Shown in pieces: positions 1 to 47,220 of a stretch of DNA of 47,220 bases. The position numbers and the translations under genes were made by a program. Under the pieces are notes generated by a model that saw only the letters and a list, made by a program, of their open reading frames with translations, was not told where the DNA came from and did no database searches. The number at the start of each line of letters is the position of its first letter. Position 1 is the first letter of the stretch. This DNA is from a virus, in the IMG/VR virus record IMGVR_UViG_3300017917_000963, positions 1 to 47,220 of that record, one strand, 5' to 3'.

Positions 1-382
1 CATCCTCGGCTACTTCGATCCACACAGCACGATTAGGATATCGTTCTGCGATCTTAATATATATGTCATCTGCGATCATCTCGCAAGATTTATAGTCTAG
101 TTTGAGTGTACCTTTGGCATACAAGTTTTCTAACCAGCGTTTAAACTGTATAAACTCAATGTCTCGATCGTTGTGAAACACATCAATCCACACTCGGAAA
201 TGAAAAATATGACGATGTGGAACAGCCAAGAAAGACACGTCATATTCATCACCTGTGGCTAACTGTGGATCTGAATCTGCTGCTGGATAGCGGTGGATAC
301 CTTCCTTACGGAAAGTTACCCAAATCTTACGTTCTGCAGATTCTTTAATACGTTCAATTTGTTCGCGTTCTGCTTGTATCAT
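1..382 (-). CDS. QueD-like T-fold protein (6-pyruvoyl/6-carboxy-tetrahydropterin synthase family), 3' end outside window
   Basis: The gene starts with ATG at 380-382 and runs off the window edge, so 127 codons are visible and the C-terminus is missing. The pattern follows the QueD/PTPS fold: His30 in GIHRYPA, the HRH pair (His56 and His58) in VPHRHIFHF, a RDIEFIQFKRWL segment where QueD has its DFxxLK helix, and RAVWIEVAED near the end where the family has its catalytic-Glu strand. The three zinc-binding His positions are therefore kept, but the catalytic Cys that normally precedes HxH is absent, so the reaction may differ from QueD. It overlaps the gene before it by four bases (ATGA). Two genes further upstream in the same transcription direction is a DpdA-type transglycosylase, which uses preQ0-type bases made through QueD, so a role in 7-deazaguanine supply is a reasonable inference. 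Confidence 0.6.
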   Translation of the reverse strand, partial: MIQAEREQIERIKESAERKIWVTFRKEGIHRYPAADSDPQLATGDEYDVSFLAVPHRHIFHFRVWIDVFHNDRDIEFIQFKRWLENLYAKGTLKLDYKSCEMIADDIYIKIAERYPNRAVWIEVAED

Positions 383-651
383 AGTTTCAAACTTTCGTAT
401 GTGATAATTTTACCTAATTCTTGACCCAAATCTTGTCCTTCTACTATAACATGTAGATTGTTGTGTTGTCTATCGGTTTTTCTATCGTAGGTGTCAGTTT
501 GAACAACTACACCACCACTGGCGCGGAATACCTTAAAACGGATGCATTCTGAATCTGGTTCGTCTCTGGTTCTAATTACATGGCAATCATCTATAGAAAT
601 TAACCCATCATCATTGATCCAATTGCGTAGTTTTTTCTTAAGCCATCTCAT
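379..651 (-). CDS. Conserved phage protein of unknown function (90 aa)
   Basis: I do not recognise a domain. It is a small mixed-charge protein with an N-terminal basic stretch (MRWLKKKLRNW), a central strand-rich section (IRFKVFRASGGVVVQTDTYD) and no membrane segment or signal peptide. Its stop overlaps the start of the QueD-like gene by four bases (ATGA), so translation of the two is probably coupled. It belongs to the run of genes downstream of dpdA, and the tight packing suggests a common transcript. No Cys or His cluster is present that would indicate metal binding. Confidence 0.6.
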   Translation of the reverse strand: MRWLKKKLRNWINDDGLISIDDCHVIRTRDEPDSECIRFKVFRASGGVVVQTDTYDRKTDRQHNNLHVIVEGQDLGQELGKIITYESLKL

Positions 652-656
652 AATTA

Positions 657-1235
657 TTAGTTTTCAAAATGTTTTTTAAAGGTATCTCTAGTGCTAGAAA
701 TATTGTGTATTTGTTTCATGGCCTTGTCAGCAATACGCATTCTATAAGAGTTTTCGTGCCCATACCCATCTAGTAATACCCAACCGTTTTTTGATTTGAT
801 AGTTTTATCTCGACACCCTGCACGTATCTGATCACGACAATCGTAAAATCCCTCGGCTAATTTTTCTTGTATTGTATCTATTGCCATATCAACTATTTTA
901 ACTGTTGTAACTTCTAAAAAATCTGTATCATATGTAATTTGATTTTGATTTTGTGTTTTGTGATAATAGCGTGTATCTTCCCAGTGATTGGTTTTTTTGA
1001 TAGCATTAATAGTCATTGATCCAACAGTATGTGGTGCTTTACTGCCTTTGCGTCGAGTTTTATTATCAATGCCGTATTGGGGATGATCTACCAAACCATT
1101 TTTATCAATAGCATGCCCTTTATTAACCATTAGCTCATCGGCCCATTGTCCAACTTCGCAATCATTTTTAAAATTAGGAATTAGGGTTCCTTGACTGATA
1201 TTATCTTTGATAACACTTACTCTGGCTTTTTTCAT
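657..1235 (-). CDS. Possible PD-(D/E)XK-type nuclease (192 aa)
   Basis: A tentative nuclease reading rests on Glu27 (EVGQWADE), Asp50 in GLVDHPQYG and Asp57-Asn-Lys59 in YGIDNKTRR, spaced like the E...D...(D/E)xK core of PD-(D/E)XK enzymes. It is followed by basic residues and a conserved-looking HTVGSMT segment. The C-terminal half is helical and basic. It overlaps the upstream 177-aa gene by four bases. Its position between dpdA and the QueD-like gene would suit a DNA-processing or host-DNA-degrading role, but this is inference and no family could be confirmed. A CTAAATAC motif lies at 1256-1263 just upstream, inside the preceding gene, and may be chance. Confidence 0.4.
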   Translation of the reverse strand: MKKARVSVIKDNISQGTLIPNFKNDCEVGQWADELMVNKGHAIDKNGLVDHPQYGIDNKTRRKGSKAPHTVGSMTINAIKKTNHWEDTRYYHKTQNQNQITYDTDFLEVTTVKIVDMAIDTIQEKLAEGFYDCRDQIRAGCRDKTIKSKNGWVLLDGYGHENSYRMRIADKAMKQIHNISSTRDTFKKHFEN

Positions 1236-1765
1236 TTTAATGTTTCGTCCTTGGTGTATTTAGACCAGTCTGTAAATACTGATCGATCTTGAAGATCATG
1301 AATGTTGTGACACCAAACTCCGGGATTGGTCGCTCGAAAGTTTTTGTCATCTAATTTAAGTGTGGCATTATATCCAAACTGTCTGATATAGGGTAATTTT
1401 ATTGAAAGCATAGGAATAAAATTATTGTATTCCACTAGAGAGCTTTCTAGCAATCCTTCAGCACAACTCACATCAAGATCTAATGTACAAGTATAAAGAT
1501 GATCTCCGCCAAAGCCACTATGCAACATTAACTCAATCATTTTTTCCCAAGGGTGCCAACCATCAGCATCATTAACTTCTAATTTAGGAAAACTTTGATT
1601 GGCTCCAAAATAGATGTGTTCGCAACGATGTGCTAATGCACGAGCATGAATCTCTGCTGGATCTTGTACACCTACAACAAACAGTGTACGCATACCAAAT
1701 GCAGGCGAGTGTTCAACTTCTTCACCAATAAAAAATTGTGTGTCTTCGTGTCCCGGTCTATCCAT
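1232..1765 (-). CDS. Conserved protein of unknown function beside dpdA (177 aa)
   Basis: I recall similar proteins in marine T4-like phages but cannot name a function. Recognisable segments are MRTLFVVGVQDPAEI, a strand-helix start near residue 25; HIYFGANQSF near residue 50; and a C-terminal RATNPGVWCHN. The pattern suggests an alpha/beta fold. It has several Cys but no CxxxCxxC, so it is not a QueE-type radical SAM enzyme although that would suit the locus. The start overlaps the end of dpdA by eight bases and the stop overlaps the next gene by four, so it is translated within the dpdA operon and probably serves the same process. Confidence 0.55.
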   Translation of the reverse strand: MDRPGHEDTQFFIGEEVEHSPAFGMRTLFVVGVQDPAEIHARALAHRCEHIYFGANQSFPKLEVNDADGWHPWEKMIELMLHSGFGGDHLYTCTLDLDVSCAEGLLESSLVEYNNFIPMLSIKLPYIRQFGYNATLKLDDKNFRATNPGVWCHNIHDLQDRSVFTDWSKYTKDETLK

Positions 1766-3401
1766 TTTGCTCTAATTCATTAAGTTTGGCAACTTCTGCT
1801 TCGGAGAAGTCTTCACCATGTTCTGATTGTACTGTATCTTCTGTGGAGTTGTCAACAACTTCGAATAAGCTGTTGAATTGGCTCATAGCATTTTTGGCTT
1901 TTTTGCCTTTGAAACCACGTGTGCCAATAATATCCATCCAATAACGATCATAGTGTTCGATAATGGCTTCGGATTCTGCTCTGTCAGGCGTGGCAAATAT
2001 AGCATCCACAATGTCGGCAAAGAAAGCATGGTCACCTTTGCTATTACGCATCATGTGAGGCCAAGATCCTGCATCAAATTCTCTGTTGGCACGTTGCACA
2101 GCTTCAATGTGTGTCCAAACATTATGACCCATGAGTAGAGCATAACTAAAACTATCCCACGATGTTTTGCCATTCTTACCAATCTTGTTTAGATCTGGCA
2201 ACACATGAAAGTGATTCATGTTGTTAGGATCGAATGTTTCACCATTTAATTCAGCATCTGTTTTACGAGTTCCAGGTTTGTAGATACAGATATCTTTCAT
2301 GGTCATTAGCTTGGAGATCGGACTTTCATCAAAGTGATCAATTAAACCATCTGCTACTACCGCCTGACCATATGGACGTGTATCTGTACTATATTTTTTA
2401 TCATCCACAATAGGACTCATTCTATAGCACCACTTGTCCTCGTGAGGCAAGTCAATGTGATGATACACTTGTCCATTGGCTGTGGCCAAAAATGGTGATG
2501 CACAGTCAAAGCTGATTGTGAAAGCAGGATTAACGTATCGACGTACAGCACGTTGAATAACTGTGAGCAAAACTGCCCACTCCAATTTACTTGTGCCCAA
2601 GAAGTGCATCCAATCGTGAACACCTTCTTGCAACAAGTTATCATGGCGTAGTGCTACTAAACGTTTAAGAACTAAATGTACGTCGCACATGTTCTGGCCG
2701 CCCATACTCCAACCATTGAAGTGGGTGTCGGGATATTTCTTAGGATCACAATAATCCTTCATTAGATCGTACCACTTGTCTGCTTCGCCGTGATTGGATC
2801 CTTGTAACACGTTCAAGAACTTGGCACCACCGTTTTTAACACCTTTTCGATGAGCCATGAAGTAGTCGTTGTTGAACTTAGTGGCTGCTACAGCTTCTTC
2901 ATATGTGGTAATACCACAAGCCGCCGATGCTTTTTTATCGTGAATAACCCAGGTTGGAATATCAAGGATCATGCCATAGTTAGCAACACCATCCAACCAC
3001 TTCAGCACAGCGTCTCGTTTCTTTTGTGCTTTAGGACAACCAGAACCAGCTTTCCAGTCACCTTCCCAGAGTCCTTTAGCAATCTGGAATCCACCAGAGT
3101 CGCCTAATATAAGTGTGTTGGGATCTCGATTACGAACCATGTCTTCACTTGGATCAGGTTTGGTCAAATCCAAGTTGGCATGACCACCTGAATACAATGA
3201 CCATCGATACGGAAACAAACCTTTTTGATCGTTGAGCCAGTTCATCATTTCCATGTCCTGCAACCCAGCAGGCATACGTGATGGTTCTACATAGTTAGGA
3301 TCTGATCGTTGTTTACCTATAAATGTGGCATAGAAGCCCGAGATAGCGGGCAAAAATACTGCGTAATCATTTTGTTTTGCTGTTAAATTATCCTGCGACA
3401 T
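1758..3401 (-). CDS. dpdA: DpdA-like DNA/tRNA-guanine transglycosylase family protein
   Basis: This 547-aa protein carries the TGT-fold active-site signatures. Asp101 lies in GDSGGFQ, Asp147 in MILDIPTW, NVLQG is at 197-201, WSMGGQ at 231-236 matches the base-recognition GG loop, and Asp299 in SFDCASPF sits where TGT has its nucleophilic Asp. Phage DpdA proteins exchange guanine in DNA for 7-deazaguanines such as preQ0, protecting phage DNA from host restriction; tRNA modification is the alternative. The C-terminal zinc site of bacterial Tgt is not evident, and about 240 C-terminal residues have no counterpart that I recognise. The start is supported by AAGGAA a few bases upstream. It overlaps the genes on both sides and is followed by a QueD-like gene. 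Function is inferred from family knowledge. Confidence 0.75.
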   Translation of the reverse strand: MSQDNLTAKQNDYAVFLPAISGFYATFIGKQRSDPNYVEPSRMPAGLQDMEMMNWLNDQKGLFPYRWSLYSGGHANLDLTKPDPSEDMVRNRDPNTLILGDSGGFQIAKGLWEGDWKAGSGCPKAQKKRDAVLKWLDGVANYGMILDIPTWVIHDKKASAACGITTYEEAVAATKFNNDYFMAHRKGVKNGGAKFLNVLQGSNHGEADKWYDLMKDYCDPKKYPDTHFNGWSMGGQNMCDVHLVLKRLVALRHDNLLQEGVHDWMHFLGTSKLEWAVLLTVIQRAVRRYVNPAFTISFDCASPFLATANGQVYHHIDLPHEDKWCYRMSPIVDDKKYSTDTRPYGQAVVADGLIDHFDESPISKLMTMKDICIYKPGTRKTDAELNGETFDPNNMNHFHVLPDLNKIGKNGKTSWDSFSYALLMGHNVWTHIEAVQRANREFDAGSWPHMMRNSKGDHAFFADIVDAIFATPDRAESEAIIEHYDRYWMDIIGTRGFKGKKAKNAMSQFNSLFEVVDNSTEDTVQSEHGEDFSEAEVAKLNELEQNG

Positions 3402-3756
3402 GGTGTTCCTTGATTAACGCTTGTACTATTTTTAATTGTTCTTCTGCTTGTTTAAATTTGGTGTAGGCATCTTGAATGGAAGGATTCTTTTCTGCCATTT
3501 CTTTCCACTCTCGTTCTTCGTCCATTTTACGTCCAGCCCAGTCAATGATTTCTTTGACATTTGGACTAAGATCAATGTTGACATCACCGCCTAGAGTCAA
3601 CCACTGGTTGCCATCGTAAACTTCCATTCTCATACCGCTTGGATTATAACGAACTTGTCCAACACCGGGCATACTTTGATCCATATAAGGTGGAGCAGTG
3701 CTATGACTGCCCACTGTTACATATTGATAGTTGCCAACTACGCTTTTAACGATCAT
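3388..3756 (-). CDS. Conserved marine T4-like phage protein, unknown function (122 aa)
   Basis: The N-terminal half contains GQVRYNPSGMRMEVYDG followed by NQWLTLGG, a strand-turn pattern found in small virion or fibre-associated modules. The C-terminal half (about residues 63-118) is a charged helix, likely coiled coil (WAGRKMDEEREWKEMAEK). There is no enzymatic motif. It overlaps the clamp gene start by four bases and dpdA by 14 bases, so it is translated between them. A virion or accessory replication role cannot be decided from sequence. Confidence 0.55.
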   Translation of the reverse strand: MIVKSVVGNYQYVTVGSHSTAPPYMDQSMPGVGQVRYNPSGMRMEVYDGNQWLTLGGDVNIDLSPNVKEIIDWAGRKMDEEREWKEMAEKNPSIQDAYTKFKQAEEQLKIVQALIKEHHVAG

Positions 3757-4475
3757 TTACTCTGTGCTGGAAGAATATAGTTATAAGTTGCCAAACCGGA
3801 GTCAACAGTGATCATTGCTGCGCCATCATCGCTGATACGAACAACTTTATCCCCTGTTAAATCCATAATTGAAATAAAAGTTTTGATTGGCCATGCCCAA
3901 CTACGTTTTAATTGTCCTGCAACATCGTGTTGGAACACAAAGTTACCTGCGTGGGTTGAATGATCGCCAAAGAAGAATTTTAAGTTACCATTTTCTGTTT
4001 TGGCTTGAAAATTTACTTCTTCTGCATTAGCACTGGCCTGCATCTTCAACCGTTGAATTGACGCTACAGTTGGTTCAAATTCAATGTGCCAATTTACACC
4101 TTTAAATTTAACTGTTTTAAGTTTTTCATTAATAATTTCTGACGCCATAAAACGATAGTTGTTTTTAAAGTCGCCTGTGGCATTTTCAAAGTTAATACCG
4201 TCCGGTGCTCCTGTGTCTTTACGTGTTACAGACAACTTGGCATTTTCTTTGTACTCTTGAATGTTCAACAAGATGTTTAATTTAGTTAAATTTGGCATAC
4301 CAAACGTGCCTACAAACTCTGCCACTGGTGCTGAGTACTTGCCTTCTACTACTACACTACGGTCCTCGGCCATACCGGAGATTAACGTCTCGTTGGCATC
4401 GCCGGTAATTTTAACTAAGTCAATGCAACCTAATTTCAATGTATGTTCTACTAAGTCTAATAAATGATCTCTCAT
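3753..4475 (-). CDS. 45: Sliding DNA clamp (gp45-like)
   Basis: At 240 aa this is close to T4 gp45 (228 aa). It shows the two-domain, strand-rich clamp pattern: the N-terminal segment ends in the KLNILLNIQEY strand and the C-terminal segment contains RSWAWPIKTFISIMDLTGDKVVRISDDGAAMITV, here cited only as its position, residues 189-224. As a trimeric ring it would tether the polymerase encoded two genes upstream, be loaded by the gp44-type ATPase at 43-44 kb, and in T4-like phages also activate late transcription. A sigma70-type promoter (TTGCAG, 17 bp, TATAAT at 4497-4525) and an AGGAG site directly precede it, so it can be expressed early and independently of the polymerase gene. Confidence 0.85.
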   Translation of the reverse strand: MRDHLLDLVEHTLKLGCIDLVKITGDANETLISGMAEDRSVVVEGKYSAPVAEFVGTFGMPNLTKLNILLNIQEYKENAKLSVTRKDTGAPDGINFENATGDFKNNYRFMASEIINEKLKTVKFKGVNWHIEFEPTVASIQRLKMQASANAEEVNFQAKTENGNLKFFFGDHSTHAGNFVFQHDVAGQLKRSWAWPIKTFISIMDLTGDKVVRISDDGAAMITVDSGLATYNYILPAQSK

Positions 4476-4496
4476 GTTTTTCTCCTATTGTGTTTG

Positions 4497-4525
4497 ATTA
4501 TAACTGGTTTATTTAGATTCTGCAA
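4497..4525 (-). promoter_or_regulatory. Sigma70-type promoter for the clamp gene
   Basis: On the minus strand TTGCAG (4520-4525) is separated by 17 bp from a perfect TATAAT (4497-4502), and the clamp ATG follows about 20 bases later after AGGAG. A CTAAATAAA string lies within the spacer and could double as a late element, but it also encodes the stop of the preceding gene. Confidence 0.6.
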
Positions 4526-5465
4526 CTGATTTGTGAACAATTTTTGCCAGAGTTTGTCCGCCTCGAAGTGATGTTAGTGTTCCGGGTTTTCGTAACTCTA
4601 ACCAGGTAGTTGGACCATTGTTATTCCAACTATAAATTTGATCATATCCAACTGTTGCGGCAAATTGTCGGACCATGAATCCGGGAGTATAACAAGCATA
4701 ATGTTGCTCAGCTAGCTTTACAGCTTTATCACGATCGCAATCATTAAATGTCATTATTAGTGTACCACCGGGTTTTAATTTTTGATAGATTTCTATCAAA
4801 TACTTACGCACAATTTCAAATGGTTTAAATTCAAAGAAGTTGTATACCAAGCAAAGACCAATTTGTCCATTAGGCACTTTTTCTAATATCTCAGAATCGA
4901 TGTCTTCTCGCACTGTATATAATCTAAGTCGTCGTTGATATTCTTCGGGGAATTTTTCAAATGCTGGCACAAGTAAATCGTGTTGTTGAGCCACAAGGTA
5001 CAAAGGATCAAATCCAACCATGTCTTCTACAAACTTTTCTAACCCAGGTTGAATAATCATGGCTGGATGTTGCCAATCAACATAATTTTGAATTCTTACT
5101 CTTAGTAAAGTTTCAGTCTCCTCATCAAGTACAGGACGACGATTGAGAATGTGATCAGCTGAATCATTTCGCATTTCTTGATCGTATAACCGATAACTTT
5201 CCTGAAACCAATACTTTTCTTCGATCTCGATCTGTAGTTTTATTGATTGTTTTAACTCATCGAGTTGAGATTCAAACTGGTCAATTTGTTTATGAATTTC
5301 ATTGTATTGAATGTCTAATTGTTGCTTAAAATTACTCAACTGAATTGGTTGTGTACCAACTAAATGAATAATTTTTTCAAGATTTAACTCAACCTCACGT
5401 TGTGCTGAACGTGTTGATAATTTATCCAATGCTGTTTTATAAGCAACAAGATCGCTGAGTTTCAT
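4509..5465 (-). CDS. Methyltransferase-like protein with N-terminal coiled coil
   Basis: The ATG at 5463-5465 follows the polymerase stop by one base (TAATATG) and is preferred over a TTG four codons earlier. Residues about 40-90 form a long charged helix, likely coiled coil. The C-terminal half resembles a class I SAM methyltransferase: LCLVYNFFEF, then KPGGTLIMTFND as the strand 4/5 region, a signature of these enzymes. The usual glycine-rich motif I is not clear (FDPLYLVAQQHD is in its place), so SAM binding may be altered or lost. Its position between polymerase and clamp suggests an accessory role in DNA metabolism, but the substrate is unknown. Confidence 0.5.
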   Translation of the reverse strand: MKLSDLVAYKTALDKLSTRSAQREVELNLEKIIHLVGTQPIQLSNFKQQLDIQYNEIHKQIDQFESQLDELKQSIKLQIEIEEKYWFQESYRLYDQEMRNDSADHILNRRPVLDEETETLLRVRIQNYVDWQHPAMIIQPGLEKFVEDMVGFDPLYLVAQQHDLLVPAFEKFPEEYQRRLRLYTVREDIDSEILEKVPNGQIGLCLVYNFFEFKPFEIVRKYLIEIYQKLKPGGTLIMTFNDCDRDKAVKLAEQHYACYTPGFMVRQFAATVGYDQIYSWNNNGPTTWLELRKPGTLTSLRGGQTLAKIVHKSVAESK

Positions 5466-5466
5466 A

Positions 5467-8124
5467 TTACCACTCAAATAAAGTTTGAAAGGTATTATCA
5501 GTATTAGTAGCTGACGCTAAATCCCAATCCAATACACCCAACAAGTTATCAACTTTGCCATCAATCACTGTGGCTTCCATTTCAGCATCATCAAATGGCA
5601 ATTCTTTAAACCAAGCAGGTAAATGTATCTCGTCTGTAGGATAACCAATCGAAGTCCAACCCAATGCATTTGACTTTAGTTTACACACAATGGTTTTCAT
5701 GCCATCAACAATTTGCAAACTATAATTGTCACCGTTCATCTTACGTAGGTTGTTCCAGTTCAACGCCGCACGAACGTGACCTGGCATATTTGCCTTGCCT
5801 TCGCGTTCTTCTTTCTTACCATACATAGTCAAATTGTTCACACGCTTAGGCGAACCTTTTTCCCAACCTGGTCGCTCCTTGAATGCATACTTGAACTCTC
5901 GAATCTTTTCTACTACTTGATCTTTACCTGCACCAGTTAATACATCATGCAAAATGTCACTTAAGAAGTTTTGTATGACCACAGGAGTGTCTGATCTTTT
6001 TAAGTCCAACCCCATGGCTTTGACTTTGCCTGGCTTACCATCAATATCTACACGTTTACCTTCTTTATCGATGATCATTACAGCATAACGTTTCTTGGTA
6101 ATAAACAAACCTTTTGATGCAACAACTTCTCGTCCACCTCGGATTACACTACCCATTTCTCTTGGACAATGGAATGCCTGTTCCATAAACGCTGGAAAAC
6201 TTTGATTGACTTGATCAGCAATAGAGTCATACAGTGCAATACAAGTTTCTTTTGACCATTCCATACGTCCTTCTTCTACTTCTTTCTTTAGCACTGGCCA
6301 AGCTGAGAAGTAACAAGAGTCTGTGTCACCGTAGATGATTGTTTCTCCTACATGATCGTATTTTCCTGTAATACATTCGTTGACGTAAGCATCCATGTGC
6401 TTGGCAATAGCTCGGCCGGTAAGGGTAGTACTTTGACCAATACGCTTATCAAAGAACCTACAACCAGGATTAAGAATAGCACCATACAAACTGTTAAGAT
6501 TAATTTTTTTAACCAGCTGACGCTTGTCCCAATATTCTTCATCTTCTTTGGTCTCACATTCTTTGAGTTTGGCCTGCATTTGTTTACGTTCGGCATACCA
6601 ACGTTTTAACAAGCCAGGAATAATACCTTCACGTTCAAATGTAAAGATTGTACCATTGGCTGAAATAATCCAAGGTTGATTTGAATCGAATACAATCTTC
6701 CATACTTCTGCAGCCGAGTGAACAGTTTCGTCACCATCTTGCCAGTCGATGGTAATTTCTGTACCACGTTGCTGTTCCATTACAGCAGTATATTCTAATG
6801 TAGCAAACAACCCTTCCCAGGCTGCTGCAAAACTAGCACCTCCTCGCATTTTGTCGGAGATGTAGTTGTTGGTCATTGTGGGTCTAAGTTGACCAATGAT
6901 TGTTTCCGGCCCCATGTTAAGAGCACGGATCGCTGACGGGTACAATGAGTTGATGTCGATTGACCCAATGTATTCGTGTATGCCTTTTTTGGGGTAAGCA
7001 ACGTAGGCACCTGCGGCTTGTGTATCTTCATCTGTGAGTCTTTCCTTACGATTAGGTACAACCATTCCACGTTCGTGGGCTTCATTAATAATAGCTTGCT
7101 CTGTTACTGCTACGGCTCCCATTGTGGTTTGTAGCAACACTGTGTTTTCATGTGCCAGTGTATTGGCCAAATCCAAAAACTTTAACTTGGCATCTAGTTT
7201 GGCCAACAACATAGTATCTTGTCTGTTGTATTCAATAAACGTTTTAAAGTTTTGATTGTACAACTGATCCAATGTGCCTTCAAATGCCGTCTTGCGTTCA
7301 TCCAGTTCGTATTCACCAATGGCATCCAAACTATAACTATGACGTTCTTCGTATGTATACTTGCGATACAGTTGCATATAGTCCATATGCACACGTCCAA
7401 TCAAATCATAAGTCTCTTGTTCTGCACCAAAGCGTTCAAACATACGCTTTTTAGGATACTGATTCCACAAACACATTCTACGTGTATCGTCTTTGCTTAA
7501 TACACGAGTGATACGATTAATGGTGTAAGGGATATCAAAGCCCTCTGAGTTCCATCCACTTAAAGCATCTGCATCTTCAATTAGGTCTAAGAACACATTG
7601 AGCATGTCTGCTTCATTGGTGAACAACATACAGTTTTCAAACTCGGCGCAAATTTCTTCGGCTGTAGCTTGACTCATATGTTTAGGAGGAATAACTAGCG
7701 TAACCATTTGTTCTAGCCAACCCAAATACACTGATATAGCAGTGATTGGATTAAATGGATCTTCAGGTCGACTAAATCCACGTTCAGGATCAAAGTCGAC
7801 CTCAATGTCAAAAAATGCTGTATGTAATCGAGGACCGTCTTGCCCTTTATAGTTTTCTTCCAAGCAACGGAAGATGGGATTGATATCCGACTCGTACAAT
7901 TGCTTGCCCGATTGGATACGCATTTCTTTGCGGAATTCTTTGTTGTTGCGTGTTGAAAAACGACTTACAGGCGTTCCATAGATTGATTGGAACTTGCCTC
8001 TTGGGTCATCATAATAGAAAATGTAGTTGGCTGGATATTCGCGATACTCTCTACGTCCATCCTTGCGCTCAACTACATGTATGCGATCGTGTTCACGATC
8101 AAATAGTGCATCAATATAACTCAT
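5467..8124 (-). CDS. 43: DNA polymerase, family B (gp43-like) with 3'-5' exonuclease
   Basis: The 885-aa length matches T4 gp43 (898 aa). Exonuclease motifs are complete: FFDIEVD (Asp106, Glu108), SGWNSEGFD (189-197) and YNRQD (299-303). Polymerase motifs are complete: motif A DINSLYPS (Asp390), motif B Lys540 with NSLYG (544-548) and motif C YGDTDS (Asp600, Asp602). The C-terminus ends in TLFEW, a plausible clamp-binding tail like those of T4-type polymerases. GGAG lies seven bases before ATG. The leader upstream (8125-8196) contains short inverted repeats, and T4 gp43 is known to repress its own translation by binding a hairpin at its ribosome binding site. The gene is followed directly by the methyltransferase-like gene and then the clamp. 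Confidence 0.95.
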   Translation of the reverse strand: MSYIDALFDREHDRIHVVERKDGRREYREYPANYIFYYDDPRGKFQSIYGTPVSRFSTRNNKEFRKEMRIQSGKQLYESDINPIFRCLEENYKGQDGPRLHTAFFDIEVDFDPERGFSRPEDPFNPITAISVYLGWLEQMVTLVIPPKHMSQATAEEICAEFENCMLFTNEADMLNVFLDLIEDADALSGWNSEGFDIPYTINRITRVLSKDDTRRMCLWNQYPKKRMFERFGAEQETYDLIGRVHMDYMQLYRKYTYEERHSYSLDAIGEYELDERKTAFEGTLDQLYNQNFKTFIEYNRQDTMLLAKLDAKLKFLDLANTLAHENTVLLQTTMGAVAVTEQAIINEAHERGMVVPNRKERLTDEDTQAAGAYVAYPKKGIHEYIGSIDINSLYPSAIRALNMGPETIIGQLRPTMTNNYISDKMRGGASFAAAWEGLFATLEYTAVMEQQRGTEITIDWQDGDETVHSAAEVWKIVFDSNQPWIISANGTIFTFEREGIIPGLLKRWYAERKQMQAKLKECETKEDEEYWDKRQLVKKINLNSLYGAILNPGCRFFDKRIGQSTTLTGRAIAKHMDAYVNECITGKYDHVGETIIYGDTDSCYFSAWPVLKKEVEEGRMEWSKETCIALYDSIADQVNQSFPAFMEQAFHCPREMGSVIRGGREVVASKGLFITKKRYAVMIIDKEGKRVDIDGKPGKVKAMGLDLKRSDTPVVIQNFLSDILHDVLTGAGKDQVVEKIREFKYAFKERPGWEKGSPKRVNNLTMYGKKEEREGKANMPGHVRAALNWNNLRKMNGDNYSLQIVDGMKTIVCKLKSNALGWTSIGYPTDEIHLPAWFKELPFDDAEMEATVIDGKVDNLLGVLDWDLASATNTDNTFQTLFEW

Positions 8125-8196
8125 CTGTCTCCGTTTATGGCCGGTAAGCCGTGATTCATGCCCGTAACGTGGGCGAGGCGCTGTTTAAAACAGTAC
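8125..8196 (-). promoter_or_regulatory. Structured leader upstream of DNA polymerase gene
   Basis: This 72-base gap holds a CTGTTT-T-AAACAG palindrome near 8175-8195, a GCCC...GGGC stem candidate near 8158-8173 and CGG-CTTA-CCG immediately before the ribosome binding site of gene 43. Short hairpins near the start could be an autoregulatory operator as in T4, but stems are short and the assignment is tentative. Confidence 0.3.
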
Positions 8197-8457
8197 TTAT
8201 AGTGTCTTACCAGTCATGGTCAAAATTTGCTCAAGCAACTCATAATCTGATTGCTCTTGACCAAAACCGGCTTTGTGTGCAAGTTTGACTGCTTTTTTAA
8301 GAATACCTGGCTTGATTTCCATTTCTTCTGCTACTGCTTTGATTGTGTCATTCAAGCCACCTGTGAGAGTTTCAATCTCGTGCATGACTTGTGAACCTTC
8401 ATTGATGATTTGAGTAAGTTTAGCTGTTTGTTCTGCCGTAAATACGCGATCTGACAT
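8197..8457 (-). CDS. Small dsDNA-binding protein, DsbA-like (T4 type)
   Basis: An 86-aa, highly helical protein whose length matches T4 DsbA (89 aa), a dsDNA-binding protein linked to late transcription. The segment VAEEMEIKPGILKKAVKLAHK resembles a helix-turn-helix-like core and corresponds to residues 42-62. It has no Cys pair, so it is unrelated to the periplasmic oxidoreductase of the same name. A consensus sigma70 promoter and an AGGAG site precede it, so early expression is likely. Similar proteins are common beside gene 43 in marine T4-like phages, to my recollection. Confidence 0.5.
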   Translation of the reverse strand: MSDRVFTAEQTAKLTQIINEGSQVMHEIETLTGGLNDTIKAVAEEMEIKPGILKKAVKLAHKAGFGQEQSDYELLEQILTMTGKTL

Positions 8458-8484
8458 TTAATTCTCCTAGTTAATAACAATGTT

Positions 8485-8513
8485 ATTGTACATGATATTT
8501 GATACAGTGTCAA
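8485..8513 (-). promoter_or_regulatory. Sigma70 promoter for the dsbA-like gene
   Basis: TTGACA (8508-8513) and TACAAT (8485-8490) on the minus strand are separated by exactly 17 bp. The gene starts about 28 bases downstream after AGGAG. Confidence 0.7.
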
Positions 8514-8597
8514 AGGAATTTGCTCACTTTTGGCTAACCGGTAGCGAATCGGTTTTGCCAGCCCAGCAGCCGGGCCACCTCGCAACTAAGTGCGGTC
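8514..8597 (-). other. Non-coding stretch with two hairpins
   Basis: Between the GIY-YIG stop and the dsbA-like promoter the sequence can form a GCCC/GGGC stem (around 8567-8581) and an AACCG/CGGTT stem with a nine-base loop (around 8538-8556). It is more GC-rich than its surroundings. No T-run follows, so it is not a classical terminator, and no tRNA cloverleaf fits. It may be a small RNA or a processing site. Confidence 0.3.
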
Positions 8598-9107
8598 CTA
8601 AGGTGATTCTTTTGGTACAGGAATACGAGTCGAACTTGGTCGATTTGGATTGTATTCCTTGTTGCACATTGGGTTAATAACACTGACTATTCTAGTTTCC
8701 AGTGCTTCTAGTTCTTGTTTAAATGTTGGCGATCCAGGATTGGGTCTTGGAAAAAATCTCAAGGTAATATCTTTGAGATCATCTATACCGTAGCCTTGTT
8801 GAGCAAACGCTTGGGCAAATGTTTGCCAGTTACGCATTTGCTTGGCCGACGTGCATTGATCTAGTAATTTTTGAATATGTTTGTTCCAGCGTTCTGTAAA
8901 GTTGTCGGCAGCAGCAATTCCTACATAGAAATACCCCCAATCTGGGTGGTGCCATACATAAATTCCTGATTGTCGTGCTTCTGCTGGTCGATCTCTACGT
9001 AGTTGTATACTTAAACCGCCGCCTGGGCGAGCCTGTACTGCTTTAAATATTGAATAAAAGGGATAGCGTACACTGCGACCCAAACGTTCAATTTCGCTAA
9101 GTCTCAT
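8598..9107 (-). CDS. GIY-YIG nuclease-domain protein (169 aa)
   Basis: The domain signature is clear: GIY at 48-50, YVG at 61-63, Arg73 in ERWNKH, a likely catalytic Glu in the helix ELEALETRIV (about 131-140) and a conserved Asn-Pro after it. GIY-YIG domains cut one DNA strand and occur in homing endonucleases, UvrC and restriction enzymes. This one is free-standing with no DNA-binding extension and no intron or intein nearby, so a homing role is not supported; a repair, recombination or host-DNA role is possible. It is the last gene of the long coupled run starting near 25.6 kb and overlaps the 46-codon gene before it by four bases. Confidence 0.65.
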   Translation of the reverse strand: MRLSEIERLGRSVRYPFYSIFKAVQARPGGGLSIQLRRDRPAEARQSGIYVWHHPDWGYFYVGIAAADNFTERWNKHIQKLLDQCTSAKQMRNWQTFAQAFAQQGYGIDDLKDITLRFFPRPNPGSPTFKQELEALETRIVSVINPMCNKEYNPNRPSSTRIPVPKESP

Positions 9108-9244
9108 ACTTCACTGTAGGGATTTACAGGACGGTCGGTGCCATCTGATTCTGGCAACACAGGATAACGGTCTTTATTGGCCAATTCAGGATCATTCCAA
9201 ACATTACGATTGTTTAAAATTTGTTGTCGTTGTTGATCAGTCAC
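9104..9244 (-). CDS. Small protein, GTG start (46 aa)
   Basis: This gene is below usual length cut-offs. GTG at 9242-9244 opens a 46-codon frame ending at TGA 9104-9106, overlapping the GIY-YIG ATG by four bases; its start overlaps the end of the Cys-rich gene by eight. The protein is hydrophilic, beginning VTDQQRQQILNNRNVW and ending VNPYSEV, without hydrophobic segments. The double overlap argues for real, coupled translation. Function is unknown; small Pro/Asp-rich proteins of this kind occur in marine T4-like phages. Confidence 0.6.
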   Translation of the reverse strand: MTDQQRQQILNNRNVWNDPELANKDRYPVLPESDGTDRPVNPYSEV

Positions 9245-9644
9245 GAACTGGCCCTCCTTCTACCCAAGCATCGCAAGTACGTTTTGCTGCACATTTGAAT
9301 TTTAAAAACTTACAATAACCCAAGTGACCAGCATCAACAGTATCATGTGCATCTGAACCAGGTTCGCTTCCTATGCCTCGAGCAATACAATCTAGCATGT
9401 CTTCTGATATATCAAACGCTGCACAGTTACCACAACGATTTTGTTTAACAGACTCAATGTCATTGGTATTCCATTTATCTGCTAATTCAGCCCAGTATTC
9501 ATCATTGGGTTCATTAGGATTAAGTGGACCATAATGATATTCATCTATGGCCTTTTGGCGATTTTTTAAATTTAGATCAATACTTTGTGTTGCTGGCGGA
9601 CAGCCTTGTTCTAAGGCTTCCAACATATTGATTAAATCTCTCAT
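9237..9644 (-). CDS. Cysteine-rich, probably metal or Fe-S binding protein (135 aa)
   Basis: The C-terminal half holds seven Cys in a regular arrangement: RCGNC (CxxC), a Cys in MLDCIA, then GYCKF, FKCAAKRTCDAW. The GYC...C...TCDxW ending, where the last Cys precedes Asp and Trp, is a pattern seen in small phage proteins resembling high-potential iron-sulfur or zinc-ribbon proteins. The N-terminal half is helical and acidic. Starts and stops overlap neighbours by four to eight bases. It lies at the end of the internal-protein-like cassette but does not carry the leader motif. Confidence 0.5.
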   Translation of the reverse strand: MRDLINMLEALEQGCPPATQSIDLNLKNRQKAIDEYHYGPLNPNEPNDEYWAELADKWNTNDIESVKQNRCGNCAAFDISEDMLDCIARGIGSEPGSDAHDTVDAGHLGYCKFLKFKCAAKRTCDAWVEGGPVRD

Positions 9645-9760
9645 GCCAATCCTTCTGCTCGCATCTGAGCTTTAAACAGTTTTTTCGCTTCAGCAAAACT
9701 TGAAGCCACAATTTCAATTACTCTGTCTGAATTTGCTAAACCAAATTTATAAGTTTTCAT
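9641..9760 (-). CDS. Mini-protein with one small alpha/beta module (39 aa)
   Basis: ATG at 9758-9760 gives a 39-aa protein, MKTYKFGLANSDRVIEI followed by a helix with the pattern AxSFAEAKKLF. Its stop overlaps the next ATG by four bases. The strand-turn-strand-helix pattern matches a small module that recurs in several larger proteins of this cassette, so the gene looks like a stand-alone copy of that module. Interestingly, it begins MKTY, as do T4 internal proteins, but has no cleavage motif after it. Confidence 0.6.
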   Translation of the reverse strand: MKTYKFGLANSDRVIEIVASSFAEAKKLFKAQMRAEGLA

Positions 9761-9761
9761 T

Positions 9762-10187
9762 TTATTTTCCAGCCTTTGCTAAGGCTGCTCCTTTGTTAAA
9801 GCTAGGTGACCAAGGACTCATTCCATCAACGCCACCACGTGCTCGTGACCAGTTGTATCCGGCTCTATGCCCTGAACAGTCCTTGGTACACTCACTACCT
9901 AAAAAAGTTAATTCATCTAATTGTTCTTCGCGCACTTTAGTAGCAACATTTTTTGCCTTGCCTCTGCGTTCAGGATTAGGGTCTTCTCTACGTTTCTTAG
10001 CTGCTGCTGATGCTCGGCCTTTTTTACCTAGAGCATGAGCCTTTGACTGTGGTAAACATTTGGGTTTGCCTTCTGAGTCACTGCCTCTAGCGCAGTCTCC
10101 ACGAATTTTGCCATCGGGTCCAAAGCGTACCCACTTTTCTTTAAACCATTTGCGCAGGTCTTCAGAGATAAATTCTTCAGCTCTCAT
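9762..10187 (-). CDS. Leader-bearing basic protein with two Cys-pair modules (141 aa)
   Basis: The N-terminus MRAEEFISE|D matches the leader shared by this cassette, with a prohead-protease-type site after Glu9. Two small Cys-pair modules follow: Cys32/Cys44 in a Lys/Arg-rich region, and Cys100/Cys104 (SECTKDCSGHRAGY). They are separated by hydrophobic-x-Glu sites at 85-87 (VRE) and 90-92 (LDE). The protein is strongly basic, which would suit binding packaged DNA. I recognise the modules as common in marine myophage proteins but cannot name a function. It overlaps the preceding gene by four bases. Confidence 0.65.
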   Translation of the reverse strand: MRAEEFISEDLRKWFKEKWVRFGPDGKIRGDCARGSDSEGKPKCLPQSKAHALGKKGRASAAAKKRREDPNPERRGKAKNVATKVREEQLDELTFLGSECTKDCSGHRAGYNWSRARGGVDGMSPWSPSFNKGAALAKAGK

Positions 10188-10714
10188 TTTTTACTCTTGT
10201 TGCCCCAGTTGGCGGCACCTTTTTTACGACACTGAACCAGTGCACCTGAAGCATAAGCCGATGGCCAAACTTTATATCGACTTTTTACTTTTCGGTAGCA
10301 AGCATCTTGTTTTTCATCTATTTGATCTTCTGCTACACCTTTTTTAGCATTATGTGTTGCCCATGCATCTTTAACACGAGCCTGATCTGCACGTAATCTA
10401 CGCTCAACTGGATCCATAAAGTCTGTGTCGTCTGGATGTATTCTAGTTGGAGGAGTCGAACTGCTTGGCACCTTAGGTTTTGTCTTTGGCTTTTCATATC
10501 CGTATTCTTTTTCAAGATCGTATACTTCGCCTTCTGCTATAGCTTGTTCGTGAACTGTTTGATCGCCTTTGATCAAAGACCAATGTCTGCGAGCCCATTC
10601 ATCTTTGCTGATTTTATAACGACTATAGAAAGCCACAGGCTCCATATTTTTCCAGTCTTGATATTCAATATCAAGCTCGCTCATGCGACTTTCAAACAGT
10701 TCATTAAGTATCAT
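10184..10714 (-). CDS. Leader-bearing protein ending in a basic Cys-pair module (176 aa)
   Basis: The start MILNELFE|S has a hydrophobic-x-Glu site within eight residues. Further such sites occur at 59-61 (IAE|G), 127-129 (VAE|D) and 132-134 (IDE|K). The C-terminal module from about 135 contains Cys139 and Cys162 with KVKSRYKVWPSAYASGALVQ between them, a sequence type I associate with marine phage proteins, and ends in a Lys-rich tail. The middle is Pro/Ser/Thr-rich linker. Overlaps of four bases on both sides show coupled translation. Function is unknown; packaging in the head is inferred from the leader and neighbours. Confidence 0.6.
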   Translation of the reverse strand: MILNELFESRMSELDIEYQDWKNMEPVAFYSRYKISKDEWARRHWSLIKGDQTVHEQAIAEGEVYDLEKEYGYEKPKTKPKVPSSSTPPTRIHPDDTDFMDPVERRLRADQARVKDAWATHNAKKGVAEDQIDEKQDACYRKVKSRYKVWPSAYASGALVQCRKKGAANWGNKSKK

Positions 10715-13221
10715 TTTGTATATCCTAGTTTGCGTCCAACAGCATTGATATCCAACAAACGTTGTTTGAGTTCTGGATAGTTATCACGCTGACGTGGATC
10801 TAATAATTGTTTTTGAATGTAATCACGTTTATCTAACCAGTCTGCGCGATCACGGAATTGATTGAAACCAGCACGATTGAACGATATTACATTGCCTTCG
10901 CGGATGACTTTGCGTAAATGAACTTCACCGCCAAGATTTTTTTGCATTTCTTCTGCATCTTGTTCTGCACGCTTTAAATCTTTGAGTGTGTAAAACGCAA
11001 CTTCTTGACCGTTGTGAGTAAGCATATAAACTTCTTTGGACTGATACATTTTTTGTCCGCTACGGTCTAGTGCATCTTCGGGAAGTTTTTCACCTGTTCT
11101 AGCACTAACGGCTGTGCCTGACCCTGGCTCGTGTGGTTCTGGCTTTGATACTGTATCAGCAGATGTGCCAAATCCATAATCAAACTTGTCAACGGTTTTA
11201 CCAGGAAATTTCTTGGCTAGAAATGCTCGCACTCGAGCTGGATCTGTTTCATCGTTGACATTGTTGATGGTTATTTTGCTACCATCAGTAAAATGTGCTG
11301 TCCAAGATTCTGATCTGGCTTCTTGTAATTCTTTGGCTTTCATTTCGTGTACATCTTTCTTTGGTGACCATAACACTTTACGCATACCTAGATATTGTTG
11401 TAGTGCCGCTAACTGACGTTGATACTTTGACATCATGTCATCATAGGCAGTGTCAATGTCGGTAGTAGTAAAGTAATCTTCTAGATCTGCGGCCAATCCA
11501 CGCGGCAACATACGTCCACCACGTGTGGCTCGTGCCTGTAGTTGTTCAATTGTTTTTTTGATGTCTGCTAAATTTGCCACACGTTGATGTTTGACCTGTA
11601 GGTCACTTAAACGAGATGGAGATTGATAGGCCACTGGTTGAGGTTCTACTGATGTAGTTGCTGGAGCAGTCTGCGCAGATTTGGGTTGTGTGAGTTGGCT
11701 CTTTAGTTTGGCCAAGTCCATTTGAGTATCAAACTTTTGTTGACCAAACACTGATCCTTCTGTGGCAGTACGCATAGGCAATGCAACATCACGGTCGTCA
11801 ATGTCTGTAGGGTACTTGTCTTCTTCTGCGCGATCAATGATCTTGTTGATCAAGGTCATGTGATACTTTGGACTGTTTAGTCTGTTGACGCCCGAGCCAA
11901 TGACCTGGCCTCTACGACTCACTGTTACACGGCGTGTCTTTGGATCATAATCTACTTGATAGCCTTGTACCACACTCTTGAGTGGGATACTTGCTTGTTC
12001 TGCAGCCTCTCCAAATTTAAGTTGAGGCTCAGTATCAACTTTGTCGTCTGTTGTTTTTGATATTGTTTGAGGAAACTTACCATACACAACGTTGTTAGAT
12101 GTTTCAACATCAGTAGTAGCTGGCACAGGAGCTTCGCCTTTGTCTGCAACTCCGGAAATTAAATCAATAACTTTAGAACCCTTGGGCAATTCTACTGGAA
12201 GTGAAGCTGCCCCCCCAACAGTTGGTGCTGGAGCAATATTGGGTTGCACTGGTTTAATCTTGGCACCACCGGCCATTTTGGTCATGGCGGCCATGGCAGC
12301 TTTGCTGGCTTTTTCAGCGTCAATTTCAGCCCGGGTTCTGCGTTTGCGTTTGGGTTTGGCCAACACAGTGGCAGGTTGTCCACCTACTGTGGCAGGAGTT
12401 GCTGTGGGTATGCCCCCTTGAGGCAATGCCGGAGCCGCTGTAGTCCAGTCTGGACGAGTATCTGCAGCACTTGGAGGTTGCCATCCACCTGCGGTTGTTG
12501 GTGTAGTAGAGGTAGTAGCAGTAGTAGTGCCGGCTGATTTTGCTTTTTCTTTTTCTTTGGGCTTGCGTTTGACCATCGCCGCTAACTTTTTGGCCAATTC
12601 AGTGTTTGCTGCTCTTATCTGTTGTAGATTCTTTTGTAGTCCAGCATTGTCAGCATCTAAACTGTCAATTTCTTGATCTTGTTGTTGATTGATTGCAGTG
12701 ATCTGTTTCAACAATTCATCTTGTTTTTTGTTTGTGTCTTTGACTCGCTGAAACTCTCGTTGATCGTTTTCTTGACTGTCAACAAAATCAGCTGCCATGG
12801 CTTCTAGATCACTGCTGGCTGCTGGATACTTGGCTCTGGCTTGAGTTTTTAATCTTGCGAGTTTGGTACTTTTGAATTCTGGATTGTCGGCTTTTTTAGA
12901 ACTTTTTTTTTCAAACAATTTGCTCTGTGCCAACTCATTTAACAAACGTATAGTTTTGTTGTAATCAGTCAACACCTCATAGACCAATTGAGCTTTGTCG
13001 TTGTTGGTTTCAAGAGTGTTGTAGTAATCGGCCAACATGTCAACCCACTGAGTGGTCAATTTGTAACTCTTGCCGCCTGGAAAGTCGAACTGTACTGGCT
13101 GATTATTTTGATAGGCCTTGATAAAGTTGGCAAGATTAACTGTGCCGTATTGTTTACGGTTTTCATATTCAACCGGCTTGCGGAAGTTAGGATCTTGTTC
13201 AAATAAATCTAATGTAATCAT
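10711..13221 (-). CDS. Large modular protein with coiled coil and linkers, possible internal virion protein (836 aa)
   Basis: The N-terminus MITLDLFE|Q fits the short leader pattern. Residues about 140-220 form a Gln/Asp/Lys-rich coiled coil; 225-345 is a Thr/Pro/Ala linker containing a basic KRKRRTR patch at 291-297. The C-terminal half has two copies of the cassette's small alpha/beta module, at about 638-685 (SWTAHFTDGSKITI) and 728-775 (KEVYMLTHNGQEV). Hydrophobic-x-Glu sites flank them at 632-634 (LQE|A) and 773-775 (IRE|G), so release of the modules by the prohead protease is plausible. No enzymatic motif is visible. Scaffold-like or internal-head roles are alternatives. Confidence 0.6.
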   Translation of the reverse strand: MITLDLFEQDPNFRKPVEYENRKQYGTVNLANFIKAYQNNQPVQFDFPGGKSYKLTTQWVDMLADYYNTLETNNDKAQLVYEVLTDYNKTIRLLNELAQSKLFEKKSSKKADNPEFKSTKLARLKTQARAKYPAASSDLEAMAADFVDSQENDQREFQRVKDTNKKQDELLKQITAINQQQDQEIDSLDADNAGLQKNLQQIRAANTELAKKLAAMVKRKPKEKEKAKSAGTTTATTSTTPTTAGGWQPPSAADTRPDWTTAAPALPQGGIPTATPATVGGQPATVLAKPKRKRRTRAEIDAEKASKAAMAAMTKMAGGAKIKPVQPNIAPAPTVGGAASLPVELPKGSKVIDLISGVADKGEAPVPATTDVETSNNVVYGKFPQTISKTTDDKVDTEPQLKFGEAAEQASIPLKSVVQGYQVDYDPKTRRVTVSRRGQVIGSGVNRLNSPKYHMTLINKIIDRAEEDKYPTDIDDRDVALPMRTATEGSVFGQQKFDTQMDLAKLKSQLTQPKSAQTAPATTSVEPQPVAYQSPSRLSDLQVKHQRVANLADIKKTIEQLQARATRGGRMLPRGLAADLEDYFTTTDIDTAYDDMMSKYQRQLAALQQYLGMRKVLWSPKKDVHEMKAKELQEARSESWTAHFTDGSKITINNVNDETDPARVRAFLAKKFPGKTVDKFDYGFGTSADTVSKPEPHEPGSGTAVSARTGEKLPEDALDRSGQKMYQSKEVYMLTHNGQEVAFYTLKDLKRAEQDAEEMQKNLGGEVHLRKVIREGNVISFNRAGFNQFRDRADWLDKRDYIQKQLLDPRQRDNYPELKQRLLDINAVGRKLGYTK

Positions 13222-13223
13222 GA

Positions 13224-14591
13224 TTATGCTTCTTCAATATAGTCTTGCGACTCGTTGTTTTTCTTTTGTCTTGCTTTAAACAATTCAATGGCCATGGCAG
13301 CTTCGTCGATATTCTTGAAACGACTCTTCATACTGCGATTGCCATGACGAATTTCAAATCCTGTGTGTTCGTTGCCATGTATTTCAAACATGGCACCATT
13401 TTCTAACACAACACTTTTAACACAGGCTGATTCAGCATATGTAGGGTCTTGTAATGGAGTAGTGCCAGCTTGAATCACTGGATCTTCTTCTGTGGGATCT
13501 TCCTCAAGTTCAGCAGCAGGTTCTTCTTCTACTTCTGTTGGACGTGATAGTAAGTCACGGTCTTTGGCTTTTTTGCCAATTTCGTGATCTTTTGGCTTGT
13601 TGCCCAAGTCACGATCGATTTTCTTTTCTAACTTTTCTTCCACACTGGCAAGATAATCTGTTAAAGACTTTTTAACTTTGTCTAAGAGTTTTTCTTCGTC
13701 AACTTTAGCTTCTGCCAATGATTTTTCACCTGGCAATGTACCTGATGCGTGCCATGGAATATCATCGACGTCAAGACCAATGTTGTCATGCGGTATAGTT
13801 CCTGGTTCAACTGAACCACCAGTTGAACCACCTTGCTCATCTGGTGCCACTTCTTTGACTGTGTGCTTGACACCAGCACGTTTTAACATTTTGTTTAATT
13901 CTTCTTCTACAGGTGGTTGACTGTATTTTACTGGACCAAGATTTTTAGTGTCGTAAGGCTTCATTGGTTCAGGATCTGGAGTCCAATCTGGACCAAATGC
14001 GTCTTTCATGCTACGAGTATAATCTTTATAATTGATTACATCCAACGGACTTGGAATCTTGTCAGGAATATTGCCTTCCTTCATTCCGGGCAATGCTTTG
14101 ACTACATCAGCTGGACCCATGTCTTTTTCAGGTTGTGAGTTTACACTGTTAGAGGCAACGGCACCACTTCCGCCCGGACTACCTTTGATGTCAATGTTGA
14201 CATTATTTGTGTTTGGATATCCAGCAGCATACCCTGGAGTTGTTGCCGCAGAAAGGTCACCAACTTCTTTCCATTTTGCAGCAGTGTTTACTCTTGCATC
14301 AGCATCAGGATTGGCAAAACGCTCACCTTCTGGATCGTGTATGGCCAAGTCTTTAGCCAAGACAACTGCTTCATCAGTTTCTTCTTCCTCACCAACCAAC
14401 CAACCATCCATTGGATGCTTTTGATAGGGAGTCTTGCTCAACGTTGGACTAATATCTTTAGGCTTAAACAGTGCAGGTAATTGTTTCACTGATTTTTGAT
14501 CAGCGTTTAGGCCGTGTTTGACATCCACAGGGGTAATACGTCCTTCCAAGATGGCCAAACGTTCAATAATATCGCGAATGTCATTGCTCAT
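13224..14591 (-). CDS. Acidic, linker-rich protein, possible internal or scaffold protein (455 aa)
   Basis: The start MSNDIRDIIERLAILE|G places a hydrophobic-x-Glu-Gly site at residue 16. The body is acidic and Gly/Pro-rich with little predicted structure, including Glu/Asp runs near 370-390, and ends in a compact module (CVKSVVLENGAMFEIHG) with alternating strands. Internal sites include LAE|A and YAE|S before the C-terminal module. Such acidic, disordered proteins occur as scaffold cores and internal proteins in T4-like heads. I recall related proteins in cyanophages annotated only as structural. It begins two bases after the stop of the dps gene's upstream neighbour context and is followed by the 836-aa gene. 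Confidence 0.55.
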   Translation of the reverse strand: MSNDIRDIIERLAILEGRITPVDVKHGLNADQKSVKQLPALFKPKDISPTLSKTPYQKHPMDGWLVGEEEETDEAVVLAKDLAIHDPEGERFANPDADARVNTAAKWKEVGDLSAATTPGYAAGYPNTNNVNIDIKGSPGGSGAVASNSVNSQPEKDMGPADVVKALPGMKEGNIPDKIPSPLDVINYKDYTRSMKDAFGPDWTPDPEPMKPYDTKNLGPVKYSQPPVEEELNKMLKRAGVKHTVKEVAPDEQGGSTGGSVEPGTIPHDNIGLDVDDIPWHASGTLPGEKSLAEAKVDEEKLLDKVKKSLTDYLASVEEKLEKKIDRDLGNKPKDHEIGKKAKDRDLLSRPTEVEEEPAAELEEDPTEEDPVIQAGTTPLQDPTYAESACVKSVVLENGAMFEIHGNEHTGFEIRHGNRSMKSRFKNIDEAAMAIELFKARQKKNNESQDYIEEA

Positions 14592-14592
14592 G

Positions 14593-15033
14593 TTATGCTC
14601 GATCTTCCTTTAAAAATGATTTCAACATCCAACCGTGCTTGCCTTGAGCATCAATACGCCCAGCAACAAAATCAGCAATGCCTTGTTGGTCTTCTGCGTC
14701 GGCTGCATCAAAACATTGATTCAACAAATCAATCAAGGTCTGGTTGTCAGCCAACAATTCTGTAATCATTAAACGAGCACGTGGAACTTTGGTTTGTCCA
14801 CCAATCAAGCTCAATTCCTGAAAGCGTTCAAAACTGCCAGGAGTATATTCTTCAAGAATACGAATGTATTCTGCTGTAGGGTCCAACGCTTCGTATACTT
14901 CTTCGTATACTTTGCCAAAGAATTTGTGATATTGACTAAAGTCAGGGCCTTCTACGTTCCAATGAAAGAACTGCGCCTTGATAACAAACGCATATTGCGT
15001 GGCCAATAACTGTTTTAATAAATCACTTAGCAT
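14593..15033 (-). CDS. dps: Dps/ferritin-like DNA-protection protein
   Basis: The start is set at ATG 15031-15033 (MLSDLLKQLL): the frame is open further upstream, but that part overlaps another gene and lacks homology, and the resulting 146 aa suits the family. The Dps ferroxidase signature is complete: FHWNVEGPDF, then YHKFFGKVYEEVYEALD and AEYIRILEEY, supplying two His, the Asp and the Glu of the intersubunit iron site. Dps forms 12-mers that oxidise and store iron and may bind DNA. It overlaps the preceding small gene by 11 bases and sits inside the cassette of putative head-packaged proteins without carrying the leader itself. Protection of phage DNA from oxidative damage early in infection is the likely role. 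Confidence 0.85.
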   Translation of the reverse strand: MLSDLLKQLLATQYAFVIKAQFFHWNVEGPDFSQYHKFFGKVYEEVYEALDPTAEYIRILEEYTPGSFERFQELSLIGGQTKVPRARLMITELLADNQTLIDLLNQCFDAADAEDQQGIADFVAGRIDAQGKHGWMLKSFLKEDRA

Positions 15034-15220
15034 TCTTTTTTCCCTGTTTCTTTTTGTATTCTTTTGGCGTATTCGGTGTCGGATCTGCGCCAGTAGTGTA
15101 TTTACCTGTGAAGAAGTTTCCACCATCTCTTCTTTGCACAGCACCCATTGGCATGGCAATTGTGGCTATACCGCCGCTGGATGTGCCACCTGATGATTCC
15201 ATTATTTCATGAATTTTCAT
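15023..15220 (-). CDS. Small leader-bearing Gly/Ser-rich protein (65 aa)
   Basis: The N-terminus MKIHEIME|S has a prohead-protease-like site after Glu8, followed by a Gly/Ser-rich segment (SSGGTSSGGIATIAMPMG) and a Lys-rich C-terminus (EYKKKQGKKNAK). It has no catalytic motif. It overlaps dps by 11 bases and the upstream 98-aa gene by 14 bases. Size, basic tail and leader resemble the small internal proteins of T4 heads, which is the best guess for its role. Confidence 0.55.
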   Translation of the reverse strand: MKIHEIMESSGGTSSGGIATIAMPMGAVQRRDGGNFFTGKYTTGADPTPNTPKEYKKKQGKKNAK

Positions 15221-15503
15221 TGTAGATCCTTAGTAAATTTTCGCCTTTGATGTTGGCATTGCCCAGCTCTACACGCATGTTTTTTACTTGTAGCGTGGCC
15301 AAATGTGGGGGCACAAGTTCGTGGCGGATTTGGTATTTTCCAGGTTCTGCGTTAATCTGTATGAGTTCCTCTAAATACACATCATTCCAAATCCAAGTGC
15401 GTTCTGTAAACAACTCGTCGTTGACATACACACGATAAACAGGAGGTAATCCTTCCCAATCGCAATGTACATCACACAGCACTCGCACGAATTTCTTGTT
15501 CAT
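15207..15503 (-). CDS. Conserved beta-rich protein of unknown function (98 aa)
   Basis: A strand-rich protein with an aromatic segment TERTWIWNDVYLEELIQI and PGKYQIRHELVPPHLATL. The pattern suggests a compact beta-sandwich such as those of small virion proteins. It lacks the leader motif. A CTAAATAC element lies three bases before the ATG (15507-15514) and there is no ribosome binding site, implying a leaderless late mRNA if this element is a promoter. It overlaps the next gene by 14 bases. Confidence 0.6.
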   Translation of the reverse strand: MNKKFVRVLCDVHCDWEGLPPVYRVYVNDELFTERTWIWNDVYLEELIQINAEPGKYQIRHELVPPHLATLQVKNMRVELGNANIKGENLLRIYNENS

Positions 15504-15506
15504 GCT

Positions 15507-15514
15507 GTATTTAG
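15507..15514 (-). promoter_or_regulatory. T4-type late promoter motif CTAAATAC
   Basis: The minus strand reads CTAAATAC, close to the T4 late element TATAAATA, and ends three bases before the ATG at 15503. The gap 15504-15534 contains no ribosome binding site. Confidence 0.5.
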
Positions 15515-15534
15515 CGGGTTTTTATTTTAGGAGT

Positions 15535-16722
15535 TTAAAGGCTGAACGGATCTATAATGACAATTTGGCCGTTGTCTCTACGACCTAGATTTTCGATAGA
15601 ACTTAGATCTAGCGGTGCTTGTCCGCCAATGGCATCTTCGAGATCTTGTGTGGCATAAACCAAGCCGTCAACTTGCTGTTCGCTTAGTTCAGGTGGCCGT
15701 TGGTTATTTTTATAAAATGCGTTAAGAGCATGTTCGCCGCGCGGTAGTGCTCTCATTAAACCTTCAATGTAATCTAGCACACGCTCTTCGCCTGATACTG
15801 GGTTTAAATATTCCATTTCGTACACAAAGTAAGTTTCGCCATCTACGGCAAAATCACCTGCGTTGTATATGCGTGGATAGTGTGGATTGCGCTGATTACG
15901 CATGAAGAAGCCTACATAGGTTTTCACTATGTCTTCACGCTCATCTTCGCCTATGCCCACAACTTTGACCACTGTGTTGCGTGGACTTAAAAATGCTATT
16001 TGATCACGGCCTTCGCCAAGATACTTGTAGCCGCGATCAGTAAAATAATCTTGTATTCTTTGACTTATTGATAGTTCGTCATCGGCATTGATTTCTTCAA
16101 GTTTTTCAACTCCGCCTTTGGCCTTGATATTGCGCCATAGTTCTTTTCCAGGTGTTAATTGTGCAGTGCTGGGTTTAATAGTATTGCCCAACCCATGAGC
16201 ATATTTGTACATAGACGACGCAATACCTTGTCTGCGGTATTCAGGATTGACATAAACCATACTTGCTACCAAGTCTTTAAACAACAAGCCTCGAGAGACA
16301 AATCTAGTATAGCCCACTTCTTTGGGTTTAGGATTACCTTGCCAGTCAGTAGCCTGATCGTCATACACATGCACAAACAGTGTTGGTTTCTTTGCCCACT
16401 CTCGGACTTCCGCTTCTAATCTATATCGGCCATCCAAGATTGATTGCGTATCTTTCCAACCCGTGGTCAATACTTTTTTATTGACATATTCTTGTACTGG
16501 TACATTTTGAACTTGATGCATTCTACGCAACACAGCACGGGCAACATCATCAATAAACTTTTGATCATTGCGCTGTGCTTGTAAGAACTTTCTGTTGGCT
16601 ACAAAACGAAAGAGATCTTCGTAGCTTTGGAATTGTATGTTGTTTTGTTGAATTAGTTTTTCAATACTGTTGACAGCATTGGTAAAGTCTATGCCTTCGG
16701 TTAAAAACTCTTGAGCTCGCAT
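15535..16722 (-). CDS. Leader-bearing GNAT acetyltransferase-kinase-like fusion (395 aa)
   Basis: The leader is MRAQEFLTE|G. A GNAT domain follows (about 100-200), with YVNPEYRRQGIASSMY; the RRQGIA at 163-168 is the acetyl-CoA pyrophosphate loop. The C-terminal domain (about 230-395) looks like a minimal protein-kinase or aminoglycoside-kinase fold: YKYLGEGRDQIAF as a glycine loop, VVKV with Lys253, a YFVYEMEYL hinge, LDLSSIENLG (Asp372, Asn377) as the catalytic loop and IIDPF (Asp391) in place of DFG. The protein ends four residues after that Asp, so there is no activation segment or C-lobe remainder. It overlaps the upstream gene by one base (TAATG). A head-delivered modifier of host proteins is inferred. 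Confidence 0.7.
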   Translation of the reverse strand: MRAQEFLTEGIDFTNAVNSIEKLIQQNNIQFQSYEDLFRFVANRKFLQAQRNDQKFIDDVARAVLRRMHQVQNVPVQEYVNKKVLTTGWKDTQSILDGRYRLEAEVREWAKKPTLFVHVYDDQATDWQGNPKPKEVGYTRFVSRGLLFKDLVASMVYVNPEYRRQGIASSMYKYAHGLGNTIKPSTAQLTPGKELWRNIKAKGGVEKLEEINADDELSISQRIQDYFTDRGYKYLGEGRDQIAFLSPRNTVVKVVGIGEDEREDIVKTYVGFFMRNQRNPHYPRIYNAGDFAVDGETYFVYEMEYLNPVSGEERVLDYIEGLMRALPRGEHALNAFYKNNQRPPELSEQQVDGLVYATQDLEDAIGGQAPLDLSSIENLGRRDNGQIVIIDPFSL

Positions 16723-17702
16723 TATACATACTTTCTTAACGCATCTGGGCCTAGATCTTGAATACGATCAGCTGGTATTCTGGTAGTTGAAAAGTGCCAG
16801 CCAAATTCATAGGCCAACGGAACACCACGCACATCAACTTTCAACAAGGTAAATTCTTCATCTTTATTTTTGGCTTTGGCATCTAGCCAACCATATACTG
16901 TGTATAATTCGTCTCGTAATTTTTTTGGATCACCTTCATCTACTACCATGAATGCTTTGCCATCACGGGGATCCAGTCCTGAGTACATGATTTCTTCTGC
17001 GTTTTCCAAGCCAGTGATATGATAAGCAGTTGTGTAAGAGTGATCAGATCGATCTTCTACTGCTTCCTGCATTTGAGATTCCATCATCTCTGCACCTACT
17101 CTGTCAGCAATTACCGACCAGGCTTCTGCATTGGCGTTGTCGTTGACCACTAGTTCTCGCTGTTCAGTCTGGTACAGTCTTTCACCTGCTTCAAATAAAG
17201 CACGGATAATAGCAGTTGCGGCACCTTTGTACTGACCAGCTGTGGCATCTTCTACAACAACGATCATTGATTCACCTTCAGCATAGGCATTAAGTGTGAG
17301 ATAAAATGCCCCACGCACAGTGTCACTTCCAGCAAAAGCACTAGCAGCGCCTTGTTGTCCTTTGACTGTGGTTAATCCCACTCCTTCTACAACTGACTTG
17401 CCGTAGAGTTTGACATCTGGATATAGTTCAGCAAATGCATCTTGTGCCACTGCTACAATTTGCTGTGGTTGCATTTGTTCAAAATCCACTGACTCTTTGA
17501 CCAACTGTTTTGTTTTGATTTCTTTGACTGATCCCACATGGTGATCTTGAATGTTGAACTGCTGTTTCAATATGGTTCTTGCCTGTTGAGCATTAGAGGC
17601 CCATACCTGCGCATCAACATAGCCCACATAGTTGGCCTGACTTACACGAACTTTTGCGCCCCATAATTTAGCTGACTCTGTTATAAACTCTTTAGATCTC
17701 AT
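16722..17702 (-). CDS. Leader-bearing protein with GNAT-like and ADP-ribosyltransferase-like domains (326 aa)
   Basis: ATG at 17700-17702 is chosen because it gives the leader MRSKEFITE|S. Residues 14-60 match the cassette's small alpha/beta module. A second site, VKE|S, is at 68-70. Residues about 130-207 look GNAT-like (GAFYLTLNAY, GAATAIIRALFEAG, LVVNDNANAEAWSVI). After AVE|D at 214-216 comes an ART-like fold: AYHITGLENAEEIMYSGL with His228, and a terminal FTLLKVDVRGVPL...RIPADRI pattern typical of RNA 2'-phosphotransferase/ART-like domains. T4 packages the ADP-ribosyltransferase Alt in its head, giving a precedent. Catalytic identity needs structure comparison; the ART call is less sure than the leader. 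Confidence 0.6.
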   Translation of the reverse strand: MRSKEFITESAKLWGAKVRVSQANYVGYVDAQVWASNAQQARTILKQQFNIQDHHVGSVKEIKTKQLVKESVDFEQMQPQQIVAVAQDAFAELYPDVKLYGKSVVEGVGLTTVKGQQGAASAFAGSDTVRGAFYLTLNAYAEGESMIVVVEDATAGQYKGAATAIIRALFEAGERLYQTEQRELVVNDNANAEAWSVIADRVGAEMMESQMQEAVEDRSDHSYTTAYHITGLENAEEIMYSGLDPRDGKAFMVVDEGDPKKLRDELYTVYGWLDAKAKNKDEEFTLLKVDVRGVPLAYEFGWHFSTTRIPADRIQDLGPDALRKYV

Positions 17703-17704
17703 AG

Positions 17705-18034
17705 TTATTGAACAATCCAATGATAAAAATGTTCGTAGTTATCAGCTGTGGCTCGTTCGCCTGTGTTCTCATAATCTGGCTCAAGGACAAAAATGTTTGC
17801 GGCAACTTTTCTCAAACGATCACCAGTGTCATGAATTTCATAGAACTTGTCTTGAATAATCTTTTTGGCTTGTCCAGGGTCGTTGGCTTTGCCCACTACT
17901 TTTGCTCCGTTGTCAGGATCAACAAAAACGATCTTTAATTCACCACTGGACATTGGTAGTTGTAGTTGTGCGTCTTCATCTACTGCGGTTTGAGCAGATT
18001 CTACTAAATTGATATATTCGCGTATGGTTTTCAT
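17705..18034 (-). CDS. Leader-bearing small protein with one alpha/beta module (109 aa)
   Basis: The N-terminus MKTIREYINLVE|S is strikingly like the T4 internal-protein targeting sequence MKTYQEFIAE, with a cleavage-type site after Glu12. The body (about 32-98) is the small strand-strand-helix-strand module: LKIVFVDPDNGAKVV, NDPGQAKKIIQDKF and VAANIFVLEPDYE. There is no catalytic motif. It is followed two bases later by the GNAT/ART-like gene. AAAGGAA precedes the ATG by eleven bases. It is probably a packaged internal protein, by its leader; its activity after delivery is unknown. Confidence 0.65.
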   Translation of the reverse strand: MKTIREYINLVESAQTAVDEDAQLQLPMSSGELKIVFVDPDNGAKVVGKANDPGQAKKIIQDKFYEIHDTGDRLRKVAANIFVLEPDYENTGERATADNYEHFYHWIVQ

Positions 18035-18055
18035 AACAGCATTTCCTTTAATATA

Positions 18056-18574
18056 TTACTTATTACTCTGTGCTACATAGGCCGGGCCTACATAACCTTC
18101 TGGATACTTTGCAAAATGTTGTATGGTACGGTGCCAGCCCTCTAGCAATTCATATCCTTGTGATGTTTTTATTATAATCACTGGTTCTTTTCTTATACCG
18201 CCCTGTTGCTGTGCTAGTTTGGCCTGTGTAGCGTGACGTTCAGCATCCTTGCTTAGTGGGTTCATGGTGCTAGGAATTTTTGGAGTCGCCTTACCTCCAG
18301 ATCTTAAATGTAGATTTTTTAATGTATTTGGCTCCCACATATCCATGGTAAACTTCATCTCGGGTATCAGTTGCCATTTGGTGTTAGGCGATAATCCAGC
18401 ATCAGTGATAGTTTGTATAACAGCATCTTTTAATCTGTATTGAACACTTTCAAATCGTGCTAAATTTTTATACAACCAATCCCAAACCACATAACGAGGC
18501 CAAACAGGCAGTAATTTTTGTATGTAATCTAAAAGTTTTACACGTAATTCAACCAAAAACTCGTTAGCTCTCAT
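18056..18574 (-). CDS. Leader-bearing ParB/sulfiredoxin-like protein (172 aa)
   Basis: The leader is MRANEFLVE|L. The C-terminal part shows a ParB N-terminal-like pattern: HATQAKLAQQQGG, a strand pair EPVIIIKTSQGYELL and then EGWHRTIQHF, where ParB/Srx-fold proteins have GxxRxxA. ParB-fold domains bind or hydrolyse nucleotides and occur in phage DNA-delivery proteins. The N-terminal part (10-90) is helical with many aromatic residues and is not recognised. The start overlaps the stop of the 687-aa gene by four bases; that gene carries a related motif, suggesting paralogous effectors. Confidence 0.6.
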   Translation of the reverse strand: MRANEFLVELRVKLLDYIQKLLPVWPRYVVWDWLYKNLARFESVQYRLKDAVIQTITDAGLSPNTKWQLIPEMKFTMDMWEPNTLKNLHLRSGGKATPKIPSTMNPLSKDAERHATQAKLAQQQGGIRKEPVIIIKTSQGYELLEGWHRTIQHFAKYPEGYVGPAYVAQSNK

Positions 18575-20634
18575 TTTTTCTTACCTGCTTTCATGTTGGC
18601 GCACCAGTGATACATTTTGCCTTTTTCACCGCCATACTTTTTAGCCTTTGCTCTTAAGCTACTTACGCTACCTGAGCAACTAGCACCTGCACGTTTTACA
18701 CGTCCAGGACGGCTTTTGCCTCGGACTTTGCCATCAGCAAAGTTTTCTTTAACAGTGTCTAAAAATGCTACTTCGTCTGGAATGCCAAGTTTTTTAATAC
18801 TCCAAAGTATTTGTTTGTATTTGTCATCGCCGAGTCCAGCCCAAAATTGTTGACTACCAATAGCTTCTCGATAGGATTCTGGGCGTAGATATTTTTTATA
18901 TTCTACAGACCAGGGCGGTGATTTTTCCAGAACATTTTGTAGGGTAATCAGGCTGAAATCCCAAGTGGGTTGTTTTGTTTCCCAACCATTGTCTCCATGT
19001 GGATGAGTTATAAAAATAGCACCACGCTTGATTAGTTCTGGAACATTTAACCGACGTCGGGGTGTGTTAAATGTTGCGTTTTCAAACACGTCTGGATCAA
19101 AGTCATCTGCTGAAATAAAGTATGAGGTGCCGTCTCTGTGCTGTAGTTGCACAGCATCATCTTCTGACTCAACTTGTTGTATGCTCCAGCCCATGCTGGT
19201 TAATACTGATTCAATCTGTGGTTGTTTTTCTGCGGCATTCCACCAACGATTGGCCAAAACAAAAATAGGATCTGGCACGTCATCGTTGTTGTCACGTTCA
19301 GGACTGGTTGCAAATTCTGCTATGTGTCTTTTTGGATCAAACTCTCGACCAGCCATGGCATCAATGATCTGCTGATATTTGTGATTGCCAAGCCATCCTG
19401 GTTGATTTAACTTCTTTTTTACAAGAGGGATAAATTCAGGACGCTCACGCCAGTTCCAGGACGCACCGTTTAAAGGAGTGACAAGGCTGAATCCAGGTCG
19501 ATTGGGATCACCGTTGTTGTCAGTTACTTTTAGATACTTGCCATAGATTTCATCAAAGTTTAATTTACGAGCATATCCTTCGGCTACTTTTTTAACACCA
19601 ACATAGGCTCGTATTGAAGGAATACCTAATACCTTAGCGGCATTGAGTCTGTGATATCCATCTAATATATATCGATCTCCAATGACAATAGGAGGAGCCT
19701 TGGAAAAATCCATTTGACGATAGCGTTCTACTTTTTCACGATCCAGTTTTGGCAATTCACTTGGAATAGAATTAGTTGGTACATTTTTTAATACAAAGTG
19801 ATCAAATGTGTTTTCAATATAGTCAGTGTAGTCTTGATGTAAGTTAGGATCGTGATGTGTTTTTAGATAAGCAATCATATCTGCCACTGATACTTTGTTG
19901 CTGGTACTTTCCATTATTCCTGTACCACGACGCAATCTCAAATCGTAGTCCACATCGCTTTCATAACGTTCAATGTAATCTTGATAATAACGTTGTGCGT
20001 CAGCTGGAGTATCAGCTTCAAAACGATCAACTATTTTTGTAGGTTGATCAGCATGGTATATTTCATAACTGGTGTTTAGGCGTTGTCTGGCACGAGCCAT
20101 GCGTTCTTGTCTAGTATCCACTTGACGACCAGCACGACTCAAATAGCGTTCTAATCTATCTCTACTGATTTCGTTGACTGTATCTTTGCGCACTAAATCA
20201 TAAGTCACTACTTCACCGGCGTCTTTTCTGTGTACTTGATAGCCCCAAGATGATGCATATCGTTGTACCATACGATCATACAATCGAGCACGACTTTGAC
20301 TGTTTTGCCCAGCACCAACTTGTTTGCTGGCATTGAATGTTACACGTTCGGGATTTTCTTTTCTGATAAATTTTTGTATGGCAGTCAATACTGTGGCAAA
20401 GATTCTTTGAGCATCACCTTCTCCAGTGAGTTCTAGGCTGTAATTGCGCCAAAACGACACATGCCATGCTTCATCTTCGCCAGTGGGTCCAGCAGATTCC
20501 AACTCAAATGATATTGAAAGATTGCTACCATCATCCAGTTTGGTATAAGCATCATATGCATCATATTCGCTTTTTTCCCAGACCAGTGGATAAGGTTGAT
20601 CAAATGCTTCTATTACAAACTCATTGGCTCTCAT
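18571..20634 (-). CDS. Leader-bearing multidomain protein with ParB-like domain and Cys-pair tail (687 aa)
   Basis: The leader is MRANEFVIE|A. Residues about 30-150 have a GNAT-like topology (HVSFWRNYSLEL, IFATVLTAIQKFI, RMVQRYASSWGYQV). A small alpha/beta module (188-236) ends at IME|S (240-242). A ParB/Srx-like domain follows (PPIVIGDRYILDGYHRLNAA, residues 314-333). Sites VAE|G (350-352), IAE|F (438-440) and VKE|N (628-630) separate further regions. The C-terminal tail is a basic Cys-pair module with Cys653 and Cys678. Overlaps of four bases join it to both neighbours. The site-domain-site architecture looks like a polyprotein matured in the prohead; this is inference. Confidence 0.6.
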   Translation of the reverse strand: MRANEFVIEAFDQPYPLVWEKSEYDAYDAYTKLDDGSNLSISFELESAGPTGEDEAWHVSFWRNYSLELTGEGDAQRIFATVLTAIQKFIRKENPERVTFNASKQVGAGQNSQSRARLYDRMVQRYASSWGYQVHRKDAGEVVTYDLVRKDTVNEISRDRLERYLSRAGRQVDTRQERMARARQRLNTSYEIYHADQPTKIVDRFEADTPADAQRYYQDYIERYESDVDYDLRLRRGTGIMESTSNKVSVADMIAYLKTHHDPNLHQDYTDYIENTFDHFVLKNVPTNSIPSELPKLDREKVERYRQMDFSKAPPIVIGDRYILDGYHRLNAAKVLGIPSIRAYVGVKKVAEGYARKLNFDEIYGKYLKVTDNNGDPNRPGFSLVTPLNGASWNWRERPEFIPLVKKKLNQPGWLGNHKYQQIIDAMAGREFDPKRHIAEFATSPERDNNDDVPDPIFVLANRWWNAAEKQPQIESVLTSMGWSIQQVESEDDAVQLQHRDGTSYFISADDFDPDVFENATFNTPRRRLNVPELIKRGAIFITHPHGDNGWETKQPTWDFSLITLQNVLEKSPPWSVEYKKYLRPESYREAIGSQQFWAGLGDDKYKQILWSIKKLGIPDEVAFLDTVKENFADGKVRGKSRPGRVKRAGASCSGSVSSLRAKAKKYGGEKGKMYHWCANMKAGKKK

Positions 20635-23600
20635 TGTTTGTTTTTCCGATCCAACATGTTGTAATGACCACTGTCTAACTTCAAAGCGTTAACAGCCATT
20701 TGCATTACTGTGTTTTTTGCACTCGGTGGCACAGCGGCAAAGTTAGCATAGCCCAGTTTCTTTGCAGCGGCATCCATGGCCGCACGAGCTCGTTGAGCAT
20801 CGTTAATGCTTTCAGTCACTGTTTGTGCAAGACGCCAGCCATAGTTTTCTGTAGTCTCAGGCATGCCTTGATTGCGTAGCCAGTTAGTGAATTTGTCTCC
20901 AGCATCATCAGCACTGTCGGCGTTGTATCTCAACACTACTTGGCCATTTCTGCGATCCACAATTTCGTATTGAACACGATCTTGATCTATTGTAAAGTCA
21001 ATGTCACGTACTCGAGGTTCAACACGTTGTTGTAGTTGTTTACTGTCCACACGATTGTCTATGGCCTGCTTGACATTTGAGGCTTTTTGTACTGTGAAGT
21101 TGCCAATGTCCAAGTTTTTGTCCTGCAAGTAAGTGATAGCAAAGTCCACAGCCTGTGACTGTGAGCTGGCTCGGAATGTGTAGAATGGCAACATGCTGTG
21201 CTTGTTGATGATCACATAGTCCTTGGGTTGAGCAATCTGTTTGGCCAACTGTGCTCTACGGCTCAGCTTGGGTTCTGGCTCTGCATCACTGCCACTGTAG
21301 GGTTCAACATAGAATGGTATGACATTGGTGTATTTTTCGTAGGCCAAGTCAGCTGCCGCACCACGGGTGGGTGCATCAATGATTTCCAAGGTTTCTTGGT
21401 TGTCATTGCGAATAACACTCCAACGACCTGTGTTGGTACCCACATCACGCAGTTCATAGGCCTGTTTGAAGTCCATCATTGAACTAGCCGGGCTTACACG
21501 AGCTTTGGCACGTTCCAACGCATCCATTTCTGTGTAACCGGAAAACACCACGCCTGGTACTGGTTTCTTAGTAAATCTATTGTATAGCTTCCATTCGCTC
21601 TTGGGACCCATGCCACCGGGCACTTCTTTTGAAATAACTCGTTCGGCCCACTGCTTTTTGAGTTCTTCGGCTGTGAGTTCACCCGAACTAAACTTGGCAA
21701 ACAAGTTTAGATCTTCGCCACCTTCAGGAGCAATCAACTTGTATAACTTTTTGTAGTATTCAGGACGCTCTAGGTCAGGTCTACCAGCCAAGTACATGGC
21801 ATAGGCAAAGCGACGCATGGTCGATGCTAGGATATCTTGCTCGCCTTGATCGCCTGCACTTAGATAATCGCCTCCTGGGCTTCGGAATTCAATGTAACCA
21901 GGCTTGATGTGTGCCGATGTATACTTTGAGTTACCCACACCTTGCTGTACATACTTTTGTGCTAGTTCAATGAGATTGTTTCTCATCAACTCCATAGCTG
22001 ATGCTATTTTAGTATCGCCGCGATTTTTGCTACCGGCAACGTTTTGTTTGAGTTTCTTGAGAGCACTGTCAGTGTAAGTATTGGCTGCACGACCGAACTT
22101 TTCCAACACATACTGGTCACCCATAAACAGAATTAGTTTTAGATAGTCAACATCGCCACCTTTGAACGGTATTGATATGCCCATGTGCAGACCTGTTGAG
22201 CTGTTGGTATAAGCATCGCCATCTGAGTTGGCCCAGTCTATGATGGCTTCTAGTTGTTCAATGGCTTTGTTTAGGGGCATTGGTGGACTCACAAGTTCAA
22301 GTCCAAAATCTTCGGAGTCATCTGGGCTCAAACTTGAGTCGGGTTCCAACACATACTCGTTGGGCACACGTTTTTTAGTGTGATAGCCATAGCCCACTTC
22401 CACAGGCATGCCTGTGACTTGTTCGATTTCTCTAGCAATATCTGACCATTCGCGTCTGCCGCCATTGCCACCACCACCGGTCATGTAGGGCCAATCTAGG
22501 CCATATTCGTTCATGACGTCTGACATCCAGCGTAGACCAATGTCTGAGAAGAAACTTGAATCGTCTCCTTCCCAGTTTTCCTGGAAGTTTTCCAATGCTT
22601 GATCGTAGATGCTGTCTTGAAGGTCTATACTGGCTTCAACTTCTTCATCCAGCACTTCATTGGCAATGCTTCGAGCTTCACTGTATTGGCTGGTCATTTC
22701 CAACTGTTCTTCACTCATTTCAGAGCCGGTGATTTCCTTGTTGGCGTAGCGTTTATGCAACTCCATAACAGCGTCTGCTTGTTCATCATCTAGTCCTATG
22801 CCATCTGTCAATGCTGAGAGAATACGCTCGCTCATTGGGCGTTCTTCCAACCATACTTCACGCACTAGATCTTCAGATTCATTTTCAAAATCACGAATGA
22901 CTTGATCATCACGCCACTCAAAGTAAGCATTGTCCAACTTTTCACGCAGTCTGTCAGCACCGCGATCGCTCAAGCCATTGCCAAAGTCGTCATGCATGAA
23001 AAAATCAATGACTTCGTCAATCGAACTTGTACGCTCGTCGTAGTCCATGTCGTATTCCATTTCACCGTCATCTTCGTCGGCCTGTGTGTCACGGAATATT
23101 AGCTCTGCTTCAAAGCCAGCCTGGATGCCTTCGGCTTCGGGACTGTTGGCAAACTTGCGTAGAGCACTAGGACTCATTTTGACTTCGTCTAGTTGTTCTG
23201 ACTCATCTACGTTGTAGGTGGGATCAGTTTTGATCTTACGACCTAGACGACGTTTAGGATCCAGAGGATCAATGTCTGTGACATCCAAACCAGTGGCTTT
23301 TAAGTTGTCAATAAACTTGTGCTCTGTGTCTTCGTCGCCAAAGCTGACAATAGTACTAGGCGGCCCTTGTCCAAAGTCATGTTTGCCCAAGCCTTCTAAG
23401 TCACTGATATGCTGACCCAGCTTGTACCAATCATACACATCTGAAACATCCACACGCAACGTACCTGCGGGCATAGTGGGTTTGGTCTCAGGACCCGGCG
23501 GATTGTCAGCACTGTAGTCTTCTTTAGAAATACGTCCAGTTTCTTTGAACTCACGCAGGGCATTCTTAAGGCCTTTGATCAACAATTGAGGATGTCCTTG

Positions 23601-25574
23601 ACTGTCTGTGTGCAAGCTCATTTTGTTGGCTTCTTTGCCCACTGCTCCTGGACGTACATCCACTGATAATGCGTTGCTGAACTGTGGTAGTTTTGCTTGC
23701 GCCTTTGTAGGAATATAACCCGACGCTTCGTTTTGTTGTGCTTTCTTTTGTAGCTGATAAAGACGACTTTGATTCTTTGCGTTGGCCGATCCGGGACCTT
23801 GACCTTGTGCTCTAATAAAATTCTGTAGTTCTTGATCCAGTTCGGCCTTTACTCCGGCTCGGTTCATGTTCTTGACAGTTTGCGCTGTGCGTGCCACTGT
23901 TTGTGCATCTTTAACAGCACCTGCTGTAGTTGTAGCACATCCGGGAGTGCCTGCTATGCAAGCGGCAGCTGCTAGTGCGCCTAGTTTTTGTTTGATGCCT
24001 TCATCAACTTCTTCAAATTTGTTAAAATCAGCGGAACGACGTGTTTCACTACCTTGACTAGGAAATTGTCCAGTTGATTTAACCGGTGGTTGAGATTGTT
24101 GTTGATTTATTTCTGCTTGTGCTTTATCATTAGCTATTGCTCGGAATTTATTTAAAGTTCTTGTATCTAATAGTTGACCAGTTGCCTGAGCACGTTGAAC
24201 TAGTGTATCAAAATGTTTTTTAACAAGTTGATTTTTTTGGATCTGAACTTGTTGTGTTGGTTGTTGCACATTGTCTGCTCTTGCAGATCCTCCTCCTAAC
24301 GCTAATCCAGCACCTAATATACCAGCGGCTACATTTTGTTTCCATCCTTCTTCCACTGGTGATTCAGCAAATAACTCGGGATGAGCCTGCCCATATTCAC
24401 GCATGAGCACACCGGCTTTGGCGTTGGCTTCATTTTCCCACTTAGATCCTGTTTCACCAGCATCCGCAGGCATGTCTGCAACTTCACCTTGACGTTGATG
24501 TGTAAGCTCATGTGCCACTGTACGCAAAATGTCCATGACATGGCGATTGGCCAAACTCACAATCAACTCATTGGTGTCATGATTGTAACTGCCAAATGTT
24601 CGGTTACGTTCTGACCAAGCAGGATCACGCTTGAAACGAATCGCAGGATCGTTTTCAATGTTTAACTTGGCAACACAAAAACGCACAAAGTCTCGTACTG
24701 TGTCTTCGGTTGCGGGTGCAGATTCTCTTATGCTTTCTCCACCACCACCATCACCACCAGCGTCTACAGCTGAAGCATCTGTGCCTGAGTTGAAACTGTA
24801 GCCAGGATACCAATATCCGCCAAAGCCGTATTTTGTTTTCTTTTTACTTTTCTTTTTCCGGCGCTCGTTTAAACTAAGCTCTGCATCTTGTGCGGCCTGT
24901 CGTGCATCATACAACTTCTTGATCATGCCTTGGTTGCGTAGCATTTTGTAGGCCAAGTTTTCAGCACCTAATTCACCGTGAGCATCTAATCCAGCTTGAC
25001 GCATGGTTTTGATTTTACGTGCCAATTCTGCGATCTTTTCGCCATTGCCTGATGCTACAGCAGATTCAATTCTGTGTCCAATGTCTTCAAACTTTGACTT
25101 TACAGCTTCATCGTTGACTGTGGCTTTGCGTTTGAGAGGAATCTTTACCCAGTCATTGTCCATCACTGAATAAATGCCCTGACTCACTGGTTGTTTGCGT
25201 GCATCTTCTACATAGAGCTCTACGTCATAGCCGCCGATGGTAATATTGTGTTGATCGTTGTACTGATACTTTTTGGCATCAAACAACTCACGATAAACGT
25301 CAGATTCATCTGCCTGCGGAATGTCTACAACTAAATGTAGATCAATGTCTGAGTGTGGTGTGTATGTGTATCCGGCGTTGCTGCCAGACACTGTGATGTC
25401 TTTTACTTCTAGATCACTGAGTCCTAGAAATTCCTTGAAATCCTTGGCGATCACCAGCAAACGCTCGCGCACTTCAGGCTTCATTTTTTCGCCGCTCCAA
25501 ATAGCAGGATTTAATGTGTCATTGAATTTAACTGCGTCGGCTAAATTATAGGAATCTAATTCTGTGATGTTCAT
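20631..25574 (-). CDS. Giant polyvalent protein: nucleotidyltransferase, HExxH metalloprotease, amidoligase-like and repeat modules (1647 aa)
   Basis: Residues 60-125 are a nucleotidyltransferase: SGSNAGYTYTPHSDIDLHLV with Asp76 and Asp78, and Glu119 in DVELYVED. Residues 290-400 are a zincin-type protease with His355-Glu356...His359 (VAHELTHQ) and a probable third ligand Glu382 (ENEANAKAG). Two hydrophobic signal-like segments follow at 410-432 and 526-551. From 818 an amidoligase/GCS-like fold is read from GFEAELIF (Glu822, Glu824), an acidic insert, then LEPDSSLSP, GLELVSPPMPL, STGLHMGISIPF and GYIEFRSPGGD. Four small alpha/beta modules end the protein (1325-1590). Hydrophobic-x-Glu sites lie at 284, 404, 409, 525, 791, 797 and 1588, between these parts. 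The N-terminal leader MNITELDS is atypical. Such polyvalent proteins are known to be delivered by phages. Confidence 0.7.
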   Translation of the reverse strand: MNITELDSYNLADAVKFNDTLNPAIWSGEKMKPEVRERLLVIAKDFKEFLGLSDLEVKDITVSGSNAGYTYTPHSDIDLHLVVDIPQADESDVYRELFDAKKYQYNDQHNITIGGYDVELYVEDARKQPVSQGIYSVMDNDWVKIPLKRKATVNDEAVKSKFEDIGHRIESAVASGNGEKIAELARKIKTMRQAGLDAHGELGAENLAYKMLRNQGMIKKLYDARQAAQDAELSLNERRKKKSKKKTKYGFGGYWYPGYSFNSGTDASAVDAGGDGGGGESIRESAPATEDTVRDFVRFCVAKLNIENDPAIRFKRDPAWSERNRTFGSYNHDTNELIVSLANRHVMDILRTVAHELTHQRQGEVADMPADAGETGSKWENEANAKAGVLMREYGQAHPELFAESPVEEGWKQNVAAGILGAGLALGGGSARADNVQQPTQQVQIQKNQLVKKHFDTLVQRAQATGQLLDTRTLNKFRAIANDKAQAEINQQQSQPPVKSTGQFPSQGSETRRSADFNKFEEVDEGIKQKLGALAAAACIAGTPGCATTTAGAVKDAQTVARTAQTVKNMNRAGVKAELDQELQNFIRAQGQGPGSANAKNQSRLYQLQKKAQQNEASGYIPTKAQAKLPQFSNALSVDVRPGAVGKEANKMSLHTDSQGHPQLLIKGLKNALREFKETGRISKEDYSADNPPGPETKPTMPAGTLRVDVSDVYDWYKLGQHISDLEGLGKHDFGQGPPSTIVSFGDEDTEHKFIDNLKATGLDVTDIDPLDPKRRLGRKIKTDPTYNVDESEQLDEVKMSPSALRKFANSPEAEGIQAGFEAELIFRDTQADEDDGEMEYDMDYDERTSSIDEVIDFFMHDDFGNGLSDRGADRLREKLDNAYFEWRDDQVIRDFENESEDLVREVWLEERPMSERILSALTDGIGLDDEQADAVMELHKRYANKEITGSEMSEEQLEMTSQYSEARSIANEVLDEEVEASIDLQDSIYDQALENFQENWEGDDSSFFSDIGLRWMSDVMNEYGLDWPYMTGGGGNGGRREWSDIAREIEQVTGMPVEVGYGYHTKKRVPNEYVLEPDSSLSPDDSEDFGLELVSPPMPLNKAIEQLEAIIDWANSDGDAYTNSSTGLHMGISIPFKGGDVDYLKLILFMGDQYVLEKFGRAANTYTDSALKKLKQNVAGSKNRGDTKIASAMELMRNNLIELAQKYVQQGVGNSKYTSAHIKPGYIEFRSPGGDYLSAGDQGEQDILASTMRRFAYAMYLAGRPDLERPEYYKKLYKLIAPEGGEDLNLFAKFSSGELTAEELKKQWAERVISKEVPGGMGPKSEWKLYNRFTKKPVPGVVFSGYTEMDALERAKARVSPASSMMDFKQAYELRDVGTNTGRWSVIRNDNQETLEIIDAPTRGAAADLAYEKYTNVIPFYVEPYSGSDAEPEPKLSRRAQLAKQIAQPKDYVIINKHSMLPFYTFRASSQSQAVDFAITYLQDKNLDIGNFTVQKASNVKQAIDNRVDSKQLQQRVEPRVRDIDFTIDQDRVQYEIVDRRNGQVVLRYNADSADDAGDKFTNWLRNQGMPETTENYGWRLAQTVTESINDAQRARAAMDAAAKKLGYANFAAVPPSAKNTVMQMAVNALKLDSGHYNMLDRKNKQ

Positions 25575-25577
25575 AGT

Positions 25578-25587
25578 GTATTTATTT
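25578..25587 (-). promoter_or_regulatory. Late promoter motif AATAAATAC
   Basis: The minus strand reads AAATAAATAC and ends three bases before ATG 25574, with no ribosome binding site. A TGTGTTATAAT extended -10 element at 25596-25606 lies just upstream and could give earlier transcription. Confidence 0.5.
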
Positions 25588-25595
25588 GATTAATT

Positions 25596-25604
25596 ATTAT
25601 AACA
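25596..25604 (-). promoter_or_regulatory. Extended -10 promoter candidate
   Basis: TATAAT (25596-25601) is preceded by TG with one base between, the extended -10 pattern of sigma70. No -35 box is seen at 17 bp because a terminator stem occupies that place. Confidence 0.4.
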
Positions 25605-25612
25605 CAGCAAAC

Positions 25613-25645
25613 AAAAAGCCGCTTGATTCAGCGGCTCTTTTTTTA
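25613..25645 (-). terminator. Intrinsic terminator after the glycosyltransferase-like gene
   Basis: A perfect stem AGCCGC/GCGGCT with loop TGAATCAA is followed on the minus strand by TTTTTG, and on the plus strand the same stem is followed by a longer T-run, so it could work in both directions. It ends the transcript coming from 26.6 kb and insulates the giant gene's promoter. Confidence 0.8.
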
Positions 25646-25658
25646 TTTTAAAAAAGAA

Positions 25659-26555
25659 TTATTTCTTTTTCTTTTTGCTGGCCAACACTTTGCCTGCCAC
25701 TGGAGCTGGTGGTTCTGCTGCTTGCAGTGGTTGATTCACTGTGAATGCAGCCGGTGTATTAACTGGCAGTTGTGTAGTCTGTGCAGGTTGTTGATTGGCC
25801 TGGGCCTGGGCATGCAGATCTCTATAGGCTTGCTCTTGATTTTCATTTGAGAACACATAAGTTCCTGAATGACGTAGCAAAACACGCTTGTCAACCCAAA
25901 CTTCGCCACCTAGATCACGCCAGTTTTCACAGAATGCCCAGTCTTCTGAGTAATATCGATTTTCACGCACACCTGTGTCAAAATAGGTCTTCATGTGTGC
26001 GTCTAATTCCACTGGCAAACCAATGTCATTTTTAAACGGAATAACATGTGGATGTTTGTTTAGCTTTTCAAACACATGACGTTTGATCAACAAAAATCCT
26101 GTGCCTGTTTTTGAAACTTCTTGTAGTGCGCCTTCTTCTCGAGCACCTTCAAATCCGTTTACGCACCATTTGATTGGAATTGATTTCATTGGATATAAAC
26201 CACCAATTACGTCTTTGTCTGCATTGAGCATTACTAGCAAATGCCATGGTTCCCAACCAATATCAGCATCAATAAACATTAGGTGTGTTGAATCTGGGTT
26301 AGTTAAAAACTTGGCTGTCAGCGTGTTTCTAGCACGAGTAATTAAACTCTCATTGGTCATGGTTTCCATGGTCCAATCAATGCCCAACTGACGTGCAGTA
26401 TTGGACCATTTGATAAAACTCATAAAAGTTGATTCAGTTAAATTACCACCATAACAAGGCATACAAATATGCACCTTGGTGGTTTTTAAATAATCAATGT
26501 TGACTTGTACAGTGTTTTGTTGCGGTACCGGAGTTTGTGCGATTGCTTCTGACAT
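25659..26555 (-). CDS. GT-A-type glycosyltransferase-like protein (298 aa)
   Basis: ATG at 26553-26555 is chosen because AGAGG lies five bases upstream; a GTG nine codons earlier has no such site. The core shows HICMPCYGG as the first strand, RARNTLTAKFL and LMFIDADIGW with a DxD-like Asp96-Ala-Asp98, then YYSEDWAFCENW, the acidic motif near the acceptor site in family-2-like enzymes. This is a nucleotide-sugar binding fold used to glycosylate DNA bases, virion proteins or surface glycans; the substrate is unknown. The C-terminal 70 residues are a Gln/Pro/Ala linker ending in a Lys run. A late-promoter-like GTAAATAT is upstream and a terminator follows. Confidence 0.65.
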   Translation of the reverse strand: MSEAIAQTPVPQQNTVQVNIDYLKTTKVHICMPCYGGNLTESTFMSFIKWSNTARQLGIDWTMETMTNESLITRARNTLTAKFLTNPDSTHLMFIDADIGWEPWHLLVMLNADKDVIGGLYPMKSIPIKWCVNGFEGAREEGALQEVSKTGTGFLLIKRHVFEKLNKHPHVIPFKNDIGLPVELDAHMKTYFDTGVRENRYYSEDWAFCENWRDLGGEVWVDKRVLLRHSGTYVFSNENQEQAYRDLHAQAQANQQPAQTTQLPVNTPAAFTVNQPLQAAEPPAPVAGKVLASKKKKK

Positions 26556-26582
26556 TTGTTCCTCTTGTTGTAAAATGTACAC

Positions 26583-26590
26583 ATATTTAC
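26583..26590 (-). promoter_or_regulatory. Late promoter motif GTAAATAT
   Basis: The minus strand reads GTAAATAT about 28 bases before the ATG of the glycosyltransferase-like gene, at a distance that leaves room for its AGAGG ribosome binding site. Confidence 0.45.
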
Positions 26591-26611
26591 AAGAGGCCGC
26601 AGGGTGGGGTG

Positions 26612-27967
26612 TTATTTCCTGCCTATTACCATGAAACGATTGTACTCAGTTTCGGGATCTTGTAAACTACGAGTTCCTGTGTAGTATACTTGATCTAACG
26701 GGAATTTGTCAAGGATATCTTGGGGACTGTGAAACTGTTGACCAGGGTCTTGATCACGTGCTTGTAAAACTACCAGCGTGCCTGCAGGAATATGGTCAAA
26801 CCAAGCACGCCCGGGCATGTCTGTTAGGCTGGTATTGATCACAGCACTATTGGGGCCCAACTGACGATAGTCTAATTCGTTAGCATCTTGGTACATGTGT
26901 TCCACACGCTCGGCGCCCACGTGATCCAACATTCTGGCACTTTGCGTCAACATACCTTGATCAGTTTCAACATTGATGATTTGATCATATTCAAATGTGG
27001 GTTGTAGATGCATGTATAATGCAAGATTGCCGTACCAAGAACCCAGGATATAAACAGTGTCTAACGTGGGTGCAATTTCGCCTAGCTCTTTTAACAACCA
27101 AACTTTGCTTCGAGTCAAATCCGGAGTAAAACTGCCTTGAAGACTGTAACCCGAACTTTCATTTACTTTTTTTTTACGGCCAGCACAGTGAGCACGCTGA
27201 CTAAAACCTCGAGGATTATTGCAATTGATACTACGTTTGTACTTTTGACTCCATTTTTCTTCAATGTAGTCTTCGGGTTCTTTTTGTTTTAGTTGTGCAA
27301 TCATTTCTTTTAAGTGATTGATCTTTTGTGAAATTCTTGTGTGACTTTCGGACACTGTTTGTACAGCTTTTCCGGTGCCTAGCTTACGATCAAATATGTC
27401 TTTTATTCCAGCATCCATGTCACCATAAAGATCAGCAATAATTTGTTCGCGATCAGCATTGTTGCCTGCAATGTATTTTTTGCGAATTTGGCTAGCTGAA
27501 TTGGCATCGGCGCCCTGTACTCGAAAATTAACTGTGGGTGTCACTGCCACATAAGCATGCTGAGTCATGTTTTTTAAATCTTTTCCATCTTCGGGAAAAG
27601 GTTGCATATAACTAGCAGATCCATCTTTTTTGGGACGGAAATTAAAACGTGCATCTTCGCCACTCATGTCTTTTTCACTCACAGCAAAGATCAACACTGT
27701 GTTCTCAGGATCGTCTATTTCGCTTTTGATTTCTTGAGCTTGGTAAGGATTCTTTACCTGTGCAATTTTTCCAGGAGCAATACCCAACTTGGTCATCATG
27801 TCCATTTTATCTGCAAACGAGAATGGACTGGTCTCTGGATCTTGTTTGTCACTGCTTACAACAAATACGTTGTCTGTGCCAAAGCGGCGTACTAGATAAT
27901 CATAGCTGGCTTTGTGACCACGATGAAAAGGGTGAAAACGTCCGGGATAAATTACTACTGTGCGCAT
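26612..27967 (-). CDS. Nucleotidylyltransferase-methyltransferase fusion with a central Cys-pair module (451 aa)
   Basis: The N-terminal domain (1-195) begins with YPGRFHPFHRGHKASYDYL, the GRFxPFHxGH signature of nucleotidylyltransferases such as NMNAT. The C-terminal domain (about 285-451) resembles a class I methyltransferase: VYILGSWYGNLALYM as motif I, INVETDQGML as the acidic strand 2 end. Between them sit VSE|S (205-207), IEE|K (235-237), a basic module with Cys249 and Cys261 (SINCNNPRGFSQRAHCAGR) and VNE|S (268-270). These are prohead-protease-like sites, so the enzyme may be split during head maturation. The CTAAATAC motif is three bases before ATG and no ribosome binding site is present. 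Confidence 0.65.
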   Translation of the reverse strand: MRTVVIYPGRFHPFHRGHKASYDYLVRRFGTDNVFVVSSDKQDPETSPFSFADKMDMMTKLGIAPGKIAQVKNPYQAQEIKSEIDDPENTVLIFAVSEKDMSGEDARFNFRPKKDGSASYMQPFPEDGKDLKNMTQHAYVAVTPTVNFRVQGADANSASQIRKKYIAGNNADREQIIADLYGDMDAGIKDIFDRKLGTGKAVQTVSESHTRISQKINHLKEMIAQLKQKEPEDYIEEKWSQKYKRSINCNNPRGFSQRAHCAGRKKKVNESSGYSLQGSFTPDLTRSKVWLLKELGEIAPTLDTVYILGSWYGNLALYMHLQPTFEYDQIINVETDQGMLTQSARMLDHVGAERVEHMYQDANELDYRQLGPNSAVINTSLTDMPGRAWFDHIPAGTLVVLQARDQDPGQQFHSPQDILDKFPLDQVYYTGTRSLQDPETEYNRFMVIGRK

Positions 27968-27970
27968 TCA

Positions 27971-27978
27971 GTATTTAG
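27971..27978 (-). promoter_or_regulatory. Late promoter motif CTAAATAC
   Basis: The motif ends three bases before ATG 27967, the same spacing as at 15507 and 25578, with no ribosome binding site in between. Confidence 0.5.
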
Positions 27979-27982
27979 CAGC

Positions 27983-28417
27983 TTACACGTGTTCTAACAA
28001 CCATAGATAAACCGGCGTGCTAAATTTAAAATCCACAGACCCATTACACCCCATGGTTCCAAAAAAGTTTTCTGAAACCACTGGCCCATTGCCGTTGAAA
28101 TCGTGAGAATAAGTGCAATGTTTAAAATATACAAAATCCAAATCAATGTTGTTGATTTCTATATTTGAAATGGTCAGCACAGCATCTTTGACAATTTGAT
28201 TTTGTGCATCGACTGTGGTATGATGTGATTTTTTTCCTGACATAATAAATTTTATATTGTGTTCAGTGTTGGTATTATCATCAAATTCATGAGTTACCGT
28301 GGCAACATTGTCTATTACATCAGAAAAAATCACTGACGTGTCAAACATCATTTGAAAATGTAACCCGGCATCAGGGTCAGAAGGAGTGATTTGAAACACC
28401 AATTTTGATACACTCAT
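27983..28417 (-). CDS. Probable virion beta-sandwich protein (144 aa)
   Basis: A strand-rich protein with no membrane segment: KLVFQITPSDPDAGLHF, ISNIEINNIDLDFVYF, CTYSHDFNGNGPVV and a terminal VYLWLLEHV. This resembles small beta-sandwich proteins common in marine T4-like phages and annotated as structural. No catalytic residues stand out. It follows the 121-aa beta protein by eight bases and is probably transcribed with it from the late element at 28974. Confidence 0.5.
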   Translation of the reverse strand: MSVSKLVFQITPSDPDAGLHFQMMFDTSVIFSDVIDNVATVTHEFDDNTNTEHNIKFIMSGKKSHHTTVDAQNQIVKDAVLTISNIEINNIDLDFVYFKHCTYSHDFNGNGPVVSENFFGTMGCNGSVDFKFSTPVYLWLLEHV

Positions 28418-28425
28418 ATCAGGAA

Positions 28426-28791
28426 TTAATATGTTAGATTAATAAAATTAATGGTACCAGAATCAAATCCAGTGATTTGAGCTCGTACCCAGGTAAAATT
28501 GCCAGTGGCTGTATAAACGCGGTGATCGGTTATAGCAGTAGAATCATCGCCGTATTCGTAGATATCAAACCAGTCTGCTGTTTGCCATTCGTTGTCTATT
28601 GTGGCTTGTAAGGTAATAACGCCGGTAAAATCAGTGGTTCTAATACCCAAGGTTTGTATGCCACCTTGTCCTTGATAGTAACCCACTGCTTTGACACCGT
28701 CAGAATTAAAATCCGCTGAGCTACCGTCATAGTTGCCCGATGGCGTGCCATACACAACATTGTCCAATAAAAATAGATTATTGAGAGCCAT
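28426..28791 (-). CDS. Probable virion structural protein, beta-rich (121 aa)
   Basis: The sequence alternates short strands with Gly/Asp/Thr turns: YYQGQGGIQTLGIRTTDF, GVITLQATIDNEWQTADWF and YTATGNFTWVRAQITGFDSG. The pattern is that of a beta-sandwich found repeatedly in marine phage virion proteins (recollection, not a search). Its ATG overlaps the stop of the 58-aa gene by one base (TAATG). Confidence 0.55.
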   Translation of the reverse strand: MALNNLFLLDNVVYGTPSGNYDGSSADFNSDGVKAVGYYQGQGGIQTLGIRTTDFTGVITLQATIDNEWQTADWFDIYEYGDDSTAITDHRVYTATGNFTWVRAQITGFDSGTINFINLTY

Positions 28792-28967
28792 TACGCCTGT
28801 TGCACTTCTACAATAACAGCACTGCCTGATGCTTCTGAAGCCAGCTGTTGAACAACTGCTTCTAATTGAGCAATCATTTCAGGTGTCAACAACACATGAG
28901 CTGTGTCAGTGTCACGCACCATTTCGCTAACAGTAATAACTAAAGAGGTTGAATTGATTTTTGCCAT
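28791..28967 (-). CDS. Small conserved protein (58 aa)
   Basis: ATG at 28965-28967 opens a 58-codon frame ending with TAA at 28791-28793, sharing one base with the next ATG. The protein begins MAKINSTSLVITVSEMV and continues with a helix (LTPEMIAQLEAVVQQLASEA) and a final strand. It has no known motif. A CTAAATAA element ends seven bases before the ATG, and there is no ribosome binding site. It is probably co-expressed with the two beta-rich genes after it. Confidence 0.65.
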   Translation of the reverse strand: MAKINSTSLVITVSEMVRDTDTAHVLLTPEMIAQLEAVVQQLASEASGSAVIVEVQQA

Positions 28968-28973
28968 AGTGTT

Positions 28974-28981
28974 TTATTTAG
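28974..28981 (-). promoter_or_regulatory. Late promoter motif CTAAATAA
   Basis: The motif overlaps the stop codon of the 229-aa gene and precedes ATG 28967 by six bases, giving a predicted leader of at most a few nucleotides. Confidence 0.4.
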
Positions 28982-29663
28982 CCACTATTTGCACAGTCTT
29001 GCGAATTAATCCTGGACGGATTAGGCTCAACAGTGTGATCCAGGATTGTGCATTGTAATCAATAAAAAAATAATCCTGTGTGCGTTCAAAAGGTGTAGCT
29101 AACCAACTTACTAATGCTGGGCTAATTTTAACTGATTGTTGAGTTAAAAAATCATTTATTTGATTCTTTTCTGTACTGGTCAATTTAACAGATCGAAAAT
29201 AACTACGATATTGATATTTTGGGTTACGTAATGTAATAGTATTTCGAGCTCTAACTATGTTGGCGCGAGTATATTTCACTGATCTAACAAAAGGCAGTCG
29301 ACCAATACGCTCTAACAGTATAGGATTATTGCTGTAAATCCAACACTGGTCCACACTGATAACCATTTTGTAGGGCTCTTCTACACGTTGTAAAAAGTCA
29401 GCAAAAGCATACAAGTTTTCTTTGGTAATAGCAGTAATAGCATCATGGCCACGTACAAAATTATTGTGGGGCCAACGTGAACGCACACGCTCGCGCCATA
29501 TCTGCCGAGAAGTCAATACTTGTTCAATATTGTCAGCATCCAAGCTGTCACGCAAGGCACTGACTTCGCTGAGCCTAAATCTAACGCAATATTGCCAGTG
29601 ATCGTAAAACAGTCGATCACTGTCTACAGGATTAAAGATCTGAGGATGGATGGTCAAGGACAA
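28974..29663 (-). CDS. Conserved protein of unknown function (229 aa)
   Basis: A basic, Arg- and Tyr-rich protein without membrane segments: FYDHWQYCVRFRL near the start, EPYKMVISVDQCWIYSNN near residue 97 and RSVKYTRANIVRARNT near 127. Many Arg in strand-like context suggest binding to nucleic acid or a virion partner, but I do not recognise a family. Its start lies 32 bases inside the 3' end of the clpA-like gene, so it is translated from the same message. Confidence 0.55.
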   Translation of the reverse strand: MSLTIHPQIFNPVDSDRLFYDHWQYCVRFRLSEVSALRDSLDADNIEQVLTSRQIWRERVRSRWPHNNFVRGHDAITAITKENLYAFADFLQRVEEPYKMVISVDQCWIYSNNPILLERIGRLPFVRSVKYTRANIVRARNTITLRNPKYQYRSYFRSVKLTSTEKNQINDFLTQQSVKISPALVSWLATPFERTQDYFFIDYNAQSWITLLSLIRPGLIRKTVQIVAK

Positions 29664-31908
29664 TATAACCCTCTTCGTTTACAATCGGAGTTGGTTTGGG
29701 CTCCTCTATAGCAAACACCACAGATTCGCCGTCTAGATCTGCATGCAATGAGCAATCACTCAATCGATCAAATAAAATACGTTTACTCAACGGTACACGA
29801 ATTAACTCGTCAATTTTACGTGCCAAAGGTCTTGCACCCATTTTAGGATCATAGCCCTTTTCTGCCAATTGATCAATCACTGCTTCGCTAAGAGTTAAGC
29901 GGATGTTTTTAGCAGTTAAACTGTCCTGCAATTCATCTACAAATTTAATCACAATCTTTTTAATGGCCAACTGATCTAGTTTGTTAAACTTACACACTTG
30001 ATCAATACGGTTACGTAACTCGGGTTTGAAAAATTCTTTCATGGCCCGGTCTTCACTACCGGTCTTTTCCAAACTTTGTCCAAAGCCGATATTATTAGCT
30101 TCATTATCACGAGCACCCAAGTTTGATGTCATGATAATAATGCAATTCTTTAAATTAACAGTTTTGCCATTGGCTGATGTCAAGCGTCCTTCATCCAGCA
30201 TTTGTAGCATGATATTGATAACATCCGGGTGTGCTTTTTCAATTTCGTCAAAAAGAACGATAGAGAATGGATTTTTACTGATATCCGAAATTAATTTACC
30301 GCCGCCCACGTTGCCATCTTCAAAGCCCACATATCCCGGAGGAGCACCAATTAAACTCGATACAGTGTGTTTTTCTTGATATTCACTCATATCGTACTTG
30401 AGCAACTGCATGTCCAAGTTAGTAGATAGCAATTTAGCTAACTCTGTTTTGCCTGTGCCTGTTGGTCCTAGGAATAAAAAGCTGGCAATGGGTTTCTTTT
30501 CGTTGCCAATGCCCGAGAAATTAATATACACACGTTCAAGCACAGCATCCACTGCGGCATCTTGCCCGTATAATTTCTGTTTGATATTTGATTCTAAATC
30601 CACAATTTTAGCACTGCGTTCATTTTGTAATCGATCTAGAGGAATATTGGCTACACGACTCAATTGAGACATAATCATTTCTCGAGTAATGGTTACATTA
30701 CCTTGATCTTTTACACGCTCACGGGCACAAGCACCGTCAATTAAATCAATTGATTTATCAGGATTTTTACGGTCATGAATATAGCGACGGCTCAATTCCA
30801 CAGCTGCTGTCATAGCTTCTGTGTCAATCATGACATTGTGAAATTGTTCTAGTCGTGGACTTAACCCAATGAGAATTTGCTCAGTAACTGCATCTGTGGG
30901 CTCATCTACACCTACTCTATGAAAACGACGCATCAGTGCGCGGTCTTTTTCAAATGACTCGTAAAATTCTTCCCATGTTGTTGATGCTATTACTTTTAAA
31001 CTTCCTTTGGTAATAGCAGGCTTTAGCATGTTAGCAAAGTCTAGTGTGGAATTATTACCAGCACCAGCACCTTTCATTGTGTGTGCTTCATCAATAAACA
31101 AAATACAATTGCCTTTGGCTTCTAGTGCTCCAATTACCTGCTTGAATTTTTCTTCAAATTCACCTCGGTATTTTGATCCTGCTAACAATGATCCAATTTC
31201 AAGCCCCCAAACTTCGTGACCTTTTAAGAATTCTGGCACACGTCCTGCTTGAATTTCTTGTGCCAATCCATCTACAATAGCTGTTTTGCCCACGCCAGGA
31301 TCTCCAACCATTAACACGTTGGCTTTGAATCGGCGGGCTAGCACAGTGATCATTTCGCTTAGTTCATTGCTACGACCGATCATGGGTTCTAATTTGTTTT
31401 CCTGAGCCAAACGAGTAATATTGGTACAATGTTCTTCTAGAACTTCTGTGGCCTGTTGCGTGTTTAGTTTGACATCACTTTGATTGTAGTTCTTGCTGTA
31501 GAATTCTACAAATTCGGCTTTCTTTACGCCATACTTCAACAAGAAATAATGTGCATGGCTGTTGGTTTCTGACATCATGGCCAAATAAAGATCCACGGTG
31601 GTCACTGATCTGCGTCCTGTAAACAAGACTTGCGTCAAGGCGCGATTAAAACAACGTTCAAGAGCATTGGTCTTTTTGGGTTGAATATCACCCGGTTTAA
31701 CCAAGTTAACCAAGCTGTCCAAATAAGCATCCAGTTCTGCTTCAAACATTGCAACATCTGTGCCGTATTTTTCTAGTACCTTGCGAAATGCAATGTGTCG
31801 AATCATAGACAACAATACATGTTCTGTTAGCACATATTCATGCTGTTTGGTACGAGCAATTTTAACTGCTTCGTCAACAATTTGTTCAATTTCAGGATTG
31901 TTTTGCAT
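29632..31908 (-). CDS. clpA: ClpA-like AAA+ unfoldase with ClpP-docking-type loop
   Basis: The 758 residues equal the size of E. coli ClpA. An N-terminal Clp repeat domain (1-140) is followed by AAA-1 with Walker A GDPGVGKT (202-209) and Walker B FIDEAH (271-276), and AAA-2 with GPTGTGKT (481-488) and LFDEIE (552-557). There is no ClpB-type middle coiled coil. An IGF tripeptide at 607-609 (NNIGFGQ) occupies the position of the IGL/IGF loop by which ClpA and ClpX dock to ClpP, so the protein may recruit host ClpP. No clpP gene is in the window. A sigma70-type promoter lies just upstream, suggesting early expression and a role in degrading or remodelling host proteins. Confidence 0.85.
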   Translation of the reverse strand: MQNNPEIEQIVDEAVKIARTKQHEYVLTEHVLLSMIRHIAFRKVLEKYGTDVAMFEAELDAYLDSLVNLVKPGDIQPKKTNALERCFNRALTQVLFTGRRSVTTVDLYLAMMSETNSHAHYFLLKYGVKKAEFVEFYSKNYNQSDVKLNTQQATEVLEEHCTNITRLAQENKLEPMIGRSNELSEMITVLARRFKANVLMVGDPGVGKTAIVDGLAQEIQAGRVPEFLKGHEVWGLEIGSLLAGSKYRGEFEEKFKQVIGALEAKGNCILFIDEAHTMKGAGAGNNSTLDFANMLKPAITKGSLKVIASTTWEEFYESFEKDRALMRRFHRVGVDEPTDAVTEQILIGLSPRLEQFHNVMIDTEAMTAAVELSRRYIHDRKNPDKSIDLIDGACARERVKDQGNVTITREMIMSQLSRVANIPLDRLQNERSAKIVDLESNIKQKLYGQDAAVDAVLERVYINFSGIGNEKKPIASFLFLGPTGTGKTELAKLLSTNLDMQLLKYDMSEYQEKHTVSSLIGAPPGYVGFEDGNVGGGKLISDISKNPFSIVLFDEIEKAHPDVINIMLQMLDEGRLTSANGKTVNLKNCIIIMTSNLGARDNEANNIGFGQSLEKTGSEDRAMKEFFKPELRNRIDQVCKFNKLDQLAIKKIVIKFVDELQDSLTAKNIRLTLSEAVIDQLAEKGYDPKMGARPLARKIDELIRVPLSKRILFDRLSDCSLHADLDGESVVFAIEEPKPTPIVNEEGYIVLDHPSSDL

Positions 31909-31939
31909 ACGGCCCTTTGTTGTTATTAATGTATATATT

Positions 31940-31969
31940 ATTATACACTGGTATTTCGTTATAATGCAA
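31940..31969 (-). promoter_or_regulatory. Sigma70-type promoter for clpA
   Basis: TTGCAT (31964-31969) and a perfect TATAAT (31940-31945) on the minus strand are 18 bp apart. The ATG follows about 32 bases after the -10 box. Confidence 0.6.
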
Positions 31970-31971
31970 TC

Positions 31972-32763
31972 TTATTGGCTATGTTTGGCTCGAATATGAT
32001 CCAATAATTCTTGGTCAATCTTTTCGGGCAAACGGCCTTGTATTTTAATCAAGATATCGCCTTGTTGTCCAGATCTGTGGCGAAGCCCACGTCCTCTCAA
32101 TCGCAAGGTAGTACCGGGTTGACACATAGGAGGAATAGTAAATAGGATTTCTGTGCCCAATAAATCTTTAATTCTAGCATCTGTTCCTAGAATTAAATCC
32201 CACACTGTGGCAGTGTGTTCTGTGGTCAAATTAAGACCCGTTCTGTACCACCGTGGATCAGGGTGTATTCTAAAAGTAACAATCAAGTCCAAGCCGCCTG
32301 GTGCCAGTCCTGGATATTGTACGGAGTCGCCATCGTCTATGCCCAAAGGAATTTCAATGTCTACAGCCTGTGTACCTGTGGGTGTTCCCACAGATATGGT
32401 CCTACGTCCGCCTTGTGCTACATCACGTAGTTGTATCCATAGGCTCATTCTAGCCGATTGTGGCCTACGCTGATTCCCTTGCCCAAAACGTGCACCAAAG
32501 ATGTCAAATATAGTGTCAAAGTCAAAGCCGTGCATGCCCGGACCATGTTGTCCAAATGAGCCAAAGTTAGGAGCAGGATTATCGTATTGTGCTCGTTTTC
32601 CTGGGTCACTTAATGTTCTATAGGCTTCTTCAATTTCTTGGAATTTTTTAACATCTCCGCCTTTGTCGGGGTGATGCTGACTTGCGAGCTTTCTATAGGC
32701 ACGTTTGATTTCGTCTGCTGTAGCTGAGGTTTTTACACCTAGAATTTCGTAATAGTTTTTCAT
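31972..32763 (-). CDS. dnaJ: DnaJ/CbpA-like co-chaperone
   Basis: The ATG at 32761-32763 ([10 protein letters not shown]) is chosen over an upstream in-frame start that would overlap the promoter. The J domain (1-66) has the HPD motif at 31-33. A Gly/Phe-rich region follows ([16 protein letters not shown]), then the two C-terminal substrate-binding domains. There is no CxxCxGxG zinc finger, so the 263-aa protein is of the CbpA (class B) type. It would stimulate the ATPase of host DnaK and may steer folding or feed the neighbouring ClpA-like unfoldase. It has its own consensus sigma70 promoter. Confidence 0.85.
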
Positions 32764-32770
32764 CAAATAA

Positions 32771-32803
32771 AAAAGACAGTATCTTTTAATTATACTGTCT
32801 TTT
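32771..32803 (-). terminator. Inverted repeat, probable pstS terminator overlapping the dnaJ promoter
   Basis: An 11-bp perfect stem (32771-32781 with 32793-32803) with an 11-base loop is followed on the minus strand by a T-run, so it can terminate transcripts from pstS. The -10 box of the dnaJ promoter lies in the loop and stem, so it could equally act as an operator. Confidence 0.6.
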
Positions 32804-32817
32804 GTGGTGCCTGTCAA
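32789..32817 (-). promoter_or_regulatory. Consensus sigma70 promoter for dnaJ
   Basis: A perfect TTGACA (32812-32817) and perfect TATAAT (32789-32794) are separated by 17 bp on the minus strand. Its -10 box is embedded in the inverted repeat at 32771-32803. Confidence 0.85.
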
Positions 32818-32862
32818 TAATACTGGTTACGAGTTCCAGTTACACTCTATTGATGTGTACGA

Positions 32863-33867
32863 TTATTTGATTTGAGTCCAAACACGTTCGCGAATTTGTC
32901 GTGTTAATGCGTCAGGCAAAGGAACATAGTCTAGATCTGCAGCAGATTGACGTCCGTTTTTAAATGCCCAATCAAAAAACTTCAATGCTTCTTGACTTTG
33001 TTGTTTGTTGGCAGGATCTCGATACATGAGAATAAAGCTGGCCGTGGTCACTGGCCATACAGCATCACCACGCTGATCCACAATGCTTAGACCCATGCCC
33101 GGTACTGAAAACCAATCAGCACCAGCTGCCGCAGCAGAAAATGTGGCATCGTCAGGATGAACCCACTTGCCTGACTTGTTTTGTAATTGTAGGTATGTCA
33201 GTTTGTTCTTTTTGACATAGGCATATTCTACATAGCCAATTGAACCTTTGACCCGGTTTACATTGGCAGCAACGCCTTCGTTGCCCTTGCCACCCATAGC
33301 AGTGGCCGGTAACCATTTCACAGCAGGGCCTCGACCCACGCGATCTTCCCACTCCTTTGACACGGTACTCAAATAGTCTGTCCAGTTAAATGTTGTGCCA
33401 GAGCCGTCAGCACGATGAACTACAGTTATTAGTTGATCTGGCAATTTTTTACCTGGGTTCAACGCTTGTAATTTAGGATCATTCCACTTTTTAATATTGC
33501 CCAAGAACACGTCGGCCATTACAGCACCAGTGATGCGTAGTTCTCCGGGCTTGAATCCGTCTAGGTTAACAATAGGCACTGTGCCACCAATGATTGCAGG
33601 AAATTGTACCAGCCCATCCTTGGCAAGGTCTTCGCCTTTGAGTGGAGCATCTGTGGCGCCAAATGTAACTGTTCGAGCTTTGATTTGACGAATACCGCCG
33701 GAGCTTCCTATGCTTTGATAGTTAAGACCAATGCCTGAAGCTCGTTTATAATCTTCTGCCCACTTGGCATAGATTGGGTAAGGGAATGTTGCACCAGCAG
33801 CAGTGATGTCTGCGGCCTGTACACCCACGGCCACTGTGGCCAACAATGCGACTAAAAATTTTTTCAT
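32863..33867 (-). CDS. pstS: Phosphate ABC transporter periplasmic binding protein PstS
   Basis: ATG at 33865-33867 follows AAAGGAA and gives a clean signal peptide, MKKFLVALLATVAVGVQA, before ADITAAGATFPYPIYAKWAE, the family's N-terminal signature. Phosphate-binding segments IGSSGGIRQI, FGATDAPL and the HRADGSGTTFNWTDYL loop are intact; length is 334 aa, normal for the family. In the periplasm it would feed phosphate to the host PstCAB importer. Cyanophages carry host-type pstS for the same purpose. A Pho-box-like element lies upstream, so expression may follow host phosphate starvation. The sequence looks proteobacterial, which is the best host clue in the window. Confidence 0.93.
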   Translation of the reverse strand: MKKFLVALLATVAVGVQAADITAAGATFPYPIYAKWAEDYKRASGIGLNYQSIGSSGGIRQIKARTVTFGATDAPLKGEDLAKDGLVQFPAIIGGTVPIVNLDGFKPGELRITGAVMADVFLGNIKKWNDPKLQALNPGKKLPDQLITVVHRADGSGTTFNWTDYLSTVSKEWEDRVGRGPAVKWLPATAMGGKGNEGVAANVNRVKGSIGYVEYAYVKKNKLTYLQLQNKSGKWVHPDDATFSAAAAGADWFSVPGMGLSIVDQRGDAVWPVTTASFILMYRDPANKQQSQEALKFFDWAFKNGRQSAADLDYVPLPDALTRQIRERVWTQIK

Positions 33868-33906
33868 TGAATTTCCTTTGTAAGATATGTGCATCAGCAC
33901 AAAATT

Positions 33907-33940
33907 ATTTAAGGATAATCATGTTACAATTTTGTTACAA
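33907..33940 (-). promoter_or_regulatory. Pho-box-like promoter of pstS
   Basis: On the minus strand two TTGTAAC heptamers (33934-33940 and 33923-33929) are separated by AAAA, giving the 11-bp repeat of PhoB boxes. Ten bases further on is TTAAAT (33907-33912), the place of the -10 box in PhoB-activated promoters. The heptamer differs from the E. coli CTGTCAT consensus. Confidence 0.6.
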
Positions 33941-33944
33941 TTAA

Positions 33945-33970
33945 CAAAAAAGCACTCCAAGGAGTGCTTT
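33945..33970 (-). terminator. Intrinsic terminator at the end of the lysis cassette
   Basis: A ten-bp stem AAAGCACTCC/GGAGTGCTTT with a two-base loop is followed on the minus strand by a T-run (TTTTTTGTT). It ends the endolysin-to-secreted-protein transcript just before the pstS promoter. Confidence 0.85.
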
Positions 33971-33992
33971 GATTTGCTCAAAATTATTTTGA

Positions 33993-34190
33993 TTATTTTG
34001 GTGGAACTTTTGTGCCTTCGTGTTTTTTGTGTACCTTGATTTTTTTGCACACTTGTATGGGCTTGCCATCTTTTCCCCGGACTACCTCACCTTTGGCAGT
34101 CTTTTTGTCTTTGCAAACTTCTTTGATTTCTGGCGCAGCAAAGCTCATACTACTGAATGCTATTAATACTGTTGCGATTATGTGTTTCAT
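33993..34190 (-). CDS. Small secreted Lys-rich protein (65 aa)
   Basis: The start at ATG 34188-34190 gives a signal peptide MKHIIATVLIAFSSMSFA followed by a mature 47-residue peptide with two Cys (EVCKDKK and IQVCKKI) and many Lys. A longer upstream frame is only a shadow of the holin gene. The two Cys could form a disulfide in the periplasm. It follows the holin gene by one base, so it may be a lysis accessory such as an o-spanin analogue or envelope-binding peptide; there is no lipobox, which argues against a classical Rz1. Confidence 0.6.
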   Translation of the reverse strand: MKHIIATVLIAFSSMSFAAPEIKEVCKDKKTAKGEVVRGKDGKPIQVCKKIKVHKKHEGTKVPPK

Positions 34191-34191
34191 A

Positions 34192-34680
34192 TTATAACTC
34201 CGGATGTGGTGGTTGAACCGGGGCTGGCTTGCCGCCAAACGTCGGTGTTGGTGCCGATGAAGCAAATGCTGGTGTTGTTGCTCCAAAGCTAGGAGCTGGT
34301 GCAGTTGCAGGCACTGGGTTCTGTGGTGCACTAAAACTTGGCTTGGGTATACCAAGTGTGTCACTGGCCAATGGACCGCCTGCAGCCCCCGCTAGTTTTT
34401 CTTGTCCTCGACTCCATGCTGTAATACCTAGCACAGCACCCATGGCCATGTGGAACAATCCAGCACCTTGTAGTGTAAGGGGTTGCCACTGACGGAATGC
34501 GTCATTGGCAGCAGATGTTTCCCAAAACTGCACAATGGCCCATAATATAGGGGCTGCAATAAAGTCAAACACGCACACGCACATGTACATGATGGCCATC
34601 ATTGGGCGCCATTTTTTAGTCATCCAATCTTCTACTTCTTTTTCTGCTTTAGTTGGCTTTTTGTTTTTGTCTTCTGCCAT
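34192..34680 (-). CDS. Holin, 3-TM gene-transfer-agent type
   Basis: The N-terminal segment KKWRPMMAIMYMCVCVFDF followed by IAAPILWAI is the signature of the 3-TM holin family (WRPxxxW...FDF...P). Hydrophobic segments lie at about 27-55 and 72-92. The C-terminal 70 residues are a Pro/Ala/Ser-rich tail (SFGATTPAFASSAPTPTFGG) that would be cytoplasmic. Holins make inner-membrane holes that release endolysin at the lysis time. AGGAG precedes the ATG. Spanin-like and endolysin genes are directly upstream on the same transcript. Confidence 0.75.
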   Translation of the reverse strand: MAEDKNKKPTKAEKEVEDWMTKKWRPMMAIMYMCVCVFDFIAAPILWAIVQFWETSAANDAFRQWQPLTLQGAGLFHMAMGAVLGITAWSRGQEKLAGAAGGPLASDTLGIPKPSFSAPQNPVPATAPAPSFGATTPAFASSAPTPTFGGKPAPVQPPHPEL

Positions 34681-34695
34681 TTTGTGCTCCTTTTA

Positions 34696-35307
34696 TTATT
34701 TTGTTAACGCATCAAATATTTTTTGTTGCGTGCGATACCATTCTTGCCATCCACGTAGCTTTTCAGCAGTTTCATTGCAAGTGCCGTAATTGTCCACTAC
34801 TGTTTCGAGGAGCTCACTGGCTTTAACGGTTGAGGGGGTTCCATCAGTTGACTCGGTACCTCGGGCCACTTGACCACGACTGGCACTGTCGTGCAAGCTG
34901 ACAGCACTGCGAGGCAAAGTACACTGGCTATCAATTTGACGCCCGGCAACTTCGCGAATAATTGTTTTATTTGCATTTTTTGCTTTCCTTAATTCTATAA
35001 TGTGTTCTTGCGTTTTCTTTTCCAGTGCGGCGTTGGCATCCTTTGATTGTTGTTCGGCTATAGCCACACGTGCTTTTAAATCAGCTATGGCTGAACGATA
35101 ACTTAACTGTCCGCCAAAATATGCGCCTACAACCAAAGCCACAATGGCAATTAATTCTGCTGGCAATTTGTATCTGCCCATCAAAGGAATTATAGTTATT
35201 AGTTTGCTGGCAATGTACAACAACACTCCGGCAGCAAACAGCAGGTATGTAATCCAGGTAAAGATATTGTCTGGAATTAACTGTAGTACCCACTGTATTT
35301 GCCACAT
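34696..35307 (-). CDS. Rz-like i-spanin candidate (203 aa)
   Basis: ATG at 35305-35307 follows GGAG by seven bases and is preferred over a TTG four codons upstream. The protein has two N-terminal hydrophobic segments (about 11-35 and 51-68), a long charged coiled coil (about 72-120, KARVAIAEQQSKDANAALEK) and a C-terminal Cys-containing part with CTLPRSAVSLHDSA, a sequence type seen in Rz-like proteins. i-Spanins span the periplasm and, with an outer-membrane lipoprotein, fuse the two membranes at lysis. No embedded lipoprotein frame was found. It starts one base after the endolysin stop. Confidence 0.6.
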   Translation of the reverse strand: MWQIQWVLQLIPDNIFTWITYLLFAAGVLLYIASKLITIIPLMGRYKLPAELIAIVALVVGAYFGGQLSYRSAIADLKARVAIAEQQSKDANAALEKKTQEHIIELRKAKNANKTIIREVAGRQIDSQCTLPRSAVSLHDSASRGQVARGTESTDGTPSTVKASELLETVVDNYGTCNETAEKLRGWQEWYRTQQKIFDALTK

Positions 35308-35308
35308 A

Positions 35309-35923
35309 TCAAGCTCCAAATACGTGTTTAGCGTGCTCGTAGTGCTTTTCGCGATCAGCTAAACCAATATAACCACCGTTGATACGCTTGGTCATGGTTT
35401 TAATATCATCTGAATCTGCGTACTGATTTAGGTTGTTGGTTTCCCAGAACCAGCAAGCACTTTGCACAGCACCCTCAAAGGTCTGTAGGTACTCGCTTAC
35501 TTCCTCTGGAGTGGATTCAATTGAATCTGCGAAAGCTTCGTAGTTGGCACGTCCGGTAAGCTGGATAAGGCCTCGGCCACAATACCTAAACCCGTCTCCT
35601 GTTTCTTCGGGGCCATTGCCCATGCGGCCACCATAAATTCTATTGGCAATTTTTTCTGGTTTCTTTTCATATTGTTTTGCTAGTTCATCTGTAGGGAAAT
35701 ACTTGGAAAACAACTTGCGTAGGGTTTCCCAACGATAATTTAAATTTTCTGTTAAAAAGCGGAAGTTTCCGGATTCATGTGCGCATTGTGCTACAAAAGC
35801 GGCTACACGCTGTGGTGTGTCAATACCGTAGTCTGGTAGTATAGCATTTAACGCATTGCACCATTGTTCCAAATAAGGATTGTTGCCAATGCATGATCGT
35901 AGTTGCTCTTGAGTAATTTCCAT
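35309..35923 (-). CDS. Endolysin, glycoside hydrolase family 19-like (204 aa)
   Basis: GH19 signatures are clear: CAHESGNFRFLTENLNY with catalytic Glu50, RYCGRGLIQLTGRANYEAF and KRINGGYIGLADR. Many phages use this chitinase/lysozyme fold to cut the glycan strands of peptidoglycan. No signal peptide is present, so release depends on the holin encoded downstream. A CTAAATAG late element lies about 23 bases upstream and a GGACTA stretch lies near the start. It opens the lysis transcript, which ends at the terminator near 33.95 kb. Confidence 0.85.
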   Translation of the reverse strand: MEITQEQLRSCIGNNPYLEQWCNALNAILPDYGIDTPQRVAAFVAQCAHESGNFRFLTENLNYRWETLRKLFSKYFPTDELAKQYEKKPEKIANRIYGGRMGNGPEETGDGFRYCGRGLIQLTGRANYEAFADSIESTPEEVSEYLQTFEGAVQSACWFWETNNLNQYADSDDIKTMTKRINGGYIGLADREKHYEHAKHVFGA

Positions 35924-35945
35924 AGAAGTAGTCCTTTAACTACTA

Positions 35946-35953
35946 CTATTTAG
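35946..35953 (-). promoter_or_regulatory. Late promoter motif CTAAATAG for the lysis cassette
   Basis: The motif lies 22 bases before the endolysin ATG, leaving room for an AAAGGA-type ribosome binding site. Confidence 0.5.
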
Positions 35954-35959
35954 TTTAGC

Positions 35960-36649
35960 TCAAAACTTAAGCCAGCTCGTGTCTGCCCAAGTTGGCCCAT
36001 ACGGATTGAATTTTTTACAAATACGTTCGTACAACAATCTATCATTGTGCAAATACCAATTTAGCCAGTCTGGTGCTGGTTCAGTTTCGTATAACTCTTT
36101 GAGTTTGCGTTCTATGGCTTTTTTCTCTGGTGTACTAGCGTGTGTTCGACTCTGGTCCCAGTGGTTTACAAAACTGTTTATACCTGCACAGTCACGCATC
36201 AACTGCTCGGTGAATTTAATTACCTGCTCGTGACTGTAACCGCTAATGGGTATCCAATCAATATGATAACATAAATTTCCAAATGTGTCATGATAACTGC
36301 TAGTGTGCTGATCAAACACCGGAGCAAATTTTATAAAATTCTGAAATTTTTCATTTTGGTTGAATAAATCCTCTAGACCCTGCATTGAAATAAATTCTGC
36401 CAGGCCTTTGTGACGTCGTTCTATAGGATCAAGTATGTGCCCAAATACATGTTGACGTTGCCAGTCAATATCTATCCAGCTTATTTCCGACCATTTCCAT
36501 TTGTTTAAAAAACTTTCATAAAAAAAGCTACTGGCACATTTTAAATTACGCACATAAACCAATGGCCCACATGTGGCAGCCATTATAGAATGGCGGTGTA
36601 CATACCCGGACTTGCTCAGTGAATCAGGATAATCTTGTGCAAAAAACAT
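35960..36649 (-). CDS. Sulfotransferase-like protein (229 aa)
   Basis: ATG at 36647-36649 (MFFAQDYPDS) follows the stop of the DUF2061 gene by one base; an upstream frame is a shadow of that gene. The 5'-phosphosulfate-binding motif is seen in VYVRNLKCASSFFYESFL, matching the family's KxGSTS-like loop, and the 3'-phosphate motif in LDPIERRHKGLAEFI, matching RDPxERxxSxxxxF. This suggests transfer of sulfate from PAPS to a sugar or protein. Two genes upstream is an APS kinase fusion, the enzyme that makes PAPS. Acceptor is unknown; a host surface glycan or phage virion are options. Confidence 0.6.
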   Translation of the reverse strand: MFFAQDYPDSLSKSGYVHRHSIMAATCGPLVYVRNLKCASSFFYESFLNKWKWSEISWIDIDWQRQHVFGHILDPIERRHKGLAEFISMQGLEDLFNQNEKFQNFIKFAPVFDQHTSSYHDTFGNLCYHIDWIPISGYSHEQVIKFTEQLMRDCAGINSFVNHWDQSRTHASTPEKKAIERKLKELYETEPAPDWLNWYLHNDRLLYERICKKFNPYGPTWADTSWLKF

Positions 36650-36650
36650 A

Positions 36651-36854
36651 TTATGTACGACCCCAACGAATACGATTCCACACCCTCTCGTGTAAAAAAT
36701 ATAATATAGTATTAGATACAAGTTGTACAACAGCAATTGTGCCTGCCACGGCAAAATTGCCAGCTATTATATAAGATATTAAAAAAGTAGCACCCGACCC
36801 AGTTAACCGCCAGCTTATGGTCTTAACTAAACTACGTTGAGGAGTTTCACTCAA
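36651..36854 (-). CDS. DUF2061 small membrane protein (67 aa)
   Basis: The sequence starts SLVKTISWRLTGSGATFLIS, which fits the DUF2061 signature KxxSWRxxGxxxT, and has two hydrophobic segments (about 18-38 and 40-57) ending in HERVWNRI. DUF2061 proteins are small inner-membrane proteins often linked with APS kinase and sulfate assimilation genes, which fits the neighbourhood. It overlaps the APS kinase fusion by eight bases. Molecular role is not established. Confidence 0.75.
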   Translation of the reverse strand: MSETPQRSLVKTISWRLTGSGATFLISYIIAGNFAVAGTIAVVQLVSNTILYFLHERVWNRIRWGRT

Positions 36855-37680
36855 GACCCATGCTCTTTCTTATTTTAGTAGCACTGATATCATGTATGCT
36901 GGCGTCAAATACTTCCTGTTCAATTTTATATCCTACATCGCGCCCGTAGGTGATGTTTACAATATTAGGCACAACTTGTATTTCATATTGTCCTTGATAG
37001 ACGGGGTCTAGATCTCTACGAATATAACTCTTTACTTGCTCTATAGCGAATGGGTTTGATCCTTGCCAGCCTTGACAGTCACGTATTTGTATCACAACTT
37101 GTCCTGTTTTAGCAATAGCACGTTCGAACAAAGCTCTGTGCCCAGCATGCCACGGTTGCCAACGACCCAACATCTGTACTGTTTCCTTTTGCCAGTTAAA
37201 TGTGGGTCTACGACGATTTTCTAATATATGCAAGCCAATAAATTCTGCCCACTTTTCTGCATTTTGTTCTGTGATGCGAAAATCATAAACTTCGGGCGGT
37301 ATAAATGCACGATTGGTATCTTCAAAACGTCCAGTATCAATGGTATCCATCCATACAGTCCAATCAGCTTTGAAATTGTTTCTCATTTCTACCAATGGTG
37401 CTACAAAATCACAGATCACAAAATCATCAGAGGATTTATCTGCTAATTCTCTCATTCTATGACTTTGTCTAATACGTCCTTCAGGACTGAAATCCCAATC
37501 GTTGTAACGTTTGCGTACATCATCGGCGTTGAACCAAGTCACAGTGGCTCTGCTGCCATAAAGACTTTCAGAAGGTACGTTGTAAAAATCACTGTTGTTT
37601 TCAAGATATTTTTTCAGTGCTGTAGCTAAAAATGTTTTGCCTGAGCCTGGTAGACCCATAATCAATATACGTTGTGTCAT
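36847..37680 (-). CDS. APS kinase-like domain fused to a nucleotidylyltransferase domain (277 aa)
   Basis: The N-terminal domain has a Walker A GLPGSGKT (9-16), the APS kinase pattern FNADDVRKRYNDWDFSPEGR (50-69) and a switch-like ICDFVAPLVEMRNNF. APS kinase makes PAPS from adenylylsulfate. The C-terminal domain has GRWQPWHAGH (172-181), an HxGH nucleotidylyltransferase motif, with ISATKIRKSMG near the end matching the family's ISSTxxR. The second domain is of NMNAT/cytidylyltransferase type rather than a typical ATP sulfurylase, so the first step of the sulfate pathway is uncertain. It overlaps the SGNH-like gene by four bases. Confidence 0.65.
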   Translation of the reverse strand: MTQRILIMGLPGSGKTFLATALKKYLENNSDFYNVPSESLYGSRATVTWFNADDVRKRYNDWDFSPEGRIRQSHRMRELADKSSDDFVICDFVAPLVEMRNNFKADWTVWMDTIDTGRFEDTNRAFIPPEVYDFRITEQNAEKWAEFIGLHILENRRRPTFNWQKETVQMLGRWQPWHAGHRALFERAIAKTGQVVIQIRDCQGWQGSNPFAIEQVKSYIRRDLDPVYQGQYEIQVVPNIVNITYGRDVGYKIEQEVFDASIHDISATKIRKSMGLE

Positions 37681-38387
37681 AGTTGTTTCCTTGAGAGAGC
37701 TGTTAAATTGTAAGATTTAATGATTTCAAAACCTGCTCGATGTGCAGACTCCAGTGGGTGCAATGTATCAGATATTGCAAAACCCTGCTGTTTTGACCAG
37801 TCTAAAAATGACAGACCTTGAAATGTGGTCATATGTGGTCGAATATAATTTTGAAGCTCGGCTATAGCAGCATTGGTATTCCAGCGATCTTCAAAAATTA
37901 AATCATCAATGTATGTCATAACAAAAGAAATATTTTTTTGATTTAGTACATCAATGGCAGTTTTTATGTTAATCAATGTGGTAAATTTATCTCTAAATTC
38001 GCTGTGTAAATCTTTGTAATAGATCTTTGCGGTATTGCTAGTATCCACAGGCATTACTGTGTGCCATACATTGTCTCCGGCGATATCATACAAGTGAGCA
38101 GTCCCGGTCAATGTAATAGTATAATCAAATCGATCAATCCAAGACCACCCGATCACAAATAAATCATCTGGTGTAGAAACACTTGCCTGTGTTAATATTT
38201 TTTCTAATATTCGAAGATTACCAGATCCAGGTCTTGCATGACATTGATAGTCGTACCCAAAGTTTTCTGCTAGCAACGCTGGCCATGTGCTTTTACTTGG
38301 AGGAGCATAAGGTTCTCCAAGGTGCGCTACAACATCGGCTAAATCATTACCAAAGATAAAACTACAACCAAAACTTTTTAATATCAT
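37677..38387 (-). CDS. SGNH-hydrolase-like protein 1 (236 aa)
   Basis: Signature blocks: FGCSFIFGND with Ser9 in a GCSF context, ARPGSGN with Asn57, IGWSWIDRFD as a strand and SDTLHPLESAH with Asp207 and His210 as the DxxH block. SGNH enzymes remove or move acyl groups on sugars and lipids. It clusters with sulfotransferase and APS kinase genes, so surface-glycan editing is a reasonable guess. A second protein of the same type is encoded at 42376-43146. The upstream gap 38388-38419 contains TATAAAAG and an AGGTA/TACCT hairpin that may form its promoter. Confidence 0.55.
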   Translation of the reverse strand: MILKSFGCSFIFGNDLADVVAHLGEPYAPPSKSTWPALLAENFGYDYQCHARPGSGNLRILEKILTQASVSTPDDLFVIGWSWIDRFDYTITLTGTAHLYDIAGDNVWHTVMPVDTSNTAKIYYKDLHSEFRDKFTTLINIKTAIDVLNQKNISFVMTYIDDLIFEDRWNTNAAIAELQNYIRPHMTTFQGLSFLDWSKQQGFAISDTLHPLESAHRAGFEIIKSYNLTALSRKQL

Positions 38388-38419
38388 AGGTAGTTATATA
38401 CCTACTTTTATAGTGTGCG

Positions 38420-38980
38420 TTAAATTATGCCGGCGGCACTTTGAATTGATTGTAAATCTTTGTCAGTTTGATCGTATATTCTTTTGGTAGGCAATCCAGC
38501 TGCTCCGCGCATTTCATTAAGATCCGCTTCATAGCGTTCGCGATAGGCTCGAGGAGTCAACGGAACTAAACGATCGAATTCATCTCGGCTAAATGGTACA
38601 TCTTTGCCTTTGTAGTGCATGGTCCAATCAGAAACATCAAACTCTGTCAGGGTGTTTAAATCACTCAACAATGTTTCAACATTTCCGCCTGCTGTGCTGC
38701 GTCTACGTAATTCTACATAGACCAAATAACGATTGGGCTTTAATTCGCCTGGTGAGCGGTCAGCATCTAGTACAAAGTCGTAACCCTTTTCAAACCAGTT
38801 CATTAGATCTTTGGCAGCCTGTGCGTCACGTAGGAAAAAACTTACCACAATGATATCGTCATCGTCGCCCATTTTTGATGAAAATTCATCAACGTGAATA
38901 GTGGGCTTCATCAAGCCTTCCATGTCTTTGAATTCAAGACTTTCAAATAGTGGGAGTTGGTTGTTGTGCATTTTGTCCAT
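38420..38980 (-). CDS. Conserved marine T4-like phage protein (about 186 aa)
   Basis: Start is uncertain: ATG at 38980 (MDKMHNNQLPLF) is preferred because related proteins as I recall them begin KMHNN-like; 38971 is possible and an upstream frame extends to 39031. No clear ribosome binding site is seen. Conserved-looking stretches are HVDEFSSKMGDDDDIIVVSF, LMNWFEKGYDFVLDADRSPG and a C-terminal YEADLNEMRGAAGLP. It overlaps its upstream neighbour, with which it seems to be always paired in this phage group. Probably virion-associated or regulatory; function unknown. Confidence 0.6.
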   Translation of the reverse strand: MDKMHNNQLPLFESLEFKDMEGLMKPTIHVDEFSSKMGDDDDIIVVSFFLRDAQAAKDLMNWFEKGYDFVLDADRSPGELKPNRYLVYVELRRRSTAGGNVETLLSDLNTLTEFDVSDWTMHYKGKDVPFSRDEFDRLVPLTPRAYRERYEADLNEMRGAAGLPTKRIYDQTDKDLQSIQSAAGII

Positions 38981-39506
38981 TGTTGTCGGTTTGATATTCT
39001 TGTTTGTCAAGATCCTGCTCGTATGCATCATCTAAGTCTTGTAAGTCAATGTCCTGATCTTCCAATTCTACTGAGCCTGTGCGGATATCGCTCATCAAGC
39101 TCTTGGGCATGGTTATTTCTACCAACCATACTTTCTTTTCAATGAGCTTGGCTTTGTGGGTGCCTGGACGATAATCTGAAGGATCGTCAATTCTCACAGG
39201 CACTTTCATTGTGGTTTTTTTGTATTTTACATCGCAATCAAACGGTAGTAATCTACGGGCACCACGTGGATCAGGCATGAGCTTTTCGGGCCATAAAAAT
39301 GTGCAACTTACACGATATTTTGATATTTCTGGGCCGGCTACTAATTCACCAATTTCCCAGTTGGCAAACGCATACAAATCTAATTCGTCTAACACACGTT
39401 CGTAGTCTAGCAGAGTAAGCAAACTACCTTCACTCATGTAGATGTTTTTGATATTATCGGCTACTTGCCAATAGTCTGAGCCGTCTTTGAAAAGTTCTTG
39501 ATCCAT
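38943..39506 (-). CDS. Conserved marine T4-like phage protein (187 aa)
   Basis: Begins MDQELFKDGSDYWQVADN and includes GSLLTLLDYERVLDEL, TFLWPEKLMPDPRGARRLLP and WLVEITMPKSLMSDI, which I recognise as a family shared across cyanophages, without a known role. The C-terminus is acidic and Gln-rich. It is transcribed divergently from phoH; a CATAAATAA late-type element ends four bases before ATG with no ribosome binding site. Confidence 0.6.
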   Translation of the reverse strand: MDQELFKDGSDYWQVADNIKNIYMSEGSLLTLLDYERVLDELDLYAFANWEIGELVAGPEISKYRVSCTFLWPEKLMPDPRGARRLLPFDCDVKYKKTTMKVPVRIDDPSDYRPGTHKAKLIEKKVWLVEITMPKSLMSDIRTGSVELEDQDIDLQDLDDAYEQDLDKQEYQTDNNGQNAQQPTPTI

Positions 39507-39510
39507 AGTG

Positions 39511-39519
39511 TTATTTATG
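39511..39519 (-). promoter_or_regulatory. Late promoter motif CATAAATAA
   Basis: The last A of ATAAATA is six bases from the A of ATG 39506. With T4 late spacing, transcription would begin at the start codon itself. Confidence 0.45.
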
Positions 39520-39551
39520 GTTTTGATACTGTGTGTAGTATTTTGAAACTG

Positions 39552-39654
39552 AGCTTGTTAAGCATCCAAGTCTAATACTTATGCTGTAGATTTCAAATAT
39601 CAGTACCCATAAAACTTGTATCTTTGAAGTCGTAAGTATTCTTAACAGCAAGTC
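39552..39654 (+). other. Long imperfect inverted repeat in the divergent region
   Basis: Left arm 39552-39600 and right arm 39617-39654 can pair through CTTGTTAAG/CTTAACAGCAAG, AATACTTA/TAAGTATT (eight perfect) and a GATTTCAAATAT/ATCTTTGAAGTC stretch with one wobble and one mismatch, around a loop of about 16 bases. It precedes phoH and may be a structured leader or operator. No coding frame of note exists in 39520-39689. Confidence 0.5.
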
Positions 39655-39689
39655 GCTGTTGACAAAACTTAACTACAACGGAGTATACT

Positions 39690-40430
39690 TTGAGTAGACA
39701 AAGAGCAGCAAAATCACAACGTCGTAATAACACTATGACACATCAAGAAAACACCATAAGATTTGATCAAGTAAAACCAGTAAAGCAAAAGCCCATTGAT
39801 ATCGTGCCACGCACAAGGAATCAAGAGCGTTTGGTATTGGCTTTACAACAAGAAGATCAGTCTATAGTGGTCACAGCCGGGCCAGCAGGAACAGGAAAAA
39901 CATATTTGGCTATGTTGGCCGCCGTAAAAGCCTTTAGAGAAGGTGATTGCAAACGTATTGTACTAACACGCCCAGCAGTGGGTGTAGAAGATGAAAAGCA
40001 TGGGTTCTTACCTGGAGATTTAAATCAAAAGATGGATCCATGGGTTCGACCACTTACAGATATCTTGCGCGAATACTATCGCCAACAAGATATTGCAGAG
40101 ATGATGGAAGAACAACGTATAGAAATTGCTCCACTGGCATTCATGCGTGGACGCACTTTCAAAGATAGTTTTATCATTGCCGACGAGATGCAAAATGCAA
40201 CTCCAAGTCAAGTAAAAATGCTGATGACCCGTATCGGCGAAGGCTCTAAGATTGTAATTACGGGCGACGTAGAACAGGCCGATCGTAATCGCGGCAACAA
40301 TGGTTTGATGGACCTTTGTTCACGATTAGAGAAAGGGGGTGTAAAGGGTATAGCTGTGTGTCATTTGGACAACAAGGACATTCAGCGTCATAGAATCATT
40401 GATTCTGTTTTAAAACTTTACACTGATTAA
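39690..40430 (+). CDS. phoH: PhoH-like ATPase
   Basis: TTG at 39690 is chosen as start because CGGAG lies about eight bases upstream; the next ATG is 16 codons in. Walker A is GPAGTGKT (64-71), Walker B FIIADEMQ and a sensor-like ITGDVEQADR follow. PhoH proteins are RNA-helicase/NTPase-like and widespread in marine phages; a link with phosphate stress or RNA turnover is suggested but not proven. The first 40 residues are basic. It is the first gene of the only plus-strand transcript here, and the radical SAM gene follows 14 bases later. Confidence 0.9.
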   Translation: MSRQRAAKSQRRNNTMTHQENTIRFDQVKPVKQKPIDIVPRTRNQERLVLALQQEDQSIVVTAGPAGTGKTYLAMLAAVKAFREGDCKRIVLTRPAVGVEDEKHGFLPGDLNQKMDPWVRPLTDILREYYRQQDIAEMMEEQRIEIAPLAFMRGRTFKDSFIIADEMQNATPSQVKMLMTRIGEGSKIVITGDVEQADRNRGNNGLMDLCSRLEKGGVKGIAVCHLDNKDIQRHRIIDSVLKLYTD

Positions 40431-40444
40431 CGTGTAAATATCGG

Positions 40445-41422
40445 ATGTATTCTTACACCGATATTCGTCACGTACATTTAGAAATATCAACCCGGTGCAA
40501 CGCCGCTTGCCCGGGTTGTCCTAGAAACTTATGTGGCGTAAATGTTGTTAATGGATACCCATTATACGACATGTCGTTGGAAGATGCCCAAAGAATTTTT
40601 CATCCTTCTTTTTTACAGCAACTTGATGTTATAAACATCAACGGAAATCTTGGAGATTTTGTTACAGCACAAGATGGGTTGGCTATTGTCCAGTACTTCC
40701 GAGAACAAAATTCAAAATTAAAAATCATAATCAACACCAACGCCGGTGCTCAACCTAATATATGGCCAGAACTAGCCAAACTTAAGGTACAAGTTTTATT
40801 TTGTATCGATGGCCTAAAACAAACGCACGAACTATATCGTGTACAAACCAACTGGGATACAGTGATAAAAAATGCTCAAACTTTTATAAGTCATGGGGGT
40901 AATGCTACATGGAAAATGATATTGTTTGATCATAATCAACACGAAGTAGAATCATGCAAACATTTAAGTCAACAGTTGGGATTTAGTCATTTTCAATTAA
41001 TTGATCATGGGCGAAATGCATTTCCGGTGTTTGATCAAAAAAAGAACTTTTTATATAACATTGGTCAACACACACAGCCTACGGATTTTACCGAATTATA
41101 CAACAGATACACTGATAGTACTCGCAATGGTTACATTGAACCTATTGATGTTGATGGTATTTCCTGCCAAGTCAAAGAAAAAAAATCAATATATGTAACA
41201 GCAACCGGCGAGGTGTATCCATGTTGTTGGCTAGGCTTTTATCCTCGCACAATGTGGCAAATGGGCAATAATCAAATAATACCATTGTTATCCGAAAACA
41301 ATGCCAATCAACAGGGAATAGAATCAGCTATACAATGGTTCAACCGAGTTGAAGAAACATGGACTAGTCAACCATTGGTTGCATGCAAGATAAATTGCGG
41401 AATCAAGACTGATAATCAGTAA
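40445..41422 (+). CDS. Radical SAM/SPASM-type enzyme (325 aa)
   Basis: The [4Fe-4S] motif CNAACPGC (Cys18, Cys22, Cys25) follows the strand HVHLEISTR; NGNLGDF and INTNAG match later strands of the radical SAM barrel. The C-terminus carries extra Cys: GISCQ, EVYPCCWLG and ACKINCG, an arrangement like SPASM auxiliary clusters used in peptide or protein modification. Its substrate is unknown and no small precursor peptide is obvious nearby. It is transcribed with phoH and its end overlaps the convergent HAD gene by 20 bases. Confidence 0.75.
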   Translation: MYSYTDIRHVHLEISTRCNAACPGCPRNLCGVNVVNGYPLYDMSLEDAQRIFHPSFLQQLDVININGNLGDFVTAQDGLAIVQYFREQNSKLKIIINTNAGAQPNIWPELAKLKVQVLFCIDGLKQTHELYRVQTNWDTVIKNAQTFISHGGNATWKMILFDHNQHEVESCKHLSQQLGFSHFQLIDHGRNAFPVFDQKKNFLYNIGQHTQPTDFTELYNRYTDSTRNGYIEPIDVDGISCQVKEKKSIYVTATGEVYPCCWLGFYPRTMWQMGNNQIIPLLSENNANQQGIESAIQWFNRVEETWTSQPLVACKINCGIKTDNQ

Positions 41423-42011
41423 CTATGTGATAAATCTGTTTCCAGTTCTTAGCGATTGGATATGGGCACTCAAGATGCATGTTGTGTCCATGTTCGACTA
41501 AGATTGATTTTAAACCCATCCGATATCCAACATCAGCATTCTCAGGCTTGTCTTCGATCCACCAACAACCAGTGCCTTCGTACTCTTCCAGTGCTTCATC
41601 TTTGTGAGCACCGGTATCCAAACATACAATTCTTTCAAATGCTGTGGGACCAAATAACTTGTGCAGGTTCATTTCACGTAGTTTTTGAGCATTGGGATCC
41701 AGACTTAAACTTGTGATAGCGTGAAAACGAAATCCGTGTTCTTCGTGCAATCGTTTGATGTAATACATGGCATCACGTTGAGCTGGCAAAAAGCCAATGG
41801 CTGCTGATTCATTGAAGATTTTGATTAGTTTTCGGACTTGCTCTTTGGGAATGTTGTAGCGTATGCTCATGTCATAACTGAGCTTGCTACCTTCAACTTC
41901 GGTAAAGCCGTGTTCTTGCATCCAGATATTGAACGCATACTCCCAATCCAAACAGACACCATCGCAGTCTGTAAGGATTAGTCGATCTAGGTTTTTGAAT
42001 CTTTTACGCAT
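41403..42011 (-). CDS. HAD-superfamily phosphatase (202 aa)
   Basis: The N-terminal DxD motif is LTDCDGVCLDW with Asp15 and Asp17; motif II is likely AITSLS and the acidic motif is CWWIEDKPENADVGYRMG, typical of 5'-nucleotidase-like HAD proteins. T4-like phages carry such enzymes for nucleotide salvage or end processing. A consensus promoter (TTGACC, 17 bp, TATAAT) and an AGGAG site precede it, so early expression is likely. Confidence 0.75.
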   Translation of the reverse strand: MRKRFKNLDRLILTDCDGVCLDWEYAFNIWMQEHGFTEVEGSKLSYDMSIRYNIPKEQVRKLIKIFNESAAIGFLPAQRDAMYYIKRLHEEHGFRFHAITSLSLDPNAQKLREMNLHKLFGPTAFERIVCLDTGAHKDEALEEYEGTGCWWIEDKPENADVGYRMGLKSILVEHGHNMHLECPYPIAKNWKQIYHIVTDYQS

Positions 42012-42042
42012 CTTGCTCCTGCTGTTTTATTTTGATACTACT

Positions 42043-42071
42043 ATTATAACAGATTAGGAGTTTTTGGTCAA
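42043..42071 (-). promoter_or_regulatory. Sigma70 promoter for the HAD gene
   Basis: TTGACC (42066-42071) and TATAAT (42043-42048) are 17 bp apart on the minus strand. The -35 box overlaps the last codons of the upstream 103-aa gene. Confidence 0.75.
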
Positions 42072-42379
42072 CCAGCTTTGGCTTCAGTTTCTGGTGTGTT
42101 AGTGCGTTGTTCTACAAGGATATTTAAAGGGTGTCCGTTTTCTTCAAACAGACGTTCAATAGTGTGAGTATAATGTTGGTAATAGTAGGCAACTACTCGA
42201 TCCCAGTCCTTTGGAACTTCTTTACCGTCCATGTGGCCTTTGAGGACTTTTTGTTCCTTGAAGTCCAAAATTACGCTGCCAGTTTGAATGTCTCTTCGTT
42301 TTAGATTTTTGCTCACGGCCATAACCTCATCAATTTGACCAGTGGGTTTACGATAATAAGTTAAAATTAAGTATCTCAT
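42068..42379 (-). CDS. Conserved small protein (103 aa)
   Basis: Begins MRYLILTYYRKPTGQIDE and includes KRRDIQTGSVILDFKEQKV and YYYQHYTHTIERLFEENG. I recall near relatives in cyanophages annotated as hypothetical. No motif indicates function. It overlaps the second SGNH-like gene by four bases and so is translated with it; its 3' end contains the -35 box of the HAD promoter. Confidence 0.65.
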   Translation of the reverse strand: MRYLILTYYRKPTGQIDEVMAVSKNLKRRDIQTGSVILDFKEQKVLKGHMDGKEVPKDWDRVVAYYYQHYTHTIERLFEENGHPLNILVEQRTNTPETEAKAG

Positions 42380-43146
42380 ATGATTTTTCTTTCTGTTAAA
42401 TGTTTAATAGTTTGATCGGCCATCCATTGATGACTTATAATTCCAGGATGATGACCTTCGGGGCCTTGGTCAACAATGTTATCACTGAATGAATCAAATA
42501 TGTTTACCCAGTTTGATTGATCTAAATTGTTAAATTTTGATTGCAACTGATTGAAATATTTTATAATTTCTTCGTCATCTCTAGTATCAAAATCTAAAAT
42601 ATCTTTGGTATATTTGCTTAGAGATTGTTCTAGGTTATTAGACAACGGTTTGGATAAATCATCAGTCCAAGGTACTATACCATTGATGTGTACTATTTTT
42701 GTGCCAGTTGACAAAGACATAGAATTTAAAATAGTACAATAATCAATCAAATCATGAATATTTTGATAATCATGATTTAACAATAACAAATAATTGTTTA
42801 ACATTGATTTTTCTGACTTTGAAATATACAAATCTCTATAGCGATAGTCTGGGTATTTGTTATCATTGACAAAAAAATAAGCGCCTGGTCCGGGACTTAA
42901 CCATAAACGATTCAACGCAGACCATTGTACAATTATTACATCATAGATATTCTTTGCAATTGCTTCTGCAGTTCTCATAAAAATATTATGATTACTTGAA
43001 CCTCGTACTGCAATATTGGTGCGATCAAAATTAAAATATCGAGACACTACTCGATCATACACATAGAGTTCTCTATCCGCAGGGGCGTATCCTTCGCCCC
43101 AGGTAAAACTACAACCATTGAAACAGGCTTTTATTTGAGCTGACAT
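42376..43146 (-). CDS. SGNH-hydrolase-like protein 2 (256 aa)
   Basis: Blocks resemble those of the protein at 37677-38387: FNGCSFTWGEGY with Ser13, AVRGSSNHNIF with Asn52, VIIVQWSALNR as a strand, and DQGPEGHHPG with Asp226 and His232/His233 as the catalytic end. Middle residues are AT-rich coding with many Asn/Lys/Ile, and its base composition is more AT-rich than its neighbours, hinting at later acquisition. Substrate unknown; acyl-ester removal from glycans is the family norm. It overlaps the clamp-loader gene by 16 bases. Confidence 0.55.
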   Translation of the reverse strand: MSAQIKACFNGCSFTWGEGYAPADRELYVYDRVVSRYFNFDRTNIAVRGSSNHNIFMRTAEAIAKNIYDVIIVQWSALNRLWLSPGPGAYFFVNDNKYPDYRYRDLYISKSEKSMLNNYLLLLNHDYQNIHDLIDYCTILNSMSLSTGTKIVHINGIVPWTDDLSKPLSNNLEQSLSKYTKDILDFDTRDDEEIIKYFNQLQSKFNNLDQSNWVNIFDSFSDNIVDQGPEGHHPGIISHQWMADQTIKHLTERKII

Positions 43147-44054
43147 AGTTCGATTAATGTAGCACTTACATTAATTTCTTGATCTGTTACTAATGGAACA
43201 TTAACCAACCCGTTGCGGATGATAATAATTGCTTGATCTTGACGCTCTGGATCCTTTGACCACAAATCTAAGTTGTCGTACATCCATCGATACATTCCAT
43301 CCATGTCTTCGTTGCTGACTTGACTACATATAAGTTTGCGTGCTTCGTTGACTTTGCCAGCTTTGAATAATGCTACTGCATCTAAACGCCAATCCTTAAC
43401 TGACTGATCGTTGTTTCCTGGAATATCTAATTTACCAGTAGTTGAGTTGGCTTGTAACAAGTTTAGACATTTACGCAAGTCTGGGTACGTGGCTTTAACA
43501 TAAGTGTCTAATGTATCAAGATCAAATTCAACGTTTTCTGTGACTAACACAGTGGCCACTCGAGCAGTAAATTCTGTTTGATCAGTTTTTTCAATATGGA
43601 ATCCTTGACAACGACTATGTATAGCAGGCATAATCTTGTTAGGATAGTTACAGGTGAGAATAAACCGCACACTCTGGCTGTAATCTTCCATCAAATTACG
43701 TAACGCAGGTTGTACTGAGTTAATGTTCATGTAGTCTGCTTCGTCAATAAGCACTACCTTAAATTTGCCAAACGGCATAGTTTGACAGAAGCCAATGAGT
43801 TTGTCAATCCATTCCACTTTACGTGCATCTTTACTACCATTGGCATACATAACATCATATTCGTCGATGTTTAATTCGTTGATTAACATTTTTGCTAGGG
43901 TAGTTTTACCTGTACCGGGACTACCGCTCAGTAACAAATGAGGAATAGACCCTTCTTTGATCCAATGTGTTACTTGCTGACGCTGACTTTCATCTGTGAA
44001 CACATAACCATCTACGGTGTTTGGTCGGTATTGTTCTACCCAAAGTTGTTTCAT
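43131..44054 (-). CDS. 44: Clamp-loader ATPase large subunit (gp44-like)
   Basis: ATG at 44052-44054 is chosen because the family begins LWVEQYRPNTVDGYV, GGAG is ten bases upstream, and the start overlaps the CDGSH-like stop as ATGA; a longer frame exists but is a shadow. Length 307 is close to T4 gp44 (319). Walker A is SGSPGTGKTT, Walker B VVLIDEAD (a DEAD-type box), and the arginine-finger SRC motif is in AIHSRCQGF. With a small subunit not visible here it would load the gp45 clamp at 3.7-4.5 kb. Confidence 0.9.
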   Translation of the reverse strand: MKQLWVEQYRPNTVDGYVFTDESQRQQVTHWIKEGSIPHLLLSGSPGTGKTTLAKMLINELNIDEYDVMYANGSKDARKVEWIDKLIGFCQTMPFGKFKVVLIDEADYMNINSVQPALRNLMEDYSQSVRFILTCNYPNKIMPAIHSRCQGFHIEKTDQTEFTARVATVLVTENVEFDLDTLDTYVKATYPDLRKCLNLLQANSTTGKLDIPGNNDQSVKDWRLDAVALFKAGKVNEARKLICSQVSNEDMDGMYRWMYDNLDLWSKDPERQDQAIIIIRNGLVNVPLVTDQEINVSATLIELCQLK

Positions 44055-44227
44055 TCTGTTGTTTCTCCACTGATTCCGTTTTCTTTGTCTATTAGTGCCT
44101 GTTCGGCAATATACTGATTTAATTTGTCTATGTAGCCTTCTTCGGTTAGACTGTGCCACCCTATGCACTTTCCTGTAGGGCTACGACCACATCCGCATTG
44201 TCCTGCTACTTCAGGTTTTGGCATCAT
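44051..44227 (-). CDS. CDGSH-like iron-sulfur mini-protein (58 aa)
   Basis: ATG at 44225-44227 opens a 58-codon frame joined by ATGA overlaps to the cytidylyltransferase gene before it and the clamp loader after it. The sequence CGCGRSPTGKCIGWH has Cys11, Cys13, Cys21 and His25, the three-Cys one-His ligand set of CDGSH [2Fe-2S] proteins, one residue shorter between the second and third Cys than in mitoNEET. The rest is a short helix and acidic tail. A redox or Fe-S sensing role is possible; zinc binding is the alternative. Confidence 0.65.
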   Translation of the reverse strand: MMPKPEVAGQCGCGRSPTGKCIGWHSLTEEGYIDKLNQYIAEQALIDKENGISGETTE

Positions 44228-44706
44228 AGTTTTGTTTCCTTTAAATGTTTAAATGTTTCTGCTTCGACTACACGACGACGCAAACTACTGGATGAGAATG
44301 AATGATCGCGTCCGTTAAAAATTGGCTTGATACCACGCATCATACCTTCGTGCTTGCCTGTGTAGTCTGTGTGTTCGTATTCTACTCCTAGTATACGCAC
44401 ATCCACTGGCAAAATCAACAACAAGTCTACCAAATCCTGTTCGGTCTGATAAACTACAATCTCATCAACATAGCGCACTGCGGCCAATTGAATCTGTCTC
44501 TCGACTACACTTTGTATAGGTGCGTTTTTTGTATCTGGCCTGTCAATTGATGCATCTGTTTGCAAGCCGGCGATGAGATAATCACAGTGATTTTTGGCTT
44601 CAGCCAACATGGCAATGTGTCCAGCATGTAGCATATCAAATTGACTGAATGTGATGCCAATTACTTTGCCTTGTTCTTTGAGCTCTCTAACTTTGTTGAA
44701 TATCAT
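44224..44706 (-). CDS. TagD/glycerol-3-phosphate-cytidylyltransferase-like protein (160 aa)
   Basis: ATG at 44704-44706 overlaps the preceding stop as ATGA; an upstream in-frame start is rejected. The signature is GITFSQFDMLHAGHIAML (HxGH) with a later RPDTKNAP, VERQIQLAAVRYVD and SSSSLRRRVV corresponding to the family's ISTTxI block. Such enzymes activate alcohol phosphates or sugars with CTP or ATP for glycan or lipid headgroups. The metabolite here is unknown. It belongs to the coupled replication/chaperone run. Confidence 0.7.
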   Translation of the reverse strand: MIFNKVRELKEQGKVIGITFSQFDMLHAGHIAMLAEAKNHCDYLIAGLQTDASIDRPDTKNAPIQSVVERQIQLAAVRYVDEIVVYQTEQDLVDLLLILPVDVRILGVEYEHTDYTGKHEGMMRGIKPIFNGRDHSFSSSSLRRRVVEAETFKHLKETKL

Positions 44707-44930
44707 TGTCGTTTCAGTAGCTCGGCTACTCTTTCCTTTTCCCATTCTTCTTCACCTGCAAACACAGGTAGTTTTCTGTAAATATCTTCTATCAAACATT
44801 TTAACTGATACATTTCTTGTTTGCAAGTGCTAGCGGTATAGCCATCATTGTATGGACTACAGATTTCTATGCCCATACGGTGAAGTTGACTAGCAATGTC
44901 ATTGACATCCCAGTTTTTAATAAAGCCCAT
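44703..44930 (-). CDS. Conserved small protein (75 aa)
   Basis: Begins MGFIKNWDVNDIASQLHRMG with a Pro-Tyr-Asn-Asp-Gly-Tyr loop and a helical C-terminus ending VAELLKRQ. I recall similar proteins in cyanophages next to DNA replication genes, without known function. It starts right after the co-chaperonin stop and overlaps the cytidylyltransferase start by four bases. Confidence 0.6.
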   Translation of the reverse strand: MGFIKNWDVNDIASQLHRMGIEICSPYNDGYTASTCKQEMYQLKCLIEDIYRKLPVFAGEEEWEKERVAELLKRQ

Positions 44931-44931
44931 T

Positions 44932-45315
44932 TTATTGTTGTGCGGCTATGTGGACGGCATCACTCATGGTGTCGTCATTGGGTTGATGGTCTGAAACTAA
45001 TAGTATATCTTTTGGATCAATTCTGCGTAGAGTTTTTTCACCGTTTTCGTCTTCAACTTCAACACCACGGGTCCAACGACCGTGTGCTACACAGATCCAT
45101 TGGCCAACTTGGACATCATGTTGATCGGGTCCTGTGGCATATACACAACCCCAACGTGGACGAATACCCAATCCAGTGCCGTTGTCATTTAGCAAAATAA
45201 GTCCCGAGCTGGTGGTACGTTGATCAAAAGCCATCTCCGTAACAATGACCCAATCTCTAATTGGTTGTAGTTGATCTCTTTTGATTTGATGTGGTTCAAA
45301 TGCTGCTTTGGTCAT
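44932..45315 (-). CDS. GroES/gp31-like co-chaperonin (127 aa)
   Basis: The strand QPIRDWVIVTEMAF followed by a flexible TTSSGLILLNDNG, then RWGCVYATGPD, QVGQWICVA and DPKDILLVSD follow the GroES beta-barrel order, including the mobile loop that contacts GroEL. T4 gp31 replaces GroES to enlarge the folding cage for the capsid protein. With the DnaJ- and ClpA-like proteins it gives the phage three proteostasis factors. AGAGGA precedes the ATG. Confidence 0.75.
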   Translation of the reverse strand: MTKAAFEPHQIKRDQLQPIRDWVIVTEMAFDQRTTSSGLILLNDNGTGLGIRPRWGCVYATGPDQHDVQVGQWICVAHGRWTRGVEVEDENGEKTLRRIDPKDILLVSDHQPNDDTMSDAVHIAAQQ

Positions 45316-45323
45316 AATTCCTC

Positions 45324-45782
45324 TTAAAGTTTTCTAACGCCAGATTTTTCTCTGGCAAGTTGACGTGGAGTTTTTTCAAGTTGTTGTTGTACAGTTCTGC
45401 TTCGAGCAATAGCACCAGCTAATCCACCCATTGAAGATTCAGCAGACAATTGAGCAGTTTTATCAATTACTACATCATTGTCTTCGGGTAAGTCTGTAAA
45501 AATATCTTCTTCGCTAATCACTGGTGAAACATCTGATTTATTAACTTTTTTGATTGCAGTTGTGCTAGTTGTTGCTGGTATATTTGACCCATTGATCGAA
45601 CGACGATTATGTCGTTGAACTTGTCGAGATTTCTTTTCAATAACTTTGTTGTTGCTGTTAATAACATCGCCGCGAGCATTGACACCCATATTTCCAACTG
45701 CTCTTACGTTTTCATTTTGTAAAAGCAAAGATCCCATGTCAACAGTCTTGCCCATAGCTGATCGGTATTGTTTTTTAGTCAT
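45324..45782 (-). CDS. Conserved marine T4-like phage protein (152 aa)
   Basis: The N-terminal stretch RSAMGKTVDMGSLLLQNEN followed by VRAVGNMGVNARGD is familiar from cyanophage proteins of unknown function; the rest is basic, then acidic and low in predicted structure. AAGGAAC lies before the ATG and a TTAAATAC late element further up, so it is probably made late and may be virion-associated. Confidence 0.6.
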   Translation of the reverse strand: MTKKQYRSAMGKTVDMGSLLLQNENVRAVGNMGVNARGDVINSNNKVIEKKSRQVQRHNRRSINGSNIPATTSTTAIKKVNKSDVSPVISEEDIFTDLPEDNDVVIDKTAQLSAESSMGGLAGAIARSRTVQQQLEKTPRQLAREKSGVRKL

Positions 45783-45802
45783 AATAAGTTCCTTTGATAC
45801 TG

Positions 45803-45810
45803 GTATTTAA
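45803..45810 (-). promoter_or_regulatory. Late promoter motif TTAAATAC
   Basis: The motif lies about 21 bases before ATG 45782 and overlaps the stop of the DnaE-like gene; AAGGAAC fits between it and the start. Confidence 0.4.
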
Positions 45811-46328
45811 CGCAGAAACTCTTCTACGTCTAATTCATAGAACATTGAATCAATTCTATGAACTCCTAATTTGTATAGAACATAACTGGCTACACTAGAT
45901 CCACGTCCTACTCCCCATATTACTCGATTGGTAGTCATAGTGTCTACTAGGTACTTTAAAAAACGTAATAAATTAAATAGTCCACGTTCTTGATATAAAA
46001 GTAATTCATGTCCGCATCTTTGTAACTCTGCATCAGTAGTACACAAGTCTAAAATATATTGTGCTATATCTAACTGCTGATATTCTTGGGGCATATACCA
46101 AGTTTGTTGAAGTCTATGATCAAATTCCTCTAGAGTTTCTTCTGGATTGTGCAAGGAGTCGTAATTAATCAATGCCGGGATACAATCTAGCAACAGCGAA
46201 GCTTTTTCCAAATTAACACTGGCATCAACTAGCATGCGATTTAAACTCATTGGCTCTCGCCCTTGCATAATCAAGTTACATACGTCGTCTTCGGAAAAAA
46301 TCATCTCACCGTAATTATTTTGTTTCAT
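45807..46328 (-). CDS. DnaE (Pol III alpha)-like fragment without catalytic Asp motif (173 aa)
   Basis: ATG at 46326-46328 is chosen as the start. The C-terminal part GLFNLLRFLKYLVDTM followed by RVIWGVGRGSSVASYVLYKLGV (136-157) and DSMFYELDVEEFLR closely follows the bacterial Pol III alpha segment GRGSxxxSLVAYxLGI...LxFERFL at the start of the palm. The gene ends exactly there, before the pDxDxD motif with the catalytic Asp residues, so it cannot be a polymerase. The N-terminal half is not recognised. I recall similar short proteins in marine T4-like phages. It overlaps the preceding gene by 14 bases. Confidence 0.65.
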   Translation of the reverse strand: MKQNNYGEMIFSEDDVCNLIMQGREPMSLNRMLVDASVNLEKASLLLDCIPALINYDSLHNPEETLEEFDHRLQQTWYMPQEYQQLDIAQYILDLCTTDAELQRCGHELLLYQERGLFNLLRFLKYLVDTMTTNRVIWGVGRGSSVASYVLYKLGVHRIDSMFYELDVEEFLR

Positions 46329-46926
46329 CTTTGGCAAAATCTGCAAATACTACCTTGTTATCGTTGTTGACATCAAAATTAACTTCATCTTCCCAATGTA
46401 ATCCTAAATCTCTCCATCCGGCACCAATACGATGTAAAGCAACAATTTTTTCATTGTTAATCAAAGTTAAATCACAATGCACTGCATCAGATTCTTTCCA
46501 CCAACCCACGGATTCAAACGGTCCTTGAGCTTCTTCTTCATCGTGAAAATACATAATGTTATCACCAAGGTCACTGGAAATTTCTACTTCGGGAACAATC
46601 AATCGATTTTCCAGGATAGCATTGAGTTTGCAGTATAGCATGATTCCAATGACTTGGTCAATGGGCTCTTCGGGCAACGTGGTTATTTTTAACCCAGCAT
46701 CAACTAATGCCCGACACTGCTTGGTATTTTCACTATTGATAAAAATAGTATGTTTAAGTTGGTTGTGTAAAAAATACTTAATACGATCCAGAGAAACATT
46801 ATGGTCATTGCTGTCCTCACTGGCAGTAATCATGTTTAAATTTATCTGATAGTTGTTCATATACAACTGATCAGCAAAAAATACACCAGCTGTGATTTTT
46901 GTAGTATAACGTAGTCTTACGTTCAT
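46315..46926 (-). CDS. Conserved protein of unknown function (203 aa)
   Basis: An acidic alpha/beta protein with VGIMLYCKLNAILENRLIVP-like segments, an early basic MNVRLRYTTKITAGVFFADQ and a C-terminal WRDLGLHWEDEVNF. I see no catalytic motif, signal or membrane segment. It is joined by ATGA to the 78-aa gene before it and overlaps the DnaE-like gene after it by 14 bases, so the three may act together. Confidence 0.55.
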   Translation of the reverse strand: MNVRLRYTTKITAGVFFADQLYMNNYQINLNMITASEDSNDHNVSLDRIKYFLHNQLKHTIFINSENTKQCRALVDAGLKITTLPEEPIDQVIGIMLYCKLNAILENRLIVPEVEISSDLGDNIMYFHDEEEAQGPFESVGWWKESDAVHCDLTLINNEKIVALHRIGAGWRDLGLHWEDEVNFDVNNDNKVVFADFAKDETK

Positions 46927-47159
46927 GAGATATCTATTTTGTCTTCAAAGTTATCGCCAGGTTTGCCTTTGTTAAACATGGCTTGGGTTTTTTCTTGATA
47001 CTTGACTTGATGGCTTTCTATGGCCATTCTAATTTGATTGCAAAGATAAGCATTGCCCATTCGATGAGCGATGCTTAATTTTTTATTGAGTTCGGATATT
47101 TTAGTACCCAACTCTTCCACAGTCATGTGGTCTAAGCTGGGTAATAGAGGATGTTCCAT
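46923..47159 (-). CDS. Conserved small helical protein (78 aa)
   Basis: Begins MEHPLLPSLDHMTVEELGTK and continues ISELNKKLSIAHRMGNAYLC followed by NQIRMAIESHQVKYQEK, two long helices, then a GDNFEDKIDIS tail. I recall this family across cyanophages as hypothetical. It overlaps the 203-aa gene by four bases. Confidence 0.65.
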   Translation of the reverse strand: MEHPLLPSLDHMTVEELGTKISELNKKLSIAHRMGNAYLCNQIRMAIESHQVKYQEKTQAMFNKGKPGDNFEDKIDIS

Positions 47160-47168
47160 GTGTGTAGT

Positions 47169-47220
47169 TTACAACACTCCAGGTACAAAGTCAATGATTT
47201 TGGTTAACCAAATACGCAAC
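47169..47220 (-). CDS. C-terminal end of a gene cut by the window edge
   Basis: The minus-strand frame entering from the right edge reads LRIWLTKIIDFVPGVL and stops at TAA 47169-47171, ten bases before the next ATG. The spacing fits the operon, but 16 residues are too few to identify it. Confidence 0.45.
   Translation of the reverse strand, partial: LRIWLTKIIDFVPGVL

Follow-up and report, generated by a model that had tools for sequence, protein, structure and literature searches.

A leader-bearing acetyltransferase-like and kinase-like protein as a probable capsid-targeted cargo polyprotein of a giant phage

The protein P0001, encoded at positions 15535-16722 (minus strand) of a 47,220-base virus fragment (the window), is quite probably a capsid-targeted cargo polyprotein that would be cut during head maturation and whose modules would be injected as separate proteins; its packaging, cleavage, injection, activity, and targets are all predicted here. 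The 9-residue leader would bring the chain into the prohead core, and a gp21-type prohead protease would cut after Glu9, Glu78, and Glu210, each at the end of an [L/I/V]-x-E triplet. Cleavage would free a helical module, a GNAT module, and a minimal kinase. Injected together with the DNA, the freed modules would then work independently as enzymes, probably against host proteins, ahead of phage gene expression. Since a single leader would serve the whole chain, new modules could be gained or exchanged in the interval from the leader to the following cleavage site.

A wider proposal is regarded as likely, with somewhat less assurance. Trans-cleaved cargo polyproteins would be a general delivery system of T4-superfamily phages, each chain having a single capsid-targeting leader and each exchangeable effector module being preceded by a gp21-type site. 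New effectors would be taken up in cassette form and set free as individual proteins inside the head. If correct, this would account for the loading and diversification of injected effectors in large T4-like phages with no need for each effector to evolve its own targeting signal. It would amount to a plug-in route by which a bacterium receives several enzymes at the same time. A T7-type minimal kinase would join the packaged, zero-time takeover proteins. The [L/I/V]-x-E linkers would allow unknown injected proteins to be found and delimited in many phage genomes, and the mature protein ends would be a concrete, quickly testable prediction.

Genomic setting and leader

The open reading frame originally noted at 15535-16722 exists, but it runs along the minus strand, starting from an ATG and encoding 395 residues. 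A plus-strand reading of the same interval was rejected because of its many stops. The window contains T4-type replication genes (DNA polymerase and clamp loader) together with PhoH (39690-40430) and ClpA-like genes. Its DNA polymerase is closest (~50% identity) to those of Sinorhizobium phage Phosso and Agrobacterium phage Atu_ph07, which are giant phages, and the source of P0001 is a giant phage of the T4 superfamily. Genes for gp21 and gp23 are absent from the window itself, a fragment without head genes, and the T4 late promoter TATAAATA has no occurrence within it. A phage-borne PstS-like phosphate-binding protein is encoded at 32863-33900 (minus strand), and a Ferritin/Dps-like protein is encoded at 14593-15159 (minus strand) within a cluster of leader-bearing genes.

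The leader that had been proposed for P0001 is present as MRAQEFLTE at the N-terminus (residues 1-9; 16696-16722, minus strand). It resembles the T4 capsid-targeting sequence, which points to packaging. The N-terminus of T4 IPII and IPIII is MKTYQEFIAE, and the consensus M[RK]Ax[ED]F[VIL]xE is common to 72 non-redundant leader-bearing proteins in the loci compared. As in T4-type capsid-targeted internal proteins, the leader is short and ends in L/I-x-E. The first 10 residues of T4 IPIII suffice as a targeting sequence, and residues 8 and 10 govern processing (PMC9026906).

It is very unlikely that P0001 is an ordinary, unpackaged cytoplasmic early protein like T7 gp0.7 with a coincidental leader. 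The nearest named kinase family is indeed that of T7 gp0.7, but a leader type found in 72 proteins is hard to reconcile with coincidence, and the kinase of Rhizobium phage RHph_I1_18 also starts with an IAE leader. Furthermore, kinases are on record from the virions of T4-like cyanophages (PMC10665884).

The RHph_I1_18 kinase (L011 1201-1866) has the leader-like start xKSFSEHIAE, and a second kinase-like reading frame (41-1204) adjoins it. Judged from its sequence, this cultured phage may carry a packaged minimal kinase.

Helical, GNAT, and kinase-like modules

The anatomy originally described for P0001 (a leader, a GNAT domain, and a kinase-like fold) was largely right, with a third, helical module missed. 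This module X (residues 10-78; 16489-16695, minus strand) ends in PVQE and was delimited using the AF2 model and a counterpart in locus L003. The counterpart is 79% identical and sits between RGVTE and LNE, in another protein context. GNAT-only fragments were misplaced in a full-length alignment (A3), so the kinase and the part that precedes it (residues 1-210) were modeled one by one. In the AF2 model, a helical unit of its own covers residues 8-72, and the low-confidence segments at residues 72-96, a linker, and 203-210 are probably disordered. Module X gives a weak MtlR match.

The GNAT module spans residues 79-210 (16093-16488, minus strand) with its fold at residues 97-201. The presence of a GNAT domain was confirmed by several lines of evidence. 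Pfam Acetyltransf_7 matches residues 134-175 weakly (E 1.3e-4, under the gathering cut-off), homologous GNAT modules are found in other loci, and Foldseek, given residues 97-201 of the AF2 model, finds GNAT structures (spermidine acetyltransferases) with a probability of 1.0. The module combines the GNAT fold with the Q/R-x-x-G-x-G/A loop, which appears as RRQGIA within the CoA-loop RRQGIAS.

The truncated kinase-like module comprises residues 211-395 (15538-16092, minus strand). Residues 221-394 match phrog_15752, a T7-type protein kinase family, with an E of 1.1e-5, and the same family is matched by 15 of the 15 aligned kinase modules with a best E of 6e-7 (PHROGs). AF2 on the 15-sequence kinase alignment gave a pLDDT of 83.9 and a pTM of 0.78, and the model has the strand and helix order of a kinase and ends past the DFG-equivalent. 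The Foldseek matches of this model are kinases and aminoglycoside phosphotransferases, the best VIA-align Z is 11.8 against MPS1 516-671, and the structure matches in the viral library include phage kinases, T7-like among them. A PDB sequence search with the kinase gave no kinase match by sequence, so that the fold is assigned from structural comparison and PHROGs. Nothing useful came from Pfam on the kinase modules. The model shows a bilobal kinase fold up to the DFG motif. A kinase fold for residues 211-395 is thus well supported by the modeling, in agreement with the original prediction, which would have failed had this region not resembled a kinase.

The glycine-rich loop GEGRDQIAF is located at residues 236-244 (15991-16017, minus strand), and GEGRDQ is invariant in all 15 aligned modules. 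Also invariant are Lys253, the β3 lysine equivalent (15964-15966), Asp372, the catalytic Asp equivalent (15607-15609), Asn378, the catalytic-loop Asn (15589-15591), and Asp391, the DFG-equivalent (15550-15552), all on the minus strand. The protein ends in DPFSL. The residue numbers first assigned to Lys253, Asp372, and Asp391 are correct, the chain stops four residues past Asp391 as stated, and the conservation of these three residues across homologues (15/15) removes the second ground on which the kinase assignment might have been dismissed.

There is no C-lobe past the DFG in the kinase module. Its HRD histidine is missing and the catalytic Asn is at D+6, not D+5, so that catalysis is not certain; enzyme activity is predicted as likely. 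In the kinases of RHph_I1_18 and Pseudomonas phage Astolliot the Asn is at D+5, one residue earlier than in the window kinase. The kinase part is under purifying selection, with a dN/dS of ~0.1 relative to the kinase of L001.

Module exchange and boundary motifs

Kinase relatives with 57-90% identity were obtained from searches of viral contigs. The cultured phages yielded distant kinases only, and no relative was found in bacterial genomes among the stretches matching the search patterns. The kinase directly follows a leader such as MRAQEFIAE in L001, L005, L015, and L022. It is preceded by other GNATs in L002 and L020, by a ParB-like module in L007, L026, and L029, and by other modules, singly or in chains, in L004, L009, L025, and L027. 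The L001 kinase, directly behind the leader, is 89% identical to the window kinase, which stands behind module X and the GNAT; the gain or loss of these two modules therefore looks recent. Because the partners of the kinase change freely between relatives, no fixed pairing of activities appears to be selected.

Two cleavage sites are predicted inside P0001. The first, V-Q-E at residues 76-78 (16489-16497, minus strand), coincides with the boundary of module X relative to L003 and falls in the low-confidence linker. The second, L-E-E at residues 208-210 (16093-16101, minus strand), aligns to the leader end of the stand-alone kinases. Both are located in disordered linkers of the AF2 model.

For fused modules that are known elsewhere right after a leader, the position matching the last Glu of the leader was computed. 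The triplet [LIV]xE is present exactly at 36 of the 43 predicted junction positions, against a background of 1.5% per position. The seven exceptions are three off-by-one duplicates of positive junctions, one FTE, and three positions judged to be alignment offsets. An independent set, found by means of another module, gave the triplet at 15/15 internal upstream junctions and at 23/23 downstream ends, the latter being less independent since these ends are part of the module itself. The kinase modules are preceded by [LIV]xE in 17 of 18 cases with 12 different tripeptides. In the tallied junctions P1 is always E, P3 is only L, I, or V, and P2 is free. A crude test using all alignment ends, many of which are probably not module ends, gave the motif at 84 of 133 positions, whereas 500 random draws averaged 39 and never exceeded 54.

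T4 gp21 cuts after L/I-x-E (PMC9026906). P3 is often Val at the junctions described here, and we infer an extension of the T4 gp21 motif. Four kinase-carrying relatives also have gp21 and gp23 over the family cut-offs, and their gp23 contains YLRE|N or YLKE|N close to where the mature end would be expected. The triplet also occurs within folded modules, for example as the invariant VYE in the kinase hinge, and the motif by itself is therefore no proof of cleavage.

Internal junctions have [LIV]xE but not MRAQEF, the rest of the leader, and the cut triplet itself thus seems to be selected. This pattern bears on the proposal that the internal triplets are functionless scars of gene fusion, left when leader-bearing genes were joined by stop loss or by recombination inside the leader. 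Many of the modules do also exist as separate genes, each with its leader, that lie head to tail, as that proposal would have it. Scars, however, would keep parts of MRAQEF and lose the Glu over time, whereas Glu is found in all of the tallied junctions, and the sequence upstream of the triplet has diverged among relatives at 57-89% identity. An origin as mere scars is accordingly regarded as highly improbable.

The original prediction held that one protein had been fused to deliver two activities. This was not borne out, given that the modules swap freely and their boundaries carry [L/I/V]-x-E, and P0001 is probably not a bifunctional enzyme. Packaging and injection of an uncut, truly bifunctional acetyltransferase-kinase, a "polyvalent" effector with the triplets as mere linkers, is unlikely, less so than the two alternatives above. 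There is precedent for such a molecule in polyvalent proteins, which can join GNAT, kinase, and ParB domains within a single polypeptide and are thought to be injected (PMC5512222), but an uncut effector would not account for a gp21-type motif that is conserved exactly in the linkers with a free middle position or for kinase partners that lack a fixed pairing. Most likely, processing in the head splits the chain into individual proteins, as argued by the free exchange of modules combined with a prohead-protease-type site at their boundaries.

Additional leader-bearing proteins are encoded on the minus strand near P0001. The adjacent protein (16722-17702) begins with MRSKEFITE and has a second predicted site at VKE70, past which the module is 72% identical to a stand-alone MRAREFIVE protein in L001. 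A protein starting with MRANEFLVE is encoded at 18056-18574, and another starting with MRAEEFISE at 9762-10187 (phrog_23735, phrog_727). A 687-residue polyprotein (18571-20634) starts with MRANEFVIE|AFD and has predicted sites at VNE155, IME242, VAE352, IAE440, VFE518, and VKE630. In Vibrio phages, the AFD module is preceded by VNLTE (ValKK3, nt-1) or by LCE (KVP40). Pseudomonas phage PA5oct encodes a homologue of this module whose annotation describes a virion protein detected by MS. Such traces in these Vibrio phages and in Synechococcus phages suggest that the system extends beyond this clade.

Several other modules were observed in these proteins, all on the minus strand where the window is concerned. 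The 687-residue protein (18571-20634) includes a module that is ParB-like (DGYHR), and its C-terminal module (NFADGKV...YHWCANMK), which is basic and contains Cys, is reused in several proteins. The C-terminal module (phrog_727) of the protein at 10184-10714 occurs in >300 cyanophage records with up to 80-90% identity over short stretches; in S-RIM2 it sits in a chain of modules joined by xxE. A 1647-residue protein at 20631-25574 starts with MNITELD and combines an amidoligase domain with an N-terminus that weakly resembles a nucleotidyltransferase. Locus L079 (G009) has a relative of this protein, encoded by a longer reading frame in which the ISDE module is also found, with the same junctions. 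Residues ~225-326 of the 16722-17702 protein (YHITGLENAEEIMYSGLDP) resemble an ADP-ribosyltransferase-type fold when judged by eye, and the C-terminus of the L027 reading frame at 6428-7576 (YLYHATYKPLLKSIQKSGLG) gives the same impression, with only a non-significant Pfam match. If confirmed, these two modules would be Alt-like cargo.

Comparison with known systems

The analogy to T4 Alt that had been drawn for P0001 stands in part. The likeness of being packaged and injected is retained as a prediction, whereas P0001 lacks an ADP-ribosyltransferase and its leader belongs with those of IPII and IPIII. No ADP-ribosyltransferase match was found in P0001 by Pfam or PHROGs, and both enzyme modules have other folds. 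T4 IPI-IPIII and Alt share the leader type and the L/I-x-E motif, and relatives of P0001 have T4-type gp21 and gp23. The T4 proteins as described in PMC9026906 have one cargo per targeting sequence, whereas P0001 has several unrelated modules with a predicted site between each.

A0A6J5LUL6 of an uncultured Caudovirales phage (412 residues), one of the matches in the viral library, has a kinase part that is 91% identical. It is annotated as "NAT_SF domain containing protein", that is, as a GNAT-domain protein only, and the name omits the kinase and the sites. T7 gp0.7 is an early, non-packaged protein with a further host-shutoff region; its family, phrog_15752, is matched over almost the whole module by the kinase of the window. 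Kinase-like proteins were detected in the virions of the T4-like cyanophages S-CREM2 and S-CRM01, that of S-CREM2 being described as APH/ChoK-like, and the passages considered from that report describe no modular polyprotein or cleavage sites for them (PMC10665884).

Polyvalent proteins likewise carry several effector domains per chain with cassette-like variation (Iyer et al. 2017, PMC5512222). They combine GNATs, ParB-like domains, and kinases without the C-terminal subdomain, and their authors drew a comparison to polyproteins released by embedded peptidases (PMC5512222). The kinase of P0001 has also lost this subdomain, and it is without two signature features of the polyvalent-protein kinases: in the strand ETYFVYEMEY/ETYFVYEQEY the Gln is present in some modules only, and there is no conserved His. 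Release of the polyvalent domains is ascribed to embedded peptidase domains, whereas no peptidase is seen in P0001 and its boundaries fit the prohead-protease motif. A prohead protease combined with polyproteins or polyvalent proteins was not found described in the open-access literature searched, and the joining of the polyvalent-type idea with a T4 leader and prohead-protease sites looks new.
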